From Hephaestia caeni (GTDB lineage: Bacteria > Pseudomonadota > Alphaproteobacteria > Sphingomonadales > Sphingomonadaceae): a stretch of DNA of 64,000 nucleotides. Of this stretch, positions 1 to 64,000 are shown piece after piece. Numbering within the stretch: the stretch's first letter is position 1; the number at the start of each line of letters is the position of its first letter. Below the pieces are notes generated by a model. It did not search any database. It saw only the letters and a program-made list of their open reading frames with translations, and was not told where the DNA came from. The DNA is taken from contig NZ_QXDC01000002.1 in the NCBI RefSeq assembly GCF_003550065.1, positions 248,001 to 312,000 of the forward strand. Direction: 5' to 3'. Position numbers and translations under genes: made by a program.

Positions 1-711
1 CGGGCCATCGTCGACGGCCGGAGGATTGTCGCGCAGGGCAGGGTCGTGCATCGCGAAGTTGATCGCGTCGAGCCGGAAGCCGTCGACGCCGCGGTCGAGC
101 CAGAAGCGCGCGGCGTCGAGCAGCGCGTCCTGCACCGCCGGATTGTGGACATTGAGATCGGGCTGGCTGCCGAGAAAGTTGTGCAGATAATATTGCCCGC
201 GGCGGGTGTCGAAGCTCCACGCGGCGCCGCCGAATACCGATTGCCAGTTGTTGGGCGGGGTGCCGTCGGGCCGGGGGTCGGCCCAGCAATACCAGTCCGC
301 CTTGGGGTTGGTGCGATCGGCGCGGCTCTCGGCGAACCAGGCGTGCTGGTCCGAGGTGTGCGAATAGACCTGGTCGATCACCACCTTGAGCCCGAGCGCG
401 TGGGCGCGCGCCACCAGCGCATCGAAATCCGCGAGCGTTCCGAAGATCGGATCGACGCCGCAATAATCCGCCACGTCGTAGCCGAAATCCTTCATCGGCG
501 ACGGAAAGAAGGGCGATAGCCAGATCGCGTCCACCCCCAGGCGCGCGACATGATCGAGATGCGCGGTGATGCCGGGCAGATCGCCGATGCCGTCGCCGTT
601 CGAATCGGCGAAGCTGCGAGGATAGATCTGGTAGATCACCGCACCGCGCCACCACGGGGCCGCGCTGCCTTGTACGGCCTGCCTGCCGTCGAGATCATCG
701 ATCGTCGTCAC
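1..711 (-). CDS. Alpha-glucosidase, glycoside hydrolase family 13 (partial, runs off the window start)
   Basis: Only the N-terminal 237 codons are inside the window. Reading starts at GTG 711, because the overlapping ATG at 713 is followed at once by a stop; an AGGGAG Shine-Dalgarno lies upstream. The protein begins MTTIDDLDG and carries the GH13 entry motif WWRGAVIYQIYPRSFADSNG near residue 20, the barrel motif GVDAIWLSPFFPSPMKDFGY, the conserved region around VVIDQVYSHTSDQH, and GVDGFRLDAINF with the catalytic nucleophile Asp near residue 215. This combination is typical of oligo-1,6-glucosidase/alpha-glucosidase enzymes of the GH13_23 type, which cleave maltose-like oligosaccharides. No signal peptide is seen, so it is probably cytoplasmic. 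It is divergent from the TonB receptor at 1054, and the shared promoter region contains palindromic operator-like sites. The exact substrate cannot be told from this fragment. Confidence 0.9.
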   Translation of the reverse strand, partial: MTTIDDLDGRQAVQGSAAPWWRGAVIYQIYPRSFADSNGDGIGDLPGITAHLDHVARLGVDAIWLSPFFPSPMKDFGYDVADYCGVDPIFGTLADFDALVARAHALGLKVVIDQVYSHTSDQHAWFAESRADRTNPKADWYCWADPRPDGTPPNNWQSVFGGAAWSFDTRRGQYYLHNFLGSQPDLNVHNPAVQDALLDAARFWLDRGVDGFRLDAINFAMHDPALRDNPPAVDDGP

Positions 712-750
712 ATCCGCTCCCTTTGCGCGTCGGAATCAACCGACCCGGTT

Positions 751-771
751 TTATTGCAAATATTTACATAA
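751..771. promoter_or_regulatory. Palindrome in the GH13/TonB intergenic region, LacI-type operator candidate
   Basis: An AT-rich imperfect inverted repeat (TTATTGCAAA..TTTACATAA, 15 of 21 positions symmetric) lies about 40 bases upstream of the GH13 start. The size and central symmetry fit a LacI-family operator, which often controls maltose/sucrose genes in this group. The regulator is not in the window, so this is an inference. Confidence 0.35.
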
Positions 772-911
772 CTCGACGCTCGTCAACTACTCTTTGAGCG
801 GCGGCAAGGCATAGGAAATTTAATGATATAAAATCAATGAATTATGAACATATCGTTGCGATGATTCTATTCGAGAACGGGGCTCTGCTGCGGCGTCGGC
901 GATATTCTCTC

Positions 912-948
912 TTGCAAAGATCAACAACATTTTGCAGTCTTTTGCAAT
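912..948. promoter_or_regulatory. Inverted TTGCAAAGA / TCTTTTGCAA repeats upstream of the TonB receptor
   Basis: TTGCAAAGA (912-920) and TCTTTTGCAA (939-948) form an inverted pair, with an extra TTTTGCA at 930-936 between them. The TTGCAAA core also occurs in the palindrome at 751-771. The whole 711-1050 gap is AT-rich compared with its surroundings and holds the divergent promoters. The shared core suggests one regulator for both genes. The binding protein is unknown. Confidence 0.35.
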
Positions 949-1053
949 CGCGCCCTGAAAGAGCAAGGCTAGGGCGGGCGTCGACTGGGGGCCTCAGCGC
1001 CCGACGAGAGCGCCGCACGGATCGCGTGGCGAGGCAAAAGGGGAGGGAATGTG

Positions 1054-3885
1054 ATGAAGGTTTCGATTCGTCCGTCCAGGGTGACGTTGATGATCGGTTC
1101 GGCAAGCGCTGCGCTGATGTTGGGATTCGCGTCGACCGCGCATGCCCAGGCAAGCGGCGATGCCGCGAGCACGCAGGCGAGCGACACCGCCGCCGACGAC
1201 ACGGGCAACGACATCGTCGTCAGGGGCTTTCGCGCCAGCGTCTTCGAATCGATCGCGGCCAAGCGCGAGTCGCCGATCATCGTCGATGTCGTCTCGGCCG
1301 AGGACATCGCGGGGCTCCCCGACGTGTCGATCGCGGAAGCGATTGCGCGCCTTCCGGGCGTCACCTCGCAGCGCGGCGGCGGGCAGGCGAGCGCGATCAA
1401 CATTCGCGGGCTCAACCAGGATCTCGTCTCGGCGTCGTTGAACGGTCGCGAACAGGTCGCGACCAGCGGGCTGCGCACGATCGAGTTCGATCAATATCCG
1501 TCCGAACTGCTCACGCAGGCGGCGGTGTACAAATCGCCGATGGCCTCGCTGATCGAGGGCGGCATCGCGGGCAAGGTCGAACTCAAGACCGCGCGTCCGC
1601 TCGACATGACCGAGAATTTCCAGGGCTCGCTCAATATCCGCGGCAGCTACAACGATCGCGCGAGCCAGCAGCCCGATGCGCATGAATTCGGTTATCGCGT
1701 CTCGGCGTCGATCCAGGCCAAATTGATCGAAGACAAGCTCGGGGTCGCGCTCGGCTATGCGCGGCTCGTCCAGCCCAACGTCGCGACGCGGCTCAGCGCC
1801 TATGATTACGTGCTGACCGGTGCCAGCGGCGGCAACGCGACGGACATCGACGGCAACGGTGTTCGGGATGCGATCAGTTACGGGCTCGAACTCAACCAGT
1901 TCGGCGGCACCGAGACCCGCGACGGTGTGCTTGGCGTCATCCAGTTCGAGCCGAACCCCGGCACGCGGTTCATGCTCGACGGCTATTGGTCGCGCTTCAA
2001 TTCGGACGTGCGCCGCCGCGGCGTGCGGTTCTCAGGCGCGCAAAACGGCGACACCGATATCGGCACGCTCACCGATCCCGTTGTGGTCAACGACGCGATC
2101 GTCGGCGGCCACTGGCAAAGCGGCAACGGCGTCAATTTCGAATCGATCAATCAGGACGAGAGCGATCGCGACCGGTTGTATACGATTGGCGGCAATTTCC
2201 AGCAGGATTTCGGCGACGCCGTGACGCTCAACCTCGATGCCAGCTATTCGACCGCGAACAGCTATTTCCAGAATTCTGGCATCAACGTCTTCCCCTACGT
2301 GTCGGACGGCGCGGGCGGTTACGTGCAGGCGACATCGGTGCCTGGCGCGCTCCAGTTCGATTATCAGTTGAACGGGCTCAACGTGCCCGATCTGAACTTC
2401 GACTGGGATTTCACCGATCCCGAGTTGAATCGCTTCCAGGGCTATTTCATCGTGCCCCAGGAAGACAACGACCAGATGTGGGCTTATGCCGGCGACCTGA
2501 CGTGGCGTGTCGACGGCAGCTTCATCAAGTCGATCGAGGTCGGCGCGCGCTATTCGACGCGGCGTGCCGATCGTACCGTCACCGCGTTCAACCAGTTCGG
2601 TATCGCCGCGCCCGTCGCGTTGCCCGACGGGTTGTACGAACGGGCCGGCTTCAAGGGTGACTATGCGGCGCACGGCTGGCCCGATTTCCTGTCGGTGGAC
2701 ATCGACGGGATTCTCGACCAGTTCGTCGGGCCGGATCGCCCGGTGCGGCAGGATTGGCCCGGCTTCGGCTGGACCTATGACCAGAGCTTCACGATCCGCG
2801 AGAAAGTGTGGGCGGGTTACGGCCAGCTCAATTTCGATACGGTTGCCGGCGGGCTCAATTTCTCCGGCAATCTGGGCCTGCGCGCTGTCCACACCGATCA
2901 GAATTCAACGTCGTCGCTGGCGGTGCCGGGATCGGGAACCGATCGCTACATCTCGACGATCGGCGACAAATACTGGACGTTCCTGCCGTCGGCGAACTTC
3001 ATCCTCGATCTGTCAGCGCATGATCGCTTGCGGATGAGCTTCTCGCGCCAGATGTCGCGCGCACGGTTCTTCGATCTGCGCAACTCGATCAGCTTCGGGC
3101 TCACCAATATCGGCGCGGGGCAGTATCAGCCGCGCGGCGGCGGCGGTAATCCGATGCTGCGCCCCTATATCGCGAAGCAATGGGATTTCGGCTACGAGCA
3201 TTATTTCGGCACGACCGGGCTGTTCCAGGCCGGTGTGTTCTACAAATGGCTCGAAAGTTTCGTCGCCAACGGCACGATCTACGATTTCGATTACCGCGGT
3301 TCGGGGCTCACCTATCCGACGCTGCCGACCGACGCGCCTCCCGGTTCCACCGCACTCGACACCGGTTGGCTCAACGCGCCGATCAACGGCAAGGGCGGCG
3401 ACGTCTATGGTCTCGAGGTACAGTTCACCAAGACCTTCCCGTCGCTTCCGGTGCCGTTCGACGGTCTCGGCGTCATCGTCAACTACGCCTATACCGAGAG
3501 CAGCCTTCAGGTGGAGAGCCCGGATTCGGGGCGGATCTTCAAGCTGCCGTTGATCGGGCTGTCGAAGCACGTCTTCAATCCGACCGTCTTCTACGAGAAG
3601 GGCGGTTTCGCGGGCCGCGTCGGCGTGCGGTATCGTTCGGGCTATGTCGCGTCGCACTTCGGCTTCGGCGAGAAGGTGACGGGCAATGCCCCCGAAACCG
3701 TTGTGGACGCGCAGCTTTCCTACGCTTTCCCCAAGAGCAGCGCGCTCGATGGCCTGACGCTCTATCTCCAGGGCAACAACCTGACCGACGCGTCGACGCG
3801 CGCTTATTGGGGGCAGGAAGCGCAGACCAACCTGCTCCAGCAATTCGGGCGGGTGTTCTATGCCGGCGCGACGATCAAGTTCTGA
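1054..3885 (+). CDS. TonB-dependent outer-membrane receptor (carbohydrate-type)
   Basis: A 943-residue outer-membrane beta-barrel importer. The first 32 residues (MKVSIRPSRV..TAHAQ) form a signal peptide ending in an AHA-Q type cleavage site. The plug domain follows (residues about 50-165), with GLPDVSIAEAIARLPGV and INIRGLN, typical of the large TIGR01782-like receptors of sphingomonads and Caulobacter. The rest is barrel, ending in FGRVFYAGATIKF with the C-terminal aromatic residue that such proteins need for assembly. GTG 1051 directly precedes ATG 1054; the AAAAGGGGAGGGA stretch serves either, and ATG was chosen. There is no N-terminal secretin/STN domain, so no FecA-type signalling is expected. 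The neighbours (a GH13 enzyme, a sugar-type dehydrogenase and a sugar isomerase-like protein) suggest an oligosaccharide or glycoside as substrate, probably powered by ExbBD-TonB. Confidence 0.95.
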   Translation: MKVSIRPSRVTLMIGSASAALMLGFASTAHAQASGDAASTQASDTAADDTGNDIVVRGFRASVFESIAAKRESPIIVDVVSAEDIAGLPDVSIAEAIARLPGVTSQRGGGQASAINIRGLNQDLVSASLNGREQVATSGLRTIEFDQYPSELLTQAAVYKSPMASLIEGGIAGKVELKTARPLDMTENFQGSLNIRGSYNDRASQQPDAHEFGYRVSASIQAKLIEDKLGVALGYARLVQPNVATRLSAYDYVLTGASGGNATDIDGNGVRDAISYGLELNQFGGTETRDGVLGVIQFEPNPGTRFMLDGYWSRFNSDVRRRGVRFSGAQNGDTDIGTLTDPVVVNDAIVGGHWQSGNGVNFESINQDESDRDRLYTIGGNFQQDFGDAVTLNLDASYSTANSYFQNSGINVFPYVSDGAGGYVQATSVPGALQFDYQLNGLNVPDLNFDWDFTDPELNRFQGYFIVPQEDNDQMWAYAGDLTWRVDGSFIKSIEVGARYSTRRADRTVTAFNQFGIAAPVALPDGLYERAGFKGDYAAHGWPDFLSVDIDGILDQFVGPDRPVRQDWPGFGWTYDQSFTIREKVWAGYGQLNFDTVAGGLNFSGNLGLRAVHTDQNSTSSLAVPGSGTDRYISTIGDKYWTFLPSANFILDLSAHDRLRMSFSRQMSRARFFDLRNSISFGLTNIGAGQYQPRGGGGNPMLRPYIAKQWDFGYEHYFGTTGLFQAGVFYKWLESFVANGTIYDFDYRGSGLTYPTLPTDAPPGSTALDTGWLNAPINGKGGDVYGLEVQFTKTFPSLPVPFDGLGVIVNYAYTESSLQVESPDSGRIFKLPLIGLSKHVFNPTVFYEKGGFAGRVGVRYRSGYVASHFGFGEKVTGNAPETVVDAQLSYAFPKSSALDGLTLYLQGNNLTDASTRAYWGQEAQTNLLQQFGRVFYAGATIKF

Positions 3886-3897
3886 TGCCTTCCCCCT

Positions 3898-3936
3898 GGC
3901 CGCCGCTTGATCTCCGAAAGCGGCGGCCACTTTGTT
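3898..3936 (+). terminator. Rho-independent terminator after the TonB receptor
   Basis: An 11-bp perfect stem (GGCCGCCGCTT with AAGCGGCGGCC, 9-base loop) starts 12 bases after the receptor stop and is followed by a T-rich stretch (ACTTTGTT). It separates the receptor from the dehydrogenase pair that begins at 3998. Confidence 0.75.
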
Positions 3937-3997
3937 CGGGTAGGCTCGGCAATACGATGCGCGAACCGGATTCGCGCAAGGCAAGGGGAGAGCAGGC

Positions 3998-4552
3998 GTG
4001 GATCGCGTGAACCGGTTGGAAGGGCTCGATCGCCGCGCGTTGATCCGGCGCGCGCTGCTGCTGGTCGGCGGCGCGGCGCTATCGCTGCCGCGCGCTGTGC
4101 TGGCCGGGGAGGGCGCGCCCTATCTGGCGCCCGAGAGGCTCGATACTCTCGCGGCTTATGCCGATAGCCTGATCCCCGCGACCGATACCGCCGGTGCGAT
4201 CGACGCGGGCGTGCCGCGTACGATCGACGCGATGCTGCGGGACTGGGCGTCGGACAAGACCCGCGCGGATTTCGCCGCGACGCTCGACGCGCTCGACGAC
4301 GCCGCACGCAGCGCCACAGGCAAGAAGCTTGCTGTGCTTTCGGCCGACCGGCGCGCGCCCGTGGTCGCCGCCTTCGACGCCGACCGGATCGCGGCGCTCG
4401 ACAGCGCCTATATCAGACTGAGGGAATTGACGCTGATCGCTTATTATCTCTCCGAGCCCGGCGCGACGCAGGAATTGCGCTACGAACTGATCCCCGGCGT
4501 GTGGGAAGCGGATATCGCGCTGGGCGACGATCGCCGGGCGTGGGCGGTATGA
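3998..4552 (+). CDS. Gluconate 2-dehydrogenase subunit 3-family protein (small subunit of a GMC dehydrogenase)
   Basis: 184 residues. An arginine-rich N-terminus, RRALIRRALLLVGGAALSLP, followed by an Ala-rich cleavage region looks like a Tat-type signal. The body (LAAYADSLIPATDTAGAIDAG, then FAATLDALD, ending ELIPGVWEADIALGDDRRAW) matches the gluconate 2-dehydrogenase subunit 3 family. In characterised systems (Caulobacter LacC with LacA, glucoside 3-dehydrogenases) this small protein escorts the folded flavoprotein subunit through the Tat system. Its stop overlaps the start of the GMC gene by 4 bases (ATGA), so the two are translationally coupled. No cytochrome c subunit gene follows here, so the electron acceptor must be encoded elsewhere. 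The family assignment is firm; the substrate is not. Confidence 0.85.
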   Translation: MDRVNRLEGLDRRALIRRALLLVGGAALSLPRAVLAGEGAPYLAPERLDTLAAYADSLIPATDTAGAIDAGVPRTIDAMLRDWASDKTRADFAATLDALDDAARSATGKKLAVLSADRRAPVVAAFDADRIAALDSAYIRLRELTLIAYYLSEPGATQELRYELIPGVWEADIALGDDRRAWAV

Positions 4553-6255
4553 GGGCGCCTGCGAGCAACCCCACCTTCGATGCGATCGTCGTCGGTTCGG
4601 GGATGAGCGGCGGCTGGGCCGCCAAGGAACTCGCCGAACGCGGGCTCAAGGTGCTGGTGATCGAGCGCGGCCGCCATGTCGAGCACGGCGCCGATTATAC
4701 CGACATGCAGAACCCGTGGGAGGACAAGAACAGGGGCCGCGTCAACGAGGACGAGATCGCGCGCGATTATTCCGTCCAGAGCCGCTGCTACGCGTTCAAC
4801 ACCGCGACCCAGCATTGGTGGGTCAACGATCGCGAGAATCCCTATACCACGCCCGAAGGCCGCCCGTTTTCGTGGATCCGCGGCTATCACCTGGGCGGTC
4901 GCTCGCTGATGTGGGGGCGCCAGACCTATCGGTTAAGCGAGATCGATCTCGCCGCGAACGCCGCCGACGGGCATGGGGTCGATTGGCCGATTCGCTACGC
5001 CGATCTTGCGCCCTGGTACGATCATGTCGAGCGCTTCGCGGGTATCTCAGGCAAGGCCGAGGGATTGCCCCAGCTCCCCGACGGCGATTTCCTGCCGCCG
5101 ATGCCGCTGACCGCGATCGAGAAGGATTTCCAGGCCAGGCTCAAGGCGAGATACCCGACGCGGCGGATGACCAACGGCCGCTGCGCACACCTGACGCAGC
5201 CGACCGAGGAGCAGCAGGCGCTGGGCCGCGTGCAATGCCAGTATCGCGCGATGTGCGAGCGCGGCTGTTCGTTCGGCGCCTATTTCTCCAGCCTCAGCGC
5301 GACGCTTCCCGCCGCGATGGCGACGGGCAACGTCACCGTGCTCACTGACGCGATCGTGGAAAGCGTGGTGTACGATGCCGAGACCGGCCGCGCGACCGGG
5401 GTGCGCGTGATCGATCAGAACACCAGGCAGCGTAGCGTCCACGAAGCGCGGATCATCTTCCTCAACGCCTCGACGATCGGGACCGCGCAGATCCTGCTCA
5501 ACTCCACGTCCGAAGCGTTTCCCCGCGGGCTTGCCAACCGGTCGGATGCGGTCGGGCGCTATCTGCTCGATCACATGACGGGGCTGGGCGCGATGGGCAC
5601 CTATCCCGGTTTCGACGACAGATATTACCGGGGCCGCCGCCCCAACGGCTTCTACATCGCGCGCTATCGCAACGTGACCGAGCCCGCGGACGGCTATATC
5701 CGCGGCTATGCCTATCAGGGCGGATCGTACCGCGAGACATGGCGGCGCGGCGTCGGCGAGGCGGGCGTCGGCACCGCGCTGAAGGAGACGCTGCGCGCGC
5801 CGGGCCCGTGGACGATGTGGCTGAGCGGCTTCGGCGAGATGCTGCCGCGCCCCGACAACCGCGTCACGCTGGGCAAGGAGCGGGACCGATGGGGCATCCC
5901 GATCGTGGATATCGATTGCACGCTCGGCGACAACGATCACCGGATGATGAAGCAGATCAACGCCGACGCGAAGGAGATGCTGGAAATGGCGGGATGCACC
6001 AACATCGTCACCTTCCCCGGCGATCGCAACATCGGGCTCGGCGTGCACGAAATGGGCACCGCGCGGATGGGGCGCGATCCCGCGACGTCGGTGCTCAACG
6101 GCTGCAACCAGGCGCACGACGTGCCCAACCTCTTCGTTACCGACGGGGCGTGCATGACGTCGTCGGGCTGCCAGAATCCGTCGCTGACCTATATGGCGAT
6201 CACCGCGCGCGCCGCACACCATGCGGTCGAGTTCCTGCGCGACGGCAGGATCTGA
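4549..6255 (+). CDS. GMC-family FAD oxidoreductase (periplasmic sugar/polyol dehydrogenase)
   Basis: 568 residues from ATG 4549. The longer in-frame start at 4501 lies inside the upstream gene and was rejected. The N-terminal Rossmann fold has IVVGSGMSGGWAAKEL (GxGxxG, residues 16-21) followed by an acidic strand end, LVIERG. HLGGRSLMWGRQTYR is the second FAD contact. The C-terminal block GVHEMGTARMG..GCQNPSLTYMAITARA holds the conserved His/Asn region of the GMC family. It has no signal peptide of its own, as expected for a subunit that rides out with the Tat-bearing small subunit just upstream. By analogy with LacA and glucoside 3-dehydrogenases it probably oxidises the C3 (or another) hydroxyl of sugars or glycosides and passes electrons to a cytochrome. 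The substrate is inferred from the neighbourhood only. Confidence 0.88.
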   Translation: MRAPASNPTFDAIVVGSGMSGGWAAKELAERGLKVLVIERGRHVEHGADYTDMQNPWEDKNRGRVNEDEIARDYSVQSRCYAFNTATQHWWVNDRENPYTTPEGRPFSWIRGYHLGGRSLMWGRQTYRLSEIDLAANAADGHGVDWPIRYADLAPWYDHVERFAGISGKAEGLPQLPDGDFLPPMPLTAIEKDFQARLKARYPTRRMTNGRCAHLTQPTEEQQALGRVQCQYRAMCERGCSFGAYFSSLSATLPAAMATGNVTVLTDAIVESVVYDAETGRATGVRVIDQNTRQRSVHEARIIFLNASTIGTAQILLNSTSEAFPRGLANRSDAVGRYLLDHMTGLGAMGTYPGFDDRYYRGRRPNGFYIARYRNVTEPADGYIRGYAYQGGSYRETWRRGVGEAGVGTALKETLRAPGPWTMWLSGFGEMLPRPDNRVTLGKERDRWGIPIVDIDCTLGDNDHRMMKQINADAKEMLEMAGCTNIVTFPGDRNIGLGVHEMGTARMGRDPATSVLNGCNQAHDVPNLFVTDGACMTSSGCQNPSLTYMAITARAAHHAVEFLRDGRI

Positions 6256-6275
6256 CAGCGGACCATTCGCGCCGG

Positions 6276-7259
6276 TCAGGCGTCGAGCGTCGCGAGATAG
6301 GCGTAGTTGGCGCGCACCGCGTCCAGCCGTGACCCGGCGAAGGGGCCTTCCTGCTCGACATACCAGCCGGTGACACCCGCCGCCTTCGCGGCCGGGAGCA
6401 GCGCCGCCCAGTCGAGCACGCCCTGTCCGGGGATGGCGGGCACCTGCTTGAAGGCGTAATTGGGCGCCGTCTCCGGCGCGATGTCCTTCATGTGGATGAG
6501 GCGGAAGCGCCCCGGATAGCGTTTGAGGATCGCGATCGGATCGTGCCCTGCCGCTGCGACCCAGCCGGTATCGATCTCGAACGCCACCAGCGCCGGATCG
6601 GTATGCCGGACGATCAGGTCGAACCCGGTCGTGTCGCCGACCGGATTGAATTCGAGATTGTGGTTGTGGTGCGCGATGCGCAGCCCGTGCGGCTTGAGCG
6701 CGGCGGCCGTCTTGTTGAGCCGGTCGGCATAGCGTTTCCAGTCGTCGGCGGTCATCTCGCCGGCGAGCCGCACGTACCATGCCCCGAGATCCTCGCCCTC
6801 GCGCGGGGGACCGAGGCGGCCGGGCAGATCGAACAGGCTCGGCACCAGCCATTCGATCCCGATCGTGCGCGCGGCCTCGATCTGCTCGGCAAGCCCGGTC
6901 GTCAGATTGGGGCCGGAGGGTGTGACGAACGACGTCTGCGTGCCGTGCGCGACGAGCCCGGCGCGGCGGAGTGCATCGCGGATCTCGGCCGGCGCGTGAT
7001 CGGCCATCGGCATCAGTTCGACGGTGCGATAGCCGATCGCGGCGATCGCCCCCAGCGCGGCGTCGAGATCCTTCAGCGCGTCGCTGCCGAGCGTATAGAT
7101 CTGAAGCCCGATCGCTTCGCCGTCCGGCCCGAAGAAGCGCCGCGACCGCGCCAGCGCGGGGCGCGCGGGGCGCGCGAGGCCCGCGGTGGTCGCAGCTATC
7201 ATCGATCCCAGCACCTGTCGCCGTCCGAGACGGGGCAGGGCCGGCGACGAGTCGTTCAT
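6276..7259 (-). CDS. Exported sugar phosphate isomerase/epimerase-like TIM-barrel protein
   Basis: 327 residues. A twin-arginine-like N-terminus (LGRRQVLGSMIAATTAGLA) suggests Tat export. The remainder is a xylose isomerase-like (AP endonuclease 2 fold) barrel: GLQIYTLGSDALKDLDAAL, GYRTVELMPM, IAHHNHNLEF, EIDTGWVAAAG, LIHMKDIAPE and GWYVEQEGP, in that order. The His/Glu/Asp positions in these segments are the usual metal ligands. It converges on the GMC gene. Exported members of this fold near GMC dehydrogenases are candidates for acting on 3-keto-glycosides (lyase or epimerase role) rather than on phosphorylated sugars; that role is inference. The start ATG at 7259 follows an AGGGAGAGG ribosome site. 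Confidence 0.8.
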   Translation of the reverse strand: MNDSSPALPRLGRRQVLGSMIAATTAGLARPARPALARSRRFFGPDGEAIGLQIYTLGSDALKDLDAALGAIAAIGYRTVELMPMADHAPAEIRDALRRAGLVAHGTQTSFVTPSGPNLTTGLAEQIEAARTIGIEWLVPSLFDLPGRLGPPREGEDLGAWYVRLAGEMTADDWKRYADRLNKTAAALKPHGLRIAHHNHNLEFNPVGDTTGFDLIVRHTDPALVAFEIDTGWVAAAGHDPIAILKRYPGRFRLIHMKDIAPETAPNYAFKQVPAIPGQGVLDWAALLPAAKAAGVTGWYVEQEGPFAGSRLDAVRANYAYLATLDA

Positions 7260-7445
7260 GATCCTCTCCCTGTCGTTCGGCTATACGGTAGTTCGCGGGC
7301 GCGGGCCGGCCAATGATAATGTCGGCTGCGACGCCACCGGGGCGGTGAGAAAAGAACCAGTTGCAGGCGCGTCCGCAAATTCTACTTTGGGTGAGAGCGG
7401 CCGCAGGCGTAGAGGCCGGATATCGTTCGCTAGCAGGAAGGTTAC

Positions 7446-9317
7446 ATGGCCACCGCCGTCCATCAGGTGACGCCCGAAGAGGCAAACGCCCATCCCCCAT
7501 CCGAATCGGTCGTCGTGCGCTTCGCGGGCGACAGCGGCGACGGGATGCAATTGACCGGCGGCCAGTTCACCTTGTCGACCGCGCTGGCGGGCAACGACCT
7601 GGCGACTTTCCCCGATTTCCCCGCCGAGATTCGCGCGCCGCAAGGCACGCTGTTCGGCGTTTCGGCATTCCAGATCAACTTCGGCTCGGCCTCGATCGAA
7701 ACCGCGGGCGACGCGCCCGACGTGCTCGTCGCGATGAACCCGGCCGCGCTCAAGACCAATGTCGAGGCGTTGAAGCCCGGCGGGCTGATCATCGCCGACG
7801 AGGGCGAGTTCTCCGATCGCAATCTCGCCAAGGCCAAATACGATTCCAACCCGCTGGAGGACGACAGCCTCGCGAAATGGACGCTGATGAAGCTCAACAT
7901 TTCGCAGCTCACGCTCGATGCGGTGAAGCCGTTCGGGCTCGGCAACAAGGAAGCGCTGCGCTGCAAGAACATGTGGACGCTGGGGCTGGCGCTGTGGATG
8001 TTCGATCGCGAGCGGCAGCCCATCGTCGACTGGCTCAAGGCCAAGTTCGCCAAGGTGCCCGAACTCGCCGAAGCCAATATCGCCGCGCTCAACGCCGGCC
8101 ATGCCTATGGCGAGACGGCGGAGCTGGGCGGGCAGGTGGGGCAGATCAACGTCCCCGCCGCGCACGTCGAGCCGGGGCTCTATCGGACCGTCACCGGCGC
8201 GGAATCGATCGCTTACGGGCTGGTCGCGGGCGCACAGCTCGCCAACGTCAAGATGTTCTTCGGCGGCTATCCGATCACGCCGGCCTCGGCGATCCTCCAC
8301 CATCTGTCGCGGCTGAAGGAATTCGGCATCACGACCTTCCAGGCGGAAGACGAGATCGCCGCGGTCGCAGCTTCGATCGGCGCCTCTTATGGCGGCCAGC
8401 TTGGCGTCACCTCGTCGTCCGGCCCGGGCATCGCGCTCAAGACCGAGGCGATCGGGCTGGCGATCATGACCGAATTGCCGCTGGTGATCGTCAATTCGCA
8501 GCGCGGCGGTCCCTCGACCGGGCTCCCGACCAAGACCGAGCAATCCGATCTCTATCAGGCCGTCTACGGCAGGAACGGCGACGCGCCGATGCCCGTGATC
8601 GCCGCGCGCTCGCCCGCCGACGCGTTCGACTGCGCGATCGAGGCGTGCCGGATCGCGACGCAATATATGACCCCGGTGATGCTGTTGACCGACGGCTATA
8701 TCGCCAACGCCGCCGAGCCATGGAAAGTGCCTGATATCAGCGGCTACGAGGCATTTCCTGTCAGTTTTCTGGAGGAAGTGCCCGAGGGCGGCTTCCTGCC
8801 GTACGGCCGCGACGACAAGCTGGCGCGGCCGTGGGTCAAGCCGGGGACGCCGGGGCTGCTTCACCGTATCGGCGGCATCGAGAAGAAGGCCGGCACCGGC
8901 AACATCGAATATTCGCCGGCGAACCACCAGGAAATGACCGACCTGCGCCGCGACAAGGTGGCGGGGATCGCGATCCCCGATCAGCAGGTCGATCTTGGCG
9001 AGGAATCGGGCAAGCTGGTGGTGGTTGGCTGGGGCTCGACCTTCGGGCCGATCCATCAGGCGGTGCGGCGCGCGCGCAAGCGCGGGCTCGACGTCAGCCA
9101 TATCCATCTGCGTCATATCTGGCCGATGCCGAAGAATTTGGAAGGCTTGCTCAAAGGCTTCGAGCGCGTTCTTGTGCCGGAGATGAACACCGGCCAGTTG
9201 AAGACGGTGCTGCGCGACCAGTTCCTCGTCGACGCGAAGCCGCTCAACAAGGTCTCGGGCCAGCCGTTCCGGATCGCCGAAATCGAAGCCGCGATCGACG
9301 CGGCGCTGGCCACCTGA
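7446..9317 (+). CDS. korA: 2-oxoacid:ferredoxin oxidoreductase, fused gamma-alpha subunit (KorA)
   Basis: 623 residues. The N-terminal gamma domain (about 20-195) begins VVRFAGDSGDGMQLTGGQFT, and the alpha pyrimidine-binding domain starts near 245 with FFGGYPITPASAILHHL, then FQAEDEIAAVAASIGASYGG and SSGPGIALKTE. It ends with the transketolase C-terminal-like domain (HIHLRHIWPMPKNLEGLLKG). This fused architecture is the KorA form of 2-oxoglutarate (or pyruvate/branched keto acid) ferredoxin oxidoreductase, which makes acyl-CoA, CO2 and reduced ferredoxin in the cytoplasm. korB follows after a 74-base gap holding a palindromic repeat. In aerobic alphaproteobacteria it supplements or replaces the 2-oxoglutarate dehydrogenase route. 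2-Oxoglutarate is the likely substrate but is not proven by sequence. Confidence 0.93.
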   Translation: MATAVHQVTPEEANAHPPSESVVVRFAGDSGDGMQLTGGQFTLSTALAGNDLATFPDFPAEIRAPQGTLFGVSAFQINFGSASIETAGDAPDVLVAMNPAALKTNVEALKPGGLIIADEGEFSDRNLAKAKYDSNPLEDDSLAKWTLMKLNISQLTLDAVKPFGLGNKEALRCKNMWTLGLALWMFDRERQPIVDWLKAKFAKVPELAEANIAALNAGHAYGETAELGGQVGQINVPAAHVEPGLYRTVTGAESIAYGLVAGAQLANVKMFFGGYPITPASAILHHLSRLKEFGITTFQAEDEIAAVAASIGASYGGQLGVTSSSGPGIALKTEAIGLAIMTELPLVIVNSQRGGPSTGLPTKTEQSDLYQAVYGRNGDAPMPVIAARSPADAFDCAIEACRIATQYMTPVMLLTDGYIANAAEPWKVPDISGYEAFPVSFLEEVPEGGFLPYGRDDKLARPWVKPGTPGLLHRIGGIEKKAGTGNIEYSPANHQEMTDLRRDKVAGIAIPDQQVDLGEESGKLVVVGWGSTFGPIHQAVRRARKRGLDVSHIHLRHIWPMPKNLEGLLKGFERVLVPEMNTGQLKTVLRDQFLVDAKPLNKVSGQPFRIAEIEAAIDAALAT

Positions 9318-9318
9318 T

Positions 9319-9380
9319 GCGTCACCCCCGCGCAAGCGGGGGCTCTTGGCCGGGAGAGCCAGCCTTCGCTGGCATGACGT
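9319..9380. repeat. Dispersed palindromic repeat between korA and korB
   Basis: Two small hairpins in series: CCCCCGC-gcaa-GCGGGGG and CCAGC-cttc-GCTGG, flanked by CGTCA and TGACG. The same CAGCCTTCGCTGGCATGACG-like block recurs near 36746, 47040, 47110, 50820 and 50890. In this copy the element lies inside the korAB transcript, so it could act as an mRNA-stability or processing hairpin. Confidence 0.7.
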
Positions 9381-9391
9381 GGAGAAGACGA

Positions 9392-10423
9392 ATGAACGAA
9401 ATGACCCCCATCAAGACCACGATCAAGGACTGGGAAACGGATCAGGAGGTCCGCTGGTGCCCGGGGTGCGGCGATTATGCGATCCTCAAGGCTGTCCAGC
9501 GGACGCTGCCGGAGATCGGCGCCGATCCGGCCAAGACGGTGTTCGTCTCGGGCATCGGCTGTTCGTCGCGGTTTCCCTATTATATGGAGACGTACGGCTT
9601 CCACACGATCCACGGCCGCGCGCCGGCGGTGGCGACGGGGGTCAAGCTCGCCAATCCCGATCTCGACGTGTGGATCATCACCGGCGACGGCGACGCGTTG
9701 AGCATCGGCGGCAACCACACGATGCACCTGCTGCGGCGCAACCTCGATTGCCAGGTGCTGTTGTTCAACAATGAGATCTACGGGCTTACCAAGGGGCAGT
9801 ATTCGCCGACGAGCCGCGTCGGCACGCGTAGCCCCTCGACGCCGTTCGGCTCGCTCGATCGGCCGGCGCGGCCGTGCGCGTTCGCGCTCGGTTCGGGCGC
9901 GCGGTTCGTGGCGCGCGGGATCGACGTCCACAAGAACCTGCCCAAGGTGCTGAAGGCCGCGCACGCGCACAAGGGCACGGGCTTCATCGAGATTTTCCAG
10001 AACTGCATCGTCTATAATGACGACGTGTTCGCGCCCTTCACCGCCAAGCCCAACGCGGCGGCGAACCAATTGTGGGTCGAACACGGCGAGCCGCTGTTGT
10101 TCGACGGCGGCACCAAGGGGCTGACGATGGACGTCGCGCACTTGACGCTCAAGGTGGTCGACGTCGTCGACGGCGACTGGAAGGCCGCGGGCGTCATCGT
10201 CCACGACCAGACCAATCGCGGGCTTGCGCATATGCTCGTCGAGATGCCGCAGGTGGGCTTCCCGGTGGCGCTCGGCGTGCTCTACGACGATCCCGCGCCG
10301 ACCTACGAAAGCGCTGTCGTCGAACAGAACCGCGCGGCGAGCGAAGGCAAGGTCGGCGACCTCCAGAAACTGCTCGCCAAGGGCCAGACCTGGCAGGTCG
10401 AGAAGGAACCGCACGTCATCTGA
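9392..10423 (+). CDS. korB: 2-oxoacid:ferredoxin oxidoreductase, beta subunit (KorB)
   Basis: 343 residues starting at ATG 9392 behind GTGGAG. The longer in-frame reading from 8831 lies inside korA and was rejected. It carries WCPGCGDYAILKAVQ (cluster/TPP-site cysteines), SGIGCSSRFPYYM, then HGRAPAVATGVKLANPD and the thiamine-pyrophosphate motif GDGDALSIGGNHTMHLLRRN..NNEIYGLTKGQYSPTS. This is the TPP-binding partner of KorA; the two make the catalytic heterodimer. Length and motif order are those of the family. It belongs to the same operon as korA. Confidence 0.94.
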   Translation: MNEMTPIKTTIKDWETDQEVRWCPGCGDYAILKAVQRTLPEIGADPAKTVFVSGIGCSSRFPYYMETYGFHTIHGRAPAVATGVKLANPDLDVWIITGDGDALSIGGNHTMHLLRRNLDCQVLLFNNEIYGLTKGQYSPTSRVGTRSPSTPFGSLDRPARPCAFALGSGARFVARGIDVHKNLPKVLKAAHAHKGTGFIEIFQNCIVYNDDVFAPFTAKPNAAANQLWVEHGEPLLFDGGTKGLTMDVAHLTLKVVDVVDGDWKAAGVIVHDQTNRGLAHMLVEMPQVGFPVALGVLYDDPAPTYESAVVEQNRAASEGKVGDLQKLLAKGQTWQVEKEPHVI

Positions 10424-10456
10424 GCGCTTGCTTCGGGACGACGAGTGCCAAACTCG

Positions 10457-10725
10457 CTGTTCTCCCGCGAAAGCGGGAGTCGAGAGTCACAAGAGCCATG
10501 TTCGAAGAAGAATTGGTTCACGCGGAGGCGCGGAGACGCGGAGAGACGGCGTGCTTTTGCGTCCGTCTCGCGTCAGCGAGACCGTGAAGATCGAGGCTGC
10601 CGGGAAGTGATCGGCCGCTGGTGCGGGCGACGGCGCCGCGAACGATACACCTCCGCGTCTCCGCGTGAATCAATCTTCTGCGCGCCTGTCGGGCTCGGCC
10701 CTGGACTCCCGCTTTCGCGGGAGAG
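10457..10725. repeat. Nested inverted-repeat element in the korB-SDR gap
   Basis: The 316-base gap between korB and the SDR gene holds no convincing gene. Its outer arms (CTCCCGCGAAAGCGGGAGTC at 10460-10479 and its reverse complement at about 10703-10722) are themselves hairpins. The inner arms read TTCACGCGGAGGCGCGGAGA near 10517 and a matching inverted CTCCGCGTCTCCGCGTGAAT near 10650. The result is a repeat-within-repeat structure of about 265 bp, MITE-like in layout. The core between the inner arms encodes nothing recognisable. Confidence 0.6.
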
Positions 10726-10739
10726 CTTGGGTGCGGCAA

Positions 10740-11453
10740 TCAGCCGGCGATCCGCTCGATATGGCCGGTGTCGAAGCCGGCTACCGCCAGGTCGGCGATG
10801 CGCTCGCCCACCACGTCGGGGGATTTGAGCGTCTGCGGGTCCTCGCCGGGGAAGGCACGTTCGCGCATCTTGGTGCGGGTGGCGCCCGGATCGACGATCG
10901 CGACGCGGACCTTGCTGGTGTTCTCGACCTCGTCGCCATAGGCCATGACGAGGTTCTCGAACGCGGCCTTCGAGGCGCCGTACATGCCCCAGAAGGCGCG
11001 CGGGGTGCGAGCGACCGACGAGGTGAGCGCGATCACGCCGGCGCTGTCCGATGCGCGCAGCATCGGATCGAACGCGCCGAGTAGTGCCGCCTGTGCGCTG
11101 ACGTTGAGCGTCAGCACCTGCGCCAGTTCGCGCGCGTCGAACGCGGGGACGGCGGCCAGCGTGCCGAGCGTCGCGGCGTTGAGCACGAGCAGGTCGAGCG
11201 CCTGCCAGCGCTCGCCGAGCGCGATCGCGAGGCGCGCGATACTGTCGTTCTGGGTGAGATCGAGCGGCGCGATCGTCGCGCTGCCCCCGGCGGCGAAGAT
11301 CGCTTCCTCGACCTGTTCGAGATCGCTCGCGGTGCGCGCGGTGATGACGACATGCGCACCCCTTGCCGCGAGCGCCCTGGCGGTGGCCGCGCCGATCCCG
11401 CGGCTGGCGCCGGTGACGAGCGCAACGCGCCCGGAAAGAGGCTGGTCGTTCAT
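10740..11453 (-). CDS. Short-chain dehydrogenase/reductase (SDR), NAD(P)-dependent
   Basis: 237 residues. The classical SDR pattern is complete: the cofactor motif TGASRGIGAATARALAARG near residue 15, LVLNAATLG (the NAG-type strand), ALTSSVARTPRAFWGMYGAS with the catalytic Ser, and YGASKAAFENLV carrying the YxxxK pair. The order and length match the classical subfamily. It is a cytoplasmic oxidoreductase of unknown substrate. It lies 13 bases downstream of purF on the same strand and may be co-transcribed with it. Confidence 0.85.
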   Translation of the reverse strand: MNDQPLSGRVALVTGASRGIGAATARALAARGAHVVITARTASDLEQVEEAIFAAGGSATIAPLDLTQNDSIARLAIALGERWQALDLLVLNAATLGTLAAVPAFDARELAQVLTLNVSAQAALLGAFDPMLRASDSAGVIALTSSVARTPRAFWGMYGASKAAFENLVMAYGDEVENTSKVRVAIVDPGATRTKMRERAFPGEDPQTLKSPDVVGERIADLAVAGFDTGHIERIAG

Positions 11454-11466
11454 TGCGTTACTCGGG

Positions 11467-12927
11467 TTAATTCACGCGTTCTGCGAGCAACGCAAACTGA
11501 TCGACCTCGACCGCGTCGTCCTGATCGGTGAGCGTGGTCGGATAGTCGCCGGTGAAGCAGGCGTCGCAATGCGAGGGCCGGATATCGGCGCGGTGCGTTT
11601 CGCCTAGCGCCTTGTAGAGCCCGTCGATCGAGACGAAGGCGAGGCTGTCGGCCTGGATGTATCTAGTCATCTCGTCGAGATTCATCTTGGCGGCGAGCAG
11701 CTTGGCGCGTTCGGGCGTGTCGACGCCGTAAAAGCACGAATGCCGCGTCGGCGGGCTGGCGATGCGCATATGGACCTCGGCAGCGCCCGCCTCACGCATC
11801 ATCTGGACGATCTTGAGGCTGGTGGTGCCGCGCACGATCGAATCGTCGATCAACACCACGCGCTGGCCCGCGATCAGCGCGCGATTGGCGTTGTGCTTCA
11901 GCTTGACGCCGAGGTGGCGGACCTTGTCGCCCGGCTGGATGAAGGTGCGCCCGACATAATGCGAGCGGATGATCCCCAGTTCGAAGGGAATGTTCGATTC
12001 CTGCGCGTAGCCGATCGCCGCCGGAACGCCCGAATCGGGGACGGGGATCACCAGATCGGCCTCGACCGGGCTCTCGATCGCGAGCTGCGCGCCGATCGCC
12101 TTCCTGACCGAATAGACTGAGCGATCGTCGGCGATCGAATCGGGGCGCGAGAAATAAACATATTCGAAGATGCACGGCCGCGCCGGCTGGGTGCCGAAGG
12201 GGCGGATCGATCGCATGCTCTCGCCCTGGACGACGATCAGCTCGCCCGGCTCGACCGCGCGGTCGAAGGTCGCGCCGACGACGTCGAGCGCCACCGTTTC
12301 GGACGCGAAGATCACCGCATCGCCGAGGCGCCCCATGACGAGCGGCCGGATGCCGAGCGGATCGCGGCAGGCGATCAGCCCTTCGGGCGTCATCGCGATC
12401 AGCGAATAGGCGCCCTCGACGCGGCGCAGCGCATCGATGAACTTGTCAAGCAGCGTCCGGTAGCTCGAGGTCGCGACGAGATGGATGATCGTCTCGGTAT
12501 CCGAGGTCGACTGGAAGATCGAGCCCGAGCGGACGAGGTCGCGCCGCAGCCGCATCGCGTTGGAAAGATTGCCGTTGTGCGCGATCGCGAAGCCGCCGGT
12601 GGCGAGATCGGCGTAAAGCGGCTGGACGTTGCGGAGCGCGGTCTCCCCCGTCGTCGAATAGCGGACGTGCCCCATCGCGACATTGCCGGGCAGCGCGCGG
12701 ATCACCTCGTCCTTGTCGAAATTGCCCGCGACATGGCCCATCGCGCGGTGGGTGTGGAAATGCGCGCCGTCGAAGCTGGTGATGCCGGCGGCCTCCTGCC
12801 CGCGATGCTGGAGAGCATGGAGACCGAGCGCCACGAGCGCGGCCGCCGAATCGGCAGCGCCCGAAACCCCGAAAACGCCGCACTCTTCGCGCAGCTTGTC
12901 GTCATCGAACGGATTGGTGGTCAGCAT
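11467..12927 (-). CDS. purF: Amidophosphoribosyltransferase (glutamine PRPP amidotransferase)
   Basis: 486 residues. First committed step of purine synthesis: PRPP plus glutamine gives phosphoribosylamine. The start at ATG 12927 (MLTTNPFDDDKLREE) gives a 15-residue propeptide before Cys16 of CGVFGV. This is the Bacillus-type precursor, in which cleavage exposes the catalytic N-terminal cysteine; the upstream in-frame extension to 13377 has no family match. The glutaminase domain shows GLHALQHRGQEAAGI and GHVRYSTTG. The PRPP site is VLIDDSIVRGTTSLKIVQMM. The conserved C-terminal-half cysteines (ASPPTRHSCFYGVDTP, SHCDACFTGDYP) suggest the Fe-S-containing form. Confidence 0.96.
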   Translation of the reverse strand: MLTTNPFDDDKLREECGVFGVSGAADSAAALVALGLHALQHRGQEAAGITSFDGAHFHTHRAMGHVAGNFDKDEVIRALPGNVAMGHVRYSTTGETALRNVQPLYADLATGGFAIAHNGNLSNAMRLRRDLVRSGSIFQSTSDTETIIHLVATSSYRTLLDKFIDALRRVEGAYSLIAMTPEGLIACRDPLGIRPLVMGRLGDAVIFASETVALDVVGATFDRAVEPGELIVVQGESMRSIRPFGTQPARPCIFEYVYFSRPDSIADDRSVYSVRKAIGAQLAIESPVEADLVIPVPDSGVPAAIGYAQESNIPFELGIIRSHYVGRTFIQPGDKVRHLGVKLKHNANRALIAGQRVVLIDDSIVRGTTSLKIVQMMREAGAAEVHMRIASPPTRHSCFYGVDTPERAKLLAAKMNLDEMTRYIQADSLAFVSIDGLYKALGETHRADIRPSHCDACFTGDYPTTLTDQDDAVEVDQFALLAERVN

Positions 12928-13067
12928 TGCGGCCCTGGGGGTTGCTGGTGACCGCCATATAGGAGCTGGCCGCGCGTTTGTCGCCCTTTGTCTCGTAATT
13001 GTCATGGCCGCCCGAACCAACCCCGCCGTCACCCGTTGGAATCGCGGATAATCGCAGGAGAAGGACG

Positions 13068-13316
13068 GTGGCGAAGGAACATGAATCGCAGATAAAAGAC
13101 GACGAAACGTACGAGGCGCTGCGCGACGAGGGCGCGTCGAAGGAGAAGGCGGCGCGAATCGCCAACGCCAGGGCCGCGGGCTCGCTCGATCACCGCGGCA
13201 CCGATCTCGAGGATCGGACCAAGGAGCAGCTTTACGACGAGGCGAAGCACATCGGGATCGAGGGCCGATCGGAGATGAGCAAGAAGGAGCTGATCGAAGC
13301 GATTCGGGATCATTGA
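13068..13316 (+). CDS. Small charged protein with a Rho-N/SAP-like C-terminal motif
   Basis: 82 residues, very hydrophilic. It starts at GTG 13068, 4 bases behind AGGAGAAGGA. The N-terminal half is KDDETYEALRDEGASKEKAA; the C-terminal half (RTKEQLYDEAKHIGIEGRSE then MSKKELIEAIRDH) is the helix-extended-loop-helix typical of the Rho termination factor N-terminal/SAP-like fold. Small proteins of this composition are widespread in sphingomonads, often linked to nucleic-acid binding or stress, but none is well characterised. It stands alone between purF (divergent) and hisI. The function is unknown beyond a possible nucleic-acid-binding role. Confidence 0.75.
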   Translation: MAKEHESQIKDDETYEALRDEGASKEKAARIANARAAGSLDHRGTDLEDRTKEQLYDEAKHIGIEGRSEMSKKELIEAIRDH

Positions 13317-13396
13317 GTTTTCGCGAGGGGTAACGGGCTGCGTGCGGGCGCTTTGCCCCGCTACCCCTGCGCCCCAAACCGCGCTAATCCCGCGTC

Positions 13397-13759
13397 ATGG
13401 CCGATCACCGCGACACCGGGCTGACGCTCGATCCCAAATTCGACGACAATGGCTTGCTTACCGCGGTCTGCACCGATCGCGCGTCAGGCGAGGTGCTGAT
13501 GGTCGCGCATATGGACGCCGAGGCATTCGCGGCGACGGTGGCGACGGGCGAGGCGCATTTCTGGTCGCGCAGCCGTAAGGCGCTGTGGAAAAAGGGCGAA
13601 AGCTCGGGGAATGTGCTGCGCGTCCACGACATCCGCATCGATTGCGATCAGGATGCGGTGTGGCTGATCTGCGAGCCCGCGGGGCCGGCCTGCCACACTG
13701 GGCGACGGAGCTGCTTTTATCGGCGGGTGGATGGCGATCGGCTGGTGCCCGCGACGTGA
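13397..13759 (+). CDS. hisI: Phosphoribosyl-AMP cyclohydrolase
   Basis: 120 residues, third step of histidine synthesis (ring opening of phosphoribosyl-AMP). The family motifs are in order: [30 protein letters not shown], the metal-binding [10 protein letters not shown], and the zinc-binding [10 protein letters not shown]. It is the stand-alone HisI without the HisE domain, as is usual in alphaproteobacteria. No other his genes are in the window. A palindromic repeat starts 16 bases after its stop. Confidence 0.95.
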
Positions 13760-13774
13760 GGGCGCTGGTCGATC

Positions 13775-13915
13775 GTTTGAGAAGGCGTCTTTCGGTGCAT
13801 GGCAGCGCCGGCCCGCTCCCCCACCCGGGCACCCAACACCAGTATTCTATGGGTGGCCGGGTGGGGGAGTGGGCCGGCGCCGCTTCGGAAATCGCTCTTT
13901 CGCGATTTCTCAAAC
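13775..13915. repeat. 140-bp palindromic MITE-like element (family A, copy 1)
   Basis: Terminal inverted repeats GTTTGAGAA and TTTCTCAAAC bound a palindromic body (GCCGGCCCGCTCCCCCACCC answered by GGTGGGGGAGTGGGCCGGC) and an internal hairpin GGAAATCGC-tctttc-GCGATTTC. A near-identical full copy lies at 54847-54986 and a 55-bp short form at 18432-18486. It carries no gene of its own. Here the right half runs in frame into the lipoprotein gene at 13849. Confidence 0.85.
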
Positions 13916-14418
13916 AGGCCGCGGCGCTTTTGGCGCTGGCGCTGCTGGCGGGGTGTTCGGATCGCGCGGACGAAGCGAGCGTGGCAAACGCCGGGGCCGG
14001 GGGGGATCTGGAGGCGGCGGCGATCGCGGTGGGGGTGATCCCCGATCCGGCAAGCACCGACCCGACCGGACTCTACGCACGGGCGACCGATCGCATCTGC
14101 GTGCTGCCCGCGCCGCAGGATTTCATCATCGGCATCGATATGGATTACGGCGACGGCCAGCATTGCACCGCCTCCGGGACTGCGCGCCGAGAAGGGGAAT
14201 TGCTGCGTGTCACGCTGGCAGGGAACGAGGGGTGCGGGTTCGATGCGCGCTTCGAGGGCGATCGCATCGTACTGCCGGGAACGCTGCCCAAAGGGTGCGC
14301 GCATTATTGCACCGGCCGCGCGTCGCTGGCGGGCATGGAGGCCGATCGGCTGAGCGATTCCGCCGCCGAGGCGCGCGCGATGCGCGATGCGAAGGGGCGG
14401 CTGCTCTGTGGGGGGTGA
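13849..14418 (+). CDS. Putative lipoprotein of unknown function whose 5' end lies in a repeat element
   Basis: About 189 residues from ATG 13849; the start is uncertain. The hydrophobic stretch FLKQAAALLALALLAGC ends in a clear lipobox (LAGC), so the mature protein should be lipid-anchored with an acidic, Cys-containing periplasmic domain (CVLPAPQDFIIGIDMDYGDG, CTASGTARREGELL, CGFDARFEGDRIVLPGTL). The pattern suggests a small beta-rich domain with possible disulfides; the family is not recognised. The normal start of the signal peptide is not visible: the coding frame runs back without a stop through the family A palindromic element (13775-13915), so the first 20 or so residues are repeat-derived. 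GTG 13795 is an alternative start. The gene may have been disrupted or re-started by the insertion. Confidence 0.6.
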   Translation: MGGRVGEWAGAASEIALSRFLKQAAALLALALLAGCSDRADEASVANAGAGGDLEAAAIAVGVIPDPASTDPTGLYARATDRICVLPAPQDFIIGIDMDYGDGQHCTASGTARREGELLRVTLAGNEGCGFDARFEGDRIVLPGTLPKGCAHYCTGRASLAGMEADRLSDSAAEARAMRDAKGRLLCGG

Positions 14419-14422
14419 GACG

Positions 14423-14620
14423 ATGGATGTTGGAATGATGTGGTGGTCGGCCGCGTGCGCAATCGCTGCGATTTATTGTGTCGTGCGCGGGATCGTCGAT
14501 CTGCGGCGGAAGCATTATTCTTGGGGCGTCGTGGGGCTGGCGAGCGGCGCAGTGTTGCTGCTTACGCCGGTGCAAACTCACGCGGTGAAGATAGACCTTC
14601 CGATCGCCAACCCGCACTGA
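14423..14620 (+). CDS. Small membrane protein of unknown function
   Basis: 65 residues starting 4 bases after the lipoprotein stop, with GGGGGTGAG at the end of that gene as ribosome site. Two hydrophobic helices are visible (MMWWSAACAIAAIYCVVRGI and WGVVGLASGAVLLLTPV), joined by a basic loop, DLRRKHY. This predicts a two-span inner-membrane protein with a short C-terminal tail. The tight spacing indicates an operon with the lipoprotein. No function can be assigned. Confidence 0.7.
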   Translation: MDVGMMWWSAACAIAAIYCVVRGIVDLRRKHYSWGVVGLASGAVLLLTPVQTHAVKIDLPIANPH

Positions 14621-14649
14621 TCGTTATGTGCGGTGCGTCGGAGTGGTTA

Positions 14650-14679
14650 GTTGACGTTCACGTAAACCGGCGTTAGCTT
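14650..14679 (+). promoter_or_regulatory. MerR promoter with overlapping palindromic operator; possible leaderless transcript
   Basis: The imperfect palindrome GTTGACGTTCACGTAAAC (14650-14667, 14 of 18 symmetric) contains TTGACG as -35. TAGCTT (14674-14679), 17 bases further on, is a fair -10. The expected transcription start is close to 14686, the A of the MerR start codon, so the mRNA would be leaderless. An ACGTnnACGT-type palindrome is typical of MerR regulators of acyl-CoA metabolism, such as LiuR. Autoregulation is inferred. Confidence 0.55.
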
Positions 14680-14685
14680 TTCACC

Positions 14686-15108
14686 ATGCCGAGCATCGCT
14701 GCCTATGCGCCGATCGCGCCGCGCCTGGATCGCGAGCATTTCTCGATTTCGGACCTTTCGGCGGAATTCGAGGTCACGCCGCGCGCGCTGCGTTTCTATG
14801 AGGACGAAGGGCTGATCGCGCCCGAGCGGCGCGGCACGCAGCGCATCTATTCGCACCGCGATCGCGCGCGGCTCGCGTGGATCCTGCGCGGCAAGCGCGT
14901 CGGCTTTTCGCTGGGCGAGATCCGCGAGATGATCGATCTCTACGACCTCGGCGACGGCCGCCGCGTCCAGCGCGACGTGACGATCGCGCGCTGCCGGGAG
15001 CGGATCGCGACGCTGACCGCGCAAAAGCACGATATCGACGCCGCGATCGAGGAACTGAACGATTTCGTCGCCTTGCTCGAACAGACGCAGGCGCAAAAGA
15101 CACGATAA
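14686..15108 (+). CDS. MerR-family transcriptional regulator
   Basis: 140 residues. The winged helix-turn-helix is at residues about 19-85 ([60 protein letters not shown]), followed by a coiled-coil dimerisation helix ([32 protein letters not shown]). It lacks the cysteine set of metal sensors. It sits 10 bases upstream of an acyl-CoA dehydrogenase, which together with its palindromic promoter points to control of fatty- or branched-acid oxidation with an acyl-CoA-type signal, as known for LiuR-like members. Confidence 0.88.
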
Positions 15109-15118
15109 GGATCGAACG

Positions 15119-16921
15119 ATGCCCCAATATACCCCGCCGGTGCGCGACACGCGCTTCATCCTCGATCATGTCGTCGGGCTGGCCGGCCACGCCAATCTGC
15201 CGGGATTCGCCAACGCCACCCCCGATGTGGTCGATGCGGTGCTCGACGAGGGCGGCAAGTTCGTCGCCGAGGTGCTGTTTCCGCTCAACCAGCCGGGCGA
15301 TGCCGAAGGATGCACGCGCCACGACGACGGCAGCGTGACGACGCCCGCGGGGTTCAAGGCGGCGTACGACCAGTTCGTCGAATCGGGCTGGGGCACGCTT
15401 TCGGCACCCGAGCAATTCGGCGGACAGGCGATGCCGCACGTCGTCTCGACCGCGTTCCAGGAATATATGATCTCCTCGAACATGGCGTTCGCGATGTATC
15501 CGGGGCTGACCCACGGCGCGATCGCGGCGCTGCTCGTCAAGGGCACGCCCGAACAGCAGGCGACCTATGTGCCCAACATGGTCTCGGGGAAGTGGGGCGG
15601 GACGATGAACCTGACCGAGCCGCAATGCGGGACCGATCTGGGGCTGATCCGCACCAAGGCCGAGCCGCAGGCCGACGGATCGTTCGCGATCACCGGGACC
15701 AAGATATTCATCTCGTCGGGCGAGCACGACCTGACCGAGAATATCATCCACCTCGTCCTCGCCAAGACGCCGGGCGCGCCTGACAGCTCGAAGGGAATTT
15801 CGCTGTTCGTGGTGCCCAAGTTCCTCGTCAACGACGATGGCTCGTTGGGCGCGCGCAACGGGGTGTCGTGCGGATCGATCGAGCACAAGATGGGCATCCA
15901 CGCCAACTCGACCTGCGTGATGAATTACGACGGCGCGACCGGCTGGCTGGTCGGCGAGGAGATGAAGGGGCTCGCCGCGATGTTCATCATGATGAACGCC
16001 GCGCGGCTGGGCGTGGGCTTGCAAGGGCTGGGCGTCGCCGAGGTCGCGTATCAGAACGCGGTCCAGTACGCGCAGGACCGGCGGCAGGGGCGCGCGCTCA
16101 CCGGGCCGGCCGAGCCGACCGAAAAGGCCGATCCGCTGTTCGTCCATCCCGACATTCGGCGGATGCTGATGGATGCCAAGGCGACGATCGAGGGGCTGCG
16201 CGCGCTGTGCCTGTGGGGGGCGTTGCAGGTCGATCTCGAACAGGGCGCGGCGAGCGAGGAGGAGCGGCAGGCCGCCGCCGATCTGGTCGGGCTGCTCACC
16301 CCCGTCATCAAGGGCTATGGCACCGACAAGGGCTATGACATCGCCACCAACGCGCAGCAGGTGTTTGGCGGGCACGGCTACATCGTCGAATCGGGGATGG
16401 AGCAATATGTGCGCGATGCGCGGATCGCGATGATCTACGAAGGCACCAACGGGGTGCAGGCGATGGATCTGGTTGGTCGCAAGCTGGCGCAGAACGGCGG
16501 CCGCGCGGTGCAGGCGTTCTTCAAGCTCGTCGCCGAGGAAGCCGCGGCGGCCAAGGATGACGAGGCACTCGCGGGCATTGCGGGCAAGCTGGAAAAGGCG
16601 CTCGGCGAACTGCAAGCGGCGACGATGTGGTTCATGGGGCAGGGGATGCAGAACCCCAACCAGGTCGGCGCGGGCGCGCATCCGTACATGCATCTGATGG
16701 GGATCGTCGCGCTGGGGCTGATGTGGCTGCGGATGGCCAAAGCGGCGGGCGCGGCGCTGGCGGACGGCGCGGAGGACACCGCATTCCTGGAGGCCAAACG
16801 CGTCACCGCACGCTATTTCGCCGATCGTATCATGCCCGAGGCGGACGCGCTGCGCCGCAAGATCGAAGGCGGCAGCGAGGCGATGATGGCCTTGCCGCCG
16901 GAGATGTTCGCGGCGGGGTGA
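15119..16921 (+). CDS. Acyl-CoA dehydrogenase, long form with C-terminal extra domain
   Basis: 600 residues, much longer than the usual 380. The N-terminal and middle domains show [19 protein letters not shown] (flavin/substrate region), [15 protein letters not shown]-like segments and [19 protein letters not shown]. The C-terminal domain holds [20 protein letters not shown] and [20 protein letters not shown], with the glutamate of YEGTNG as probable catalytic base. The last about 130 residues match the acetyl-CoA dehydrogenase C-terminal-like domain found in this long subfamily. It oxidises acyl-CoA to enoyl-CoA with FAD in beta-oxidation, passing electrons to ETF. It is probably co-transcribed with the MerR gene. 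The chain-length preference is unknown. Confidence 0.93.
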
Positions 16922-16929
16922 TCGGTCGC

Positions 16930-17034
16930 CGTCATCCGGCACCTCCGCTCGTCATCCCCGCGGAATCTCAACCGTAGTGGGTGGGTTGATCGGGGGAGAT
17001 GGGTCCCCGCTTTCGCGGGGATGACGGGGGCGGC
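16930..17034. repeat. Dispersed palindromic repeat after the acyl-CoA dehydrogenase
   Basis: A CGTCATCCCCGCGGAAT-type arm near 16955 pairs with CCCCGCTTTCGCGGGGATGA around 17008-17027. Both belong to the same family as the hairpins in the korB-SDR gap. It lies between convergent genes and may double as a bidirectional terminator. Confidence 0.6.
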
Positions 17035-17037
17035 GCG

Positions 17038-18402
17038 TTACCGCTCCTGCGGCAACGCGATTTGCGGGACGGTGATGGCGGGCGGTTCGTCCTTGCGGCG
17101 CACGCCCGCGAGTGGCGTCGGGGCGGGTTTGGCCGGTTGCGCCGCTACCATCGGGATCGGCGCGGTATCGGGGCCGAGATCGCGCAGGAAGATATCCTCC
17201 ACCTTCTTCGGTGTCGCGGGCATCAGCACTTGCAGCTTCATACACTGGTTGAGCTGCGGCCGATCGAACTCGCCGCAATTCCATAGCGCCTTGTCGTAAC
17301 CGTTGGCGGTGTCGCGCAGATAGCTGAACGACATCATCGCCACCTGCTGCTGGCTGAGCGGCAGCTTGGCGGGGGTCGCGCTGGCATCGGTCCACGCCAT
17401 GAACTTGCAATAAGGTCGCGACCCGCACGTCCGCGCCGCGAGCGCGGGATAGGTGGCGGGGGCGATGCTCTTGTCGAGCGTGACGAGGAAACTGTCGGGA
17501 TCGGCGGCGGTCGAGACCGGCAGTGCGGCATTGTCGAGCGTGGCGGCATCGACGCTGCCCGGCGCACCCATCGCGAGGCCGATCGCGGCGCGGTGCGCGT
17601 CGGAAAGCGGCGCGAGTATCGCGATTGCGGGCTCGCTCGACAGGACATCCCGGTTGAAGGCGGGCGGCGTTCCCCACCAGCCGGTCCATCGGAAGAACAG
17701 ATGGGTGCCCACCGCGGTCACCTTATCCAGGCTCGAACTCCAATAGGGGACCACCCAATCGGTGTGGTAATGCGTCGCATAGCCGACCGCCTTGTCGACA
17801 TGGCCGGTGAGCGCCGCCTTCGCGACGTCGCGCGCGCGATCCCAGGCCGCGTTGGAGAAGCGCCGCGTGAGCGCGCCGTCGCAGGTGAAGGTGAACTGGC
17901 AGCCGGTCGAGCGCTCCGATCCCTGGAAGACGACGCCGCACACCGTCTTGGGGAAGGCGGGGTGGCGGACGCGGTTGAGCACCACCTGCGCGACCGCCTG
18001 TTCGCCCTCGGCATCGTCGCCCGCCTCGTAGAGCACCGCCGCGGCGAGACAATCGAGCGCGCGGGCGCGATCGGCGTCGGTATCGGCGGCGGGCAGGCGA
18101 AAGGGTTTCGCGGCCGGGTTGGGATCGGTCGAGAACGGCACCGCGGCGTTGATCAGCCGCGCATCGCCGGGCGCGAGGTTGATGTAGGCGACGGGCTCGA
18201 CCGGTGGCAGTTCGGCCGGCGGCACGACGCGCTGGTGCTTGTGGAGCTTCTTGGCGATCCGGGTCGGCGTCGGCGCGGTCAGCACGATCGCGGTGGGCAG
18301 CGCGACCGCGAGCACGGCAACGAGCGCGAGCACCGCCGCCAGCACGGGGTGCGCGCGCGCAAAGCCGGGCGCGGCGGCCCCGGATGGCAGATCGATCGTC
18401 AT
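17038..18402 (-). CDS. SleB-type cell wall hydrolase, membrane-anchored
   Basis: 454 residues. A single transmembrane helix near the N-terminus (HPVLAAVLALVAVLAVALPT, residues about 18-42) is followed by a proline-rich linker and a Hydrolase_2/SleB domain at about 110-245: ALDCLAAAVLYEAGDDAEGE with the catalytic Glu, QAVAQVVLNRVRHPAFPKTV, and CQFTFTCDGALTRR. This is the usual lytic transglycosylase-like fold acting on peptidoglycan. The C-terminal 200 residues have no recognised domain, but contain several Cys and end in a basic tail. The protein faces the periplasm. In sphingomonads such proteins serve wall turnover rather than spore germination. Confidence 0.85.
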   Translation of the reverse strand: MTIDLPSGAAAPGFARAHPVLAAVLALVAVLAVALPTAIVLTAPTPTRIAKKLHKHQRVVPPAELPPVEPVAYINLAPGDARLINAAVPFSTDPNPAAKPFRLPAADTDADRARALDCLAAAVLYEAGDDAEGEQAVAQVVLNRVRHPAFPKTVCGVVFQGSERSTGCQFTFTCDGALTRRFSNAAWDRARDVAKAALTGHVDKAVGYATHYHTDWVVPYWSSSLDKVTAVGTHLFFRWTGWWGTPPAFNRDVLSSEPAIAILAPLSDAHRAAIGLAMGAPGSVDAATLDNAALPVSTAADPDSFLVTLDKSIAPATYPALAARTCGSRPYCKFMAWTDASATPAKLPLSQQQVAMMSFSYLRDTANGYDKALWNCGEFDRPQLNQCMKLQVLMPATPKKVEDIFLRDLGPDTAPIPMVAAQPAKPAPTPLAGVRRKDEPPAITVPQIALPQER

Positions 18403-18431
18403 CGGCGCGGGGCTTTACCCGCTAAGAGCAT

Positions 18432-18486
18432 GTTTGGGAAATCGCGGAAGAGCGATTTCCGAGGCGGCACCGGCCCACTCCCAAAC
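18432..18486. repeat. Short form of palindromic element family A (copy 2)
   Basis: 55 bp bounded by GTTTGGGAA and CTCCCAAAC. It keeps the internal hairpin GGAAATCGC-ggaaga-GCGATTTCC and the GGCGGCACCGGCCCACTC arm, but lacks the central palindrome of the 140-bp copies at 13775 and 54847. It ends 7 bases from the cysK stop. Confidence 0.8.
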
Positions 18487-18493
18487 AGCGCGC

Positions 18494-19414
18494 TCAGCGC
18501 TCCGGCAGGAAGTCCGGCACCGATAGATAGCGTTCGCCGGTATCGTAATTGAAGCCGAGGATGCGGCTGCCCTTGGGCAGATCGGGGAGTTTCTGCGCGA
18601 TCGCGGCGAGCGTCGCGCCCGAGGAGATGCCGACAAGCATGCCTTCCTCGCGCGCGGCCTTGAGCGCCATCGCCTTGGCGTCATCGCCCTCGACCTGGAT
18701 CGTGCCGTCGAGCGCCTGCGTATGCAGGTTCGCCGGGATGAAGCCCGCCGCGAGCCCCTGGATCGGGTGCGGACCGGGCTTGCCGCCGGAGATGACCGCC
18801 GATTGGGTCGGCTCGACTGCATAGACTTTCAGGCCGGGCCAATGCCGCTTGAGCGTTTCGGCGACCCCGGTGATGTGGCCGCCGGTGCCGACGCCGGTGA
18901 TGATGACGTCGATCGGCGTGTCGCGGAAATCCTCGAGGATCTCGCCCGCGGTGGCGCGGGCGTGGATCTCGACATTGGCCGGGTTCTCGAATTGCTGCGG
19001 CATCCAGCCGCCCTCGGTCGCCTCGACCAGTTCGATCGCGCGCTCGATCGCGCCTTTCATGCCCTTTTCCCTGGGCGTCAGATCGAAGGTCGCGCCATAG
19101 GCGAGCATCAGCCGGCGGCGTTCGAGCGACATGCTCTCGGGCATGACGAGGATGAGCTTGTAGCCCTTGACCGCTGCGACCATCGCGAGGCCGACCCCGG
19201 TGTTGCCGCTGGTCGGTTCGATGATCGTGCCGCCGGGCCGGAGGCTGCCGTCCTGTTCGGCGGCCTCGACCATCGCCAGGGCGATCCGGTCCTTGATCGA
19301 TCCGCCCGGGTTCGCGCGCTCGGACTTGATCCACACTTCCGCGCCGGGGAACAGTTTCTGCATGCGGATGTGCGGCGTGTTGCCGATCGTCTCCAGGATC
19401 GTGTCGGCTTTCAT
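18494..19414 (-). CDS. cysK: Cysteine synthase A (O-acetylserine sulfhydrylase)
   Basis: 306 residues, PLP enzyme that makes cysteine from O-acetylserine and sulfide. It shows [17 protein letters not shown] with the PLP lysine near 42, [19 protein letters not shown], the PLP-phosphate glycine loop [17 protein letters not shown], and [12 protein letters not shown]. The length is that of the CysK family. Its start codon overlaps the stop of the upstream MFS gene by 4 bases (ATGA), so it is translated coupled to the transporter. Confidence 0.95.
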
Positions 19415-20691
19415 GGCTGGGTCACTCCCTTTTCCGGTCCGAGATCGACGATGTCGGGCGGATCGAAGGTCTTTGCAAGTTTCAACTCGGGAAAGAGTCG
19501 CGACCAGACCAGCGTGATCGCGATTGCCGCGACGCCGCCGACCGCAACCGCGGCGACGGGGCCGAGCAGCGACGCCATCAGCCCCGTCTCCGCCTCGCCC
19601 AGTTCGTTCGAGGCCGAGACGGTGAGCTGGGAAACGGCACCGACGCGGCCGCGCATCTCATCGGGGGTGTGAAGCTGGATGAGCGACTGGCGCACGTAAA
19701 CCGAAACGATATCGGCGCCGCCCGCGACGATCAGCGCGGCAAGGCTGAGCGGGAACCAGGTCGACAGGCCGAAAGTGAGGATCGCGGCGGCGAAGATCAG
19801 CACCGCGGCGAGCATCTTGACCCCGACGTTGGATTTCATCGGCCAGATCGAGAACCAGACCGAGCCGATCGCGGCGCCGATCCCCATGCCGGCGGCGAGC
19901 ACGCCCAGGCCCGTCGCGCCGACGTGGAGGATGTCGCGGGCATAGACCGGCAGCAGCGCGGTCGCGCCGGCGAGCAGGACGACGAACAGATCGAGCGTGA
20001 TCGCGGCGAGCACCAGCCGGTTGTTGCGGACATAATTGAAGCCGTCGGCGATGCGCTGAAGCGGATGACGGTGCTTCTGCACTGCCGGCTGCGGCACCTC
20101 GCCGATCAGGAAGATCATGCCGAGCGCGAAGGCGAACATGACGGAAATCGTGCCGTAGGCGATATCGGGATGGATCGCGTAGAGCACGCCGCCGACGCTG
20201 GGGCCGGCGATCGTGCCGGTCTGCCAGGCGATCGAGCTGACGGCGATCGCGGTCGGCAGGCTCTCGCGCGGGACGAGATTGGGGGCGAGCGCCGAATAGG
20301 CCGGCCCCGAAAAGGCGCGCGCGACGCCGACGAAGCCGGCAGCGAGGAACAGGAAAGGCAGCGACAGGTCGCCCGCGGCGGTGAGCAGCCCCAGCATCGC
20401 GGCGTTGAGCGTGAGCAGGGCGGTGGTGCCGCGCACGATCCAGCGCCGGTCGAACGTGTCCGCGATCAGGCCGACCACCGGCGTCAGCAGGAATAGCGGC
20501 ACGAACTGCACCAGGCCGATCATGCCGAGCAGAAACGCCGATTCCCTGATGCTGTGGGTTTGGCGGGCGATCTCATAGACCTGCCAGCCGATGATGATCG
20601 CCTGCGCGCTGATCGCGATCGTGCCGGAAAAGCGCGACAGCCAGTAAGCGCGGAAGTTGGCGATACGCAGGGGATGGACGGGCGCGGACAT
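19411..20691 (-). CDS. MFS transporter, EntS-like exporter family
   Basis: 426 residues with about 12 hydrophobic helices. It starts [20 protein letters not shown], the conserved entry of the enterobactin-exporter-like (MFS_3) group. The loop 2 motif reads [20 protein letters not shown], and [20 protein letters not shown] and [14 protein letters not shown] are further family markers. An inner-membrane drug/metabolite efflux pump is expected. Coupling with cysK (4-base overlap) suggests export of a sulfur or cysteine-related compound, but this is only a context guess. Confidence 0.85.
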
Positions 20692-20833
20692 GCGCGAGCC
20701 CTTTAGAGGTGCCCGTGCGATCGCCGCAAGTGAGCGATCGCTTGGGCGCGATGTGGCTCAGGTTTCAGCGCGGGTGGCGCATGGCGGCGCAAGGTGCCAG
20801 AAACGTCGCCGAGACGAATCGGGGAGCTGGTGA

Positions 20834-22591
20834 ATGCGCAAGGCGTTGTTGACGGGAATTGCACTGGCCGCGCTGGCGACGATGGGGGCGTGTTCGCCGA
20901 GCGACGGCAATGGCAACACCGATCTCACCATCGTCGACAAGCAGGCCGGCGACCCGAAATGGACGCCCTTCGTCGACGATTTCATCGCCGGCTGGTTCCG
21001 GCTCGATCCCGGTTTCGCGGTCTATCAGGGCAAGCACGAATTCGACGGCCAGCTCCCCGACTGGACCGACGCCGGGCTCGCGAAGCAGAAGGCGTTCCTG
21101 CACCAGGCGATCCAGAGCGCGCAGCATTTCACGCCCGAAACGCTGAGCCCGCAACAGCGCTTCGAGCGCGATTATCTGGTTCAGGTCGCCAAGGGCAAAT
21201 TGTTCTGGCTCGAGGATGCCGACAGCCCCCATACCAACCCCGCTTATTATGTCGGCGGCGGGCTGGACCCCAACGTCTATATCGCGCGCAACTATGCCGA
21301 CAAGCCGACGCGGATGAAGGCGATGATCGCCTTTTTCGGGCAGGTGCCGACGGCCGCCGCGGCGATCAGGGCCAATCTCAAGACCCCGATGCCCCGGAGC
21401 TTCATCGATTACGGCGTCGCGGGGTTCAACGGACTCGGCGATTTCTACGCGGGCGACGCGCGCCAGGCCTTCGCCGATGTCGACGACAAGGGGCTGCAAC
21501 AGCAATTCGCCGATGCCTCCGCCAAGGCGGCCAAGGCGATGCACGATCTCGGCGCGTGGCTGGCAAGCCAGAAGGCGTCGGCCAACACCGATTTCGCGCT
21601 CGGCTCCGAACGCTTCTCGAAAATGCTGAGCGCGACCGAAGGCGTCGACATTCCGCTCGATCAGCTCGAGGCGATCGGCAAGGCCGATCTCGCCAAGAAC
21701 CAGGCCGCGCTGAAGCAGGCGTGCGCGCAATTCGCGCCCGGCGCCACGATCGTCGCATGCACCGCCAAGATGAAGGCGAACAAGCCCCCCGAAGGCCCGG
21801 TCGCCGCGGCGCGCAAGCAGATCCCCGAATTGCGCGACTTCGTCGTCAGCCACGACATCGTCAGCATCCCCGGCACCGAGGAAGCCAAGGTCGAGGAAAG
21901 TCCACCCTACAATCGGCAGAATTCGGCCTATATCGATCCGCCGGGGCCGTTCGATAAGGGCATTCCGTCGGTCTATTACATCTCGCCGCCCGATCCTGCG
22001 TGGCCAAAGCAGGTCCAGCTCGATTTCATTCCGGCGAAGGACGATCTGCTGTTCACGACGATCCACGAAGTGATGCCGGGGCATTTCGTGCAATTCCTGC
22101 ACGCCAATCGCTCGCCGTCGATCTTCGGCCAGCTCTTCGTCGGCTATGCCTATGCCGAAGGCTGGGCGCATTATGCCGAGCAGATGATGTGGGATGCCGG
22201 CTATTCGGACGGCGACCCCGAGGTTCATATCGGCCAGCTATCCAACGCACTGCTGCGCGATTGCCGCTTCCTGTCGGCGATCGGTCTACACACCAAGGGG
22301 ATGACGCAGGACCAGTCGCGGCAGATGTTCGTCGATGAGTGCTATCAGGACGAAGGCACCGCCCGCCAGCAGGCGGCGCGCGGCACCTATGATCCCGCCT
22401 ATCTCAACTATACGCTCGGCAAGCTGATGATCCTGCGGCTGCGCGACGATTGGACCGCGAGCCGCGGCGGGCGCAAGGCGTGGAAGGCGTTCCACGACCA
22501 GTTCCTGAGCTATGGCGGCCCGCCGATCCCGCTGGTGCGCCAGGCGATGATGGACGAACCCACCGCGCGGGCGCTGTTTCCGGGGCAATAG
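20834..22591 (+). CDS. DUF885 family exported lipoprotein, probable zinc peptidase
   Basis: 585 residues. The N-terminus MRKALLTGIALAALATMGAC is a lipoprotein signal with Cys20 as the anchor. The body carries the DUF885 signature HEVMPGHFVQFLHAN near residue 411 (HExxxGH zinc-binding pattern), followed by AYAEGWAHYAEQMMWDAGY with the third-ligand Glu, and ends SYGGPPIPLVRQAMM. DUF885 proteins are related to gluzincin metallopeptidases, and several copies per genome are common in sphingomonads. It probably works in the periplasm on peptides. It is monocistronic; substrates are unknown. Confidence 0.85.
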   Translation: MRKALLTGIALAALATMGACSPSDGNGNTDLTIVDKQAGDPKWTPFVDDFIAGWFRLDPGFAVYQGKHEFDGQLPDWTDAGLAKQKAFLHQAIQSAQHFTPETLSPQQRFERDYLVQVAKGKLFWLEDADSPHTNPAYYVGGGLDPNVYIARNYADKPTRMKAMIAFFGQVPTAAAAIRANLKTPMPRSFIDYGVAGFNGLGDFYAGDARQAFADVDDKGLQQQFADASAKAAKAMHDLGAWLASQKASANTDFALGSERFSKMLSATEGVDIPLDQLEAIGKADLAKNQAALKQACAQFAPGATIVACTAKMKANKPPEGPVAAARKQIPELRDFVVSHDIVSIPGTEEAKVEESPPYNRQNSAYIDPPGPFDKGIPSVYYISPPDPAWPKQVQLDFIPAKDDLLFTTIHEVMPGHFVQFLHANRSPSIFGQLFVGYAYAEGWAHYAEQMMWDAGYSDGDPEVHIGQLSNALLRDCRFLSAIGLHTKGMTQDQSRQMFVDECYQDEGTARQQAARGTYDPAYLNYTLGKLMILRLRDDWTASRGGRKAWKAFHDQFLSYGGPPIPLVRQAMMDEPTARALFPGQ

Positions 22592-22668
22592 AAGGCCGTT
22601 TGAGGCGCCTTCCGGCGCATGGCGGCATCACGATCCAATTAGAGTCGGATGACTTTACGTTGATCCGT

Positions 22669-22790
22669 TCGCCCTGAGCTTGTCGAAGGGCCGTTCTGCG
22701 ATAGGCCCGCTGATCGCTTGCGGTGCGGAGTACGGTGCTTCGACAACCCCGGATCAAGTCCGGGGACGAGCGGGTTTGGGGAGCGGTTCG
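22669..22790. repeat. Dispersed repeat with CCCTGAGCTTGTCGAAGGG core
   Basis: The 233-base gap 22592-22824 has no gene. It holds the arm TTCGCCCTGAGCTTGTCGAA (22667-22686) and a related inverted TGCTTCGACAA block at about 22737, followed by the hairpin CCCCGGATCAAGTCCGGGG. Arms of this kind are highly repeated in sphingomonad genomes. Confidence 0.6.
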
Positions 22791-22824
22791 ACTTAAAGGC
22801 ATCAAGCTCCAATGGGTCCTGACC

Positions 22825-23694
22825 CTAACCGTCGCGCCGGCGGATGGCGTCGTTCCAGCGCAGCAGGTTGGCGCGCGTCTCCTGTACGAAGGGCGAGCGG
22901 CGGACGGCGCCGAGGAACAGATCCGCGATCAGACGACCCGGCTGGCGCAGCGGACGGCGGAACTGGAGCGAGAGCACGACGCGCGTGCCGCCGGTGTCGT
23001 TCCAGACCTCGTGGGGATGGGTGTCGTCGAACACCAGGGTCTCGCCTTCCGCCCAGCGGACGATGCGATCGCCGATCTTCATGCGGACGTCGCCGTCGCG
23101 CGGCACGATCAGCCCGAGATGGCAGGTGATCAGCCCCTTGGTGACGCCGCGATGGTTCGGGATGTGCGTGCCCGGCGCGAGAATCGAGAAGAAGGCGCTG
23201 TTGAGATTGGGGATGCCCGCGACGAGCGCTGCCGTTCGGGGGCAGCGCGCGAGGTTCTCCTCGATTGCGTAGCCGTAGCCGTGGAGGAAGAACGAGCGCC
23301 ACTTGCCCGGCTCGGCGATACCGCGGTGATCGGGCGAGATCGTGGCGAGCGGGGGCGAGGCCTCACCGACGAGCGCGATCGCGATCGCCTCGTTGCGAAC
23401 GGCACGCCAGTTGGCGCGCAATTCCGCCGTCCAGGGGAAGGCACGCACGTCGAGCACGGCATGGTTGGGCACCAGCGACGCCGCGGCGATGAGGCGATCG
23501 ACCAGCCGGCGCAGACGCTTGCCGACCCGGATGACCAGCGGCCGGTGCGGCGTCGGCATGCGGCCGTCGGGCGCGCGCGGGGGTGAGGACAGGACGCCGA
23601 AATCGGGCAGCGTGCGGCGCGGTTCGGTGATCGGCGCGCCCAAATCGTGCCACAGTGTGGGGTTCGTGGACTTGGCCTCGGCGTGCACGCTCAC
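22825..23694 (-). CDS. Aspartyl/asparaginyl beta-hydroxylase-like 2-oxoglutarate/Fe(II) dioxygenase
   Basis: 289 residues from GTG 23694; the longer frame to 24057 runs into the divergent M16 gene and was rejected. The C-terminal two thirds hold the PF05118-type double-stranded beta helix: WRSFFLHGYGYAIEENLARC, SAFFSILAPGTHIPNHRGVT, ITCHLGLIVP and LVFDDTHPHEVWNDTGGTRV, with His in THIPNH and in DDTHPHEVWN as likely iron ligands and an Arg in the following strand for 2-oxoglutarate. The N-terminal part (RPLVIRVGKRLRRLVDRLIA) is basic. Members act on aspartyl residues or on lipids (the LpxO-type relative hydroxylates lipid A), so the substrate is open. It is divergent from the M16 protease gene. 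Confidence 0.8.
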   Translation of the reverse strand: MSVHAEAKSTNPTLWHDLGAPITEPRRTLPDFGVLSSPPRAPDGRMPTPHRPLVIRVGKRLRRLVDRLIAAASLVPNHAVLDVRAFPWTAELRANWRAVRNEAIAIALVGEASPPLATISPDHRGIAEPGKWRSFFLHGYGYAIEENLARCPRTAALVAGIPNLNSAFFSILAPGTHIPNHRGVTKGLITCHLGLIVPRDGDVRMKIGDRIVRWAEGETLVFDDTHPHEVWNDTGGTRVVLSLQFRRPLRQPGRLIADLFLGAVRRSPFVQETRANLLRWNDAIRRRDG

Positions 23695-23845
23695 TCTCTC
23701 GTCAACTCGCCGGGGTGCGCCTCGGCCCGGCCGCATCGGGCGGCTTCTTGAAGGGCGTCTACGCGCGCTGTTGGTCCAAATCATGGCCGATACCGGGCGC
23801 AGGTTCGTCCGCGACGGCTTGGCGGATGGCAAGCGTTCGGGGTAG

Positions 23846-26770
23846 ATGACGCCGATGGTCGTTTTCCCCCGCGCGCTGCGCCTGTCGCTTCTCCTCTCTC
23901 TCTTGTTCGCCGCGCCGAGCACGCTCGATGCGCAATCGACAGCGCCCGCCCCACGCGACGGTGCGACGGCCTCGTCGGTGTTCCAGCAACCGGGCTGGCT
24001 GTACGAGGGCAGCGACATCACCCCCGATCCCGATTGGTATTTCGGGACGCTGCCCAACGGCCTGCGTTATGCGGTGCGCCACAATTCGGTGCCGCCGGGG
24101 CAGGTCTCGATCCGGGTGCGGATCGACGCCGGGTCGCTTGCCGAAAGCGAAACCGAGCGCGGCTTCGCGCATCTGATCGAGCATCTGTCGTTCCGGGGCT
24201 CGAAGGGGGTGCCCGACGGCGAGGCACGGCGCATCTGGCAGCGGTTGGGCGCGACCTTCGGTTCGGACACCAACGCTCAGACGACGCCGACCCAGACCGT
24301 CTATCAGCTCGATCTGCCCGCCGCGACCGAAGCGTCGGTGGGGGAGAGCCTGCGCCTGCTCGCAGGCATGATGGCGGCGCCCAATCTCGACAAGGCGGCG
24401 CTCGATGCCGAACGGCCCGTGGTGCTCGCCGAGCAGCGTGAGCAGCCCGGCCCGCAGGTCAAGTTCAGCGACCTGATTCGCACCACCTTCTTCGCCGGGC
24501 AGCCGCTCGCCGATCGCTCGCCGATCGGCAATATCAAGACGCTCGAAGCCGCGACCCCGGCCGCCGTTCAGGCGTTCCACGATCGCTGGTATCGTCCGAG
24601 CCGGACCGTCGTCGTGCTCGTCGGCGATATCGATCCGGCGCTTGGCGGCAAGCTGATCATGCAGCATTTCGGCGGCTGGAAAGGCGCCGGCCCCGATCCC
24701 GCCGACCCCGATTTCGGCACACCCGACAAGACGCAGCCCGCAGGCGCGGCGCTCGCCGAGCCCGGCTTGCCGACGCTGGTGGCGCTGGCGACCGTCAGGC
24801 CGTGGCATTTCAACCAGGATACGGTGATCTTCAACCAGAAGCGCATGATCGACATGCTGGCGGCGCGGATAATCAACCGGCGGCTGGAGACGCGGGCGCG
24901 TGCGGGCGGCAGCTATATCCAGGCGCAGGTCGATCTCGACGACGTGTCGCGATCGGTGAACGGCACCTTCGTCAACATCATGCCGATCGGCGACGATTGG
25001 GAAGCCGCGGTGCGCGACGTGCGCGCGGTGATCGCCGACGCGATGGCGAACCCGCCCGACCAGGCCGAGATCGATCGCGCGGTGGCCGAGTTCGATTCGA
25101 TCATGAAGCAGGGCGTACAGACCGCCGCTGCCGAGCAGGGCACCGACCTTGCCGACATGATGGTCGGCGCGCTCGATATCCGTGAGACCACGACCTCGGC
25201 GGCGACAAGCTACGCGATCCTGACCGGGGCCGAGGACAAGAAGATGTTCACGCCCGCCTCGGTGCTGGCGTCGACGGCGAAGATTTTCGACGGCATCCAG
25301 CGGGCGGTGGTCTCGACGCGCGCGCCCGACGCCAATGCCGCCGCCAAGCTCGCCGCGGTGATGAAGGAGGATGTGTCGGGCCTCGCGGGCAAGCGCAAGG
25401 CGCTCGCCGCGACCGCTTTTTCGCAGCTCCCCGCGCTCGGTGCGCCGGGCAAGGTCGTCAGCCGGACGGCGATTGCCGGGCTCGACATGGAGCAGGTGAC
25501 GTTTGCGAACGGCACCCGGCTGCTGCTGTTCCCCAACGATGCGGAGGCCAACCGCGTCTACGTCAACGTGCGTTTCGGGGGTGGGTACAACGCGTTGCCC
25601 GCCGACAGGCAGACGCCCGCCTGGGCCGCCGACCTCGCGCTGGTATCGAGCGGGATCGGCAAGCTGGGGCAGGACGATCTCGACGCGCTGACCGCCGGAC
25701 GCCGCATCGGCATGGACTTCGGGATCGATGACGACGCCTTCTCGCTTGCGGCGATGACCTCGCCCGACGATCTCGCCGATCAGCTCAAGCTGATCGCGGG
25801 CAAGCTCGCCGCACCGGGATGGGACCCGAACCCGGTGACGCGTGCGCGCGCGGTGATGCTCGCGGGTTATCCGAGCCTCGGCGGTTCACCCGCCGGCGTG
25901 CTCGCGCGAGACCTCGAAGGGCTGCTCCACAACGGCGATCCGCGCTGGACCACGCCCGATCCCAAGACGATCTCGGCGCTCACCCCGGCAAGTTTCCGCG
26001 CCTTGTGGGAACCGCTGCTGCGGCAGGGGCCGATCGAGGTGCAGGTGTTCGGCGATATTCCCGCCGACCAGGCGATCGCCGAAGTGGCGGCGACGATCGG
26101 CGCGCTCAAGCCGCGCACCGCGAGCAAGGCGCCGGCCGCGCCGATCGCCTTCCCAAAGCACGATATGTCTCCTGTCGTGCGCACGCACAGCGGCCCCGAG
26201 AATCAGGCGGCGGCGGTGATCGCCTGGCCGACCGGCGGCGGGGTGGAACAGATCGCCGAGTCGCGCCGGCTCGATGTGCTCGCGGCGGTGTTCAGCGATC
26301 GGCTGATCGACCAACTCCGCTCGCAGGCGGGGGTCAGCTACAGCCCGCAGGTGGTGAGCAACTGGCCGGTTGGGCTCGCATCGGGCGGGCGGCTGATGGC
26401 GGTGGGGCAGGTGCCGCCCGACAAGACCGCCTTTTTCTTCGAGCTTGCGCGCAAGATCGCCGCCGATCTCGCCGCGACGCCGATCAGCGAGGACGAATTG
26501 CAGCGCACCGTCGGCCCGCTCGCGCAATATGTGCTGCGCGCCTCGACCGGCAACCAGTTCTGGATGCAGCAACTGGGCGGCGCGACCAATGATCCGCGCC
26601 GCATCGCCGCCGCGCGTGCGATCGTGGGCGATCTGAAAGCGGTGACCCCCGCGACGCTCCAGGCCACCGCGGCCAGATATCTGCGCCCTGACAAGGACTG
26701 GACGATGGAGGTCGTGCCCGAGAAGGTGGCGGCGGCGATGAAGGGGGCTCGGACGGCCGACGCCGGATAG
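23846..26770 (+). CDS. M16 family zinc metallopeptidase, secreted (insulinase type)
   Basis: 974 residues. A signal peptide (LRLSLLLSLLFAAPSTLDAQ, cleaved near residue 30) directs it to the periplasm. The inverted zinc motif HLIEHLSF (H109, E112, H113) lies in FAHLIEHLSFRGSKGVPDGE, with the downstream Glu ligand in the LAEQREQPG region. Two active-like and two inactive M16 domains fit the length (about 45-450 and 510-930); the second half starts VTFANGTRLLLFPNDAEANR and includes QAGVSYSPQVVSNWPVG. It probably degrades peptides or unfolded outer-membrane proteins. ATG 23846 was chosen; ATG 23855 is an alternative. Confidence 0.9.
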   Translation: MTPMVVFPRALRLSLLLSLLFAAPSTLDAQSTAPAPRDGATASSVFQQPGWLYEGSDITPDPDWYFGTLPNGLRYAVRHNSVPPGQVSIRVRIDAGSLAESETERGFAHLIEHLSFRGSKGVPDGEARRIWQRLGATFGSDTNAQTTPTQTVYQLDLPAATEASVGESLRLLAGMMAAPNLDKAALDAERPVVLAEQREQPGPQVKFSDLIRTTFFAGQPLADRSPIGNIKTLEAATPAAVQAFHDRWYRPSRTVVVLVGDIDPALGGKLIMQHFGGWKGAGPDPADPDFGTPDKTQPAGAALAEPGLPTLVALATVRPWHFNQDTVIFNQKRMIDMLAARIINRRLETRARAGGSYIQAQVDLDDVSRSVNGTFVNIMPIGDDWEAAVRDVRAVIADAMANPPDQAEIDRAVAEFDSIMKQGVQTAAAEQGTDLADMMVGALDIRETTTSAATSYAILTGAEDKKMFTPASVLASTAKIFDGIQRAVVSTRAPDANAAAKLAAVMKEDVSGLAGKRKALAATAFSQLPALGAPGKVVSRTAIAGLDMEQVTFANGTRLLLFPNDAEANRVYVNVRFGGGYNALPADRQTPAWAADLALVSSGIGKLGQDDLDALTAGRRIGMDFGIDDDAFSLAAMTSPDDLADQLKLIAGKLAAPGWDPNPVTRARAVMLAGYPSLGGSPAGVLARDLEGLLHNGDPRWTTPDPKTISALTPASFRALWEPLLRQGPIEVQVFGDIPADQAIAEVAATIGALKPRTASKAPAAPIAFPKHDMSPVVRTHSGPENQAAAVIAWPTGGGVEQIAESRRLDVLAAVFSDRLIDQLRSQAGVSYSPQVVSNWPVGLASGGRLMAVGQVPPDKTAFFFELARKIAADLAATPISEDELQRTVGPLAQYVLRASTGNQFWMQQLGGATNDPRRIAAARAIVGDLKAVTPATLQATAARYLRPDKDWTMEVVPEKVAAAMKGARTADAG

Positions 26771-26781
26771 CGCTGGGGGTC

Positions 26782-26812
26782 ATATAAAGAAATCTTTATA
26801 TCACGCTTGACG
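26782..26812 (+). promoter_or_regulatory. SahR-type palindrome and -35 element upstream of the metE riboswitch
   Basis: ATATAAAGA (26782-26790), a 2-base centre and TCTTTATAT (26793-26801) make a perfect 9-2-9 inverted repeat in otherwise GC-rich DNA. TTGACG (26807-26812) just after it is a good -35, with a weak GATGAA -10 near 26831. The sequence resembles the operators I recall for SahR, the ArsR-family S-adenosylhomocysteine sensor that controls metE and ahcY in Proteobacteria. The resemblance is from memory of that motif. Confidence 0.6.
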
Positions 26813-26837
26813 CCGGCGCAGCAGCGCGCGATGAAGG

Positions 26838-27020
26838 GGTGTCGAGGTTCTCCGGTGGGGCTGTCCCCATCGGAGCTAAGAAGGGAAGCCGGTGCGATAC
26901 CGGCGCTGCCCCCGCAACTGTGAGCGGCGAGCGGCGGCCCATCCATGTCACTGAGGCCGATGTGCCTTGGGAAGACGGGCCGTCCGCATTGACCCGCGAG
27001 CCAGGAGACCTGCCTCCGAC
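26838..27020 (+). promoter_or_regulatory. Cobalamin (B12) riboswitch in the metE leader
   Basis: All conserved pieces of the cobalamin riboswitch class occur in order: GGAGCTAAGAAGGGAAGCCG then GTGCGATACCGGCGCTGCCC (26873-26912), CCGCAACTGTGAGCGG, TCACTGAGG, TTGGGAAGACGG, and GCGAGCCAGGAGACCTGCC (26997-27015). It is upstream of metE with about 125 bases of expression platform, in which CCCC-atctt-CGGGG (27123-27136) sits just before the start codon. When B12 is present the element is expected to shut off the B12-independent enzyme, so that MetH takes over. Confidence 0.95.
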
Positions 27021-27145
27021 GCGATAACGTCCACCGGCGGGGTGCCCGGTCTGGTCGCTTGTGCGGTCCACGGCCGGGTTTCCGGCGTCGTCGCGTGCTC
27101 GTGTCCGGTCTGAAGCGCTCCGCCCCATCTTCGGGGTTGAAGACC

Positions 27146-29434
27146 ATGACCGTCACCGTCGCCACGCTTGGCTTTCCACGTATCGGCCCGCGCCGTGAGC
27201 TGAAATTCGCACTCGAGAAATTCTGGTCGGGCAAGACCGACGAGGCCGCGCTCGCCACCGCCGCGGCCGGGCTGCGTACCGCTGCCTGGGCGCGACAGAA
27301 CGCGCTCGGCGCCGATTGGCTGCCCGCGGGCGATTTCTCGCTCTACGATCACATGCTCGACATGAGCATGATGCTGGGTGCGGTCCCGGCCCGGTACGGC
27401 GCCGCACCCGGCGCGGCCGATCTGGTGACCTATTTCGCGATGGCGCGCGGCACCACCGGCGGCGAGGACGGCTGCGGGCACGGCCACGCCAGCCTGACGG
27501 CGTGCGAAATGACCAAATGGTTCGACACTAATTATCATTATATCGTGCCCGAACTGGCGGCGGGGCAGAAGCTGGCGCTCGGTCGGCTGAGCGTGCTCGA
27601 CGCCTGGCGCGAGGCCAAGGCGCAGGGGTTCGCGACGCGTCCGGTGATCGTCGGCCCCGTCACCTGGCTGAGCCTCGCCAAGGGGCAGGGGGCCGATCCC
27701 TTCGACTTCCTCGACGAGGTGCTGGGGCTTTACGCGGCGATCCTCGGCCATCTCGGTGAGGCAGGGGTCGATTGGGTGCAGATCGACGAACCGATCCTCG
27801 TCACCGATCTCGACGACCGCCAGCGCCGGGCGCTCACGCGCGCTTATGCCAAGCTCGCGCGCTCGGGGCCGAAGCTGATGCTGACGACCTATTTCGGAGC
27901 GCTCGACGACAATCTGTCGCTTGCCGCGTCGCTGCCGGTCGCCGGGCTGCATGTCGATCTGGTCCGCGCGCCCGAGCAGCTTGAGGCGGTGCTGCGCGCG
28001 GTGCCCGACGCGATGTTGCTGTCGCTCGGCGTGATCGACGGCCGCAATGTCTGGCGCAGCGATCTGGAGGCGTTGCTCGACCGGATCGAGCCGATCGCCA
28101 CGCGCCGCGATCTCGTGCTCGCGCCGTCATGCTCGCTGCTCCACGTGCCCGTCGATCTCGCGCTCGAAACGAAGCTCGACGGCGAGGTGACGCAGTGGCT
28201 CGCGTTCGCGGTCCAGAAGATCGAGGAACTGGCGCTGCTCAAGCGCGCGCTCAATGAAGGCCGCGCGAGCGTCGCCGACGATCTCGCGGCGGCGGCGCGT
28301 GCGGTTGCGGCGCGCAAGACCTCGCCGCGTATCCATGACCCCGCGGTGGCCGCACGCATCGCCGCGGTGACGCCCGCGATGCGCGAGCGGGGCAGCCGGG
28401 CGGCGCGCGACCGCGCGCAGGCCGCTGCGCTGGGGCTGCCCGCCTTTCCGACGACGACGATCGGCTCGTTCCCGCAGACGAGCGAGGTGCGCAAGGCGCG
28501 CGCCGCGTTCAATCGCGGTGAACTGGAGGGGGCGGCGTACGACGCTTTCCTGCGCGAGGAGACCGAACGCGCGATCCGCTGGCAGGAGCGGGTAGGGCTC
28601 GACATGCTCGTCCACGGCGAGTTCGAGCGCAACGACATGGTCCAGTATTTCGGCGAGCAGCTTGCCGGCTTCGTCTTCACCGTGAACGGCTGGGTGCAGA
28701 GTTACGGATCGCGCTGCGTGCGGCCGCCGATCCTCTATGGCGACGTATCGCGGCCCGCGCCGATGACGGTCGATTGGTGGCGCTATGCCCAATCGCTGAC
28801 GGACAAGCCGGTCAAGGGGATGCTGACCGGCCCGGTCACGATCCTCAACTGGTCGTTCGTGCGCGACGATCAGCCGCGCGCGGCATCGTGCCGCCAGATC
28901 GCGCTCGCGATCCGCGACGAGGTGATCGATCTCGAAGCCGCCGGCGCCAAGGCGATCCAGATCGACGAGGCGGCGTTACGCGAAGGTTTGCCGCTGAGGC
29001 AGCGCGATTGGCAGCAGTATCTCGACTGGGCGGTCGATTGCTTCCGGCTGACCGCCGCCGGCGTCGGCGACGCGACGCAGATCCACACGCATATGTGCTA
29101 TTCGGAGTTCAACCACATCCTGCCCTCGATCGGGGCGATGGATGCCGACGTGATTTCGATCGAGACCGCACGCTCGCAGATGGAATTGCTCGAAGGTTTC
29201 GCGCGCTATCGCTATCCGGCCGCGATCGGACCGGGGGTGTACGATATCCACGCGCCGCGCGTGCCCGACGAGGCGGAGATGGTCACGCTGATGCGACTCG
29301 CGCAGCAGCACCTGCGGCCCGATCAGCTCTGGGTGAATCCCGATTGCGGGCTCAAGACGCGCCGATGGGAGGAAGTGCGCCCGTCGATCGAGGCGATGGT
29401 GTCGGCCGCGCGGACGCTGCGCGCGGTGGTTTGA
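27146..29434 (+). CDS. metE: Cobalamin-independent methionine synthase
   Basis: 762 residues from ATG 27146 (MTVTVATLGFPRIGPRRELK); the upstream in-frame extension lies in the riboswitch leader. It transfers the methyl group of 5-methyltetrahydrofolate (triglutamate) to homocysteine. The N-terminal barrel is at about 1-380. The linker and C-terminal barrel start at FPTTTIGSFPQTSEVRKARA. Zinc ligands lie in IHTHMCYSEFNHI (His and Cys), the following Glu, and NPDCGLKTRRW (Cys). The length agrees with E. coli MetE (753). It is monocistronic and preceded by the B12 riboswitch and a probable SahR operator. Confidence 0.97.
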   Translation: MTVTVATLGFPRIGPRRELKFALEKFWSGKTDEAALATAAAGLRTAAWARQNALGADWLPAGDFSLYDHMLDMSMMLGAVPARYGAAPGAADLVTYFAMARGTTGGEDGCGHGHASLTACEMTKWFDTNYHYIVPELAAGQKLALGRLSVLDAWREAKAQGFATRPVIVGPVTWLSLAKGQGADPFDFLDEVLGLYAAILGHLGEAGVDWVQIDEPILVTDLDDRQRRALTRAYAKLARSGPKLMLTTYFGALDDNLSLAASLPVAGLHVDLVRAPEQLEAVLRAVPDAMLLSLGVIDGRNVWRSDLEALLDRIEPIATRRDLVLAPSCSLLHVPVDLALETKLDGEVTQWLAFAVQKIEELALLKRALNEGRASVADDLAAAARAVAARKTSPRIHDPAVAARIAAVTPAMRERGSRAARDRAQAAALGLPAFPTTTIGSFPQTSEVRKARAAFNRGELEGAAYDAFLREETERAIRWQERVGLDMLVHGEFERNDMVQYFGEQLAGFVFTVNGWVQSYGSRCVRPPILYGDVSRPAPMTVDWWRYAQSLTDKPVKGMLTGPVTILNWSFVRDDQPRAASCRQIALAIRDEVIDLEAAGAKAIQIDEAALREGLPLRQRDWQQYLDWAVDCFRLTAAGVGDATQIHTHMCYSEFNHILPSIGAMDADVISIETARSQMELLEGFARYRYPAAIGPGVYDIHAPRVPDEAEMVTLMRLAQQHLRPDQLWVNPDCGLKTRRWEEVRPSIEAMVSAARTLRAVV

Positions 29435-29473
29435 ACGGGGAGCGCGGCGACGGCGTCGTCGAGGCGACGCCGC

Positions 29474-31264
29474 TCACCCCCGATACAGCGCGTCGAGCCG
29501 ATCGCCGTACACTTGCTTCAGGATATGGCGCCGGATCTTCATCGAGGGCGTAAGTTGTTCGTTCTCGATCGTAAACGGTTCGTCGGCGATGATGAAGCGG
29601 CGGATGCGCTCGATCTGTGACAAGTCCTTGTTGACCCGCTCGACCGCGGCGCCGAGCGCGGCGCGATAATCGTGATCGTGCGCGAGATTGGCGAAATTGC
29701 AGGGATCGCCGCTTCGCGCGCACCATTCAGCGGTCCATTCGGGATCGGGCACCAGTGCGGCGACCATATAGGGTTTGCGGTCGCCCGCGATCATCGCCTG
29801 CATGATCTCGGGCTGGAGAGTGAGCATTCCCTCCACCTTTTGCGGGGCGATGTTGTCGCCCTTGTCGTTGATGATCAGGTCCTTCTTGCGATCGGTGATC
29901 TTGATCCGGCCCTTGGCGTCGATCTCGCCGATGTCGCCGGTGTGAAGCCAGCCGTCCTTGAGCACGCGTGCGGTTTCGGCCTCGTTGCGCCAATAACCGT
30001 GCATCACCAGTTCACCGCGCACGAGGATTTCACCGTCGTCGGCGATCCGCACCTCGGTATCGGCGAGCGGGGGGCCGACGGTATCCATCCGCAAGCCCGC
30101 CGAGGGGCGGTTGCAGGAGATGACGGGCGCCGCCTCGGTCTGGCCGTAGCCCTGGAGGAAGGTGAGGCCGAGCGACTGGAAGAAGATGCCGATCTCGGGG
30201 TTGAGCGGTGCGCCGCCCGAGACCATCGCTTTCATCCGGCCGCCGAAGCGCCTGGCGATCTTGGGCTTGAGCGTGCGGCCGAGGAGCAGTTTCATCGGCA
30301 TGTCGGTGAGCCGGGCCTTGCGCTCGTAATCGCGCGCGCCCACCGCCTGCGCGCGGTCGAGCAGCCAGGCGGGCAGCTTGCCCTGCTTCTCGATCGCCTT
30401 GGCGATCCGCGTGCGCAGCACCTCGAACAGCCGCGGCACGACGACCATGATCGTCGGGCGGACTTCCTCGATGTTCGAGGCGAGCTTTTCCAGCCCCTCG
30501 GCATAATAGATCTGCGCGCCGAGCCCGATCGGGAAATGCTGGCCGCCGGTGTGTTCATAGGCGTGGGAGAGCGGGAGGAAGGAGAGGAACACCTCATCGT
30601 CCCACCCGAAATCCTCGGCGATGACACGCGCGCAGCCGTTGACGTTGTGCAGGATCGCGCCGTGATGCTGCATCACCCCGCGCGGCGCGCCGCCGGTGCC
30701 GCTGGTGTAGATGATGCAGGCGAGATCCTCGCGCGCGAAATCGGCCTCGGCGGTGGCGGTTTCAGGATCGACGGGGCGCGTCGCGATCAGATCGTGCCAT
30801 GAATAGGCGGCATAGGCGCCCGACTGCGCGGCGCGCAGATCCTCCATCCCGATTACGATCCGGGCGTGCGACGATCGGATAACGGCCGGGAGCACGGTTT
30901 TGGCCAGCTTCGCGTTCGAGACGATTACCGCCGCGGCGCCCGAATTCTCGATGATATGGGTGTGATCGCGCTCGGTATTGGTGGTGTAGGTCGGCACCGT
31001 CACGCAGCCCGCGGCCATGATCGCGATATCGCTGATGCACCATTCGGGGCGATTTTCGGAGACGAGCATCACGCGGTCGCCGCGTTGCAGCCCCAGCGCC
31101 TTGAGCGCGGCGGCGAGGCCCGCCGCCTGACGCGCCGCCTCGGCCCAGCTCGTCGCAACCCAGCGGCCGTCCTGCTTGCGCCACAGGAACGGTTTGTCGC
31201 CGCCCTCGCGGGCGCGGGTGAAGAACATCGTGACGAGATTGGGGAAATGCTCGAGCGTCCGCAT
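29474..31264 (-). CDS. Long-chain fatty acid-CoA ligase (AMP-forming)
   Basis: 596 residues. An acyl-adenylate-forming enzyme of the FAA1/FadD15 type. The P-loop-like motif CIIYTSGTGGAPRGVMQHH is near residue 180. SFLPLSHAYEHTGGQ, GYGQTEAAPVISCNRPS (adenine binding), and the hinge/catalytic block WLHTGDIGEIDAKGRIKITD followed by RKKDLIINDKGDNIAPQKVE complete the set. It activates fatty acids for beta-oxidation or lipid synthesis on the cytoplasmic side of the membrane. It converges on metE with a 39-base gap. The chain-length preference is not deducible. Confidence 0.92.
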   Translation of the reverse strand: MRTLEHFPNLVTMFFTRAREGGDKPFLWRKQDGRWVATSWAEAARQAAGLAAALKALGLQRGDRVMLVSENRPEWCISDIAIMAAGCVTVPTYTTNTERDHTHIIENSGAAAVIVSNAKLAKTVLPAVIRSSHARIVIGMEDLRAAQSGAYAAYSWHDLIATRPVDPETATAEADFAREDLACIIYTSGTGGAPRGVMQHHGAILHNVNGCARVIAEDFGWDDEVFLSFLPLSHAYEHTGGQHFPIGLGAQIYYAEGLEKLASNIEEVRPTIMVVVPRLFEVLRTRIAKAIEKQGKLPAWLLDRAQAVGARDYERKARLTDMPMKLLLGRTLKPKIARRFGGRMKAMVSGGAPLNPEIGIFFQSLGLTFLQGYGQTEAAPVISCNRPSAGLRMDTVGPPLADTEVRIADDGEILVRGELVMHGYWRNEAETARVLKDGWLHTGDIGEIDAKGRIKITDRKKDLIINDKGDNIAPQKVEGMLTLQPEIMQAMIAGDRKPYMVAALVPDPEWTAEWCARSGDPCNFANLAHDHDYRAALGAAVERVNKDLSQIERIRRFIIADEPFTIENEQLTPSMKIRRHILKQVYGDRLDALYRG

Positions 31265-31347
31265 CGTCTCTCCTGGCCGGCCGTCGCCGCCTTTCGATCA
31301 GGAGCCTAGCGCGCTTCGCCGCACTGGCAAGACGTTAGGTCCTGTCC

Positions 31348-32385
31348 CTATATCGTGCCGGTTCCCACCGCCTCCGAAACGCGCGCGAAGCCGTCGCGTT
31401 GCAGCAACTCGGTGAGCCCGCGCGCGATCCGGCGCGGCAGCCCCGGCCCTTCGTAGACGAGCGCCGAGTAAAGCTGGATGAGGCTCGCACCCGCGCGAAT
31501 CCGGGCATAAGCATCATCCGCGTCGCCGATTCCGCCCGCCGAGATCAGCGGCAGCGCGCCGCCGGTCGCGCGGCGGAAGTCCGCGAGCCGTGTGCGTGCC
31601 AGCGACGCCAGCGGCGCGCCCGAGAGACCGCCGGTCTCCGCCCGATGTCGCGACGCCAGATCGGGACGCGAGATGGTCGTATTGGCGACGATCAGCGCGT
31701 CGATTTCGTGCGCGATCGCGGCGCGGGCGACGGCGTCGATCGCTTGTGGATCGAGATCGGGGGCGACCTTGAGGAACAGGGGCGTGGCCCCGCGTGCCTC
31801 CTGCGCGGCTGCGAGCAATTCGTCGAGCGCGTCACCGTGTTGCAGATCGCGCAGGCCCGGCGTGTTGGGCGAGCTGATGTTGATCGTCACATAATCGGCG
31901 AGCGGGGCGGCGCGCGCGACGCCGATGCGATAATCGCCGATGCGATCGGTCGATTCCTTGTTGGCGCCGACGTTGATGCCGAGGATGCCGCGCCGTCTGG
32001 CCTTGGCGACGCGGGCCAGCGCGGCGTCGATCCCGCCATTGTTGAACCCCATCCGGTTGATGACGGCGCGGTCCGCGGTGAGGCGGAACAGGCGGGGGCG
32101 GGGATTGCCCGGCTGCGCCAACGGGGTGAGCGTGCCGATCTCGACCGCGCCGAAGCCGAGCCCGAACAGGCCGTCGATCGCGCGGCCGTCCTTGTCGAGC
32201 CCGGCGGCGAGGCCGATCGGATTGGCGAAGCGCAAGCCCGCCAGTTCGGTTGCGAGCGACGGTGCGGAGGCGCGCGCGGCGAACGGCGCCCCCAGCGCGC
32301 CCCAGCCCGCGAGCGCATCGATCGCAAGGCCGTGCGCGCGTTCGGCGTCGAGAGCGAACAAGGCACGGGAAAGCCCACCGGTCAT
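31348..32385 (-). CDS. pyrD: Dihydroorotate dehydrogenase (quinone), class 2
   Basis: 345 residues from ATG 32385; the in-frame extension to 33483 overlaps the AraC gene antisense and was rejected. Fourth step of pyrimidine synthesis. It shows the class 2 N-terminal helical region (LSRALFALDAERAHGLAIDA) that docks on the membrane, NPIGLAAGLDKDG, GFGAVEIGTLTPLAQPGNPR and NRMGFNNGGIDAA, and the catalytic serine segment YVTINISSPNTPGLRDLQ. The FMN phosphate region is PLISAGGIGDADDAYARIRA. Electrons go to ubiquinone. It is monocistronic here. Confidence 0.95.
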   Translation of the reverse strand: MTGGLSRALFALDAERAHGLAIDALAGWGALGAPFAARASAPSLATELAGLRFANPIGLAAGLDKDGRAIDGLFGLGFGAVEIGTLTPLAQPGNPRPRLFRLTADRAVINRMGFNNGGIDAALARVAKARRRGILGINVGANKESTDRIGDYRIGVARAAPLADYVTINISSPNTPGLRDLQHGDALDELLAAAQEARGATPLFLKVAPDLDPQAIDAVARAAIAHEIDALIVANTTISRPDLASRHRAETGGLSGAPLASLARTRLADFRRATGGALPLISAGGIGDADDAYARIRAGASLIQLYSALVYEGPGLPRRIARGLTELLQRDGFARVSEAVGTGTI

Positions 32386-32479
32386 CGCCCGCCCATGACA
32401 CCGGCGCGGCCGCACGTCAAAGCGCGGCGTGTCGGATTCTTCCAATACAACGCGCGTGATAGCGATCAGAGACGACGTG

Positions 32480-32556
32480 CGACCCGAAGGTTTCCCGATT
32501 TGGGAATCCTCACCTAGCCGGCCCGGCGGTTTCAGCCGACCGGGCCGCTTTTCTTT
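32480..32556 (+). ncRNA. Candidate small RNA or orphan terminator in the pyrD-AraC gap
   Basis: Two consecutive hairpins, GGTTTCCC-gattt-GGGAATCC (32489-32509, one mismatch) and the strong CGGCCCGGCGG-tttcag-CCGaCCGGGCCG (32519-32547), are followed by CTTTTCTTT. This is an intrinsic terminator on the plus strand, yet no plus-strand gene lies upstream (pyrD is on the minus strand and starts at 32385). A short transcript starting between about 32390 and 32480 is the simplest explanation; no clear promoter was seen. It could otherwise be an attenuator for the AraC gene at 32608. Confidence 0.4.
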
Positions 32557-32607
32557 GTGGCCGTATCGGCCTAAACTCGGCGCTGCGTCGTCGAGTGAAA
32601 ACGGGTC

Positions 32608-33465
32608 ATGCCTGACATCGAATTGGAATATGCCATCCCCTCGGCCGAGGTCAGCGACTTCGTAACCCTGTTCTACCGCTTTCGCGCCGATATCCGATGC
32701 TTCGAGGATACCGAGCGCGCCGACCATGCGCAGCTTCGCTTTCGGCTGTCGGGCGGGGTCGCGACTTATCGGATGCCCGACGGCAGCGTTCAGGATGCGG
32801 CGCCGATCCACATCATCGGGCCGACGACCGGGGCGATGAAGGTTTCGGTGGACGGGCCGGTTCATGCGTTTGGATGCGGCATCACGCCGACAGGATGGGC
32901 GGCGCTGCTGGGGGTGGACGCTTCCGGCATGATCAACCGCGTCGTCGATGCGCACGACGTGTTCGGCCGCGACGTGCTGCGCCGCGCCACGCGCGCGCTC
33001 ATCGCCGCGCCGGACATGGCCGCGATGGCGACAATCGGGGAGGGCCTGATCGGCACCCTGGTCGATCGGCGCGATGGCGGCGCCCGCGCCTTCGTTCGTC
33101 ATGTCGATGCCTGGCTGGCGGGCAGCGTCTCGCCCCGGATCGAGGATCTGGTGGCGGTGACGCGGCTGTCGCGCCGCCAGGTCGAGCGCAAGTGCAACGC
33201 GCTCTATGGCGCCCCGCCCAAGCTGCTTGCGCGCAAATATCGGGCATTGCGCGCGGCGGTGGCGCTGATCTCCGACGATGCGTCGCTCGACGACGTGCTC
33301 GAACGCGGCTTTTACGATCAATCGCACCTGATCCGTGAGATCAAGCAGTTCACCGGGCTGACGCCGCGCCAGATCAAGGCCGAGCCGTCGGTGCTCGCAC
33401 GGCTGACCTTCGCGCAGCGGCGCGCGCTGGGCGGGCTCGTCGATCCGCTGATCAGCGACACCTGA
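32608..33465 (+). CDS. AraC-family transcriptional regulator
   Basis: 285 residues. The C-terminal AraC DNA-binding domain (about 165-265) has two helix-turn-helix units: IEDLVAVTRLSRRQVERKCN and ISDDASLDDVLERGFYDQSH followed by LIREIKQFTGLTPRQIKAEP. The N-terminal half resembles the DUF6597-type sensor domain (SDFVTLFYRFRADIRC, SGGVATYRMPDGSVQD, HAFGCGITPTGWAALLG), which is not a classical cupin. The ligand is unknown. The 222-base region upstream contains a terminator-like structure. Its stop is about 100 bases before the suf regulator gene, with a Fur-like site in between. Confidence 0.88.
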   Translation: MPDIELEYAIPSAEVSDFVTLFYRFRADIRCFEDTERADHAQLRFRLSGGVATYRMPDGSVQDAAPIHIIGPTTGAMKVSVDGPVHAFGCGITPTGWAALLGVDASGMINRVVDAHDVFGRDVLRRATRALIAAPDMAAMATIGEGLIGTLVDRRDGGARAFVRHVDAWLAGSVSPRIEDLVAVTRLSRRQVERKCNALYGAPPKLLARKYRALRAAVALISDDASLDDVLERGFYDQSHLIREIKQFTGLTPRQIKAEPSVLARLTFAQRRALGGLVDPLISDT

Positions 33466-33466
33466 A

Positions 33467-33550
33467 TTGCGAGTGATTCTCAAGGAAATCCGCGGTTGAC
33501 GTAACGCGTGGCCGTCCCCATCTGTCCAATCGGAACGAATCAGTCTGATT
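33467..33550 (+). promoter_or_regulatory. suf operon control region: Fur-like box and AATCAG-T-CTGATT palindrome
   Basis: TTGCGAGTGATTCTCAA (33467-33483) looks like a Fur-type box. TTGACG (33496-33501) is a good -35. AATCAG-T-CTGATT (33538-33550) is a perfect 13-bp palindrome ending 17 bases before the Rrf2 start, a natural place for autorepression by the Rrf2/IscR-like protein. Iron plus Fe-S status would then both feed into the operon. The assignments are motif-based inferences. Confidence 0.5.
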
Positions 33551-33567
33551 TGGTCAGCAGAGACACT

Positions 33568-34092
33568 ATGCGCCTTTCGAGCCTCGCCGATTATGCGATC
33601 GTTATCCTCAGCGCCGCCGCGCGCCGGTGCGGTGCGCGCGGGCGGCTGAACGCGACGCTACTCGCCGAGGAGACGGGCGTGCCGCTGCCGACGGTGCAGA
33701 AGCTGGTCAGCAAACTCTCGGCCGCGGGATTGATCGAGACGCTGCGCGGCACCGGCGGCGGCCTCCGGCTCGCGCGGCCGCCGGCGACGATCAACCTCGC
33801 CGACATCATCGAAGCCGTCGAAGGCCCGATCGCGATGACGACGTGCCTCGAACAGGGTCGCGCCGATTGCTGCATCGAGGAGAATTGCCGCGTGAAGCCG
33901 CATTGGGGCATCGTCAACGAGGCGGTGCGGGGCGCGCTCGCGGAAGTGTCGCTGGCTTCGCTGTCTTCCTTTCCCGGCGCCGGGCGGCATTTGGCTGCGA
34001 AGCCGCCATTGGCGGATCGCGCCGCGCCCCCTTCGACGCTTTCCCGACTGAACCCCGGTCTGCGCCGGGGCGGCACTGTAGGAGTCGCCTAG
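33568..34092 (+). CDS. Rrf2/IscR-family regulator of the suf operon with an extended C-terminus
   Basis: 174 residues from ATG 33568; the longer frame from 33508 crosses the operator region. The winged-helix domain MRLSSLADYAIVILSAAARR..LAEETGVPLPTVQKLVSKLS with GLIETLRGTGGGLRLARPPA is typical of SUF-system Rrf2 regulators. CLEQGRADCCIEENC supplies the three-Cys [Fe-S] ligand set (near 92-106). The conserved part ends at about residue 138 (VSLASLSSF), where relatives stop. The following about 36 residues (PGAGRHLAAKPPLADRAAPP and on) are rich in Pro/Arg and come from DNA with a CCCCGG-tctgcg-CCGGGG hairpin, so the tail seems to be recruited repeat/intergenic DNA. The gene lies 3 bases before sufB. 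Confidence 0.88.
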   Translation: MRLSSLADYAIVILSAAARRCGARGRLNATLLAEETGVPLPTVQKLVSKLSAAGLIETLRGTGGGLRLARPPATINLADIIEAVEGPIAMTTCLEQGRADCCIEENCRVKPHWGIVNEAVRGALAEVSLASLSSFPGAGRHLAAKPPLADRAAPPSTLSRLNPGLRRGGTVGVA

Positions 34093-34095
34093 ATC

Positions 34096-35559
34096 ATGGC
34101 CACCCGCAACGCAGAGGCGCTCGCCGCCGTCAGCAAGAAGTACGAGTGGGGCTTTTCGTCCGACCTCGAACAGGAATTCGCGCCCAAGGGGCTGAGCGAG
34201 GATACCGTCCGCTTCATCTCCGCGAAGAAGGGCGAGCCCGAATGGATGCTCGACTGGCGGCTCAAAGCGTACCGGATGTGGCTGGAGATGGAGGCGCCCG
34301 ATTGGGCCAGGCTCTCGATCCCGCAGATCGATTACCAGGACGCTTATTATTACGCCGAGCCCAAGGTAAAGCCGACGCTCAAGTCGCTCGACGATCTCGA
34401 TCCCGAGATCAAGCGCACCTATGAGAAGCTCGGCATTCCGATCGAGGAGCAGAAGGTGCTCGCCGGTGTCGAGGGCGCGCGCAAGGTCGCGGTCGACGCG
34501 GTGTTCGACAGCGTCTCGGTGGCGACCACTTTCCGCAAGGAACTCGCCGCGGCGGGGGTGATCTTCCTGTCGATCAGCGAGGCGGTGCGCGAATATCCCG
34601 AGTTGGTGAGGAAGTGGCTCGGCAAGGTCGTGCCGCAGCGCGACAATTATTTCGCGACGCTCAACAGCGCGGTCTTTTCCGACGGCACCTTCGTCTACGT
34701 GCCCGAGGGCGTGCGCTGCCCGATGGAGCTTTCCACCTATTTCCGCATCAACGCCGAGAATACCGGCCAGTTCGAGCGCACGCTGATCATCGCCGACAAG
34801 GGCGCCTATGTCAGCTATCTCGAAGGCTGCACCGCGCCGATGCGCGACGAGAACCAGCTTCACGCCGCGGTGGTCGAACTGGTCGCGCTCGACGATGCCG
34901 AGATCAAATATTCGACCGTCCAGAACTGGTATCCCGGTGACGAGAACGGCAAGGGCGGTATCTACAATTTCGTCACCAAGCGCGCGCTGTGCGCGGGGAC
35001 CAACAGCAAAGTGAGCTGGACCCAGGTCGAGACCGGCAGCGCGATCACCTGGAAATATCCGAGCTGCGTGCTCTCGGGCGACGGATCGGTGGGCGAGTTC
35101 TATTCGGTCGCGGTCACCAACAATTTCCAGCAGGCCGATACCGGCACCAAGATGATCCACATCGGCAAGAACACGCGTTCGACGATCGTGTCGAAGGGGA
35201 TCAGCGCAGGACGTTCGGACAACACCTATCGCGGGCTGGTGCGCGTGAATGCGGGCGCGGAGAACGTGCGCAACTTCACCCAGTGCGACAGCCTGCTGCT
35301 CGGCGACCAGTGCGGCGCGCACACCGTGCCGTATATCGAGGTGAGGAACCCGAGCGCGCAGATCGAGCATGAGGCGACCACGAGCAAGATCAGCGACGAC
35401 CAGATGTTCTACGCGATGAGCCGCGGGCTCGACAGCGAGGCGGCGGTGGCACTGATCGTCAACGGCTTTGCCAAGGAGGTGCTCCAGCAACTCCCGATGG
35501 AGTTTGCCGTCGAGGCGCAGAAACTGCTGGGGATCAGTTTGGAGGGGAGCGTGGGGTGA
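34096..35559 (+). CDS. sufB: Fe-S cluster assembly scaffold protein SufB
   Basis: 487 residues, the core scaffold subunit of the SufBCD complex in the cytoplasm. It begins with [20 protein letters not shown] and carries the parallel beta-helix core [40 protein letters not shown] and [20 protein letters not shown]. In the C-terminal region are [20 protein letters not shown] (the Cys region implicated in cluster assembly) and [20 protein letters not shown]. Its stop overlaps the next gene by one base. It is the second gene of an eight-gene suf operon. Confidence 0.97.
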
Positions 35560-35888
35560 TGCTGTTTCCAACTAAAGAGAAGGTTGAACGCGAGATTGAT
35601 GCGCTCTTGACTCGGTTCGAACGAATCGAAGCGCGAGCTCAGGCTAATGTTGAAGAAAGCAATAAATTCGCATCATTGCTCGGCCCAAATGAGATCGCTG
35701 AGACGCTGCTACGCAACACGCAGTCCATCATTCACAATTTACACGAAGCCGGCGCCCAAGCACGTTTCGGCCTGCGTCCGATCCGCTCGATTGCGAACGA
35801 TCTTCCAGCAGTTGCCAAGGTTGCTAGCCAATACGCTGGGCTACTCGACAATATGGATTTCGCTCGAAAAGCAGGTGAACGCGCCTAA
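35559..35888 (+). CDS. Hypothetical low-GC protein inserted between sufB and sufC
   Basis: 109 residues starting at ATG 35559, overlapping the sufB stop by one base (TGATG); GTG 35556 is an alternative start. Its own TAA overlaps the sufC ATG (TAATG), so it is translationally coupled on both sides. The protein is mostly helical: KEKVEREIDALLTRFERIEA, NEIAETLLRNTQSIIHNLHE and PAVAKVASQYAGLLDNMDFA, with heptad-like hydrophobic spacing and no Cys. The base composition is clearly more AT-rich than its neighbours and rare codons (TTG, ATT, AGA, GGA-type) are used, a sign of recent acquisition. No family is recognised. Its place in the operon suggests an accessory role in Fe-S assembly or simply a passenger. 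Confidence 0.75.
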   Translation: MLFPTKEKVEREIDALLTRFERIEARAQANVEESNKFASLLGPNEIAETLLRNTQSIIHNLHEAGAQARFGLRPIRSIANDLPAVAKVASQYAGLLDNMDFARKAGERA

Positions 35889-36733
35889 TGCTCAAAATCG
35901 ATAACCTCCACGCCGAAATCGACGGCAAGGAAATCCTCAAGGGGCTCAACCTCGAGGTGAACGCGGGCGAGGTGCACGCGATCATGGGGCCGAACGGCGC
36001 GGGCAAGTCGACGCTCGGCTATGTGCTCGGCGGGCGGCCCGGATATGAGGTGACGGGGGGCAGTGTGATGTTCCATCCCGCTCGTCATGCCGGCCTTGTG
36101 CCGGCATCCGCCTCGCCTCAGGCGGAAGCGCTTGCGGATAAGCAGACCCCGGCACAAGGCCGAGGTGACGACCATGGCTGGGTCGATCTGTTGGAACTCG
36201 AACCCCACGAGCGCGCCGCTTTGGGGCTATTCCTCGGCTTCCAGTATCCGGTCGAGATTCCCGGCATCTCCAACGTCCAGTTCCTGCGCGAAGCTTTGAA
36301 CAGCCAGCGCAAGGCGCGGGGCGAGGCACTGCTTTCGGGCGGCGAATTTCTCAAGCTCGCACGCGCGCAGGCGGATGGGCTCGGAATGGATCAGGAGATG
36401 CTCAAGCGCCCGGTCAATGTCGGCTTTTCGGGCGGCGAGAAGAAACGCAACGAGATGGTGCAGATGGGGATCATCGCGCCCCGCTTCGCGATCCTCGACG
36501 AAACCGACAGCGGGCTCGACATCGACGCGTTGAAGGCGGTGGGTGAGGGCATCAACCGCATCATGCGCGCGCCCGACAAGGCGGTGCTGCTGATCACGCA
36601 TTACGAGCGGCTGCTGGAGATCGTCGCGCCCGATTTCGTCCATGTGCTCGCCGGCGGTCGTATCGTCCGTTCCGGCGGGATCGAACTGGCGCGGCAGCTC
36701 GAGGCCGAAGGCTATGCGCAGGTGGCGGCATGA
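35888..36733 (+). CDS. sufC: Fe-S assembly ATPase SufC with an in-frame repeat insertion
   Basis: 281 residues against about 248 in relatives. The ABC ATPase motifs are intact: Walker A GPNGAGKST (residues 34-42), Q-loop FQYPVEIPGISNV, signature SGGEKKRNE, Walker B FAILDETDSGLDID, and the switch His in LITHYERLLE. Between VTGGSVMF (residue 62) and WVDLLELEPHERAA (98) there is a stretch of about 35 residues, HPARHAGLVPASASPQAEAL and on, absent from other SufC proteins and encoded by a palindromic dispersed repeat (36073-36178). It sits in the loop after the first strand pair and leaves the frame open, so the protein may still work. SufC powers the SufBCD complex. Confidence 0.92.
   Translation: MLKIDNLHAEIDGKEILKGLNLEVNAGEVHAIMGPNGAGKSTLGYVLGGRPGYEVTGGSVMFHPARHAGLVPASASPQAEALADKQTPAQGRGDDHGWVDLLELEPHERAALGLFLGFQYPVEIPGISNVQFLREALNSQRKARGEALLSGGEFLKLARAQADGLGMDQEMLKRPVNVGFSGGEKKRNEMVQMGIIAPRFAILDETDSGLDIDALKAVGEGINRIMRAPDKAVLLITHYERLLEIVAPDFVHVLAGGRIVRSGGIELARQLEAEGYAQVAA
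36073..36178. repeat. Palindromic repeat inside the sufC coding region
   Basis: It contains the hairpin GCCGGC-cttgt-GCCGGC (within CATGCCGGCCTTGTGCCGGC) flanked by CGTCATG, the arm GCCTCAGGCGGAAGC, and a near-complementary closing arm, ACCCCGGCACAAGGCCGAGG then TGACGAC. The outer arms (CGTCATGCCGGCCTTGTGCC and GGCACAAGGCCGAGGTGACG) are imperfect inverted copies. It matches the style of the intergenic repeats elsewhere in this window and is open in the sufC frame. Confidence 0.8.
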
Positions 36734-36745
36734 TGATTTCTTTCC

Positions 36746-36842
36746 GTCATGCCAGCGCAGGCTGGCACCCATGTCTCTCGCCGCGAACGGTGATGACGAT
36801 TGGAACAGAGATAGACTCCAGCCTGCGCTGGAGTGGCGAGCT
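36746..36842. repeat. Dispersed paired-hairpin repeat between sufC and sufD
   Basis: CGTCATGCCAGCGCAGGCTG (from about 36747) and ACTCCAGCCTGCGCTGGAGT (36816-36835) are two hairpins facing each other about 50 bases apart, the same layout as at 50815-50925. It lies inside the suf operon, where it could set the relative level of the upstream and downstream halves. Confidence 0.75.
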
Positions 36843-36847
36843 TGTAT

Positions 36848-37930
36848 ATGGTTGAACTGCTCGAACTTCCTTCGCGGCGCGAAGAAGCGTGGCGCTGGTC
36901 GCGGCTCGATGCGCTACCCGAACTGGCGCGCGCGCGCCACGGGCAGGCCGGAAATGCTGCGCAGCATTTTATCGGATTGGGCGGGCCGCGACTGGTGTTC
37001 GTGGATGGCGTGCTCGATGAGGACGCAAGCGAGCTTGGCCGCGTGTCGATCGGGGCACTCGAGCTTGCGACCGATCATCCGCTGGGGCGGCAGGCGACGG
37101 GCGCCGGCTGGGCGCTGACGCTCGACCGCGATCAGGCGACCGATGGTATCGAGATCGTCCACGTCGCCTCGGGCGGCGCCAACCATCTGCCCGCGCGCAT
37201 CACGCTGGCCGAGGACGCGGTGGCGTCGGTGGTCGAAACCTATGTCGGTGAGGGCTGGGCCAACCGGCTGACGCAGATCGAGCTTGCGCGCTCGGCGCGG
37301 CTGATGCGCTCGGTGCGAATGTTGCAGGGATCGGGCTTCGTCTCGATCCGCGACGAAGCGACGGTGGGCGAGGGCGCGAGCCTCGTTTCGGTGTTTCTCG
37401 GCGCGGGCGGGATGGATTGCCGCATCGACGACGCGATCACCTGCAACGGCGCGGCGGCCTATGCCGAACTGGGCGGCGCGTTGCTGACCGATGGCAACCA
37501 GCGCCAGGAATGCGCTGTTTCGCTGCGCCACGATGCGGTGAATGGGCAGAGCCGGCAGATTTGGCGCGCGGTCGCCAAGGACGTATCGACGGCAAGCCTG
37601 GCGGCGCGCGTCGAGGTGGCGCGCGGCGCGCAGAAGACCGACGGCGAACAATCCTTGCGCGGGCTGCTGCTCGATCGCACCGCGACGATCAACCTCAAGC
37701 CCGAACTCGAGATTTTCGCCGACGACGTCAAATGCGCGCATGGCGCGACCGTGGGCGAACTCGATGCCCGCGCGCTGTTCTATCTCGCAAGCCGCGGCAT
37801 CGCGCCGGCGCGGGCAAGGGGGCTGCTGACGCGGGCGTTCGTCGCCGATGCGATCGATCGGATCGGCGATGAAGCGACCAGGGATGCCTTTTCCGTCGAT
37901 GCCGATGCCTGGCTGGAGAAAACATTGTGA
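36848..37930 (+). CDS. sufD: Fe-S cluster assembly protein SufD
   Basis: 360 residues from ATG 36848 (MVELLELPSRREEAWRWSRL); GTG 36833 would add five residues from the repeat. The beta-helix scaffold half of SufBCD: SVVETYVGEGWANRLTQIEL, VFLGAGGMDCRIDDAITCNG, RAVAKDVSTASLAARVEVAR and the C-terminal LEIFADDVKCAHGATVGELD ARALFYLASRG, which carries the Cys and His (KCAHGAT) conserved at the SufB-SufD interface. The stop overlaps the sufS GTG start by 4 bases (GTGA). Confidence 0.94.
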   Translation: MVELLELPSRREEAWRWSRLDALPELARARHGQAGNAAQHFIGLGGPRLVFVDGVLDEDASELGRVSIGALELATDHPLGRQATGAGWALTLDRDQATDGIEIVHVASGGANHLPARITLAEDAVASVVETYVGEGWANRLTQIELARSARLMRSVRMLQGSGFVSIRDEATVGEGASLVSVFLGAGGMDCRIDDAITCNGAAAYAELGGALLTDGNQRQECAVSLRHDAVNGQSRQIWRAVAKDVSTASLAARVEVARGAQKTDGEQSLRGLLLDRTATINLKPELEIFADDVKCAHGATVGELDARALFYLASRGIAPARARGLLTRAFVADAIDRIGDEATRDAFSVDADAWLEKTL

Positions 37931-39165
37931 CGGGGGTCTCGGCCTCACTTTCGCCTGACCTTTCGGCTGATCGGGCGCTCGACGTGCGCGGTGATTTTCC
38001 GGCGATCCCCGAAGGCTGGGCATATCTCGACAGTGCGGCGACCGCGCAGAAGCCGCGCGTCGTGGTCGACGCGATCACGCGCGCCTATGGCGAGACCTAC
38101 GCCACCGTCCATCGCGGCGTCTATCAGCGCTCGGCGGATATGACGCTGGCCTATGAAGCCGCCCGCAAGCGCGTCGCGGGCTTCATCGGTGCGGCGTCGG
38201 CCGACGAGGTGGTGTTCGTGCGCGGCGCGACCGAGGGGATCAACCTTGTCGCCGAGTGCTGGGCGGGGAAGCAGCTTCGCAAGGGCGATCGCATTCTGCT
38301 TTCGACGCTGGAGCATCATTCGAACATCGTGCCGTGGCAGCTCGTTGCCGAGCGCGTGGGCGCGGCGATCGATGTGGTGCCGCTGACCGGCGACGGCAGG
38401 ATCGATCTTGACGCGATGGCGGCGATGCTGACGCCGGCGCACAAGCTGGTCGCGCTAGCGCATGTCTCGAACGTGCTCGGCTCGGTGCTCGATGCCCGGC
38501 GCGCGACCGAACTGGCGCATGGTGTTGGCGCGAAATTGCTGCTCGACGGGTGTCAGGCGGTGCCTCGGATGGCGGTGAACGTCGCCGACCTGGGGTGCGA
38601 TTTCTACGTCTTTTCGGGCCATAAGCTCTACGGCCCGACCGGGATCGGCGTGCTGTGGGGCAGGGGCGACCTGCTCGAGGCGATGCCGCCGTATCAGGGC
38701 GGCGGATCGATGATTGATCGCGTCAGCTTCGCGCGCACCACTTATGCCCCGCCGCCGGCGCGCTTCGAAGCGGGGACGCCGCATATCGTCGGCGTCGTCG
38801 GGCTGCATGCGGCGATCGATTATGTCGAAGGTGTCGGGCTGGAGCGCATCCATGCCCATGAAGCGGCGCTGGTGCGCGAGGCGCGCGAAGCGATGGCGGG
38901 CCTCAACAGCGTGCGCGTGTTCGGGCCGGAGGAGTCGGCGGGCATCCTGAGCTTTGCGGTGGAGGGGGTGCATCCGCACGACATCGCCACCATATTGGAC
39001 GAAGGGCAGGTCGCGATCCGCGCCGGGCACCATTGCGCGCAGCCGCTGATGGACGCGCTGGGCGTGCCGGCGACCGCGCGGGCGAGCTTCGGCGTCTATA
39101 GCGGCCCTGCGGACGTGGCGGCGCTGATCAAGGGAATCGAACGGGTGACGAGGATCTTCGGATGA
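37927..39165 (+). CDS. sufS: Cysteine desulfurase SufS
   Basis: 412 residues, GTG start overlapping the sufD stop. It is PLP-dependent and removes sulfur from cysteine for cluster building. It shows YLDSAATAQKPRVVVDAI, TYATVHRGVYQRSADMTLAY, STLEHHSNIVPWQLVAERVG, the PLP lysine in VFSGHKLYGPTGIGVLWG, and the catalytic Cys in RAGHHCAQPLMDALGV. The length and motifs are those of group II desulfurases. No sufE gene follows here, so the sulfur acceptor is encoded elsewhere. The stop overlaps sufT (ATGA). Confidence 0.95.
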   Translation: MTGVSASLSPDLSADRALDVRGDFPAIPEGWAYLDSAATAQKPRVVVDAITRAYGETYATVHRGVYQRSADMTLAYEAARKRVAGFIGAASADEVVFVRGATEGINLVAECWAGKQLRKGDRILLSTLEHHSNIVPWQLVAERVGAAIDVVPLTGDGRIDLDAMAAMLTPAHKLVALAHVSNVLGSVLDARRATELAHGVGAKLLLDGCQAVPRMAVNVADLGCDFYVFSGHKLYGPTGIGVLWGRGDLLEAMPPYQGGGSMIDRVSFARTTYAPPPARFEAGTPHIVGVVGLHAAIDYVEGVGLERIHAHEAALVREAREAMAGLNSVRVFGPEESAGILSFAVEGVHPHDIATILDEGQVAIRAGHHCAQPLMDALGVPATARASFGVYSGPADVAALIKGIERVTRIFG

Positions 39166-39626
39166 ACGAAGCACGCAAGATCGTGGTCGAGGAGGTCGAT
39201 GCAGTGGAGGCGCCGCCCAAGGCACGCGTCGAGAGTGCGGCGGAGACGTTCGAGCGCAAACGCGATTATCTCGAAGGCTTCCTCGCGCAGCAGCCGCCGC
39301 CCGTGTCGGGCGGCGAGCCGGGCGGGGCGCTGTACGAGGCGGTAATCGACGCGCTCAAGGAGATCTACGATCCCGAAATCCCGGTGAATATCTATGATCT
39401 GGGCCTTATCTACGGGGTCGACGTTACCGCGGACGGGCATGTCGCGATCACGATGACGCTGACGACGCCGCATTGCCCCGTCGCCGAATCGATGCCGGGC
39501 GAAGTCGAGTTGCGCGTCGGCTCGGTGCCGGGGATCGCGACCGCCGATGTCGATCTGGTCTGGGACCCGCCGTGGGACCCGCAGAAGATGAGCGATGACG
39601 CCAAGCTCGAACTGGGGATGCTGTGA
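39162..39626 (+). CDS. sufT: SufT family Fe-S assembly protein (MIP18/DUF59 domain)
   Basis: 154 residues. The C-terminal 100 residues are the MIP18-like (DUF59) domain: AVIDALKEIYDPEIPVNIYD, LGLIYGVDVTADGHVAITMT, TTPHCPVAESMPGEVELRVG with the conserved Cys, and VDLVWDPPWDPQKMSDDAKL. The N-terminal 50 residues are charged and variable. SufT helps in maturation of Fe-S proteins under high demand. Translation is coupled to sufS. Confidence 0.92.
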   Translation: MNEARKIVVEEVDAVEAPPKARVESAAETFERKRDYLEGFLAQQPPPVSGGEPGGALYEAVIDALKEIYDPEIPVNIYDLGLIYGVDVTADGHVAITMTLTTPHCPVAESMPGEVELRVGSVPGIATADVDLVWDPPWDPQKMSDDAKLELGML

Positions 39627-39726
39627 ATGCCCGCGGGCTTTGAGGAGCTGGAACGACCGCCGCCGAGGGGGTGGGGGGAAGGCAAGACCGCCCCAGCTCC
39701 TCTGCCTTGGGGGCGTGGAGAAGACG

Positions 39727-40083
39727 ATGACCGACGTGAAAACCCGTAAGCGCCCCGCGCCCTTGATGCTGACGCCCGATGCCGAGGCGCGGATCGCGAG
39801 CCTGATGGCCAAGGCGCCCGAGGACGCGATCGGCGTCAAGCTCTCGACCCCGCGGCGCGGCTGTTCGGGGCTGGCCTATTCGGTCGACTATGTCACCGCC
39901 GCCAACCCGATGGACGAGCGCATCGACACGCCGGGCGGCGCCCTGTTCGTCGATGGCGCGTCGATCCTCTATCTGATCGGCTCGACGATGGACTGGACCG
40001 AGGACGATTTCGCCGCGGGGTTCGTGTTCAACAACCCCAATGCGAAGGGTTCGTGCGGGTGCGGCGAGAGCTTCACGGTGTGA
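39727..40083 (+). CDS. sufA: A-type Fe-S carrier SufA (HesB/IscA family)
   Basis: 118 residues from ATG 39727. It carries the three conserved cysteines of the A-type carriers: the first in RGCSGLAYSVDYV and the pair in KGSCGCGESFTV at the C-terminus. It hands clusters from SufBCD to target proteins. The 100-base gap after sufT holds a hairpin (GGAGCTGG near 39645, CCAGCTCC near 39692) of unknown effect. It is the last gene of the suf operon, converging with the carboxylase gene with a 3-base gap. Confidence 0.94.
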   Translation: MTDVKTRKRPAPLMLTPDAEARIASLMAKAPEDAIGVKLSTPRRGCSGLAYSVDYVTAANPMDERIDTPGGALFVDGASILYLIGSTMDWTEDDFAAGFVFNNPNAKGSCGCGESFTV

Positions 40084-40086
40084 GGA

Positions 40087-42012
40087 TCATTCTTCGTTGC
40101 GCTCGACCTGCACCAGCAAGCTGCCTTCGCTGACCTGCGCGCCTTCGGTGGCGGCGAGATCGGCGATGATGCCGTCGAACGGGGCGGTGAGCGTGTGCTC
40201 CATCTTCATCGCCTCGAGCGTGACGAGCTTCTGACCCTTGGCGACGGCGTCGCCCGCCGCGACCGAAACGGCGATGATGCGGCCCGGCATGGGGGAGAGG
40301 ATGGCGCCATCGGTGGCGGTGCCTGAGGCGGTGCCGGATCCGCGGTAAGGGGCGGTGACAAATGCCGCTCCACCATCGAACATCACTGCCGTTTGCCCGA
40401 TGCCGACCATGCCGTTGCGTTCATCTTCCCAATAGGCGCGGAACTCATCCATGCTGTCTGCGAACTCAATGGGCACCCGTTCACCATCAACAGACAGCAC
40501 AACGGTGCGCTGACGATCGGCATTCAAGCGGAATCCCAAAGTTCCCGCAAAGCGGGCCTCATCACCTGGAGAGCAGATTGGCGGATGAAAGTCGTCGTTA
40601 TAGACCGCACGGTCGGCGGCTTGTTGCAACAACGCGGGGCGAGGGCGCGGGGCCTCTATCAGCACATCCTGATGTTCTGCGATAAAACCGGTTGTAACAG
40701 CGCCTGCTTGAAATTCCGGTCTGAGGAGCAGGCGGTGCAGGAACCAGGCATTCGTCTTGACCGGGATGCATTCAACGCGACCGACCGCGTCCGCCAGCTT
40801 CGTAATTGCCTTTTCCCGCGTGTCCGCTGTTGCAATCAACTTGGCGATCATAGGATCGTAGAACGGAGAAATCGTGTCGCCTTGCTCGACGCCAGTTTCG
40901 ATTCGCCCGGCCCCCCGGAACACAAGGTGATCGAGTGAGCCGGTGCTTGGCAGAAATCCCGCGGCCGGGTTCTCCGCATAAAGCCGCGCCTCGATGGCCC
41001 AGCCGTTGATCTTCAGCTCCTCCTGCCGCTTCGGCAACGGCTCACCGTTGGCGACCCATAGCTGCCATTCGACCAAATCCTGACCGGTTATTGCCTCGGT
41101 CACCGGGTGTTCGACCTGCAACCGGGTGTTCATTTCCATGAACCAGATGCGGTCGGCGCGCAGCCCGTCGCTCGCGTCGGCGATGAATTCGATCGTGCCG
41201 GCGCCTTCATAGTCCACTGCTTTGGCGGCGCGGACGGCGGCGGCGCAGACGGCCTCGCGCGTCGCCTCGTCCATGCCGGGGGCGGGGGCTTCCTCGATCA
41301 CCTTCTGGTGGCGGCGCTGGAGCGAGCAATCGCGCTCGAACAGATGGACGACATTGCCGTGGGCATCGCCGAACACCTGCACTTCGATATGGCGCGGCGA
41401 GAGGATGTATTTCTCGATCAGCACGCGATCGTCGCCGAACGAACTGGCGGCCTCGCGCTGGCACGATTGCAGCGCGTCGGCGAATTGCGGCGCAGCATCG
41501 ACGCGGCGCATCCCCTTGCCGCCGCCGCCCGCGACCGCCTTGATCAGCACCGGATAGCCGATCGCATCGGCCTCTGCGTGGAGGCGATCGGGGTTCTGAT
41601 CCTCGCCGAGATAGCCCGGCGTCACCGGCACGCCCGCGGCGATCATGCGCTGCTTGGCGGCGTCTTTGAGGCCCATCGCGCGGATGCTGTCGGGCTTGGG
41701 GCCGACCCAGATCAGCCCGGCATCGATCACGGCAGCCGCGAAATCGGCATTTTCCGAGAGGAAGCCGTAGCCGGGATGGATCGCCTCGGCGCCGGCCTGC
41801 TTCGCGGCGGCGATGATTTTGTCGCCGACGAGATAGCTTTCGCGTGCGGGCGAGGGGCCGATATGGACCGCCTCGTCGGCCTGACGGACGTGGAGCGCGG
41901 CGGCGTCGGCATCCGAATAGACCGCGATCGTGCGGATTCCCATGCGGCGCGCGGTGCGGATGACGCGGCAGGCGATTTCGCCGCGATTGGCGATGAGGAG
42001 CGATGTCAGCAT
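40087..42012 (-). CDS. Methylcrotonyl-CoA carboxylase alpha subunit (biotin carboxylase/carrier)
   Basis: 641 residues from ATG 42012 (MLTSLLIANRGEIACRVIRT). The biotin carboxylase domain fills about 1-445, with the ATP-grasp glycine loop VAGGGGKGMRRVD and EMNTRLQVEHPVTEAITGQD. A BT-like linker follows, then the biotinyl domain at the C-terminus with LVTLEAMKMEHTL (the biotin lysine). Together with the beta subunit at 43174 and isovaleryl-CoA dehydrogenase it fits leucine degradation. A stretch at about 40380-41110 has lower GC and different codon choice from the rest of the gene, as if replaced by recombination with a relative's allele, but the frame is intact. A propionyl- or geranyl-CoA carboxylase role is less likely given the beta subunit. 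Confidence 0.92.
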   Translation of the reverse strand: MLTSLLIANRGEIACRVIRTARRMGIRTIAVYSDADAAALHVRQADEAVHIGPSPARESYLVGDKIIAAAKQAGAEAIHPGYGFLSENADFAAAVIDAGLIWVGPKPDSIRAMGLKDAAKQRMIAAGVPVTPGYLGEDQNPDRLHAEADAIGYPVLIKAVAGGGGKGMRRVDAAPQFADALQSCQREAASSFGDDRVLIEKYILSPRHIEVQVFGDAHGNVVHLFERDCSLQRRHQKVIEEAPAPGMDEATREAVCAAAVRAAKAVDYEGAGTIEFIADASDGLRADRIWFMEMNTRLQVEHPVTEAITGQDLVEWQLWVANGEPLPKRQEELKINGWAIEARLYAENPAAGFLPSTGSLDHLVFRGAGRIETGVEQGDTISPFYDPMIAKLIATADTREKAITKLADAVGRVECIPVKTNAWFLHRLLLRPEFQAGAVTTGFIAEHQDVLIEAPRPRPALLQQAADRAVYNDDFHPPICSPGDEARFAGTLGFRLNADRQRTVVLSVDGERVPIEFADSMDEFRAYWEDERNGMVGIGQTAVMFDGGAAFVTAPYRGSGTASGTATDGAILSPMPGRIIAVSVAAGDAVAKGQKLVTLEAMKMEHTLTAPFDGIIADLAATEGAQVSEGSLLVQVERNEE

Positions 42013-42162
42013 GGGTCCGCCGGGGTAAAGTGGAGAAAGTGGAGAGTGTCGCACGGTTTTGTCCGCTTTGCCGCGAGCGCCCGGAAACGGGGGCGAGGAT
42101 GCGGGCGGGCGATGCTCATGCGGTGATCATAAACCAGATGGGGTGCTGTAGGACAGCGCACG

Positions 42163-42645
42163 TCATGCCGCCTCGCACCCCGTGGTGCGCTGCGACCAGG
42201 TGACGTTGAGCACCTTCCACTGGCCGGCGTCGTGGATCAGGTCGAAATGGTCGACCCCGCAATGGTGCGGCTTGCCGTCGAGCAGGAAAGTGTACGGCCC
42301 CCAGACCATCGCGATATCGCCGTCGATCTCGACCGCGGGCGGGCCGGTGAAGCGTTCCTCGAATGCCTCTGCGCCCGGCTTGATGCCGGCGGTGAATTCG
42401 TCCCAGCTAAGATGGCGGATCGTGCGGGTGCCGTCGGGCTGTTCGATGGCGACGGTGGCGCCGCCTTCGGGGCGAAGCTCGGCGCGGATCGCCTGCGCGT
42501 CGTGCGCCGCGAGGCCGGCGAACATGCGCTCGACGGGGGCGAGGACGGCGGCGGTATCCGCATCGGGTGGCGGCAGCGCAGTGCCCTTGATGATGGGCGC
42601 GACCGGGGTGACCTGAAAGAGAAGCGGGAGGATGAGGGGGAGCAT
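42163..42645 (-). CDS. Exported SnoaL/NTF2-like protein
   Basis: 160 residues from ATG 42645 behind GGAGGATGAGGGGG. A short signal-like N-terminus (MLPLILPLLFQVTPVAPI) is followed by the NTF2-like cone fold: DTAAVLAPVERMFAGLAAHD, AQAIRAELRPEGGATVAIEQ, HLSWDEFTAGIKPGAEAFEE and the closing strands IAMVWGPYTFLLDGKPHHCG and VDHFDLIHDAGQWKVLNVTW. This is the DUF4440/lumazine-binding-like group of the NTF2 superfamily. The ligand or reaction is unknown. It lies between the two carboxylase subunit genes. Confidence 0.8.
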   Translation of the reverse strand: MLPLILPLLFQVTPVAPIIKGTALPPPDADTAAVLAPVERMFAGLAAHDAQAIRAELRPEGGATVAIEQPDGTRTIRHLSWDEFTAGIKPGAEAFEERFTGPPAVEIDGDIAMVWGPYTFLLDGKPHHCGVDHFDLIHDAGQWKVLNVTWSQRTTGCEAA

Positions 42646-42663
42646 GGGTGGAATCCTATGCGA

Positions 42664-42717
42664 TCCTCCCCGAGCTTGTCTCGGGGAGGGGGACCATGCG
42701 AAGCATGGTGGAGGGGG
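42664..42717. repeat. Left inverted repeat of the DUF559 unit
   Basis: It contains TCCTCCCCGAGCTTGTCTCG then GGGAGGGGGACC (an internal hairpin, CTCCCCGAG/CTCGGGGAG type) and ACCATGCGAAGCATGGT followed by GGAGGGGG. It matches, as a reverse complement, the right copy at 43094-43152. It ends 7 bases before the DUF559 start. Confidence 0.9.
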
Positions 42718-42724
42718 AAGGGAG

Positions 42725-43156
42725 ATGTTGCGAGACGTTGCGCCTAAACCGAAAAGCGAGACGGTCGCGAGATCGCGCCGGTTGCGGCGTGTGATGTCTC
42801 CGCCCGAAATCGCGCTTTGGCAGGTTTTGCGCGCGCGCCCCGCGGGTCTCAAATTTCGACGGCAACATCCAAGCGGCGATTATACGCTCGATTTCTACTG
42901 TAGCGACGCCCGGTTGGCGATCGAGATCGATGGCGAGGCGCACGGGCGAGGTGATCGGCCGATGCGCGATGCGCGGCGTGATCGGTGGTTTGCGGGTCAC
43001 GGCATTGCGACGGTGCGGATTCCCGCGCGTGAGGCGCTTCGCGATCTGGATAGGGTCGTTCGGGGGATCGTCGTGGCCGCGCAGGCGCGGCTGCCCCTCC
43101 ACCATCCGGCTGCGCCGGACGGTCCCCCTCCCCGAGACAAGCTCGGGGAGGAATAA
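42725..43156 (+). CDS. DUF559-domain protein (Vsr/restriction endonuclease-like fold)
   Basis: 143 residues from ATG 42725 (MLRDVAPKPKSETVARSRRL). The DUF559 domain is complete: RRLRRVMSPPEIALWQVLRA, GLKFRRQHPSGDYTLDFYCS, DARLAIEIDGEAHGRG (the PD-(D/E)xK-like acidic strand with D and E positions) and WFAGHGIATVRIPAREALRD. It resembles the very short patch repair endonuclease. The last about 18 residues (HHPAAPDGPPPRDKLGEE) are encoded by the right inverted repeat. The gene and its flanking 55-60 bp inverted repeats form a compact unit between the carboxylase genes. The function of DUF559 proteins is unproven; nuclease activity is inferred from the fold. Confidence 0.85.
   Translation: MLRDVAPKPKSETVARSRRLRRVMSPPEIALWQVLRARPAGLKFRRQHPSGDYTLDFYCSDARLAIEIDGEAHGRGDRPMRDARRDRWFAGHGIATVRIPAREALRDLDRVVRGIVVAAQARLPLHHPAAPDGPPPRDKLGEE
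43094..43152. repeat. Right inverted repeat of the DUF559 unit
   Basis: CCCCTCCACCATCCGGCTGC then GCCGGACGGTCCCCCTCCCC and GAGACAAGCTCGGGGAGGA. The outer part is an exact inverted copy of the left arm (42664-42717); the inner hairpin differs (CCGGCTGCGCCGG here, ATGCGAAGCAT there), with compensating changes that keep a stem. It overlaps the 3' end of the DUF559 gene. Confidence 0.9.
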
Positions 43157-43173
43157 GGGGCCATCGTTTCTCA

Positions 43174-44775
43174 TCACATGCGGAACACGCCGAACGACGG
43201 GCGTTCGGGGATGGGGGCGTTGAGGGTGGCGGCGAAGGCTAACCCCAAGACATCGCGGGTTTGCGCCGGATCGATGATGCCGTCGTCCCACAGTCGCGCG
43301 GTGGCGTGCCAGGGGTTGCCTTCGTCTTCGTATTTTTCGCGGATCGGGGCCTTGAAGGCCTCGGCTTCTTCCGCGCTCCAGCTATCGGCGTCGCGGTGGA
43401 CCGTCGCGAGCACGCTGGCGGCCTGTTCGCCGCCCATCACGCTGATCCGGCTGTTGGGCCATGAAAAGAGGAAGCGCGGCGAATAGGCGCGGCCGCACAT
43501 GCCGTAATTGCCCGCGCCGAAGCTGCCGCCGATCAGGATCGTGATCTTGGGCACGCTGGCGGTGGCAACCGCGGTCACCAGCTTGGCGCCGTGCTTGGCG
43601 ATGCCTTCGGCCTCGTACTTGCCGCCGACCATGAAGCCCGAGATGTTCTGGAGGAAAAGCAGCGGAATGCGGCGCTGGCAGGCGAGTTCGATGAAATGCG
43701 CGCCCTTGACCGCGCTTTCGCTGAACAGCACGCCGTTGTTGGCGAGGATCGCGACCGGCATCCCCCAGATATGCGCGAAGCCGCACACCAGGCTGCTGCC
43801 GTAGAGCGCCTTGAATTCGTTGAACTCGCTGCCGTCGACGAGGCGGGCGATGACTTCATGGACATCGTAGGGCGCGCGGACGTCTTCGGGGATGATACCG
43901 TAAAGGTCGTCGGCGGGGTATCGGGGCGGGCGCGGATCGGTGAGCGCGATGTCTGGCGTGCGATTGGCGGGGAGCGTCGAGACGATGTCGCGGACGATCG
44001 TGAGCGCGTGCTCGTCATTCTCGGCGACGTGATCGACCACGCCCGACTTGCGGCCGTGGGTATCGGCGCCGCCGAGTTCCTCGGCCGAGATGACCTCACC
44101 GGTGGCAGCCTTCACCAGCGGCGGGCCGGCGAGGAAGATCGTGCCCTGATTGCGGACGATGACGCTTTCGTCGGACATGGCGGGGACATAGGCGCCGCCC
44201 GCGGTGCAGCTTCCCATCACGCACGCGATCTGCGGGATGCCGAGCGCGCTCATGTTGGCCTGGTTGAAGAAGATGCGGCCGAAATGGTCGCGGTCGGGGA
44301 ACACCTCGGCCTGATGCGGCAGGTTGGCGCCGCCCGAATCGACGAGGTAGATGCACGGCAGCCGGTTGGCCTCGGCGATCTCCTGCGCGCGGAGATGCTT
44401 CTTGACCGTCATCGGATAATAGGTGCCGCCCTTCACCGTGGCGTCGTTGCACACGATCATGACCTGCCGGCCGGAGACGCGGCCGATCCCGGCGATCAAC
44501 CCGGCGCCGGGCACCTCGCCGCCATACAGGCCGCCCGCGGCGAGCTGGCCGATTTCGAGAAAGGGCGCGCCGGGATCGAGCAGCCGTTCGACGCGATCGC
44601 GCGGGAGCAACTTGCCGCGCGCGGTATGGCGGTCGCGCGAGGCTTGCGAGCCGCCCGCTGCGGCCCGGGCGACATCGGCGCGCAAGCGATCGGCCAGCGC
44701 GCGATTGTGCGCAGCATTGGTACGGAACGCATCGCTTTCGGGCGACAATTTGGTGTCGAGTAGCGGTGCGCTCAT
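43174..44775 (-). CDS. Methylcrotonyl-CoA carboxylase beta subunit (carboxyltransferase)
   Basis: 533 residues. Crotonase-fold carboxyltransferase: [100 protein letters not shown], and at the C-terminal half [20 protein letters not shown] and [20 protein letters not shown]. These match the MCC beta subunit, which carboxylates 3-methylcrotonyl-CoA in leucine breakdown. The alpha subunit gene lies downstream on the same strand, separated by the DUF559 unit and the NTF2-like gene. Confidence 0.94.
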
Positions 44776-44911
44776 GGCGGTGCCCTGATCCTTCCCTCGG
44801 TATTTTTGTGGCCCTGCTAGACGCGTCCGCGCAGGAAGGGAAGCCGCTGGCGTTGGCCCGGCCCGCGGTGTAGTCCATCAGCCATATACGATATTCCGGG
44901 AAAGAGATGCC

Positions 44912-46996
44912 ATGACGCGACGCCTGCTGCTTGCCGCCCTCCTCGCCACCGCTGCCACCGTCGCCGCCTGTAGCCAGGGCGACGAGCAGAACGACATCGC
45001 CAGGGTGGCGGCCGCCGGCACCACGATCGGAATCGATACGACCGGGCTGAACACCTCGGTCAAGCCCGGCGACAATTTCGACGAATATGCCAACGGCGGC
45101 TGGCGTGCGAAGACCGAGATTCCCGCCGATCGATCGAGCACCGGCGTGTTCCTGGAGGTGTTCAACAAGGCCGAGGCGAACAATCGCGCGATCATCGACG
45201 CCGCGGTGAAGGCCGAGGCCGCGCCCGGAACCGACCAGCGCCGGATCGCCGATTTCTACAACGCCTATCTCAACACCAAGGCGATCGAACAGCGCGGGCT
45301 GGCGCCGATCCAGGGCGAGTTGCAGGCGATCGCGGCGCTCAAGGACAAGACGCAACTGGCGACGATGCTGGGCGCGAACCTGCTTGCCGACGAAGACCCG
45401 ATCAACGCGACCAGCCTGGGCAGCGAGAATCTGTTCGGGCTGTTCGTGACGCAGGCGCTGACGCAGCCCGACAAGACCGTGCCCTATCTGCTGCAAGGCG
45501 GGCTGGGGCTGCCCGATCGCGACTATTACCTGTCTTCGGCGCCCGAGATGCAGCAGATCCGCGTCGCTTATAAGAGCTATGTCGCGCAATTGCTCCAGCT
45601 TGCCGGCGTGAGCGACGCGCAGGCGCGCGCGGCGCGGATCGTCGATCTCGAAACCAAGCTCGCCAAGACGCATGCCGATCTCGAGACGACGAGCCAGATG
45701 TCGAAGGGACACGATCCCTGGACCAAGGCGGACTTCGCGAAGAAGGCGCCGGGGCTCGACTGGGAGGCGTTCTGGGCGGCGGCGGAACTGCCCGACCAGA
45801 AGGACTTCATCGTCTGGCAGCCCAAGGCGGTGACGGGCGAGGCCGCGCTGGTGGCGAGCGAGCCGTTGCAGACGTGGCAGGACTGGCTGACCTTCCACCG
45901 CATCAACACCGTCGCGACCGTGCTGCCCAAGGCGATCGACGACGCGCGGTTCGCGTTTTACGGCACCACGCTATCGGGCACGCCGCAGCAGCGCAGCCGC
46001 GACAAGCGCGCGATCGCCGCGGTGAACAACGCGCTGGGCGATGCGGTGGGCAAGCTCTATGCCGAGCAATATTTCCCGGCCTCGTCCAAGGCCGACATCC
46101 AGCACATGGTGCAGGGCATCCTGAAGGCGTTCGACACGCGCGTCGCCAATCTCGACTGGATGGCCCCGGCGACCAAGGCCGAGGCGCGCAAGAAGATCGA
46201 GACGCTGAAGGTCGGCATCGGCTATCCCGAGACGTGGCGCGATTATTCGGGGCTCGACATTCGTGCCGACGATCCGGTGGGCAATGCGCGGCGCGCGGCC
46301 AAGGCGGAATATCACCACCAGATCGCCAAGATCGGCAAGCCGGTCGATCGCGGCGAATGGTGGATGACGCCGCAGACGGTGAATGCGGTCAACCTGCCCT
46401 TGCAGAACGCGCTCAACTTCCCGGCCGCGATCCTCCAGGCGCCGTTCTACGACCCCAAGGCCGATCCGGCGGCGAATTACGGATCGATCGGCGCCGTCAT
46501 CGGGCATGAGATCAGCCACAGCTTCGACAATAACGGCGCCGAATTCGATTCGACCGGCAAGCTGCGCAACTGGTGGACGCCCGAGGATCTGGCGCACTTC
46601 AAACAGGCCGGGCAGGCGCTGGCGGATCAATACAGCGCGTACGAGCCGCTGCCGGGGCTGCATCTGAACGGCGAACTGGTGCTGGGCGAGAACATCGCCG
46701 ACGTCGCGGGGCTGACGGCGGCGCTGGAGGCGTATCACGCCTCGCTGGGCGGCAAGGAAGCGCCGGTGATCGCGGGGCTGACGGGCGACCAGCGCTTCTT
46801 CCTCTCCTTCGCGCAGAGCTGGCGGACCAAGACGCGTGACAAGGCGCTGCGCCAGCAGATCGCGACCGACGGCCACGCGCCGGGCAATTTCCGCGCGCTG
46901 ACGGTGCGCAATCTCGACGACTGGTACAAGGCGTTCGACGTGCAGCCGGGGCAGAAACTGTATCTCGCGCCCGACAAGAGGGTGCATGTGTGGTGA
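44912..46996 (+). CDS. M13 family metallopeptidase, lipoprotein (neprilysin-like)
   Basis: 694 residues. It carries a lipoprotein signal, MTRRLLLAALLATAATVAAC (Cys20). The N-terminal helical domain begins VKPGDNFDEYANGGWRAKTE. The catalytic domain has the zinc motif HEISHSFDNNGAEFDSTGKL (H532, E533, H536), the third-ligand segment LNGELVLGENIADVAGLTAA, and ends GQKLYLAPDKRVHVW with the usual C-terminal Trp of M13 enzymes. It cleaves peptides in the periplasm or at the outer membrane. It is divergent from the MCC beta gene and monocistronic. Confidence 0.94.
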   Translation: MTRRLLLAALLATAATVAACSQGDEQNDIARVAAAGTTIGIDTTGLNTSVKPGDNFDEYANGGWRAKTEIPADRSSTGVFLEVFNKAEANNRAIIDAAVKAEAAPGTDQRRIADFYNAYLNTKAIEQRGLAPIQGELQAIAALKDKTQLATMLGANLLADEDPINATSLGSENLFGLFVTQALTQPDKTVPYLLQGGLGLPDRDYYLSSAPEMQQIRVAYKSYVAQLLQLAGVSDAQARAARIVDLETKLAKTHADLETTSQMSKGHDPWTKADFAKKAPGLDWEAFWAAAELPDQKDFIVWQPKAVTGEAALVASEPLQTWQDWLTFHRINTVATVLPKAIDDARFAFYGTTLSGTPQQRSRDKRAIAAVNNALGDAVGKLYAEQYFPASSKADIQHMVQGILKAFDTRVANLDWMAPATKAEARKKIETLKVGIGYPETWRDYSGLDIRADDPVGNARRAAKAEYHHQIAKIGKPVDRGEWWMTPQTVNAVNLPLQNALNFPAAILQAPFYDPKADPAANYGSIGAVIGHEISHSFDNNGAEFDSTGKLRNWWTPEDLAHFKQAGQALADQYSAYEPLPGLHLNGELVLGENIADVAGLTAALEAYHASLGGKEAPVIAGLTGDQRFFLSFAQSWRTKTRDKALRQQIATDGHAPGNFRALTVRNLDDWYKAFDVQPGQKLYLAPDKRVHVW

Positions 46997-47029
46997 GGTG
47001 AGTGGTGCGACTGCTATTGGTGGTTAGTG

Positions 47030-47145
47030 GCCGTCCCCCGTTTCGTGACCCCAGCGAAGGCTGGGGTCTATCTCTCTAGCAAGGCGGCCCGTTCGCTTCC
47101 GATAGGGTCATGGATGCCAGCCTTCGCTGGCATGACGGCAACTGG
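47030..47145. repeat. Dispersed paired-hairpin repeat between the M13 and isovaleryl-CoA dehydrogenase genes
   Basis: GACCCCAGCGAAGGCTGGGG (47047-47066) and ATGCCAGCCTTCGCTGGCAT (47114-47133) are hairpins of the same family as at 9319, 36746 and 50815. It lies between convergent genes. Confidence 0.75.
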
Positions 47146-47161
47146 GCGAAAGCCGCCACCG

Positions 47162-48319
47162 CTACGCCCCGATCAATTCGCGGCCGATCAGGTAGCGCCT
47201 GATCTCGTTCGTTCCTGCGCCGATGTCGTAGAGCTTGGCATCGCGCAGGAAGCGTTCGACCGGCCATTCCTTGGTGTAGCCCGCGCCGCCGAGCGCCTGG
47301 ATCGCTTCGAGCGCGGTTTTGACGGCGTTTTCGCTGGCGAGCAGGATCGCGCCGGCGGCGTCGAAGCGGGTCGTCTTGCCGGCGTCGCAGGCGCGAGCGA
47401 CCGCGTAGACATAGGCGCGCGCGCTGTTGAGCGCGACGTACATGTCGGCGACCTTGGCCTGGATGAGCTGGAAGCTGCCGATCGGCTTGCCGAACTGCTT
47501 ACGATCGCGGACATAGGGCAGCACCACATCGAGGCACGCCTGCATGATGCCGAGCGGGCCGGCGGAGAGCACCGCGCGTTCGTAATCAAGGCCGCTCATC
47601 AGCACGCCGACGCCGCCGCCGACCGGCCCCATCACGTTCTCGGCCGGGACTTCGCAATCCTCGAACACCAGCTCGGCGGTGTCGGAGCCGCGCATCCCCA
47701 TCTTGTCGAGCTTCTTCGAGACCGAGAAGCCCTTGAAACCCTTTTCGATCAGGAACGCGGTGATGCCCCCGCTTCCCGCCGCGCTGTCGGTCTTGGCGTA
47801 GACGACGAGCGTGTCCGCCTCGGGCGCGTTGGTGATCCAGAATTTGGTGCCGTTGAGGATGTAGCGATCGTTGCCGCGCGCTTCCGCCTTGAGCTTCATC
47901 GAGACGACGTCCGAGCCCGATCCGGCCTCCGACATCGCGAGGCTGCCGACATGCTCGCCCGAGATCAGCCGGGGCAGGTATTTCGCTTTCTGCTCGGCGT
48001 TGCCCCAGCGGCGGATCTGGTTGACGCAGAGGTTGGAATGCGCGCCGTAGCTGAGACCGATCGAGGCCGAGGCACGGCTGACCTCCTCCATCGCGACGAC
48101 GTGATCGAGATAGCCCAGCCCAAGCCCGCCCCATTCTTCTTCGACGGTGATGCCGTGCAGCCCCAGCGCGCCCATTTCGGGCCAGAGCGAGCGATCGAAT
48201 TTGTTGTGCTCGTCGATATCGGCGGCCTTGGGCGCGATCCGGTCGGCGGCGAAACGGCGGGTCGTCTCGCGGATCATGTCGGCGGTTTCGCCCAGCGCGA
48301 AATCGAGCGCGGTTTCCAT
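47162..48319 (-). CDS. Isovaleryl-CoA dehydrogenase
   Basis: 385 residues from ATG 48319 behind GGAGGGATTTG; TTG 48322 would add one residue. Acyl-CoA dehydrogenase fold: [80 protein letters not shown] and the C-terminal [20 protein letters not shown]. The residues around [16 protein letters not shown] and the close family pattern match isovaleryl-CoA dehydrogenase, in which the catalytic Glu is placed differently from medium-chain enzymes. It oxidises isovaleryl-CoA to 3-methylcrotonyl-CoA, the substrate of the carboxylase encoded at 40087-44775. Electrons go to ETF. Confidence 0.92.
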
Positions 48320-48403
48320 CAAATCCCTCCTAAGTATTTATAAAACTTATAAAACCCCACAAAGGTTGCGGAGTCGCTTCATATCCCTACCCTATGGGCA
48401 ACC

Positions 48404-48440
48404 GCCCGGCGTTCATCAAGCGCCGGGCTTCGTTGTTTCT
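48404..48440 (+). terminator. Terminator-like hairpin in the leader of the APC permease gene
   Basis: GCCCGGCG (48404-48411) pairs perfectly with CGCCGGGC (48421-48428) and is followed by TTCGTTGTTTCT. No plus-strand gene ends upstream, so in this place it is either an attenuator for the permease at 48456 or the end of a short leader transcript. Confidence 0.45.
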
Positions 48441-48455
48441 CATTTCGGGGGATCG

Positions 48456-49922
48456 ATGGCCGATTTATTCCGTAAGAAAGTGATTGCGGTGGGCGCCGAG
48501 CAGCCGGGCGAGCACCGGTTGGCGCGCACCTTGTCTTGGCCGCATCTGGTGGCGCTGGGGGTGGGGGCGATCGTCGGCACCGGCATCCTGACGCTGATCG
48601 GGGTGGGGGCGGATCGCGCCGGGCCGGCGGTGATCGTGTCGTTCGTGATCGCCGGCGTGATCTGCGCGTGCGCGGCGCTGGCCTATGCCGAGATGTCGAC
48701 GATGCTGCCAGCGAGCGGCAGCGCATACACCTACAGCTATGTCGTCTTGGGCGAGATCATTGCCTGGGTGATCGGGTGGAGCCTGATCCTCGAATATTCG
48801 CTGGTGGTCTCGACGGTGGCGGTGGGGTGGTCGGGCTATGCCTCGCCGTTGCTCGAAGGGCTGGGGTTTCCGCACGCGCTGACGCAGGGGCCGGAGCTTG
48901 GCGGGCTGATCAACCTGCCGGCGATCTTCATCATCGCGGTGGTGGCAGGGCTGCTGAGCCTGGGGACCAAGGAATCGGCGACGCTGAACGCGGTGCTGGT
49001 GGTGATCAAGATGCTCGCGCTGGCGCTGTTCGTCGTCGTCGCGCTGCCGCATTTCAACCCCGACAACCTGCATCCGTTCATGCCCTACGGCTTCGGCAAG
49101 GAAGCGCTGCCCGGCGCGGGCGGCGAGGTCGTCGCGCGCGGGGTGATGGCGGCGGCGGCGATCATCTTCTTCGCCTTCTACGGGTTCGATGCGATCTCGA
49201 CGGCGGCCGAGGAGACCAAGAATCCGGGCCGCGATCTGGCGATCGGGATCGTCGGATCGATGATCGCGTGTGTCGCGATCTACATCCTGATCGGGGTGAC
49301 GGCGGTGGGGGCGCTGCACTTCATCGAGTTCGCCAACAGCCCCGATCCGCTGGCGCTGATCCTGCGCGGGATCGACCAGCCGGTGGTGGCGACGATCCTG
49401 GCGGTGAGCGCGGTGGTGGCGTTGCCGACGGTGCTGCTGGGCTTCCTGTTCGGGCAGAGCCGCATCTTCTTCACGATGGCGCGCGACGGGTTGCTGCCGG
49501 CGAAGCTGGCGACGGTCTCGAAGCGTGGGGCACCCGTGAAGATCACGATCCTGACCGCGGTGCTGGTGGCGGTGATCGCGGGCGTGGCGCCGATCGATGC
49601 GATCGCGGCGCTCGCCAATGCCGGGACGCTCGCGGCGTTCACGGCGGTCTCGGTGTGCATGCTGGTGATGCGCCGGCGCGCGCCCGATGCGCCGCGGACC
49701 TTCCGCACGCCGATGGCGCCCGTCGTAGGGACGATCGCGATCCTGGGGTGCATCTATCTGTTCTTCAGCTTGCCGACGCGGACCGAATTGTTCTTCCTCG
49801 GCTGGAACGCGATCGGGCTGCTGGTCTATTTCGTCTATGGCCGCCCGCGCGCCGGCAAAGCCACCGAAGACGCCGTCGATCCCGAGGCGCTGCCCGAAAA
49901 GCCCGTCCTGCCCGCGGATTGA
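48456..49922 (+). CDS. APC-superfamily amino acid permease (cationic amino acid transporter type)
   Basis: 488 residues, about 12-13 transmembrane helices, from ATG 48456 (MADLFRKKVIAVGAEQ); the upstream frame to 48147 is antisense to the dehydrogenase. The helix 1 motif VALGVGAIVGTGILTLIG (unwound Gly-rich substrate site), AYTYSYVVLGEIIAWVIGW, FFAFYGFDAISTAAEETKNP and GRDLAIGIVGSMIACVAIYI are signatures of the CAT/YfnA-like branch. It is an inner-membrane amino acid importer or exchanger. The neighbouring leucine degradation genes make a branched-chain or general amino acid plausible, but specificity cannot be read from the sequence. Confidence 0.9.
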   Translation: MADLFRKKVIAVGAEQPGEHRLARTLSWPHLVALGVGAIVGTGILTLIGVGADRAGPAVIVSFVIAGVICACAALAYAEMSTMLPASGSAYTYSYVVLGEIIAWVIGWSLILEYSLVVSTVAVGWSGYASPLLEGLGFPHALTQGPELGGLINLPAIFIIAVVAGLLSLGTKESATLNAVLVVIKMLALALFVVVALPHFNPDNLHPFMPYGFGKEALPGAGGEVVARGVMAAAAIIFFAFYGFDAISTAAEETKNPGRDLAIGIVGSMIACVAIYILIGVTAVGALHFIEFANSPDPLALILRGIDQPVVATILAVSAVVALPTVLLGFLFGQSRIFFTMARDGLLPAKLATVSKRGAPVKITILTAVLVAVIAGVAPIDAIAALANAGTLAAFTAVSVCMLVMRRRAPDAPRTFRTPMAPVVGTIAILGCIYLFFSLPTRTELFFLGWNAIGLLVYFVYGRPRAGKATEDAVDPEALPEKPVLPAD

Positions 49923-49931
49923 CCGGGGTGA

Positions 49932-50687
49932 TCAGTCGCGGGCCTTTTCGGTGAAGTCGAAATGGATGCGGACCCAGGTGTGGAGCATCGGCTTGCCGTC
50001 GATGCTCGGCGGGCGCACCTGGAATTGCCATGCGGCGCGGCGTAGCGCGTTGGCGAGGCCGGAGCCGGGCGGTGATTCGGCAAGCGCGCGGCAATTCTCG
50101 ACGCGATAGCGCTCGGCCGTCTGGCAGGCGATCTCCGCCCAACTGCCGGGGCGGACCACCTTGGGCATGTAATAGGCAAGCTCGGCATCGCGCGGCTTGC
50201 GATACCAGTCGGCGGCGTAGAGCGTGGCGCCGCCCGGTCCTTCGCCGGGGCCGTAGGTCGAGGCGCTGTCGGCCGCCTTGCCCTCGCCACCGCCGGAGGC
50301 AATTTCGGGCGCGTCCTTGGGCAGCTTGCCGATGTCCGAGGCGCCGAACGCCTCTTTGCTGACGATGATCATCTTGAACGGGCTGGGCGCCGAGGCGTCG
50401 GGTGCCGGCGGCTTCGGCGGGCGTGGTGCGGGTGCCTCTCGCGCTGCGGTGGCGCGTTTCGGGCGCGGCTTGGGCGCGGCCTTCCTTTCGGATGCTTCGG
50501 CGGCGGGGCGCGAGCCCGAGACGTTGAACACCGACAGCCCCGTCGGCGCCATGCGCTGGAGGGGCGAATAGGACGACATGGTCAGGAAGAGCAACGCGAG
50601 CAGGACGTTCGCGGCGATCGCGAGCGCGAGCCCCGGCCCCCGGCCGCGGCGCGACGCCTGATAGGCCGGGGAGGAATAAGCCGCCAT
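49932..50687 (-). CDS. TonB-like energy transducer/periplasmic protein with proline-rich linker
   Basis: 251 residues. One N-terminal transmembrane helix (GPGLALAIAANVLLALLFLT, residues about 17-37), then a Pro/Ala/Lys-rich linker (KAAPKPRPKRATAAREAPAP RPPKPPAP) as in TonB, and a C-terminal domain with CQTAERYRVENCRALAESPP, LANALRRAAWQFQVRPPSID and HTWVRIHFDFTEKARD. The layout is TonB-like, but the C-terminal domain is atypical and contains two Cys. It is probably an inner-membrane protein reaching into the periplasm. No exbB/exbD genes are nearby. Confidence 0.7.
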   Translation of the reverse strand: MAAYSSPAYQASRRGRGPGLALAIAANVLLALLFLTMSSYSPLQRMAPTGLSVFNVSGSRPAAEASERKAAPKPRPKRATAAREAPAPRPPKPPAPDASAPSPFKMIIVSKEAFGASDIGKLPKDAPEIASGGGEGKAADSASTYGPGEGPGGATLYAADWYRKPRDAELAYYMPKVVRPGSWAEIACQTAERYRVENCRALAESPPGSGLANALRRAAWQFQVRPPSIDGKPMLHTWVRIHFDFTEKARD

Positions 50688-50814
50688 CGAGCGGGCACTT
50701 AGGCCGGGCGGCGGCGCGCGGCAATCGGCACGCGATCGAAGGCCGCGGCTTTCGGGAGTATCGGGAGTCCAGCGTCCGCCGGAGCGACGCGCTGGGCGAG
50801 GAAATGCCTTATTC

Positions 50815-50925
50815 CGTCATGCCAGCGCAGGCTGGCATCCATGTCGGTCGGTTATCGGGCCACCGTCCGTTATTTCTCGCATCAGACATGGACCCCAGCC
50901 TTCGCTGGGGTGACGGTCTGGGGCT
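50815..50925. repeat. Dispersed paired-hairpin repeat upstream of the TonB-like gene
   Basis: CGTCATGCCAGCGCAGGCTG (50816-50835) then GCATCCATGTC, answered by GACATGGACCCCAGCCTTCG (50886-50905) and CTGGGGTGACGG. This is two hairpins in inverted orientation with short complementary links. It is the most complete copy of the family also seen at 9319, 36746 and 47030. The rest of 50688-51028 shows no gene. Confidence 0.8.
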
Positions 50926-51028
50926 GGGGTGGCGGGCTTGGGGAGCGGCTGGGCGTTGCCGGCCTCACCCTTCCGCCGCCTTTGCCGGCTCCCTCCCTCT
51001 CCCGAGGGGAGAGGGAAAGGGGGGCGGC

Positions 51029-53704
<2,676 letters not shown>

Positions 53705-53916
53705 GCGGGTATTCCCTTTCTCTTGTATCGAGCCAACGCGTACGTCGCGGACTAAGGTCCGCGCGGGCGCCGGCAGCTTGCGAATGCGGGGCTCGCGGGC
53801 GCCTTAGCAAGCCGCGCGCGGTTGGGGAAGGGGAGCGGGGCCATCCGACGGCACCCCTTGCTCCCGCGTGCCCGCGAGGGGAAAAGGGGCGAAACAACAC
53901 CATCGGGAGAAGGCCG

Positions 53917-54840
53917 ATTCCGTTCCGTCCGCTGCTCGCCTGCATCGCCGCCGCCGGCACTTTGTCGATCGCCTCGACCGCGCATGCCGCCACCCGCTGC
54001 GACATCGGCGCGCCCGGGACGACCGCGCGCATTCCGATCGGGGATAGCGGGCGGCCGATGCTGGTGCATCTGCCCCGGGGATACGATCGGGGGGAGGCAC
54101 TGCCGATCGTCTTCCTGCTCCACGGCAGCACGGCGACGGGCGCCGAGATGCTGCGTGAATCGGGGCTTGAGGCGACCGCGGACACGCATGGCTTCATTCT
54201 CGCCGCGCCCGATGCCGGAATTCCCGTGGGGCGAGGATTCGTGTGGAACATCCCCGGCGTGCCGACGGTGACGGGGACGATCCCGACCAAAGACGATCCC
54301 GATGACGTGGCCTATCTGACGACCGCGCTCGACTGGCTGGCGGCTGAGGGCTGCGCGGACGATGCGCGGGCCTATGTCACCGGGCTGTCGGGGGGCGGGC
54401 GGATGACGTCATGGCTGGGCTGTGTCGCGGCCGACCGGTTCGCGGCGATCGCGCCGGTGGTGGGTCTGCGCGCGGGCAACCCCGATGCCGACGACCCGTC
54501 GCGGCCCGATCCCGCGACCTGCGCGCCCGCCGCGCCGATGCCGGTGATCGCCTTTGCCGGCGACGCCGACAAGACCAATCCCATCCAGGGCGGCGGCGCG
54601 GGATATTGGCACTATACGATGCACGCCGCCGAGCAGCGCTGGGCCGCGCTCAACGGCTGCACCGCTGCGCCGACGACGCGCTGGGCGGCAGACGGCGTCT
54701 ACGAGGAGCGCTATACCGGCTGCCGCGACGGGGCCGACGTCGCGGCGCGGATCACCGTCGGCGGCGGCCATGCCTGGGTGGTCGACAACGACGCGATGTG
54801 GGCGTTCCTGTCGGCGCATCGGCGGGCCGATCGGCTCTGA
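53917..54840 (+). CDS. Secreted esterase/PHB depolymerase-like alpha/beta hydrolase, probable ATT start
   Basis: 307 residues if read from ATT 53917, which lies 3 bases after the strong ribosome site GGGAGAAGG (53905-53913) and gives a full signal peptide, IPFRPLLACIAAAGTLSIAS then TAHA-A. The nearest ordinary start is TTG 53962, which would cut the signal peptide in half and has no ribosome site. The mature part is LpqC/PHB depolymerase-like: PRGYDRGEALPIVFLLHGST, FVWNIPGVPTVTGTIPTKDD, the nucleophile elbow AYVTGLSGGGRMTSWLGCVA (Ser in GLSGG), and a C-terminal His in GGGHAWVVDND. It hydrolyses esters (possibly feruloyl or acetyl esters or polyesters) outside the cytoplasm. Confidence 0.85.
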   Translation: MPFRPLLACIAAAGTLSIASTAHAATRCDIGAPGTTARIPIGDSGRPMLVHLPRGYDRGEALPIVFLLHGSTATGAEMLRESGLEATADTHGFILAAPDAGIPVGRGFVWNIPGVPTVTGTIPTKDDPDDVAYLTTALDWLAAEGCADDARAYVTGLSGGGRMTSWLGCVAADRFAAIAPVVGLRAGNPDADDPSRPDPATCAPAAPMPVIAFAGDADKTNPIQGGGAGYWHYTMHAAEQRWAALNGCTAAPTTRWAADGVYEERYTGCRDGADVAARITVGGGHAWVVDNDAMWAFLSAHRRADRL

Positions 54841-54846
54841 GAGTCC

Positions 54847-54986
54847 GTTTGAGAATGCGCCTTTCGGCGCATGGCGGCACCGGCCCGCTTCCCCACCCGA
54901 CCACCCATAGGATAATCGCATTGGGTGGCCGGGTGGGGGAGCGGGCCGGTGCCGCCACGGAAATCGCTCTTCCGCGATTTCTCAAG
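54847..54986. repeat. 140-bp palindromic MITE-like element (family A, copy 3)
   Basis: It starts GTTTGAGAATGCGCC and ends GCGATTTCTCAAG. It contains GGCGGCACCGGCCCGCTTCC then CCACCC, mirrored by GGGTGGCCGGGTGGGGGAGC then GGGCCGGTGCC, plus the hairpin GGAAATCGC-tcttcc-GCGATTTC. It has very high similarity to 13775-13915. It lies between convergent genes. Confidence 0.85.
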
Positions 54987-55003
54987 CCGACTCTGAGCGC
55001 TCT

Positions 55004-56314
55004 TCAAAACGGGAAGAAGGTGTGGATCGCGGTGACCGCGACGACGAAGGTGATGAGGTTGAGCGGCAGGCCGACGCGCACGAAATCGAGATATCGATAT
55101 CCCCCCATCTGATAGACGATCACGTTGGTCTGGTAGCCGAACGGGGTCGCGAAGGCCGCGCTGCCCGCCATCATCACCGCGACCAGGAACGGGCGCGGGC
55201 TGACGCCGAGGCTTTGCGCGAGCGCGACGGCGATCGGCGTCATCAGCACTGCGACGGTGGCGTTCGAGAGCAGTTCGGTCGTCACCATCGTGATCAGATA
55301 GAGGAGGCACAGTACCGCGAGCGGGCTGAGGCCGTCGACACTGCCGATCAGCAGCCTGGAGGCGGTGTTGGCGAGCCCACTCTGTTCCATGCCGATGCCG
55401 ATCACCACCATGCCGGCGATCAACACGAGGATCTCGGGCTTGAGGCCGCTATAGGCCTCGTCGGCGCTGATCACCCGCAGCAGGATCAGCAGCACCGCGC
55501 CGGTGAAGGCGGACGCGGCGATCGGCACCACGTTGAATGCCGCGAGCGCGATCGCCCCGGCGAAGGTCACGAGCGCGACGGCCGCCTTGAGCGGGGCCAA
55601 CGGGCGTCGTTCGGCGAACAATTGCGCATCGCCGACCTGCCCGCTTTCGATCAGCGGTTCGGCGATCGTCGGGACGCCGCGCTTGACCTCTCTTACGCCG
55701 TCGTCGCGGCCGAACAGCCGCCCGCTGACGAGAAAGAGGTAGAGCCCGCCGACCAGCGCCATCGGCAGCCCGACGGGTGTGATCTCGAAAATGCCGAAAC
55801 GCGGCTGGCCGGCGATCCGCGCCATATCGTCGACCAGCAGGTTGGTCGAGGTGCCCACCAGCGTGCAGCACCCCGTCAGCACCGCGATATACGACAGCGG
55901 CAGCAGGTAGCGCTGCGGCGAGAGCTTGAGCGCGCGGGCGACGTCGCGCACCACCGGCGCGCCGAGCACGACGATCGGCGTGCTGTTGAGGAAGCACGAT
56001 ACCCCGCCGATCATCGTCAACAACAGCCAGATGCCGGCATTGCCCCATCGGCGGCACATCCGCACCGCGAGGGTGATCGCGCGATCGAGCAGGCCCGACA
56101 GTTCGAGCGCGTAGGCGATCACGAACAGCGAGGCGAGCGCGACGATCGCGGGGCTGGCGAAGGCGCCCTGGATGTCGATCGGCCGCACCGCGCCGGTGAT
56201 CAGCAGCACCGCGGCGCCGGACAGCGCGACGACGTCGGCGCGTATCTTGTCCCAGATCAGCGCCGCGACGACCGCGGCGAGGACGAACAAGGTCAGGATC
56301 TGGTCGACCGTCAT
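55004..56314 (-). CDS. SLC13 (DASS)-family anion permease
   Basis: 436 residues, about 11 transmembrane helices with the two inverted repeats of the family. Markers are SCFLNSTPIVVLGAPVVRDV, the SNT-type motif TLVGTSTNLLVDDMARIAG in the first repeat and TTELLSNATVAVLMTPIAVA in the second. A soluble loop of about 40 residues (GRDDGVREVKRGVPTIAEPL) joins the halves. It lacks the internal TrkA_C domains of longer relatives. It imports dicarboxylates, sulfate or a similar anion with sodium; the specificity is not clear. Confidence 0.88.
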   Translation of the reverse strand: MTVDQILTLFVLAAVVAALIWDKIRADVVALSGAAVLLITGAVRPIDIQGAFASPAIVALASLFVIAYALELSGLLDRAITLAVRMCRRWGNAGIWLLLTMIGGVSCFLNSTPIVVLGAPVVRDVARALKLSPQRYLLPLSYIAVLTGCCTLVGTSTNLLVDDMARIAGQPRFGIFEITPVGLPMALVGGLYLFLVSGRLFGRDDGVREVKRGVPTIAEPLIESGQVGDAQLFAERRPLAPLKAAVALVTFAGAIALAAFNVVPIAASAFTGAVLLILLRVISADEAYSGLKPEILVLIAGMVVIGIGMEQSGLANTASRLLIGSVDGLSPLAVLCLLYLITMVTTELLSNATVAVLMTPIAVALAQSLGVSPRPFLVAVMMAGSAAFATPFGYQTNVIVYQMGGYRYLDFVRVGLPLNLITFVVAVTAIHTFFPF

Positions 56315-56417
56315 GTCCGCCCTGCCTCACGCACGCAGAGGCGGGTTGTCAATGCGTCAGACGCCGCGCGCGGCAATTCGGGCTGGAGCGCGCGGCCGAA
56401 TTTGCTATCAGGTGATC

Positions 56418-57275
56418 ATGCGGGAACCGAGTGTCAGGGCCAGCCGGTTGGCGATCGCGGGCGGCGCGGCCGCCACGATCGCGATCGGCGCCGCCGGGTT
56501 CTTTCTCGGCCGCGCCACCTATCCCGCGCCCGAGCCGATCACCCCCGTAGTGATCGAGGCACCTGCGCCGCGGCCATCACCCACGCCGGTTTTGCCGTCG
56601 GTGTGGGGGCGAAGCGAGATCGTCGACCTCGCCGTTGCCGCGAGCGATGCGCTGACCTCGGGCAAGCCGCTTCCCGATCTGGCGAACGAGGCGGTCGGCC
56701 AGCGGCTCGATCTCGTCATTCCGTTCGGCTGTTCAGGGCCGGCGGACGAGACCAGCCATGCGCCGCTGCGCTGGCGATACGATGCGCAAGACCGGGCGTT
56801 GCGTATCCATGTCGAGCCGACGCAATGGTCGGGGGCCGATTGGGCGCTGGCCAAGGAACAGGCGGCGGCCTCGATCGAAGGTTTCTGGATTCCGCGGCCC
56901 TGGTCGACGAGCGACGCCTGCCCGCGGCGGACCCAGGCGGGGGCGAGCGGCACCGAGACCGTCCTGCTGCCGGGACAGACGCTGGCGGTGGCGCAATTCA
57001 CCGGCGACGACGAGCGTGTCTTCGATACCGTGCAGCGCGTCACGCCCGACGAATTCGACGTGTCGCAAGGGCTGCGGCTTCGCCTGCGCGGACGTATCGA
57101 CCGCGTGCCCGGCGCCGGTGCGGTCCGCTGCATTCAGCCGGCGGGCAGCGAGCAGCGCCCGATCTGCGTCGTTGCGATCTCGCTCGACGAGGTGCTGATC
57201 GAAAATACCGCGACGGGCGCCGTGCTGGCGACCTGGTCCGTCAGCCGCCCGCGCCAAGGCGCGCCCGATCTTTGA
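56418..57275 (+). CDS. Anchored periplasmic protein of unknown function, ending inside the CRISPR array
   Basis: 285 residues from ATG 56418; the frame upstream overlaps the divergent permease gene. One N-terminal transmembrane helix (RLAIAGGAAATIAIGAAGFF) and a Pro-rich linker (PRPSPTPVLPS) precede a periplasmic domain of about 210 residues, with LDLVIPFGCSGPADETSHAP, LRWRYDAQDRALRIHVEPTQ, EGFWIPRPWSTSDACPRRTQ and PICVVAISLDEVLIENTATG. Four Cys may form two disulfides. No family was recognised. The stop codon TGA (57273-57275) lies within the degenerate terminal CRISPR repeat (57251-57286), so the array now borders the gene directly. Confidence 0.75.
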   Translation: MREPSVRASRLAIAGGAAATIAIGAAGFFLGRATYPAPEPITPVVIEAPAPRPSPTPVLPSVWGRSEIVDLAVAASDALTSGKPLPDLANEAVGQRLDLVIPFGCSGPADETSHAPLRWRYDAQDRALRIHVEPTQWSGADWALAKEQAAASIEGFWIPRPWSTSDACPRRTQAGASGTETVLLPGQTLAVAQFTGDDERVFDTVQRVTPDEFDVSQGLRLRLRGRIDRVPGAGAVRCIQPAGSEQRPICVVAISLDEVLIENTATGAVLATWSVSRPRQGAPDL

Positions 57276-58671
57276 GGCGCTAAACCCGGCGCCAATTACA
57301 TCCAGCGCGGCAACCAGTTGCGGTTGGCCCCCGATCTCTGAGGCGCTAAACCACTGCCTGCTGCGCGACCTGCGGCTTATGCGTTGCGGTTGGCCCCCGA
57401 TCTCTGAGGCGCTAAACCAACCGCGCCTGCGCGTCGAGAAGCGCGGTAGTTGCGGTTGGCCCCCGATCTCTGAGGCGCTAAACCCTCCCTCACCAGCCCG
57501 GTGCGATGCCCGGTGTTGCGGTTGGCCCCCGATCTCTGAGGCGCTAAACCTTTCGATCCCAGGGCGATCCGCACGATCAGTTGTGGTTGGCCCCCGATCT
57601 CTGAGGCGCTAAACCCGGCGGATATTTTACTGGATTACGTTTGGTGTTGTGGTTGGCCCCCGATCTCTGAGGCGCTAAACCTTGACGCATGGTATATCAC
57701 GGCGATTAACGGTTGTGGTTGGCCCCCGATCTCTGAGGCGCTAAACCATCAACACCCTTCTGCTTGTCCACCGTGATGTTGTGGTTGGCCCCCGATCTCT
57801 GAGGCGCTAAACCCCTGATCCACCCTCACCGCTGGAGCCTGCGGTTGTGGTTGGCCCCCGATCTCTGAGGCGCTAAACCGATCGTGGACAGGTGCGCCAT
57901 TGCCGTGGCGTTGTGGTTGGCCCCCGATCTCTGAGGCGCTAAACCCGGCGCGATGCCGGCGGCGGCCGACGTCGAGTTGTGGTTGGCCCCCGATCTCTGA
58001 GGCGCTAAACCCCGCGCCGCCGCGAGCTGGCGCAGTCCTGGGTTGTGGTTGGCCCCCGATCTCTGAGGCGCTAAACCTCCGTCGTCGGCGAGCTGGCGGA
58101 CGATATCGTTGTGGTTGGCCCCCGATCTCTGAGGCGCTAAACCGCTATGGCCGAGCGGACGCGGTGCCGTTCGGTTGTGGTTGGCCCCCGATCTCTGAGG
58201 CGCTAAACCCGCAACCTGCTCGAACAGCGGATAGCGAATGTTGTGGTTGGCCCCCGATCTCTGAGGCGCTAAACCGCCGGTGTTGCGCGGCGCCGGCGTC
58301 GGCACGTTGTGGTTGGCCCCCGATCTCTGAGGCGCTAAACCTCGCCTTGGCGAACGTATAGACCTCCTGGGGTTGTGGTTGGCCCCCGATCTCTGAGGCG
58401 CTAAACCCAAGTCGTCTTTGGCGATGAATGCGCTAGGGTTGTGGTTGGCCCCCGATCTCTGAGGCGCTAAACCGGCGTGGCGGAAGCGAGCGCGAAGGCG
58501 ATGGTTGTGGTTGGCCCCCGATCTCTGAGGCGCTAAACCCATCCGAACGTCAGGGCGAGCGCGCAAGGTGTTGTGGTTGGCCCCCGATCTCTGAGGCGCT
58601 AAACCACCGGCACCCCCACGCCTTGGCCGTTGGTTGTTGTGGTTGGCCCCCGATCTCTGAGGCGCTAAACC
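57251..58671 (+). CRISPR. Type II-C CRISPR array: 21 full 36-bp repeats plus one degenerate repeat, 21 spacers
   Basis: Full repeats start at 57317 and recur every 66 bases (one 65) to 58636-58671. The repeat begins GTTGTGGTTGGCCCCCGATC and ends TCTGAGGCGCTAAACC; spacers are 30 bases (one is 29). The four leftmost full repeats read GTTGCGG, the other 17 GTTGTGG. The far-left copy (57251-57286) keeps only the last about 23 bases with one change and overlaps the stop codon of the preceding gene. Damage and variants at the left mark the old end, so new spacers are probably added next to cas2. The match of the repeat to the anti-repeat at 63637-63657 and the terminator there indicate crRNA transcription on the plus strand, towards cas2. 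TTGGCC and TAAACC, 17 bases apart within the repeat, could serve as a promoter in each unit, as in Neisseria type II-C arrays. Confidence 0.98.
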
Positions 58672-58719
58672 GGATGCGCCAGTAACTTATTGATCATGTA
58701 AGAAAAATTGGCACATCCG
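58671..58719. promoter_or_regulatory. Hairpin-bearing spacer/leader between array and cas2
   Basis: The 72 bases between the last repeat and cas2 are AT-rich. CGGATGCGCCA (58671-58681) and TGGCACATCCG (58709-58719) are inverted, 10 of 11 matched, around an AT-rich loop that includes TGATCA. It could stop transcription from both sides (array and cas genes converge here) and would also be the leader where new spacers enter. Confidence 0.55.
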
Positions 58720-58743
58720 GAAGCCTTGTTCCGAGCATGCGAA

Positions 58744-59085
58744 TCAGAACATGACAAGCTGGTCCGGATTCTTCCGCGGGCGCTTGCGCCGCTGGCTCGA
58801 GAATCGGACGATGTTCTCATATTGCCTGTCAGTGAAGGTGAGGATGTGCACATCGCCTTTCTCCGGCAGGCTGCGCTCGATGCGCGAGAGGTGCGAGTCG
58901 AAGCTTTCCTTGCCGTTGCAGAATCGAGCATAGACCGAAAATTGGCTCATCTCAAAACCTTCGTCTTGCAGGAACTCTCGGAACTTGGCCGCGTCTCGCA
59001 TCTGTTTTTTGGTGCCGACTGGCAGGTCGAACATGACGAAGATCCACATCAGCCGATATCCGCTCAGATAGGAGGGGTTGGTCAC
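58744..59085 (-). CDS. cas2: CRISPR-associated endoribonuclease/adaptation protein Cas2 (type II-C)
   Basis: 113 residues from GTG 59085, overlapping the cas1 stop by 4 bases (GTGA); an internal ATG at 59049 (MWIFVMFDLPVGTKKQMRDA) gives the more usual length of about 101. The ferredoxin-like fold is clear: WIFVMFDLPVGT with the conserved Asp, FEMSQFSVYARFCNGKESFD, and GDVHILTFTDRQYENIVRFS. It forms the adaptation complex with Cas1. It is the last gene of the cas operon. Confidence 0.95.
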   Translation of the reverse strand: MTNPSYLSGYRLMWIFVMFDLPVGTKKQMRDAAKFREFLQDEGFEMSQFSVYARFCNGKESFDSHLSRIERSLPEKGDVHILTFTDRQYENIVRFSSQRRKRPRKNPDQLVMF

Positions 59086-60023
59086 TCGCTCGCCTCGTCG
59101 CTTTCATCGCTTCGGGCGAGCGCTGCCCATTCGATGGGTGTCGGGGGATCGAATATCGCAAGCGATGGACGCCCAGTCTCGAACGCGCGCGCAAGCGATT
59201 GCGCGAGTCGTACGGCCGCGATCGAAACGGGCGATGCTTCGCCGCCGATCCGCAAATCAAACGCGATCAGCCTGGCGAACTGCCGTTTGAGCTTCGGATC
59301 GAGGGTATCGAGCCCCCGGGCGATCATAGCGACGACGAGCGCATCAACCAGAGGACGGAACGGCTCCACCAGATCATCCGCCAACACGAAGGCGTTGCCC
59401 CGATTGGCGTGGTTGATGCCGATCGTCGGATGGAGGCCGGCGGCGATCACTGCCCGAGCAACGGTCGCCCTGATCACCGCATAGCCGTAGTTGAGCAATG
59501 CGTTCGCACCCGGGCTATTGCGGTCCCGCCGGAATTCGGCACCCATCAGCAAAGGCCAATAGCGGCGCGCGGCTTGCGCCTCGAGATTGTCCGAATCGCC
59601 CGACTTGACGCGCCGCGCGATCAAAGGAAACGCCTCCGCGCCCGCAATGCCGCGTGTGGCCAGCAGCGATCCCTGCATCGCGATCTTGGCCGTCACGATC
59701 CGGCGCCAAAGTTGCTTGCAGAGCGGCTTCGACGCACCCCACTGGGCGCGGAAGCGGGCGTTCTGGGCGTGATGCCCCTCGATCGGCAGGGTGACAGCGA
59801 CCGGCGAATGGTTCGATCCGCAGAAGACGACCGGCGCGCCACGCTCGGCCAGAGCCGCGACTAGATTGGCGCTCCAGGTGGTGCCGTGGGCGTGAACGAT
59901 CACGGCATAGATATCGTCGAGCGCGATCCGGCCTACTTCCTCGCGCTGCTCCTCCACGACGAGGAAGCCCCGATAGAGCGAGAGATGGCGACCGTCCGTG
60001 GCGATATCGACGATGCGGTCCAT
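59082..60023 (-). CDS. cas1: CRISPR-associated integrase Cas1 (type II-C)
   Basis: 313 residues from ATG 60023 with GGCGAGGGA upstream; the longer frame overlaps cas9. N-terminal beta domain: MDRIVDIATDGRHLSLYRGF, VEEQREEVGRIALDDIYAVI, ERGAPVVFCGSNHSPVAVTL. The helical catalytic domain includes SPGANALLNYGYAVIRATVA, the metal-binding His in LHPTIGINHANRGNAFVLAD and the acidic DDLVEPFRP. It inserts new spacers at the array. The gene follows cas9 after 22 bases; no cas4 or csn2 is present, which fits subtype II-C. Confidence 0.96.
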   Translation of the reverse strand: MDRIVDIATDGRHLSLYRGFLVVEEQREEVGRIALDDIYAVIVHAHGTTWSANLVAALAERGAPVVFCGSNHSPVAVTLPIEGHHAQNARFRAQWGASKPLCKQLWRRIVTAKIAMQGSLLATRGIAGAEAFPLIARRVKSGDSDNLEAQAARRYWPLLMGAEFRRDRNSPGANALLNYGYAVIRATVARAVIAAGLHPTIGINHANRGNAFVLADDLVEPFRPLVDALVVAMIARGLDTLDPKLKRQFARLIAFDLRIGGEASPVSIAAVRLAQSLARAFETGRPSLAIFDPPTPIEWAALARSDESDEASE

Positions 60024-60045
60024 GGTGGAATCCCTCGCCTTTTCG

Positions 60046-63000
60046 CTATGTTCGAGGACCGGGATCGAAGAGACGGCCGAGAGGATCGACACGAACCTGG
60101 CGGGCCTTGGCCTTCACAATGCTACGCCCCGAGAGATAGACATATTTGAAGGGGTCGCGGTCGTTCGACAGGCCGTCCCGCTCCTTGAGATTACCGGCCT
60201 CCTGCGCGGCAGCGAGCGTAAGGCGGCCCCGGACGTTAAAGCCGACCACGCGCAGGATCTCGCGTGGTTCTCCATTACGCTCAACGGCAAGAAGATCGTT
60301 CTGGCGCAGGGTAAGCAACCGCTTTGCAGCGGGATGGGGACGATCGTCCTGCTTGTGCTGATGCGCTTCGAACATGGTGACGACACGCGTCTTTAGGCCG
60401 CCGTCAGGGAGCTGCCACAACTCGAAGCGCGCGTTCGCATCGCCCTTATAGGCCTTGTACGCGCGACCCGAAGCATCACGGATCGGAATGACGTTCAGTG
60501 GCTCGCGCACGCGAACGCGGCGGATGCCCCCGAAGACGGGATGCGTGTCGCGGAAGCGCTGAAGTGCCGCCTCGAACGACTTCCCGGTGAGATCGCGCGT
60601 CCATTCGTACAGTGCGTCGCGCAGTGCCCGATCGGGGATGCGATCCGGATTGGTCAGATCGCCCGGCTTGAGACTGGCGAGCGGCACGCGGTGGACCACG
60701 ATCGGTGTTTTGCCGTCCGCCGCCACGTCGCCGGTAAGGCCATATGCGGTGTCGTTGTGCAGGCGCCCGGCCGTCACGTCGCGATGGCGCGAGGGGCGGC
60801 CCTTGCGCCCGTGATCGGCCTTGTGGCTGACCGTGACGCGCAAGAGCTTCTCGCCCAGTTCCTCACGAAAGCCGCTCCACGGTTGCTCGATATCGACGGT
60901 CAAGCGGTCGAGATCGCGATCCTCGGCTTCCCCCGCTGCGCGCGCGATCTTCTGGAGCGTGGCGCGTGTCGTGACGGCTACAACTGCCGCATCGATGGCA
61001 TGATGGCGGTGATCCAGCCGGTTCTTCGGTGCGTTGCTATGTTCGTTTTCGACGTAATTATGATCGGGCAACAAGCTGTTGAGTCCCCATTTGCGCCGCA
61101 GCATCGCGGTCATCCGGCCGGGCACCACGTAGACGCAGCCATCCTCCTTCGTCGGATAGAGGCTGCGCAGATATTTGCCGGCCAGTCGCGAGAGATACTG
61201 GGTGTCGGTCAATTGCCGCGCGAGAAAGCCGCCGTCCTTCTCGAACCGCGCCATTGCTTCGGGCCCGAAGCGCCATTGCTTCGATTTACGAAGGTGCGCC
61301 ACCTGCGCCGTGATCCGATCCCAACGCTCGGGATCAGAGCCCCACCGTTCGTATGGCGTTTTATTGCCCTTGGCACGGTTACAATTGCGATGAGCCACGA
61401 CCTTATTGGCAGCACTATCGTCGAGCGAACGAGAGTAAGGAATGATGTGATCGATATCGACCTCGTCCGAAAATAGCGCGCGAAAACCGATCAATTTTCC
61501 AGAATCGCCACAATAAGGACAAAACCGATCAACGAGGTTGCCGGAGAGTTCTTCCCAAAGCTTGAGCCGCGCACGATTGGTGCCCGTATCGTCTATGCCT
61601 TCTTCGATCAACTTTCTGGACCGTGCTTGCGCATCGGCCGTATTCTTGCGAATGCGCCGGTTGTGCTCGTCCTTGTCTTTTTCGCTGAGGTTCAGTTCGC
61701 GCGCGAGCTCGACGACGATCTGGTCGGGCCGGCCGTGGACGGTGATGATCGCGTTGATGAGCTTCTCAAGCTGACGCAGCCCGATATGAACCGTGGGATT
61801 GGTTATCTTGCCCCAATAGCGCTCCATCTTTTTCTCGCGGCGACCGCCCTCCAGATCGCGGGGATCGAAGGTCCCGGGCGGAATGTCGCGTGACAGCAGC
61901 TCGCCATAATAGGGCAAACGATCGAGAACCTCTCCGGTGCGATCGTCGCTATGATGCCAGCCGCAGGCTTCGACCGCTTGACTGTAAGTGATTGGCGCGC
62001 CGTTTATTTCGCGAGTCTTCAATTGTTCGAGGATGCGTCGCGTCGCGATCTCGCCCAGCCGCCCGAACCCTTCGGGAAGGGGAGCCTTGGCAACAGCGTC
62101 TGCCGTCACCTCGTCCAGCCCGCAAGTGACAGTCAGATACGCGTGCAGCGTCTCGGGGTCTTCCTCGTCGATCAGCCTTTCGATGATCTCCCACTGCGCT
62201 TCGGGCGTCTTGTGGTGCCAATCGCCGCCGAAACGCTTCTTGTCGCCAAGCACCGCGCGCACTTCGTTACCCGTCAGGTCGGTGCGCGTCTCGTTCGCCT
62301 TGTTGAAGCTTTCGCCCGGCTGCAGTTTGAGCGTCTTGGCCAAGGAAGCGAACGACACTTTGCGCTTGTCGCGTAACGCCAGGATCAGCTTGTCGCGCTG
62401 GTCGAGGGTCAGCTTGCGAGGCGCTTCGCCCGGCGTGGTGATCTCAAGCTGGTTGACCTCCTCGTAGAGACGTCGCTCCTGAAACAGCGGATGCGCCTTA
62501 GGAAGCCGGCGCTCGTCGCGTGCTATGCCATATCGTCCCGCGAACAGGCACACGCCGACTTCGGGCTCCTTGAGCGGGCGCTGATAGAACAGCACGCGGT
62601 GGAGCGCCGCGCGTGCCTCTTCGGTGAGCAGAGTCGGATGATACCCAGTCTGCTCCTCCCAGATGCGCTGGAACTCATATTCGATATGCCGGCGCTGAGG
62701 GTAGAAATCGTAGCCCTGGCTCTCGCCGTTGAGCCGGACGCGCTTCTCCGCGCGGCCGGCGAGGAACTGGCCGAGCGTGTCCGCCTTCGCTTCGGCCATT
62801 GCCTGGTCGAGCGCCTTGGCGCCGTTGGCGATCTTGCCGTCCTCGCTGCGCCGCTCGGCCTTGCGGTTGGATAGGAAGCCTCGACGCTGGTTGAGATGGA
62901 AGAGCGCGCGGCCGATCGCATACGGCTCCAGCCGTTCGGTCAGCGCGCGGGCGCGGATCGAATAGGGATCCCGTGCCGCGATCAGCCTAGCCTCATCTGC

Positions 63001-63261
63001 ATCGACAGGCATCAGTCCATATTGGATCAAAGTATCGAGGAATACCGAGCGCCGACGAAGATAACGGTCGCGACGCCGCCGCATCGCCCGCGCTGTTCGG
63101 CGGTCGACCGCAAGACTTGCACCGGTCTTGGGATCGCGCCCATCGCTGAATATACGGACGCCGATGTCGAGAACGCGAATCCCGATCGTATGTTCTTCGT
63201 CGAATTCCACCAGGCACCAGCCGATGCTGTTGGTGCCGATATCGAGCCCGAGTCTGCGCAT
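60046..63261 (-). CDS. cas9: CRISPR-associated endonuclease Cas9 (type II-C, compact)
   Basis: 1071 residues from ATG 63261 (MRRLGLDIGTNSIGWCLVEF), chosen over the in-frame 63309 start because it follows AAAGGGGGATGG and begins at RuvC-I. RuvC-I Asp is D7. The Arg-rich bridge helix is at about 52-77 (RRTARAMRRRRDRYLRRRSV). RuvC-II Glu is near 518 (QIVVELARELNLS). HNH: VDIDHIIPYSRSLDDSAANK with catalytic His near 605, AHRNCNRAKGNKTP, and a CPYC pair near 581-584 that suggests a zinc knuckle. RuvC-III is LDHRHHAIDAAVVAV with Asp near 757. The C-terminal PAM-interacting region spans about 800-1071. All catalytic residues are present, so it should be active. First gene of cas9-cas1-cas2. Confidence 0.97.
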   Translation of the reverse strand: MRRLGLDIGTNSIGWCLVEFDEEHTIGIRVLDIGVRIFSDGRDPKTGASLAVDRRTARAMRRRRDRYLRRRSVFLDTLIQYGLMPVDADEARLIAARDPYSIRARALTERLEPYAIGRALFHLNQRRGFLSNRKAERRSEDGKIANGAKALDQAMAEAKADTLGQFLAGRAEKRVRLNGESQGYDFYPQRRHIEYEFQRIWEEQTGYHPTLLTEEARAALHRVLFYQRPLKEPEVGVCLFAGRYGIARDERRLPKAHPLFQERRLYEEVNQLEITTPGEAPRKLTLDQRDKLILALRDKRKVSFASLAKTLKLQPGESFNKANETRTDLTGNEVRAVLGDKKRFGGDWHHKTPEAQWEIIERLIDEEDPETLHAYLTVTCGLDEVTADAVAKAPLPEGFGRLGEIATRRILEQLKTREINGAPITYSQAVEACGWHHSDDRTGEVLDRLPYYGELLSRDIPPGTFDPRDLEGGRREKKMERYWGKITNPTVHIGLRQLEKLINAIITVHGRPDQIVVELARELNLSEKDKDEHNRRIRKNTADAQARSRKLIEEGIDDTGTNRARLKLWEELSGNLVDRFCPYCGDSGKLIGFRALFSDEVDIDHIIPYSRSLDDSAANKVVAHRNCNRAKGNKTPYERWGSDPERWDRITAQVAHLRKSKQWRFGPEAMARFEKDGGFLARQLTDTQYLSRLAGKYLRSLYPTKEDGCVYVVPGRMTAMLRRKWGLNSLLPDHNYVENEHSNAPKNRLDHRHHAIDAAVVAVTTRATLQKIARAAGEAEDRDLDRLTVDIEQPWSGFREELGEKLLRVTVSHKADHGRKGRPSRHRDVTAGRLHNDTAYGLTGDVAADGKTPIVVHRVPLASLKPGDLTNPDRIPDRALRDALYEWTRDLTGKSFEAALQRFRDTHPVFGGIRRVRVREPLNVIPIRDASGRAYKAYKGDANARFELWQLPDGGLKTRVVTMFEAHQHKQDDRPHPAAKRLLTLRQNDLLAVERNGEPREILRVVGFNVRGRLTLAAAQEAGNLKERDGLSNDRDPFKYVYLSGRSIVKAKARQVRVDPLGRLFDPGPRT

Positions 63262-63372
63262 ATTCCATCCCCCTTTGAAACTTTTGCACTTCTTGTGCTG
63301 CGTGGGCAATGTTGTTCTGCCTCCGAAACTGCATCATCCCTACCCGCAGGGCGCCACCCGCTTCCATTGCTT

Positions 63373-63400
63373 AAAGTATTCTAGGGGATTGACAGGCCAG
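63373..63400 (-). promoter_or_regulatory. Probable cas9 promoter -10 region, overlapping a guide-like match
   Basis: On the minus strand TAGAAT (63383-63378) is a good -10 about 117 bases upstream of the cas9 start; the -35 is weak. On the plus strand the same bases read AAAGTATTCTA (63373-63383) followed by GGGGATT. This 11-mer recurs with one change at 63580-63590, next to a repeat-like sequence. The interval 63262-63372 is then an untranslated leader; nothing else was found in it. Confidence 0.45.
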
Positions 63401-63579
63401 ATCTCCTCAGAGGATTAATCGCTCATGTACTCTGCTGGCGATGGCGATGGCGACCGGGGTCCAAACTGCGTCCGCCATCGCCTAGCGGCTGACAGGCTGC
63501 GAAGACCATAGTGCAGAGGAAGCGGAGGTCCAAACCCATTCCCGCCCTAGAAACTGGTGCATCATCTTCGGGTTATGCC

Positions 63580-63604
63580 AAAGCATTCTAGTTGCGGTTG
63601 ACCC
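63580..63604 (+). other. Repeat-like half preceded by an 11-base guide-like match (possible long tracrRNA 5' part)
   Basis: GTTGCGGTTGACCC (63591-63604) matches the first 14 bases of the CRISPR repeat (GTTGCGG variant) with one change. The 11 bases before it, AAAGCATTCTA (63580-63590), match AAAGTATTCTA in the probable cas9 promoter at 10 of 11 positions. Placed 5' of the anti-repeat, this would let a longer transcript fold back as a natural single guide. A weak TTATGC (63573-63578) could be the -10 for a start close to 63584. Confidence 0.4.
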
Positions 63605-63635
63605 TTGACAGTCTCTTGTGGGGATGAAATTCTAT

Positions 63636-63717
63636 CCGCCTCAGAGATCGCGGGCCAGCTGTTAACAAGCAGCTTGACTGCACCAAATAAGGACGGGGCT
63701 ACGGCCCCGTCTTTTCC
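63636..63717 (+). ncRNA. tracrRNA for the type II-C system
   Basis: The anti-repeat CGCCTCAGAGATCGCGGGCC (63637-63656) pairs with the CRISPR repeat core with a single mismatch (20 or more pairs). It is followed by a small stem-loop, AGCTG-ttaacaag-CAGCT (63657-63674 region), a single-stranded ACTGCACCAAATAA link, and an intrinsic terminator, GACGGGGC-tacg-GCCCCGTC then TTTTCC (63692-63717). TTGACA (63605-63610) with AATTCT 17 bases further is a fitting promoter, giving an RNA of about 80 bases. It lies upstream of cas9 on the opposite strand. Confidence 0.9.
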
Positions 63718-63789
63718 TTCGCCAGGAATCGAGATTCGCCGCATAGCAGGCTCATCTGCGCGGCGCGGGCGTCGTCCGATCGAGGGTCG

Positions 63790-64000
63790 TCAACCAGTCG
63801 GCCCATGCCTTCGAGAAACATGATTGTGAGACGCGCCACGTGGCAGGAGCTGGTCGAATAGATCGAGATAGTCTCCAGCGGCGCATGTCTGGACCGCTTC
63901 GGTCGGCATTGGACGTGGTCGGGCGGGATCCAGCCGGCGATCGAGCGCGGCGGCGAGCGCCGACGGGTCGTCGGGGGAAACAATGTCGCCCTGCGAGGGG
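63790..64000 (-). CDS. Probable glycosyltransferase, C-terminal end (partial, runs off the window end)
   Basis: The last 69 codons only. The reading frame, open to the window edge, gives GDIVSPDDPSALAAALDRRL then DPARPRPMPTEAVQTCAAGD and YLDLFDQLLP. This is the usual end of GT4-type glycosyltransferases, in which G-x-(L/I)-V-x-P-x-D follows the nucleotide-sugar site and helices with DYLDLFDQL close the protein. The assignment depends on a short fragment. An overlapping open frame at 63699-63983 has no such pattern and runs across the tracrRNA terminator. Confidence 0.5.
   Translation of the reverse strand, partial: PSQGDIVSPDDPSALAAALDRRLDPARPRPMPTEAVQTCAAGDYLDLFDQLLPRGASHNHVSRRHGPTG

Follow-up and report, generated by a model that had tools for sequence, protein, structure and literature searches.

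What does a short gene of the DUF559 family do between two inverted palindromic repeats at a junction of host metabolic genes, and do gene and repeats together form a unit that can move? The first-pass annotation of the window (the whole stretch of 64,000 nucleotides of Hephaestia caeni DNA analysed here) had read the locus as a possible minimal mobile element and had likened it to REP/RAYT arrangements. The collective evidence of sequence comparison in the genus and beyond is consistent with that idea in outline; several of its details had to be revised.

The unit in the window

The unit extends over 42664-43156 and consists of a DUF559 gene between two inverted bi-hairpin arms. Its parts and the adjoining host genes are as follows.

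42664..42716, + strand: left arm, 53 nt, matched by the strict arm pattern; the inverted-repeat alignment extends to 42722
42665-42689, + strand: outer hairpin of the left arm, cctccccgag-cttgt-ctcggggagg, read from the sequence
around 42693-42709, + strand: inner hairpin of the left arm, accATGCGAAGCATggt, preceded by gggacc and closed by ggtggagggg to 42716
42725..43156, + strand: DUF559 gene, 143 aa, predicted homing/Vsr-type PD-(D/E)XK nuclease domain at residues 14-117
43094..43152, - strand: right arm, inverted, 59 nt, wholly within the DUF559 reading frame, matched by the strict arm pattern
43127-43151, - strand: outer hairpin of the right arm, read from the sequence
40087-42054, - strand: biotin-carboxylase-like gene, separated from the unit by a small ORF
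about 42163..42645, - strand: small ORF, flanking host ORF outside the unit, start read by eye
43174..44775, - strand: carboxyltransferase (mccB-like) gene, flanking host gene outside the unit

Aligned as an inverted repeat, 42664-42722 and 43094-43152 are 80% complementary over 59 nt without a gap, and the comparison of flank against flank yields a score of 76, the best of 1000 dinucleotide shuffles reaching 33. Both arms share one layout of outer hairpin, gggacc link, variable inner hairpin and closing ggtggagggg. The exact correspondence earlier noted for the outside of the arms holds, in that the outer 32 nt of the 53-nt and 59-nt arms are exact inverted copies as read from the sequence, and so does the remark that the hairpin centres differ yet keep pairing: the inner hairpins are unlike (in arm direction, atgcgaagcat versus gtccggcgcagccggat), and each pairs with itself. 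The gene boundaries are corrected here. The ATG at 42725 is located 8 nt, not 7, after the left arm, and the reading frame, which had been stated to stop within the right arm, in fact traverses the whole arm to a stop codon at 43154-43156, two bases past the arm, so that about 20 C-terminal residues are arm-encoded. Search of 42400-43400 against Rfam gave no match.

The unit is oriented opposite to both neighbours. It was thought to interrupt the two subunit genes of one enzyme, and it does lie at the operon junction, but the small ORF intervenes and the unit is thus not placed directly between the two genes. An annotated record of Sphingobium sp. RAC03 shows the gene order at the junction as in the window, and the best named matches of the mccB-like protein are from Sphingomonas (very close records may be missing).

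No other copy of the unit's arm type is present in the 64-kb window, with up to 4-5 mismatches allowed. The proposal that the window's other repeats are relatives of the unit was not upheld, as the palindromes inspected are of another type. CGTC-like palindromes (cgtcatgccagc...gctggcatgacg) constitute a REP family distinct from the DUF559 arms and occur at these positions:

36742-36780 with 36810-36839: CGTC-like inverted pair
47041-47079 with 47109-47138: CGTC-like inverted pair
50812-50850 with 50887-50916: CGTC-like inverted pair
9351-9380 and 16998-17027: CGTC-like single copies

The window additionally contains a tandem repeat at 57244-58680 (66-nt period, at least 20 copies, 63-78% like the reference copy), which probably encodes a repeat protein, and two 64-nt copies at 13850-13913 and 54922-54985, 92% identical and 41 kb apart.

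Framing of DUF559 genes and distribution of the arms

Framing was assessed by scoring the left flank against the reverse-complemented right flank, a score of at least 36 being taken as a pass. The own genome (4.52 Mb, 10 contigs) was found to have four DUF559 genes, all four framed by inverted palindromic arms, two with the window's arm type and two with other types; of the three units besides that of the window, one is flanked by NAD(P) transhydrogenase genes, one separates trpB from trpA, and one lies next to a ribonucleotide reductase gene (junctions by reading). DUF559 matches are found in 57 of 61 same-genus genomes, at 0-10 copies per genome. A first sample from the genus, composed of one locus from each of 40 genomes (nearly always the best match, among the matches listed), gave 36 passes in 40, compared to 2 in 869 shifted control intervals at the same loci. 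Another 40 DUF559 loci, chosen by hand among the matches listed, made up a second sample, which gave 34 passes, compared to 1 in 238 shifted controls. Pooled, 70 of 80 loci are framed versus 3 of 1107 control intervals, the unframed loci being L022, L038, L043 and L051 (first sample) and L284, L287, L295, L298, L300 and L311 (second sample). Among ORFs other than DUF559 at the loci of the first sample and the own four, 3 of 230 passed, and none of the 69 small ORFs did. Two control ORFs, L051:829-2205 and L015:3281-4858, have high inverted-flank scores of 73 and 78; the latter adjoins the DUF559 unit of that locus. On the sequence evidence, a DUF559 gene with terminal hairpins is a general arrangement in the genus.

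Approached from the arms, the relationship also holds. With a strict pattern describing the arm type of the window unit (reversed control, 0 matches), 12 arms were detected in the own genome, and 53 of the 61 genus genomes had at least one. Pair analysis involved 142 arms among 150 listed, with neighbours sought within 2 kb; 49 neighbouring pairs were obtained, 44 of them inward-facing. The inward pairs fall into 36 with a gap of 20-60 nt and 8 with a gap of 347-377 nt, with none intermediate. All eight wide pairs enclose a DUF559 gene, the window unit being the eighth; five of the eight had been chosen from the arms alone. Ten further units from two genomes, fetched alongside the wide pairs, all pass the framing test with scores of 38-93, a match at the edge of the L204 stretch being left out of this tally. 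Framing by chance in a repeat-rich genome, or as an artefact of the flank comparison, could draw on the many palindromes in these genomes; confronted with the controls from the same loci and with a DUF559 gene in every wide arm pair, it can be set aside as exceedingly improbable.

The genome-wide arm search suggested in the first-pass annotation thus supplied no further copies in the window but revealed gene-less arms in the own genome and the genus, both as singles and as inward-facing pairs with short spacers. These orphan arms and the inward pairs with 20-60 nt spacers look, from their sequences, like non-autonomous relatives of the unit. Some arms lie in coding genes. In four of 20 ThiC-like proteins, an in-frame arm is found in the same C-terminal linker (names and arms by eye), the own genome and L225 having the window's type, L218 and L229 another; the linker in L230 contains a degenerate arm, also by eye. 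Across L217, L218, L225, L229 and L230, the linker carries single arms in frame, of types that differ by species. In the own genome, another arm is seen by eye within a helicase-like ORF. Palindromic elements of Rickettsia likewise lie in coding genes; the ThiC-like proteins here carry their in-frame arms singly, in a linker.

Arm and protein vary together. Clades in a tree of 73 DUF559 domains match the arm types by eye (the tree has few columns and many open forks), and protein identity correlates with arm similarity at a rho of 0.615 across 22 site averages, a value reached by 0 of 1000 permutations; averaging by site was used because many units occupy a common junction. Mean arm similarity is 0.34 for units within a genome and 0.35 between genomes. 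Since yqeY-dnaG units of different lineages have a common hairpin core, the congruence is partly site-bound. With that qualification, arm sequence co-varies with protein lineage across sites.

Numbers point in the same direction. Palindromes of the general type amount to 5-392 per genome (61 genomes; reversed control, 0-13), and their number correlates with DUF559 copy number at a rho of 0.75, the copy number itself correlating with genome size at 0.33. In the four genomes that lack a DUF559 match, palindromes number 15, 7, 5 and 6, the median being 69. This correlation gives no proof of cause. Movement of the palindromes by a different enzyme such as a RAYT, with DUF559 merely riding between two of them, would account for palindromes that occur without DUF559 nearby; yet Y1_Tnp (PF01797) is present in 4 of the 61 genus genomes and gave no match in the own genome at E <= 1e-6, and the framing is largely particular to DUF559 as opposed to other ORFs, small ones included. 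We regard this explanation as very unlikely. One genome (G006) has a Y1 enzyme, lacks a DUF559 match and contains 15 palindromes.

The arrangement extends beyond the genus. DUF559 occurs in 89 of 299 genomes of the phylum, and 12 of 30 loci from outside the genus are framed, six of them in other classes (controls, 2 of 180). A plasmid-collection sample of eight loci, taken from 35 matching records, has six framed, the Neisseria and Sinorhizobium loci being unframed. On a plasmid of Deinococcus psychrotolerans (L240), a host from a different phylum, DUF559 is located between paaD and paaZ within nearly perfect 56-nt inverted arms (score 107), unlike those of the window in sequence.

The predicted nuclease and the junctions it occupies

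The window protein matches PF04480 (DUF559) with 82.4 bits at a cut-off of 20.6. Pfam scanning found no HUH/Y1 domain in it and, besides DUF559, only a sub-cut-off match to MTES_1575; PHROGs returned one family without function, and the only NCBIfam match, to a DUF559 model, fell well short of its cut-off. A structure model of the protein (mean pLDDT 85), used for Foldseek search, has as its nearest solved folds NGO0050 (3hrl; E 7.5e-7) and I-Bth0305I, a homing endonuclease (3r3p; 2.4e-3), followed by a Toxoplasma mitoribosome subunit (3.6e-3) and, weakly, E. coli Vsr (1vsr; 0.46) and TnsA (0.53). A profile built from 12 proteins matches NGO0050 (2.8e-23), PvuRts1I (3.6e-5) and, weakly, I-Bth0305I (0.026). 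All 73 domains compared have E28, Q47, D69, G70, H73 and D82, and 72 have D56 and E67, giving a core of the form E..D..E.DG..H..D, in which E28, D56, E67, D69, H73 and D82 are the putative catalytic residues. The DUF559 protein is thus modelled as a homing/Vsr-type nuclease. Vsr-like is the family label, and EDxHD the motif name, of the homing endonucleases to which I-Bth0305I belongs. In 11 of 15 close pairs, dN/dS is 0.09-0.23, the other four pairs being saturated; the nuclease core is conserved under purifying selection.

Caulobacter VsrA (CCNA_02930) is itself a DUF559 protein, proposed to act in mismatch repair as an endonuclease with a linked methylase (PMC12907096). That paper makes no mention of palindromes, and the likeness to the protein studied here consists in the shared DUF559 domain (PMC12907096). 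If the gene in the window were likewise a resident repair or stress nuclease with a host function, and the hairpins served for instance as terminators or autoregulatory sites, the purifying selection seen here would fit. A patchy occurrence at the junctions examined, copy numbers from 0 to 10, different lineages at one site and arms that exist without the gene all speak against residence, which we consider distinctly unlikely.

Both neighbours are shared by 49 of 65 units in nine recurring junctions, and unit orientation is constant at eight of the nine (the junction names serA, hisZ, yqeY, dnaG, yebC, ruvC and lpd are by reading; pnt, suf, mcc and paa are from annotated records). Among 30 genomes compared at trpB-trpA, three have a unit (one in G021), 14 have the genes overlapping or abutting, two show a pair from another palindrome family, five another insert, and six were unparsed. 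The pair that takes the place of the unit (L084, L110) is CGTC-like, showing that unrelated repeat families use one junction. Downstream of mccB, 11 of the best 80 loci have DUF559, in both orientations, all 11 with at least one strict arm and nine with two or more; the other 69 contain no complete readable arm within 700 nt, several of these loci ending sooner. At the same site, L181 has several arms in irregular order, the gene in L135 is framed at only 34 points, and L122, where arm parts flank an unread stretch, may hold a further unit.

The yqeY-dnaG junction, compared in 30 genomes, has a unit in 15, only a palindrome in three and neither in 12, including one where the contig ends. In the own genome (L266, G000:C4 near 111.5 kb), which is among the three, a left arm followed by an apparently decayed DUF559 start precedes the DnaG-like gene; the decayed start at this palindrome reads as loss, and L266 may represent a fifth unit that this genome once had. 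G029 with a unit and G032 with a single palindrome have flanks 93-95% identical. Between G033 and G047, DnaG is 95% and flanking DNA 86-91% identical, and the DUF559 proteins at this same junction are 50% identical and belong to different clades; the DUF559 proteins of G033 and G029 are 78% alike, and the DnaG proteins of these two genomes 85%. Within sites, DUF559 divergence shows no clear relation to that of the neighbours at four junctions (rho -0.31 to 0.22); for the mccB site, one analysis gave a rho of 0.55, another 0.17 (p 0.145) and -0.23.

The comparison of occupied with empty sites, proposed as a check in the first-pass annotation, proved possible, in that unit-less junctions were found at trpB-trpA, mccB and yqeY-dnaG, between species rather than within one. 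Fixed positions with no empty sites, named there as evidence against mobility, were found in part: positions recur, but many genomes have no unit there. Target-site duplications, a further expectation from that source, did not emerge; across the outer ends of 50 of 63 units, the value is 3.28 versus a null of 3.22 (sd 0.13), without excess. At trpB-trpA in the own genome, ATGA is found on both sides of the unit, a single case that is also required by the two genes. The nine recurring junctions, the fixed orientation and the lack of a duplication excess together indicate an element that is repeatedly lost from and restored to a limited number of home sites instead of landing anywhere. Gene and arms form a single package, both being there or both missing at the junctions examined. 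By crude ORF calling, 39 of 52 units point the same way as the upstream gene, which suggests a borrowed promoter; the window unit is contrary.

Three routes to this distribution were considered. Free transposition is disfavoured by the concentration of 49 of 65 units at nine junctions with orientation fixed at eight. Nor do we favour homing into an arm pair that was already in place, since none of the 69 DUF559-less mccB loci has a readable complete arm within 700 nt. Vertical descent alone is not favoured either, given DUF559 divergence that does not clearly follow the neighbours and unlike lineages at one junction.

A further scenario is that of an intergenic homing gene, whose nuclease recognises the empty core-gene junction instead of the palindromes and which is copied via flanking homology after DNA transfer, leaving the arms passive or a by-product. 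The closest solved folds, NGO0050 and I-Bth0305I, fit this scenario, as do the nine recurring junctions with orientation fixed at eight and the different lineages found at one junction in close species, whose divergence does not clearly follow the flanks. Passive arms, however, do not predict that the arms track protein lineage across sites, that all eight wide arm pairs (347-377 nt) hold DUF559, or that palindrome number follows DUF559 number, and one protein clade occurs in several junctions. On balance, an intergenic homing gene of this kind seems unlikely, if less readily dismissed than a resident nuclease.

Relation to REP systems, proposed mechanism and meaning

The known systems of REP/RAYT and TIR/TIRYT type involve HUH enzymes (PMC3733652; PMC6006769), and for REPINs an origin from the REPs on either side of an autonomous element has been proposed (PMC3116915). 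The DUF559 units resemble REP/REPIN-RAYT systems in having palindromes beside a dedicated nuclease gene, together with gene-less inward pairs of short spacer. As in a REPtron, the flanking palindromes recur elsewhere as inverted pairs, and as with REPINs, the neighbouring pairs face mostly inward (44 of 49, from the 142 listed arms) and 36 have the narrow 20-60 nt gap. They differ from a REPtron in that the enzyme is of homing/Vsr type, not HUH/Y1. A GTAG tag was sought by eye at the outer ends of 50 units and none was common; CTAA/CTAG-like letters, reminiscent of the REP GTAG, occur just outside the outer hairpin at many units' ends (by eye, uncounted). The likeness to REP/RAYT drawn at the outset therefore stands as an analogy, with no Y1_Tnp in the own genome and palindromes that track DUF559 number, but not as membership, there being no HUH domain. 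With the arrangement of REP systems and an enzyme of another family, the DUF559 units are a variant of the REP-type arrangement: they work like a REPtron but are not one.

Other systems overlap in part. The TIRtron has a TIRYT tyrosine transposase (HUH, catalytic tyrosine) between inverted repeats (PMC3733652); the common features are a nuclease gene between long, partly self-complementary inverted repeats and the gene-less dimers or clusters, and the difference lies in the HUH motif and catalytic tyrosine of TIRYT, such a domain not being found by Pfam in the window protein. The CGTC-tagged REPs of alpha-proteobacteria, reported without associated transposase genes (PMC3733652), share the host class and the palindromic character; they are a separate sequence family, and the CGTC-like repeats of the window are not the unit's arms. 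To I-Bth0305I and Vsr-like homing endonucleases, the likeness extends to the fold, the conserved core and the occupation of one junction by different lineages, and as with a homing endonuclease there are defined sites with unit-less counterparts (these being found between species, not as alleles within one). The listing for I-Bth0305I describes a mobile intron protein; the DUF559 gene stands alone, with palindromes at its ends. No description of an association between DUF559 and palindromic arms was found in titles and abstract beginnings, subscription papers and preprints lying outside this scope.

We favour, at a level of belief that goes about halfway, an interpretation of the window unit as a selfish gene of minimal form, in which inverted palindromic arms are the cognate ends of a homing/Vsr-type nuclease gene. 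That the nuclease spreads the palindromes is, in our estimate, about evenly balanced between true and false. In the mechanism envisaged, the nuclease would recognise and nick or cut the hairpins, extruded or single-stranded, and the cut ends would be repaired from another copy; such repair could let the unit enter or re-enter a few junctions between core genes. Recombination between two similar hairpins could delete the gene and leave one palindrome, and the gene-less derivatives, short-spacer pairs and single arms alike, would spread as REP/REPIN-like repeats. As a tentative extension, somewhat less probable than the interpretation of the window unit itself, DUF559 units might be the autonomous parents of the large alpha-proteobacterial (and wider) REP/REPIN class, a second and non-HUH machinery in which a homing/Vsr-type PD-(D/E)XK nuclease would act on the inverted hairpins at its own ends, with the gene-less pairs as its miniature derivatives.

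The interpretation has importance in several respects. It would suggest a role for DUF559, listed in Pfam as of unknown function, and would explain the placement of DUF559 genes between core genes. It would also show an intact REP-gene-REP element, of the type proposed as REPIN ancestor (PMC3116915). DUF559, linked to palindromes other than the CGTC family in this host class and with arm sequence that follows enzyme lineage, is a direct candidate enzyme for alpha-proteobacterial palindromes, of which the CGTC family is reported without a transposase partner (PMC3733652). Were the suggested role of the nuclease true, palindrome families without an enzyme would gain one, and with it a machinery for their spread that is separate from the HUH systems.
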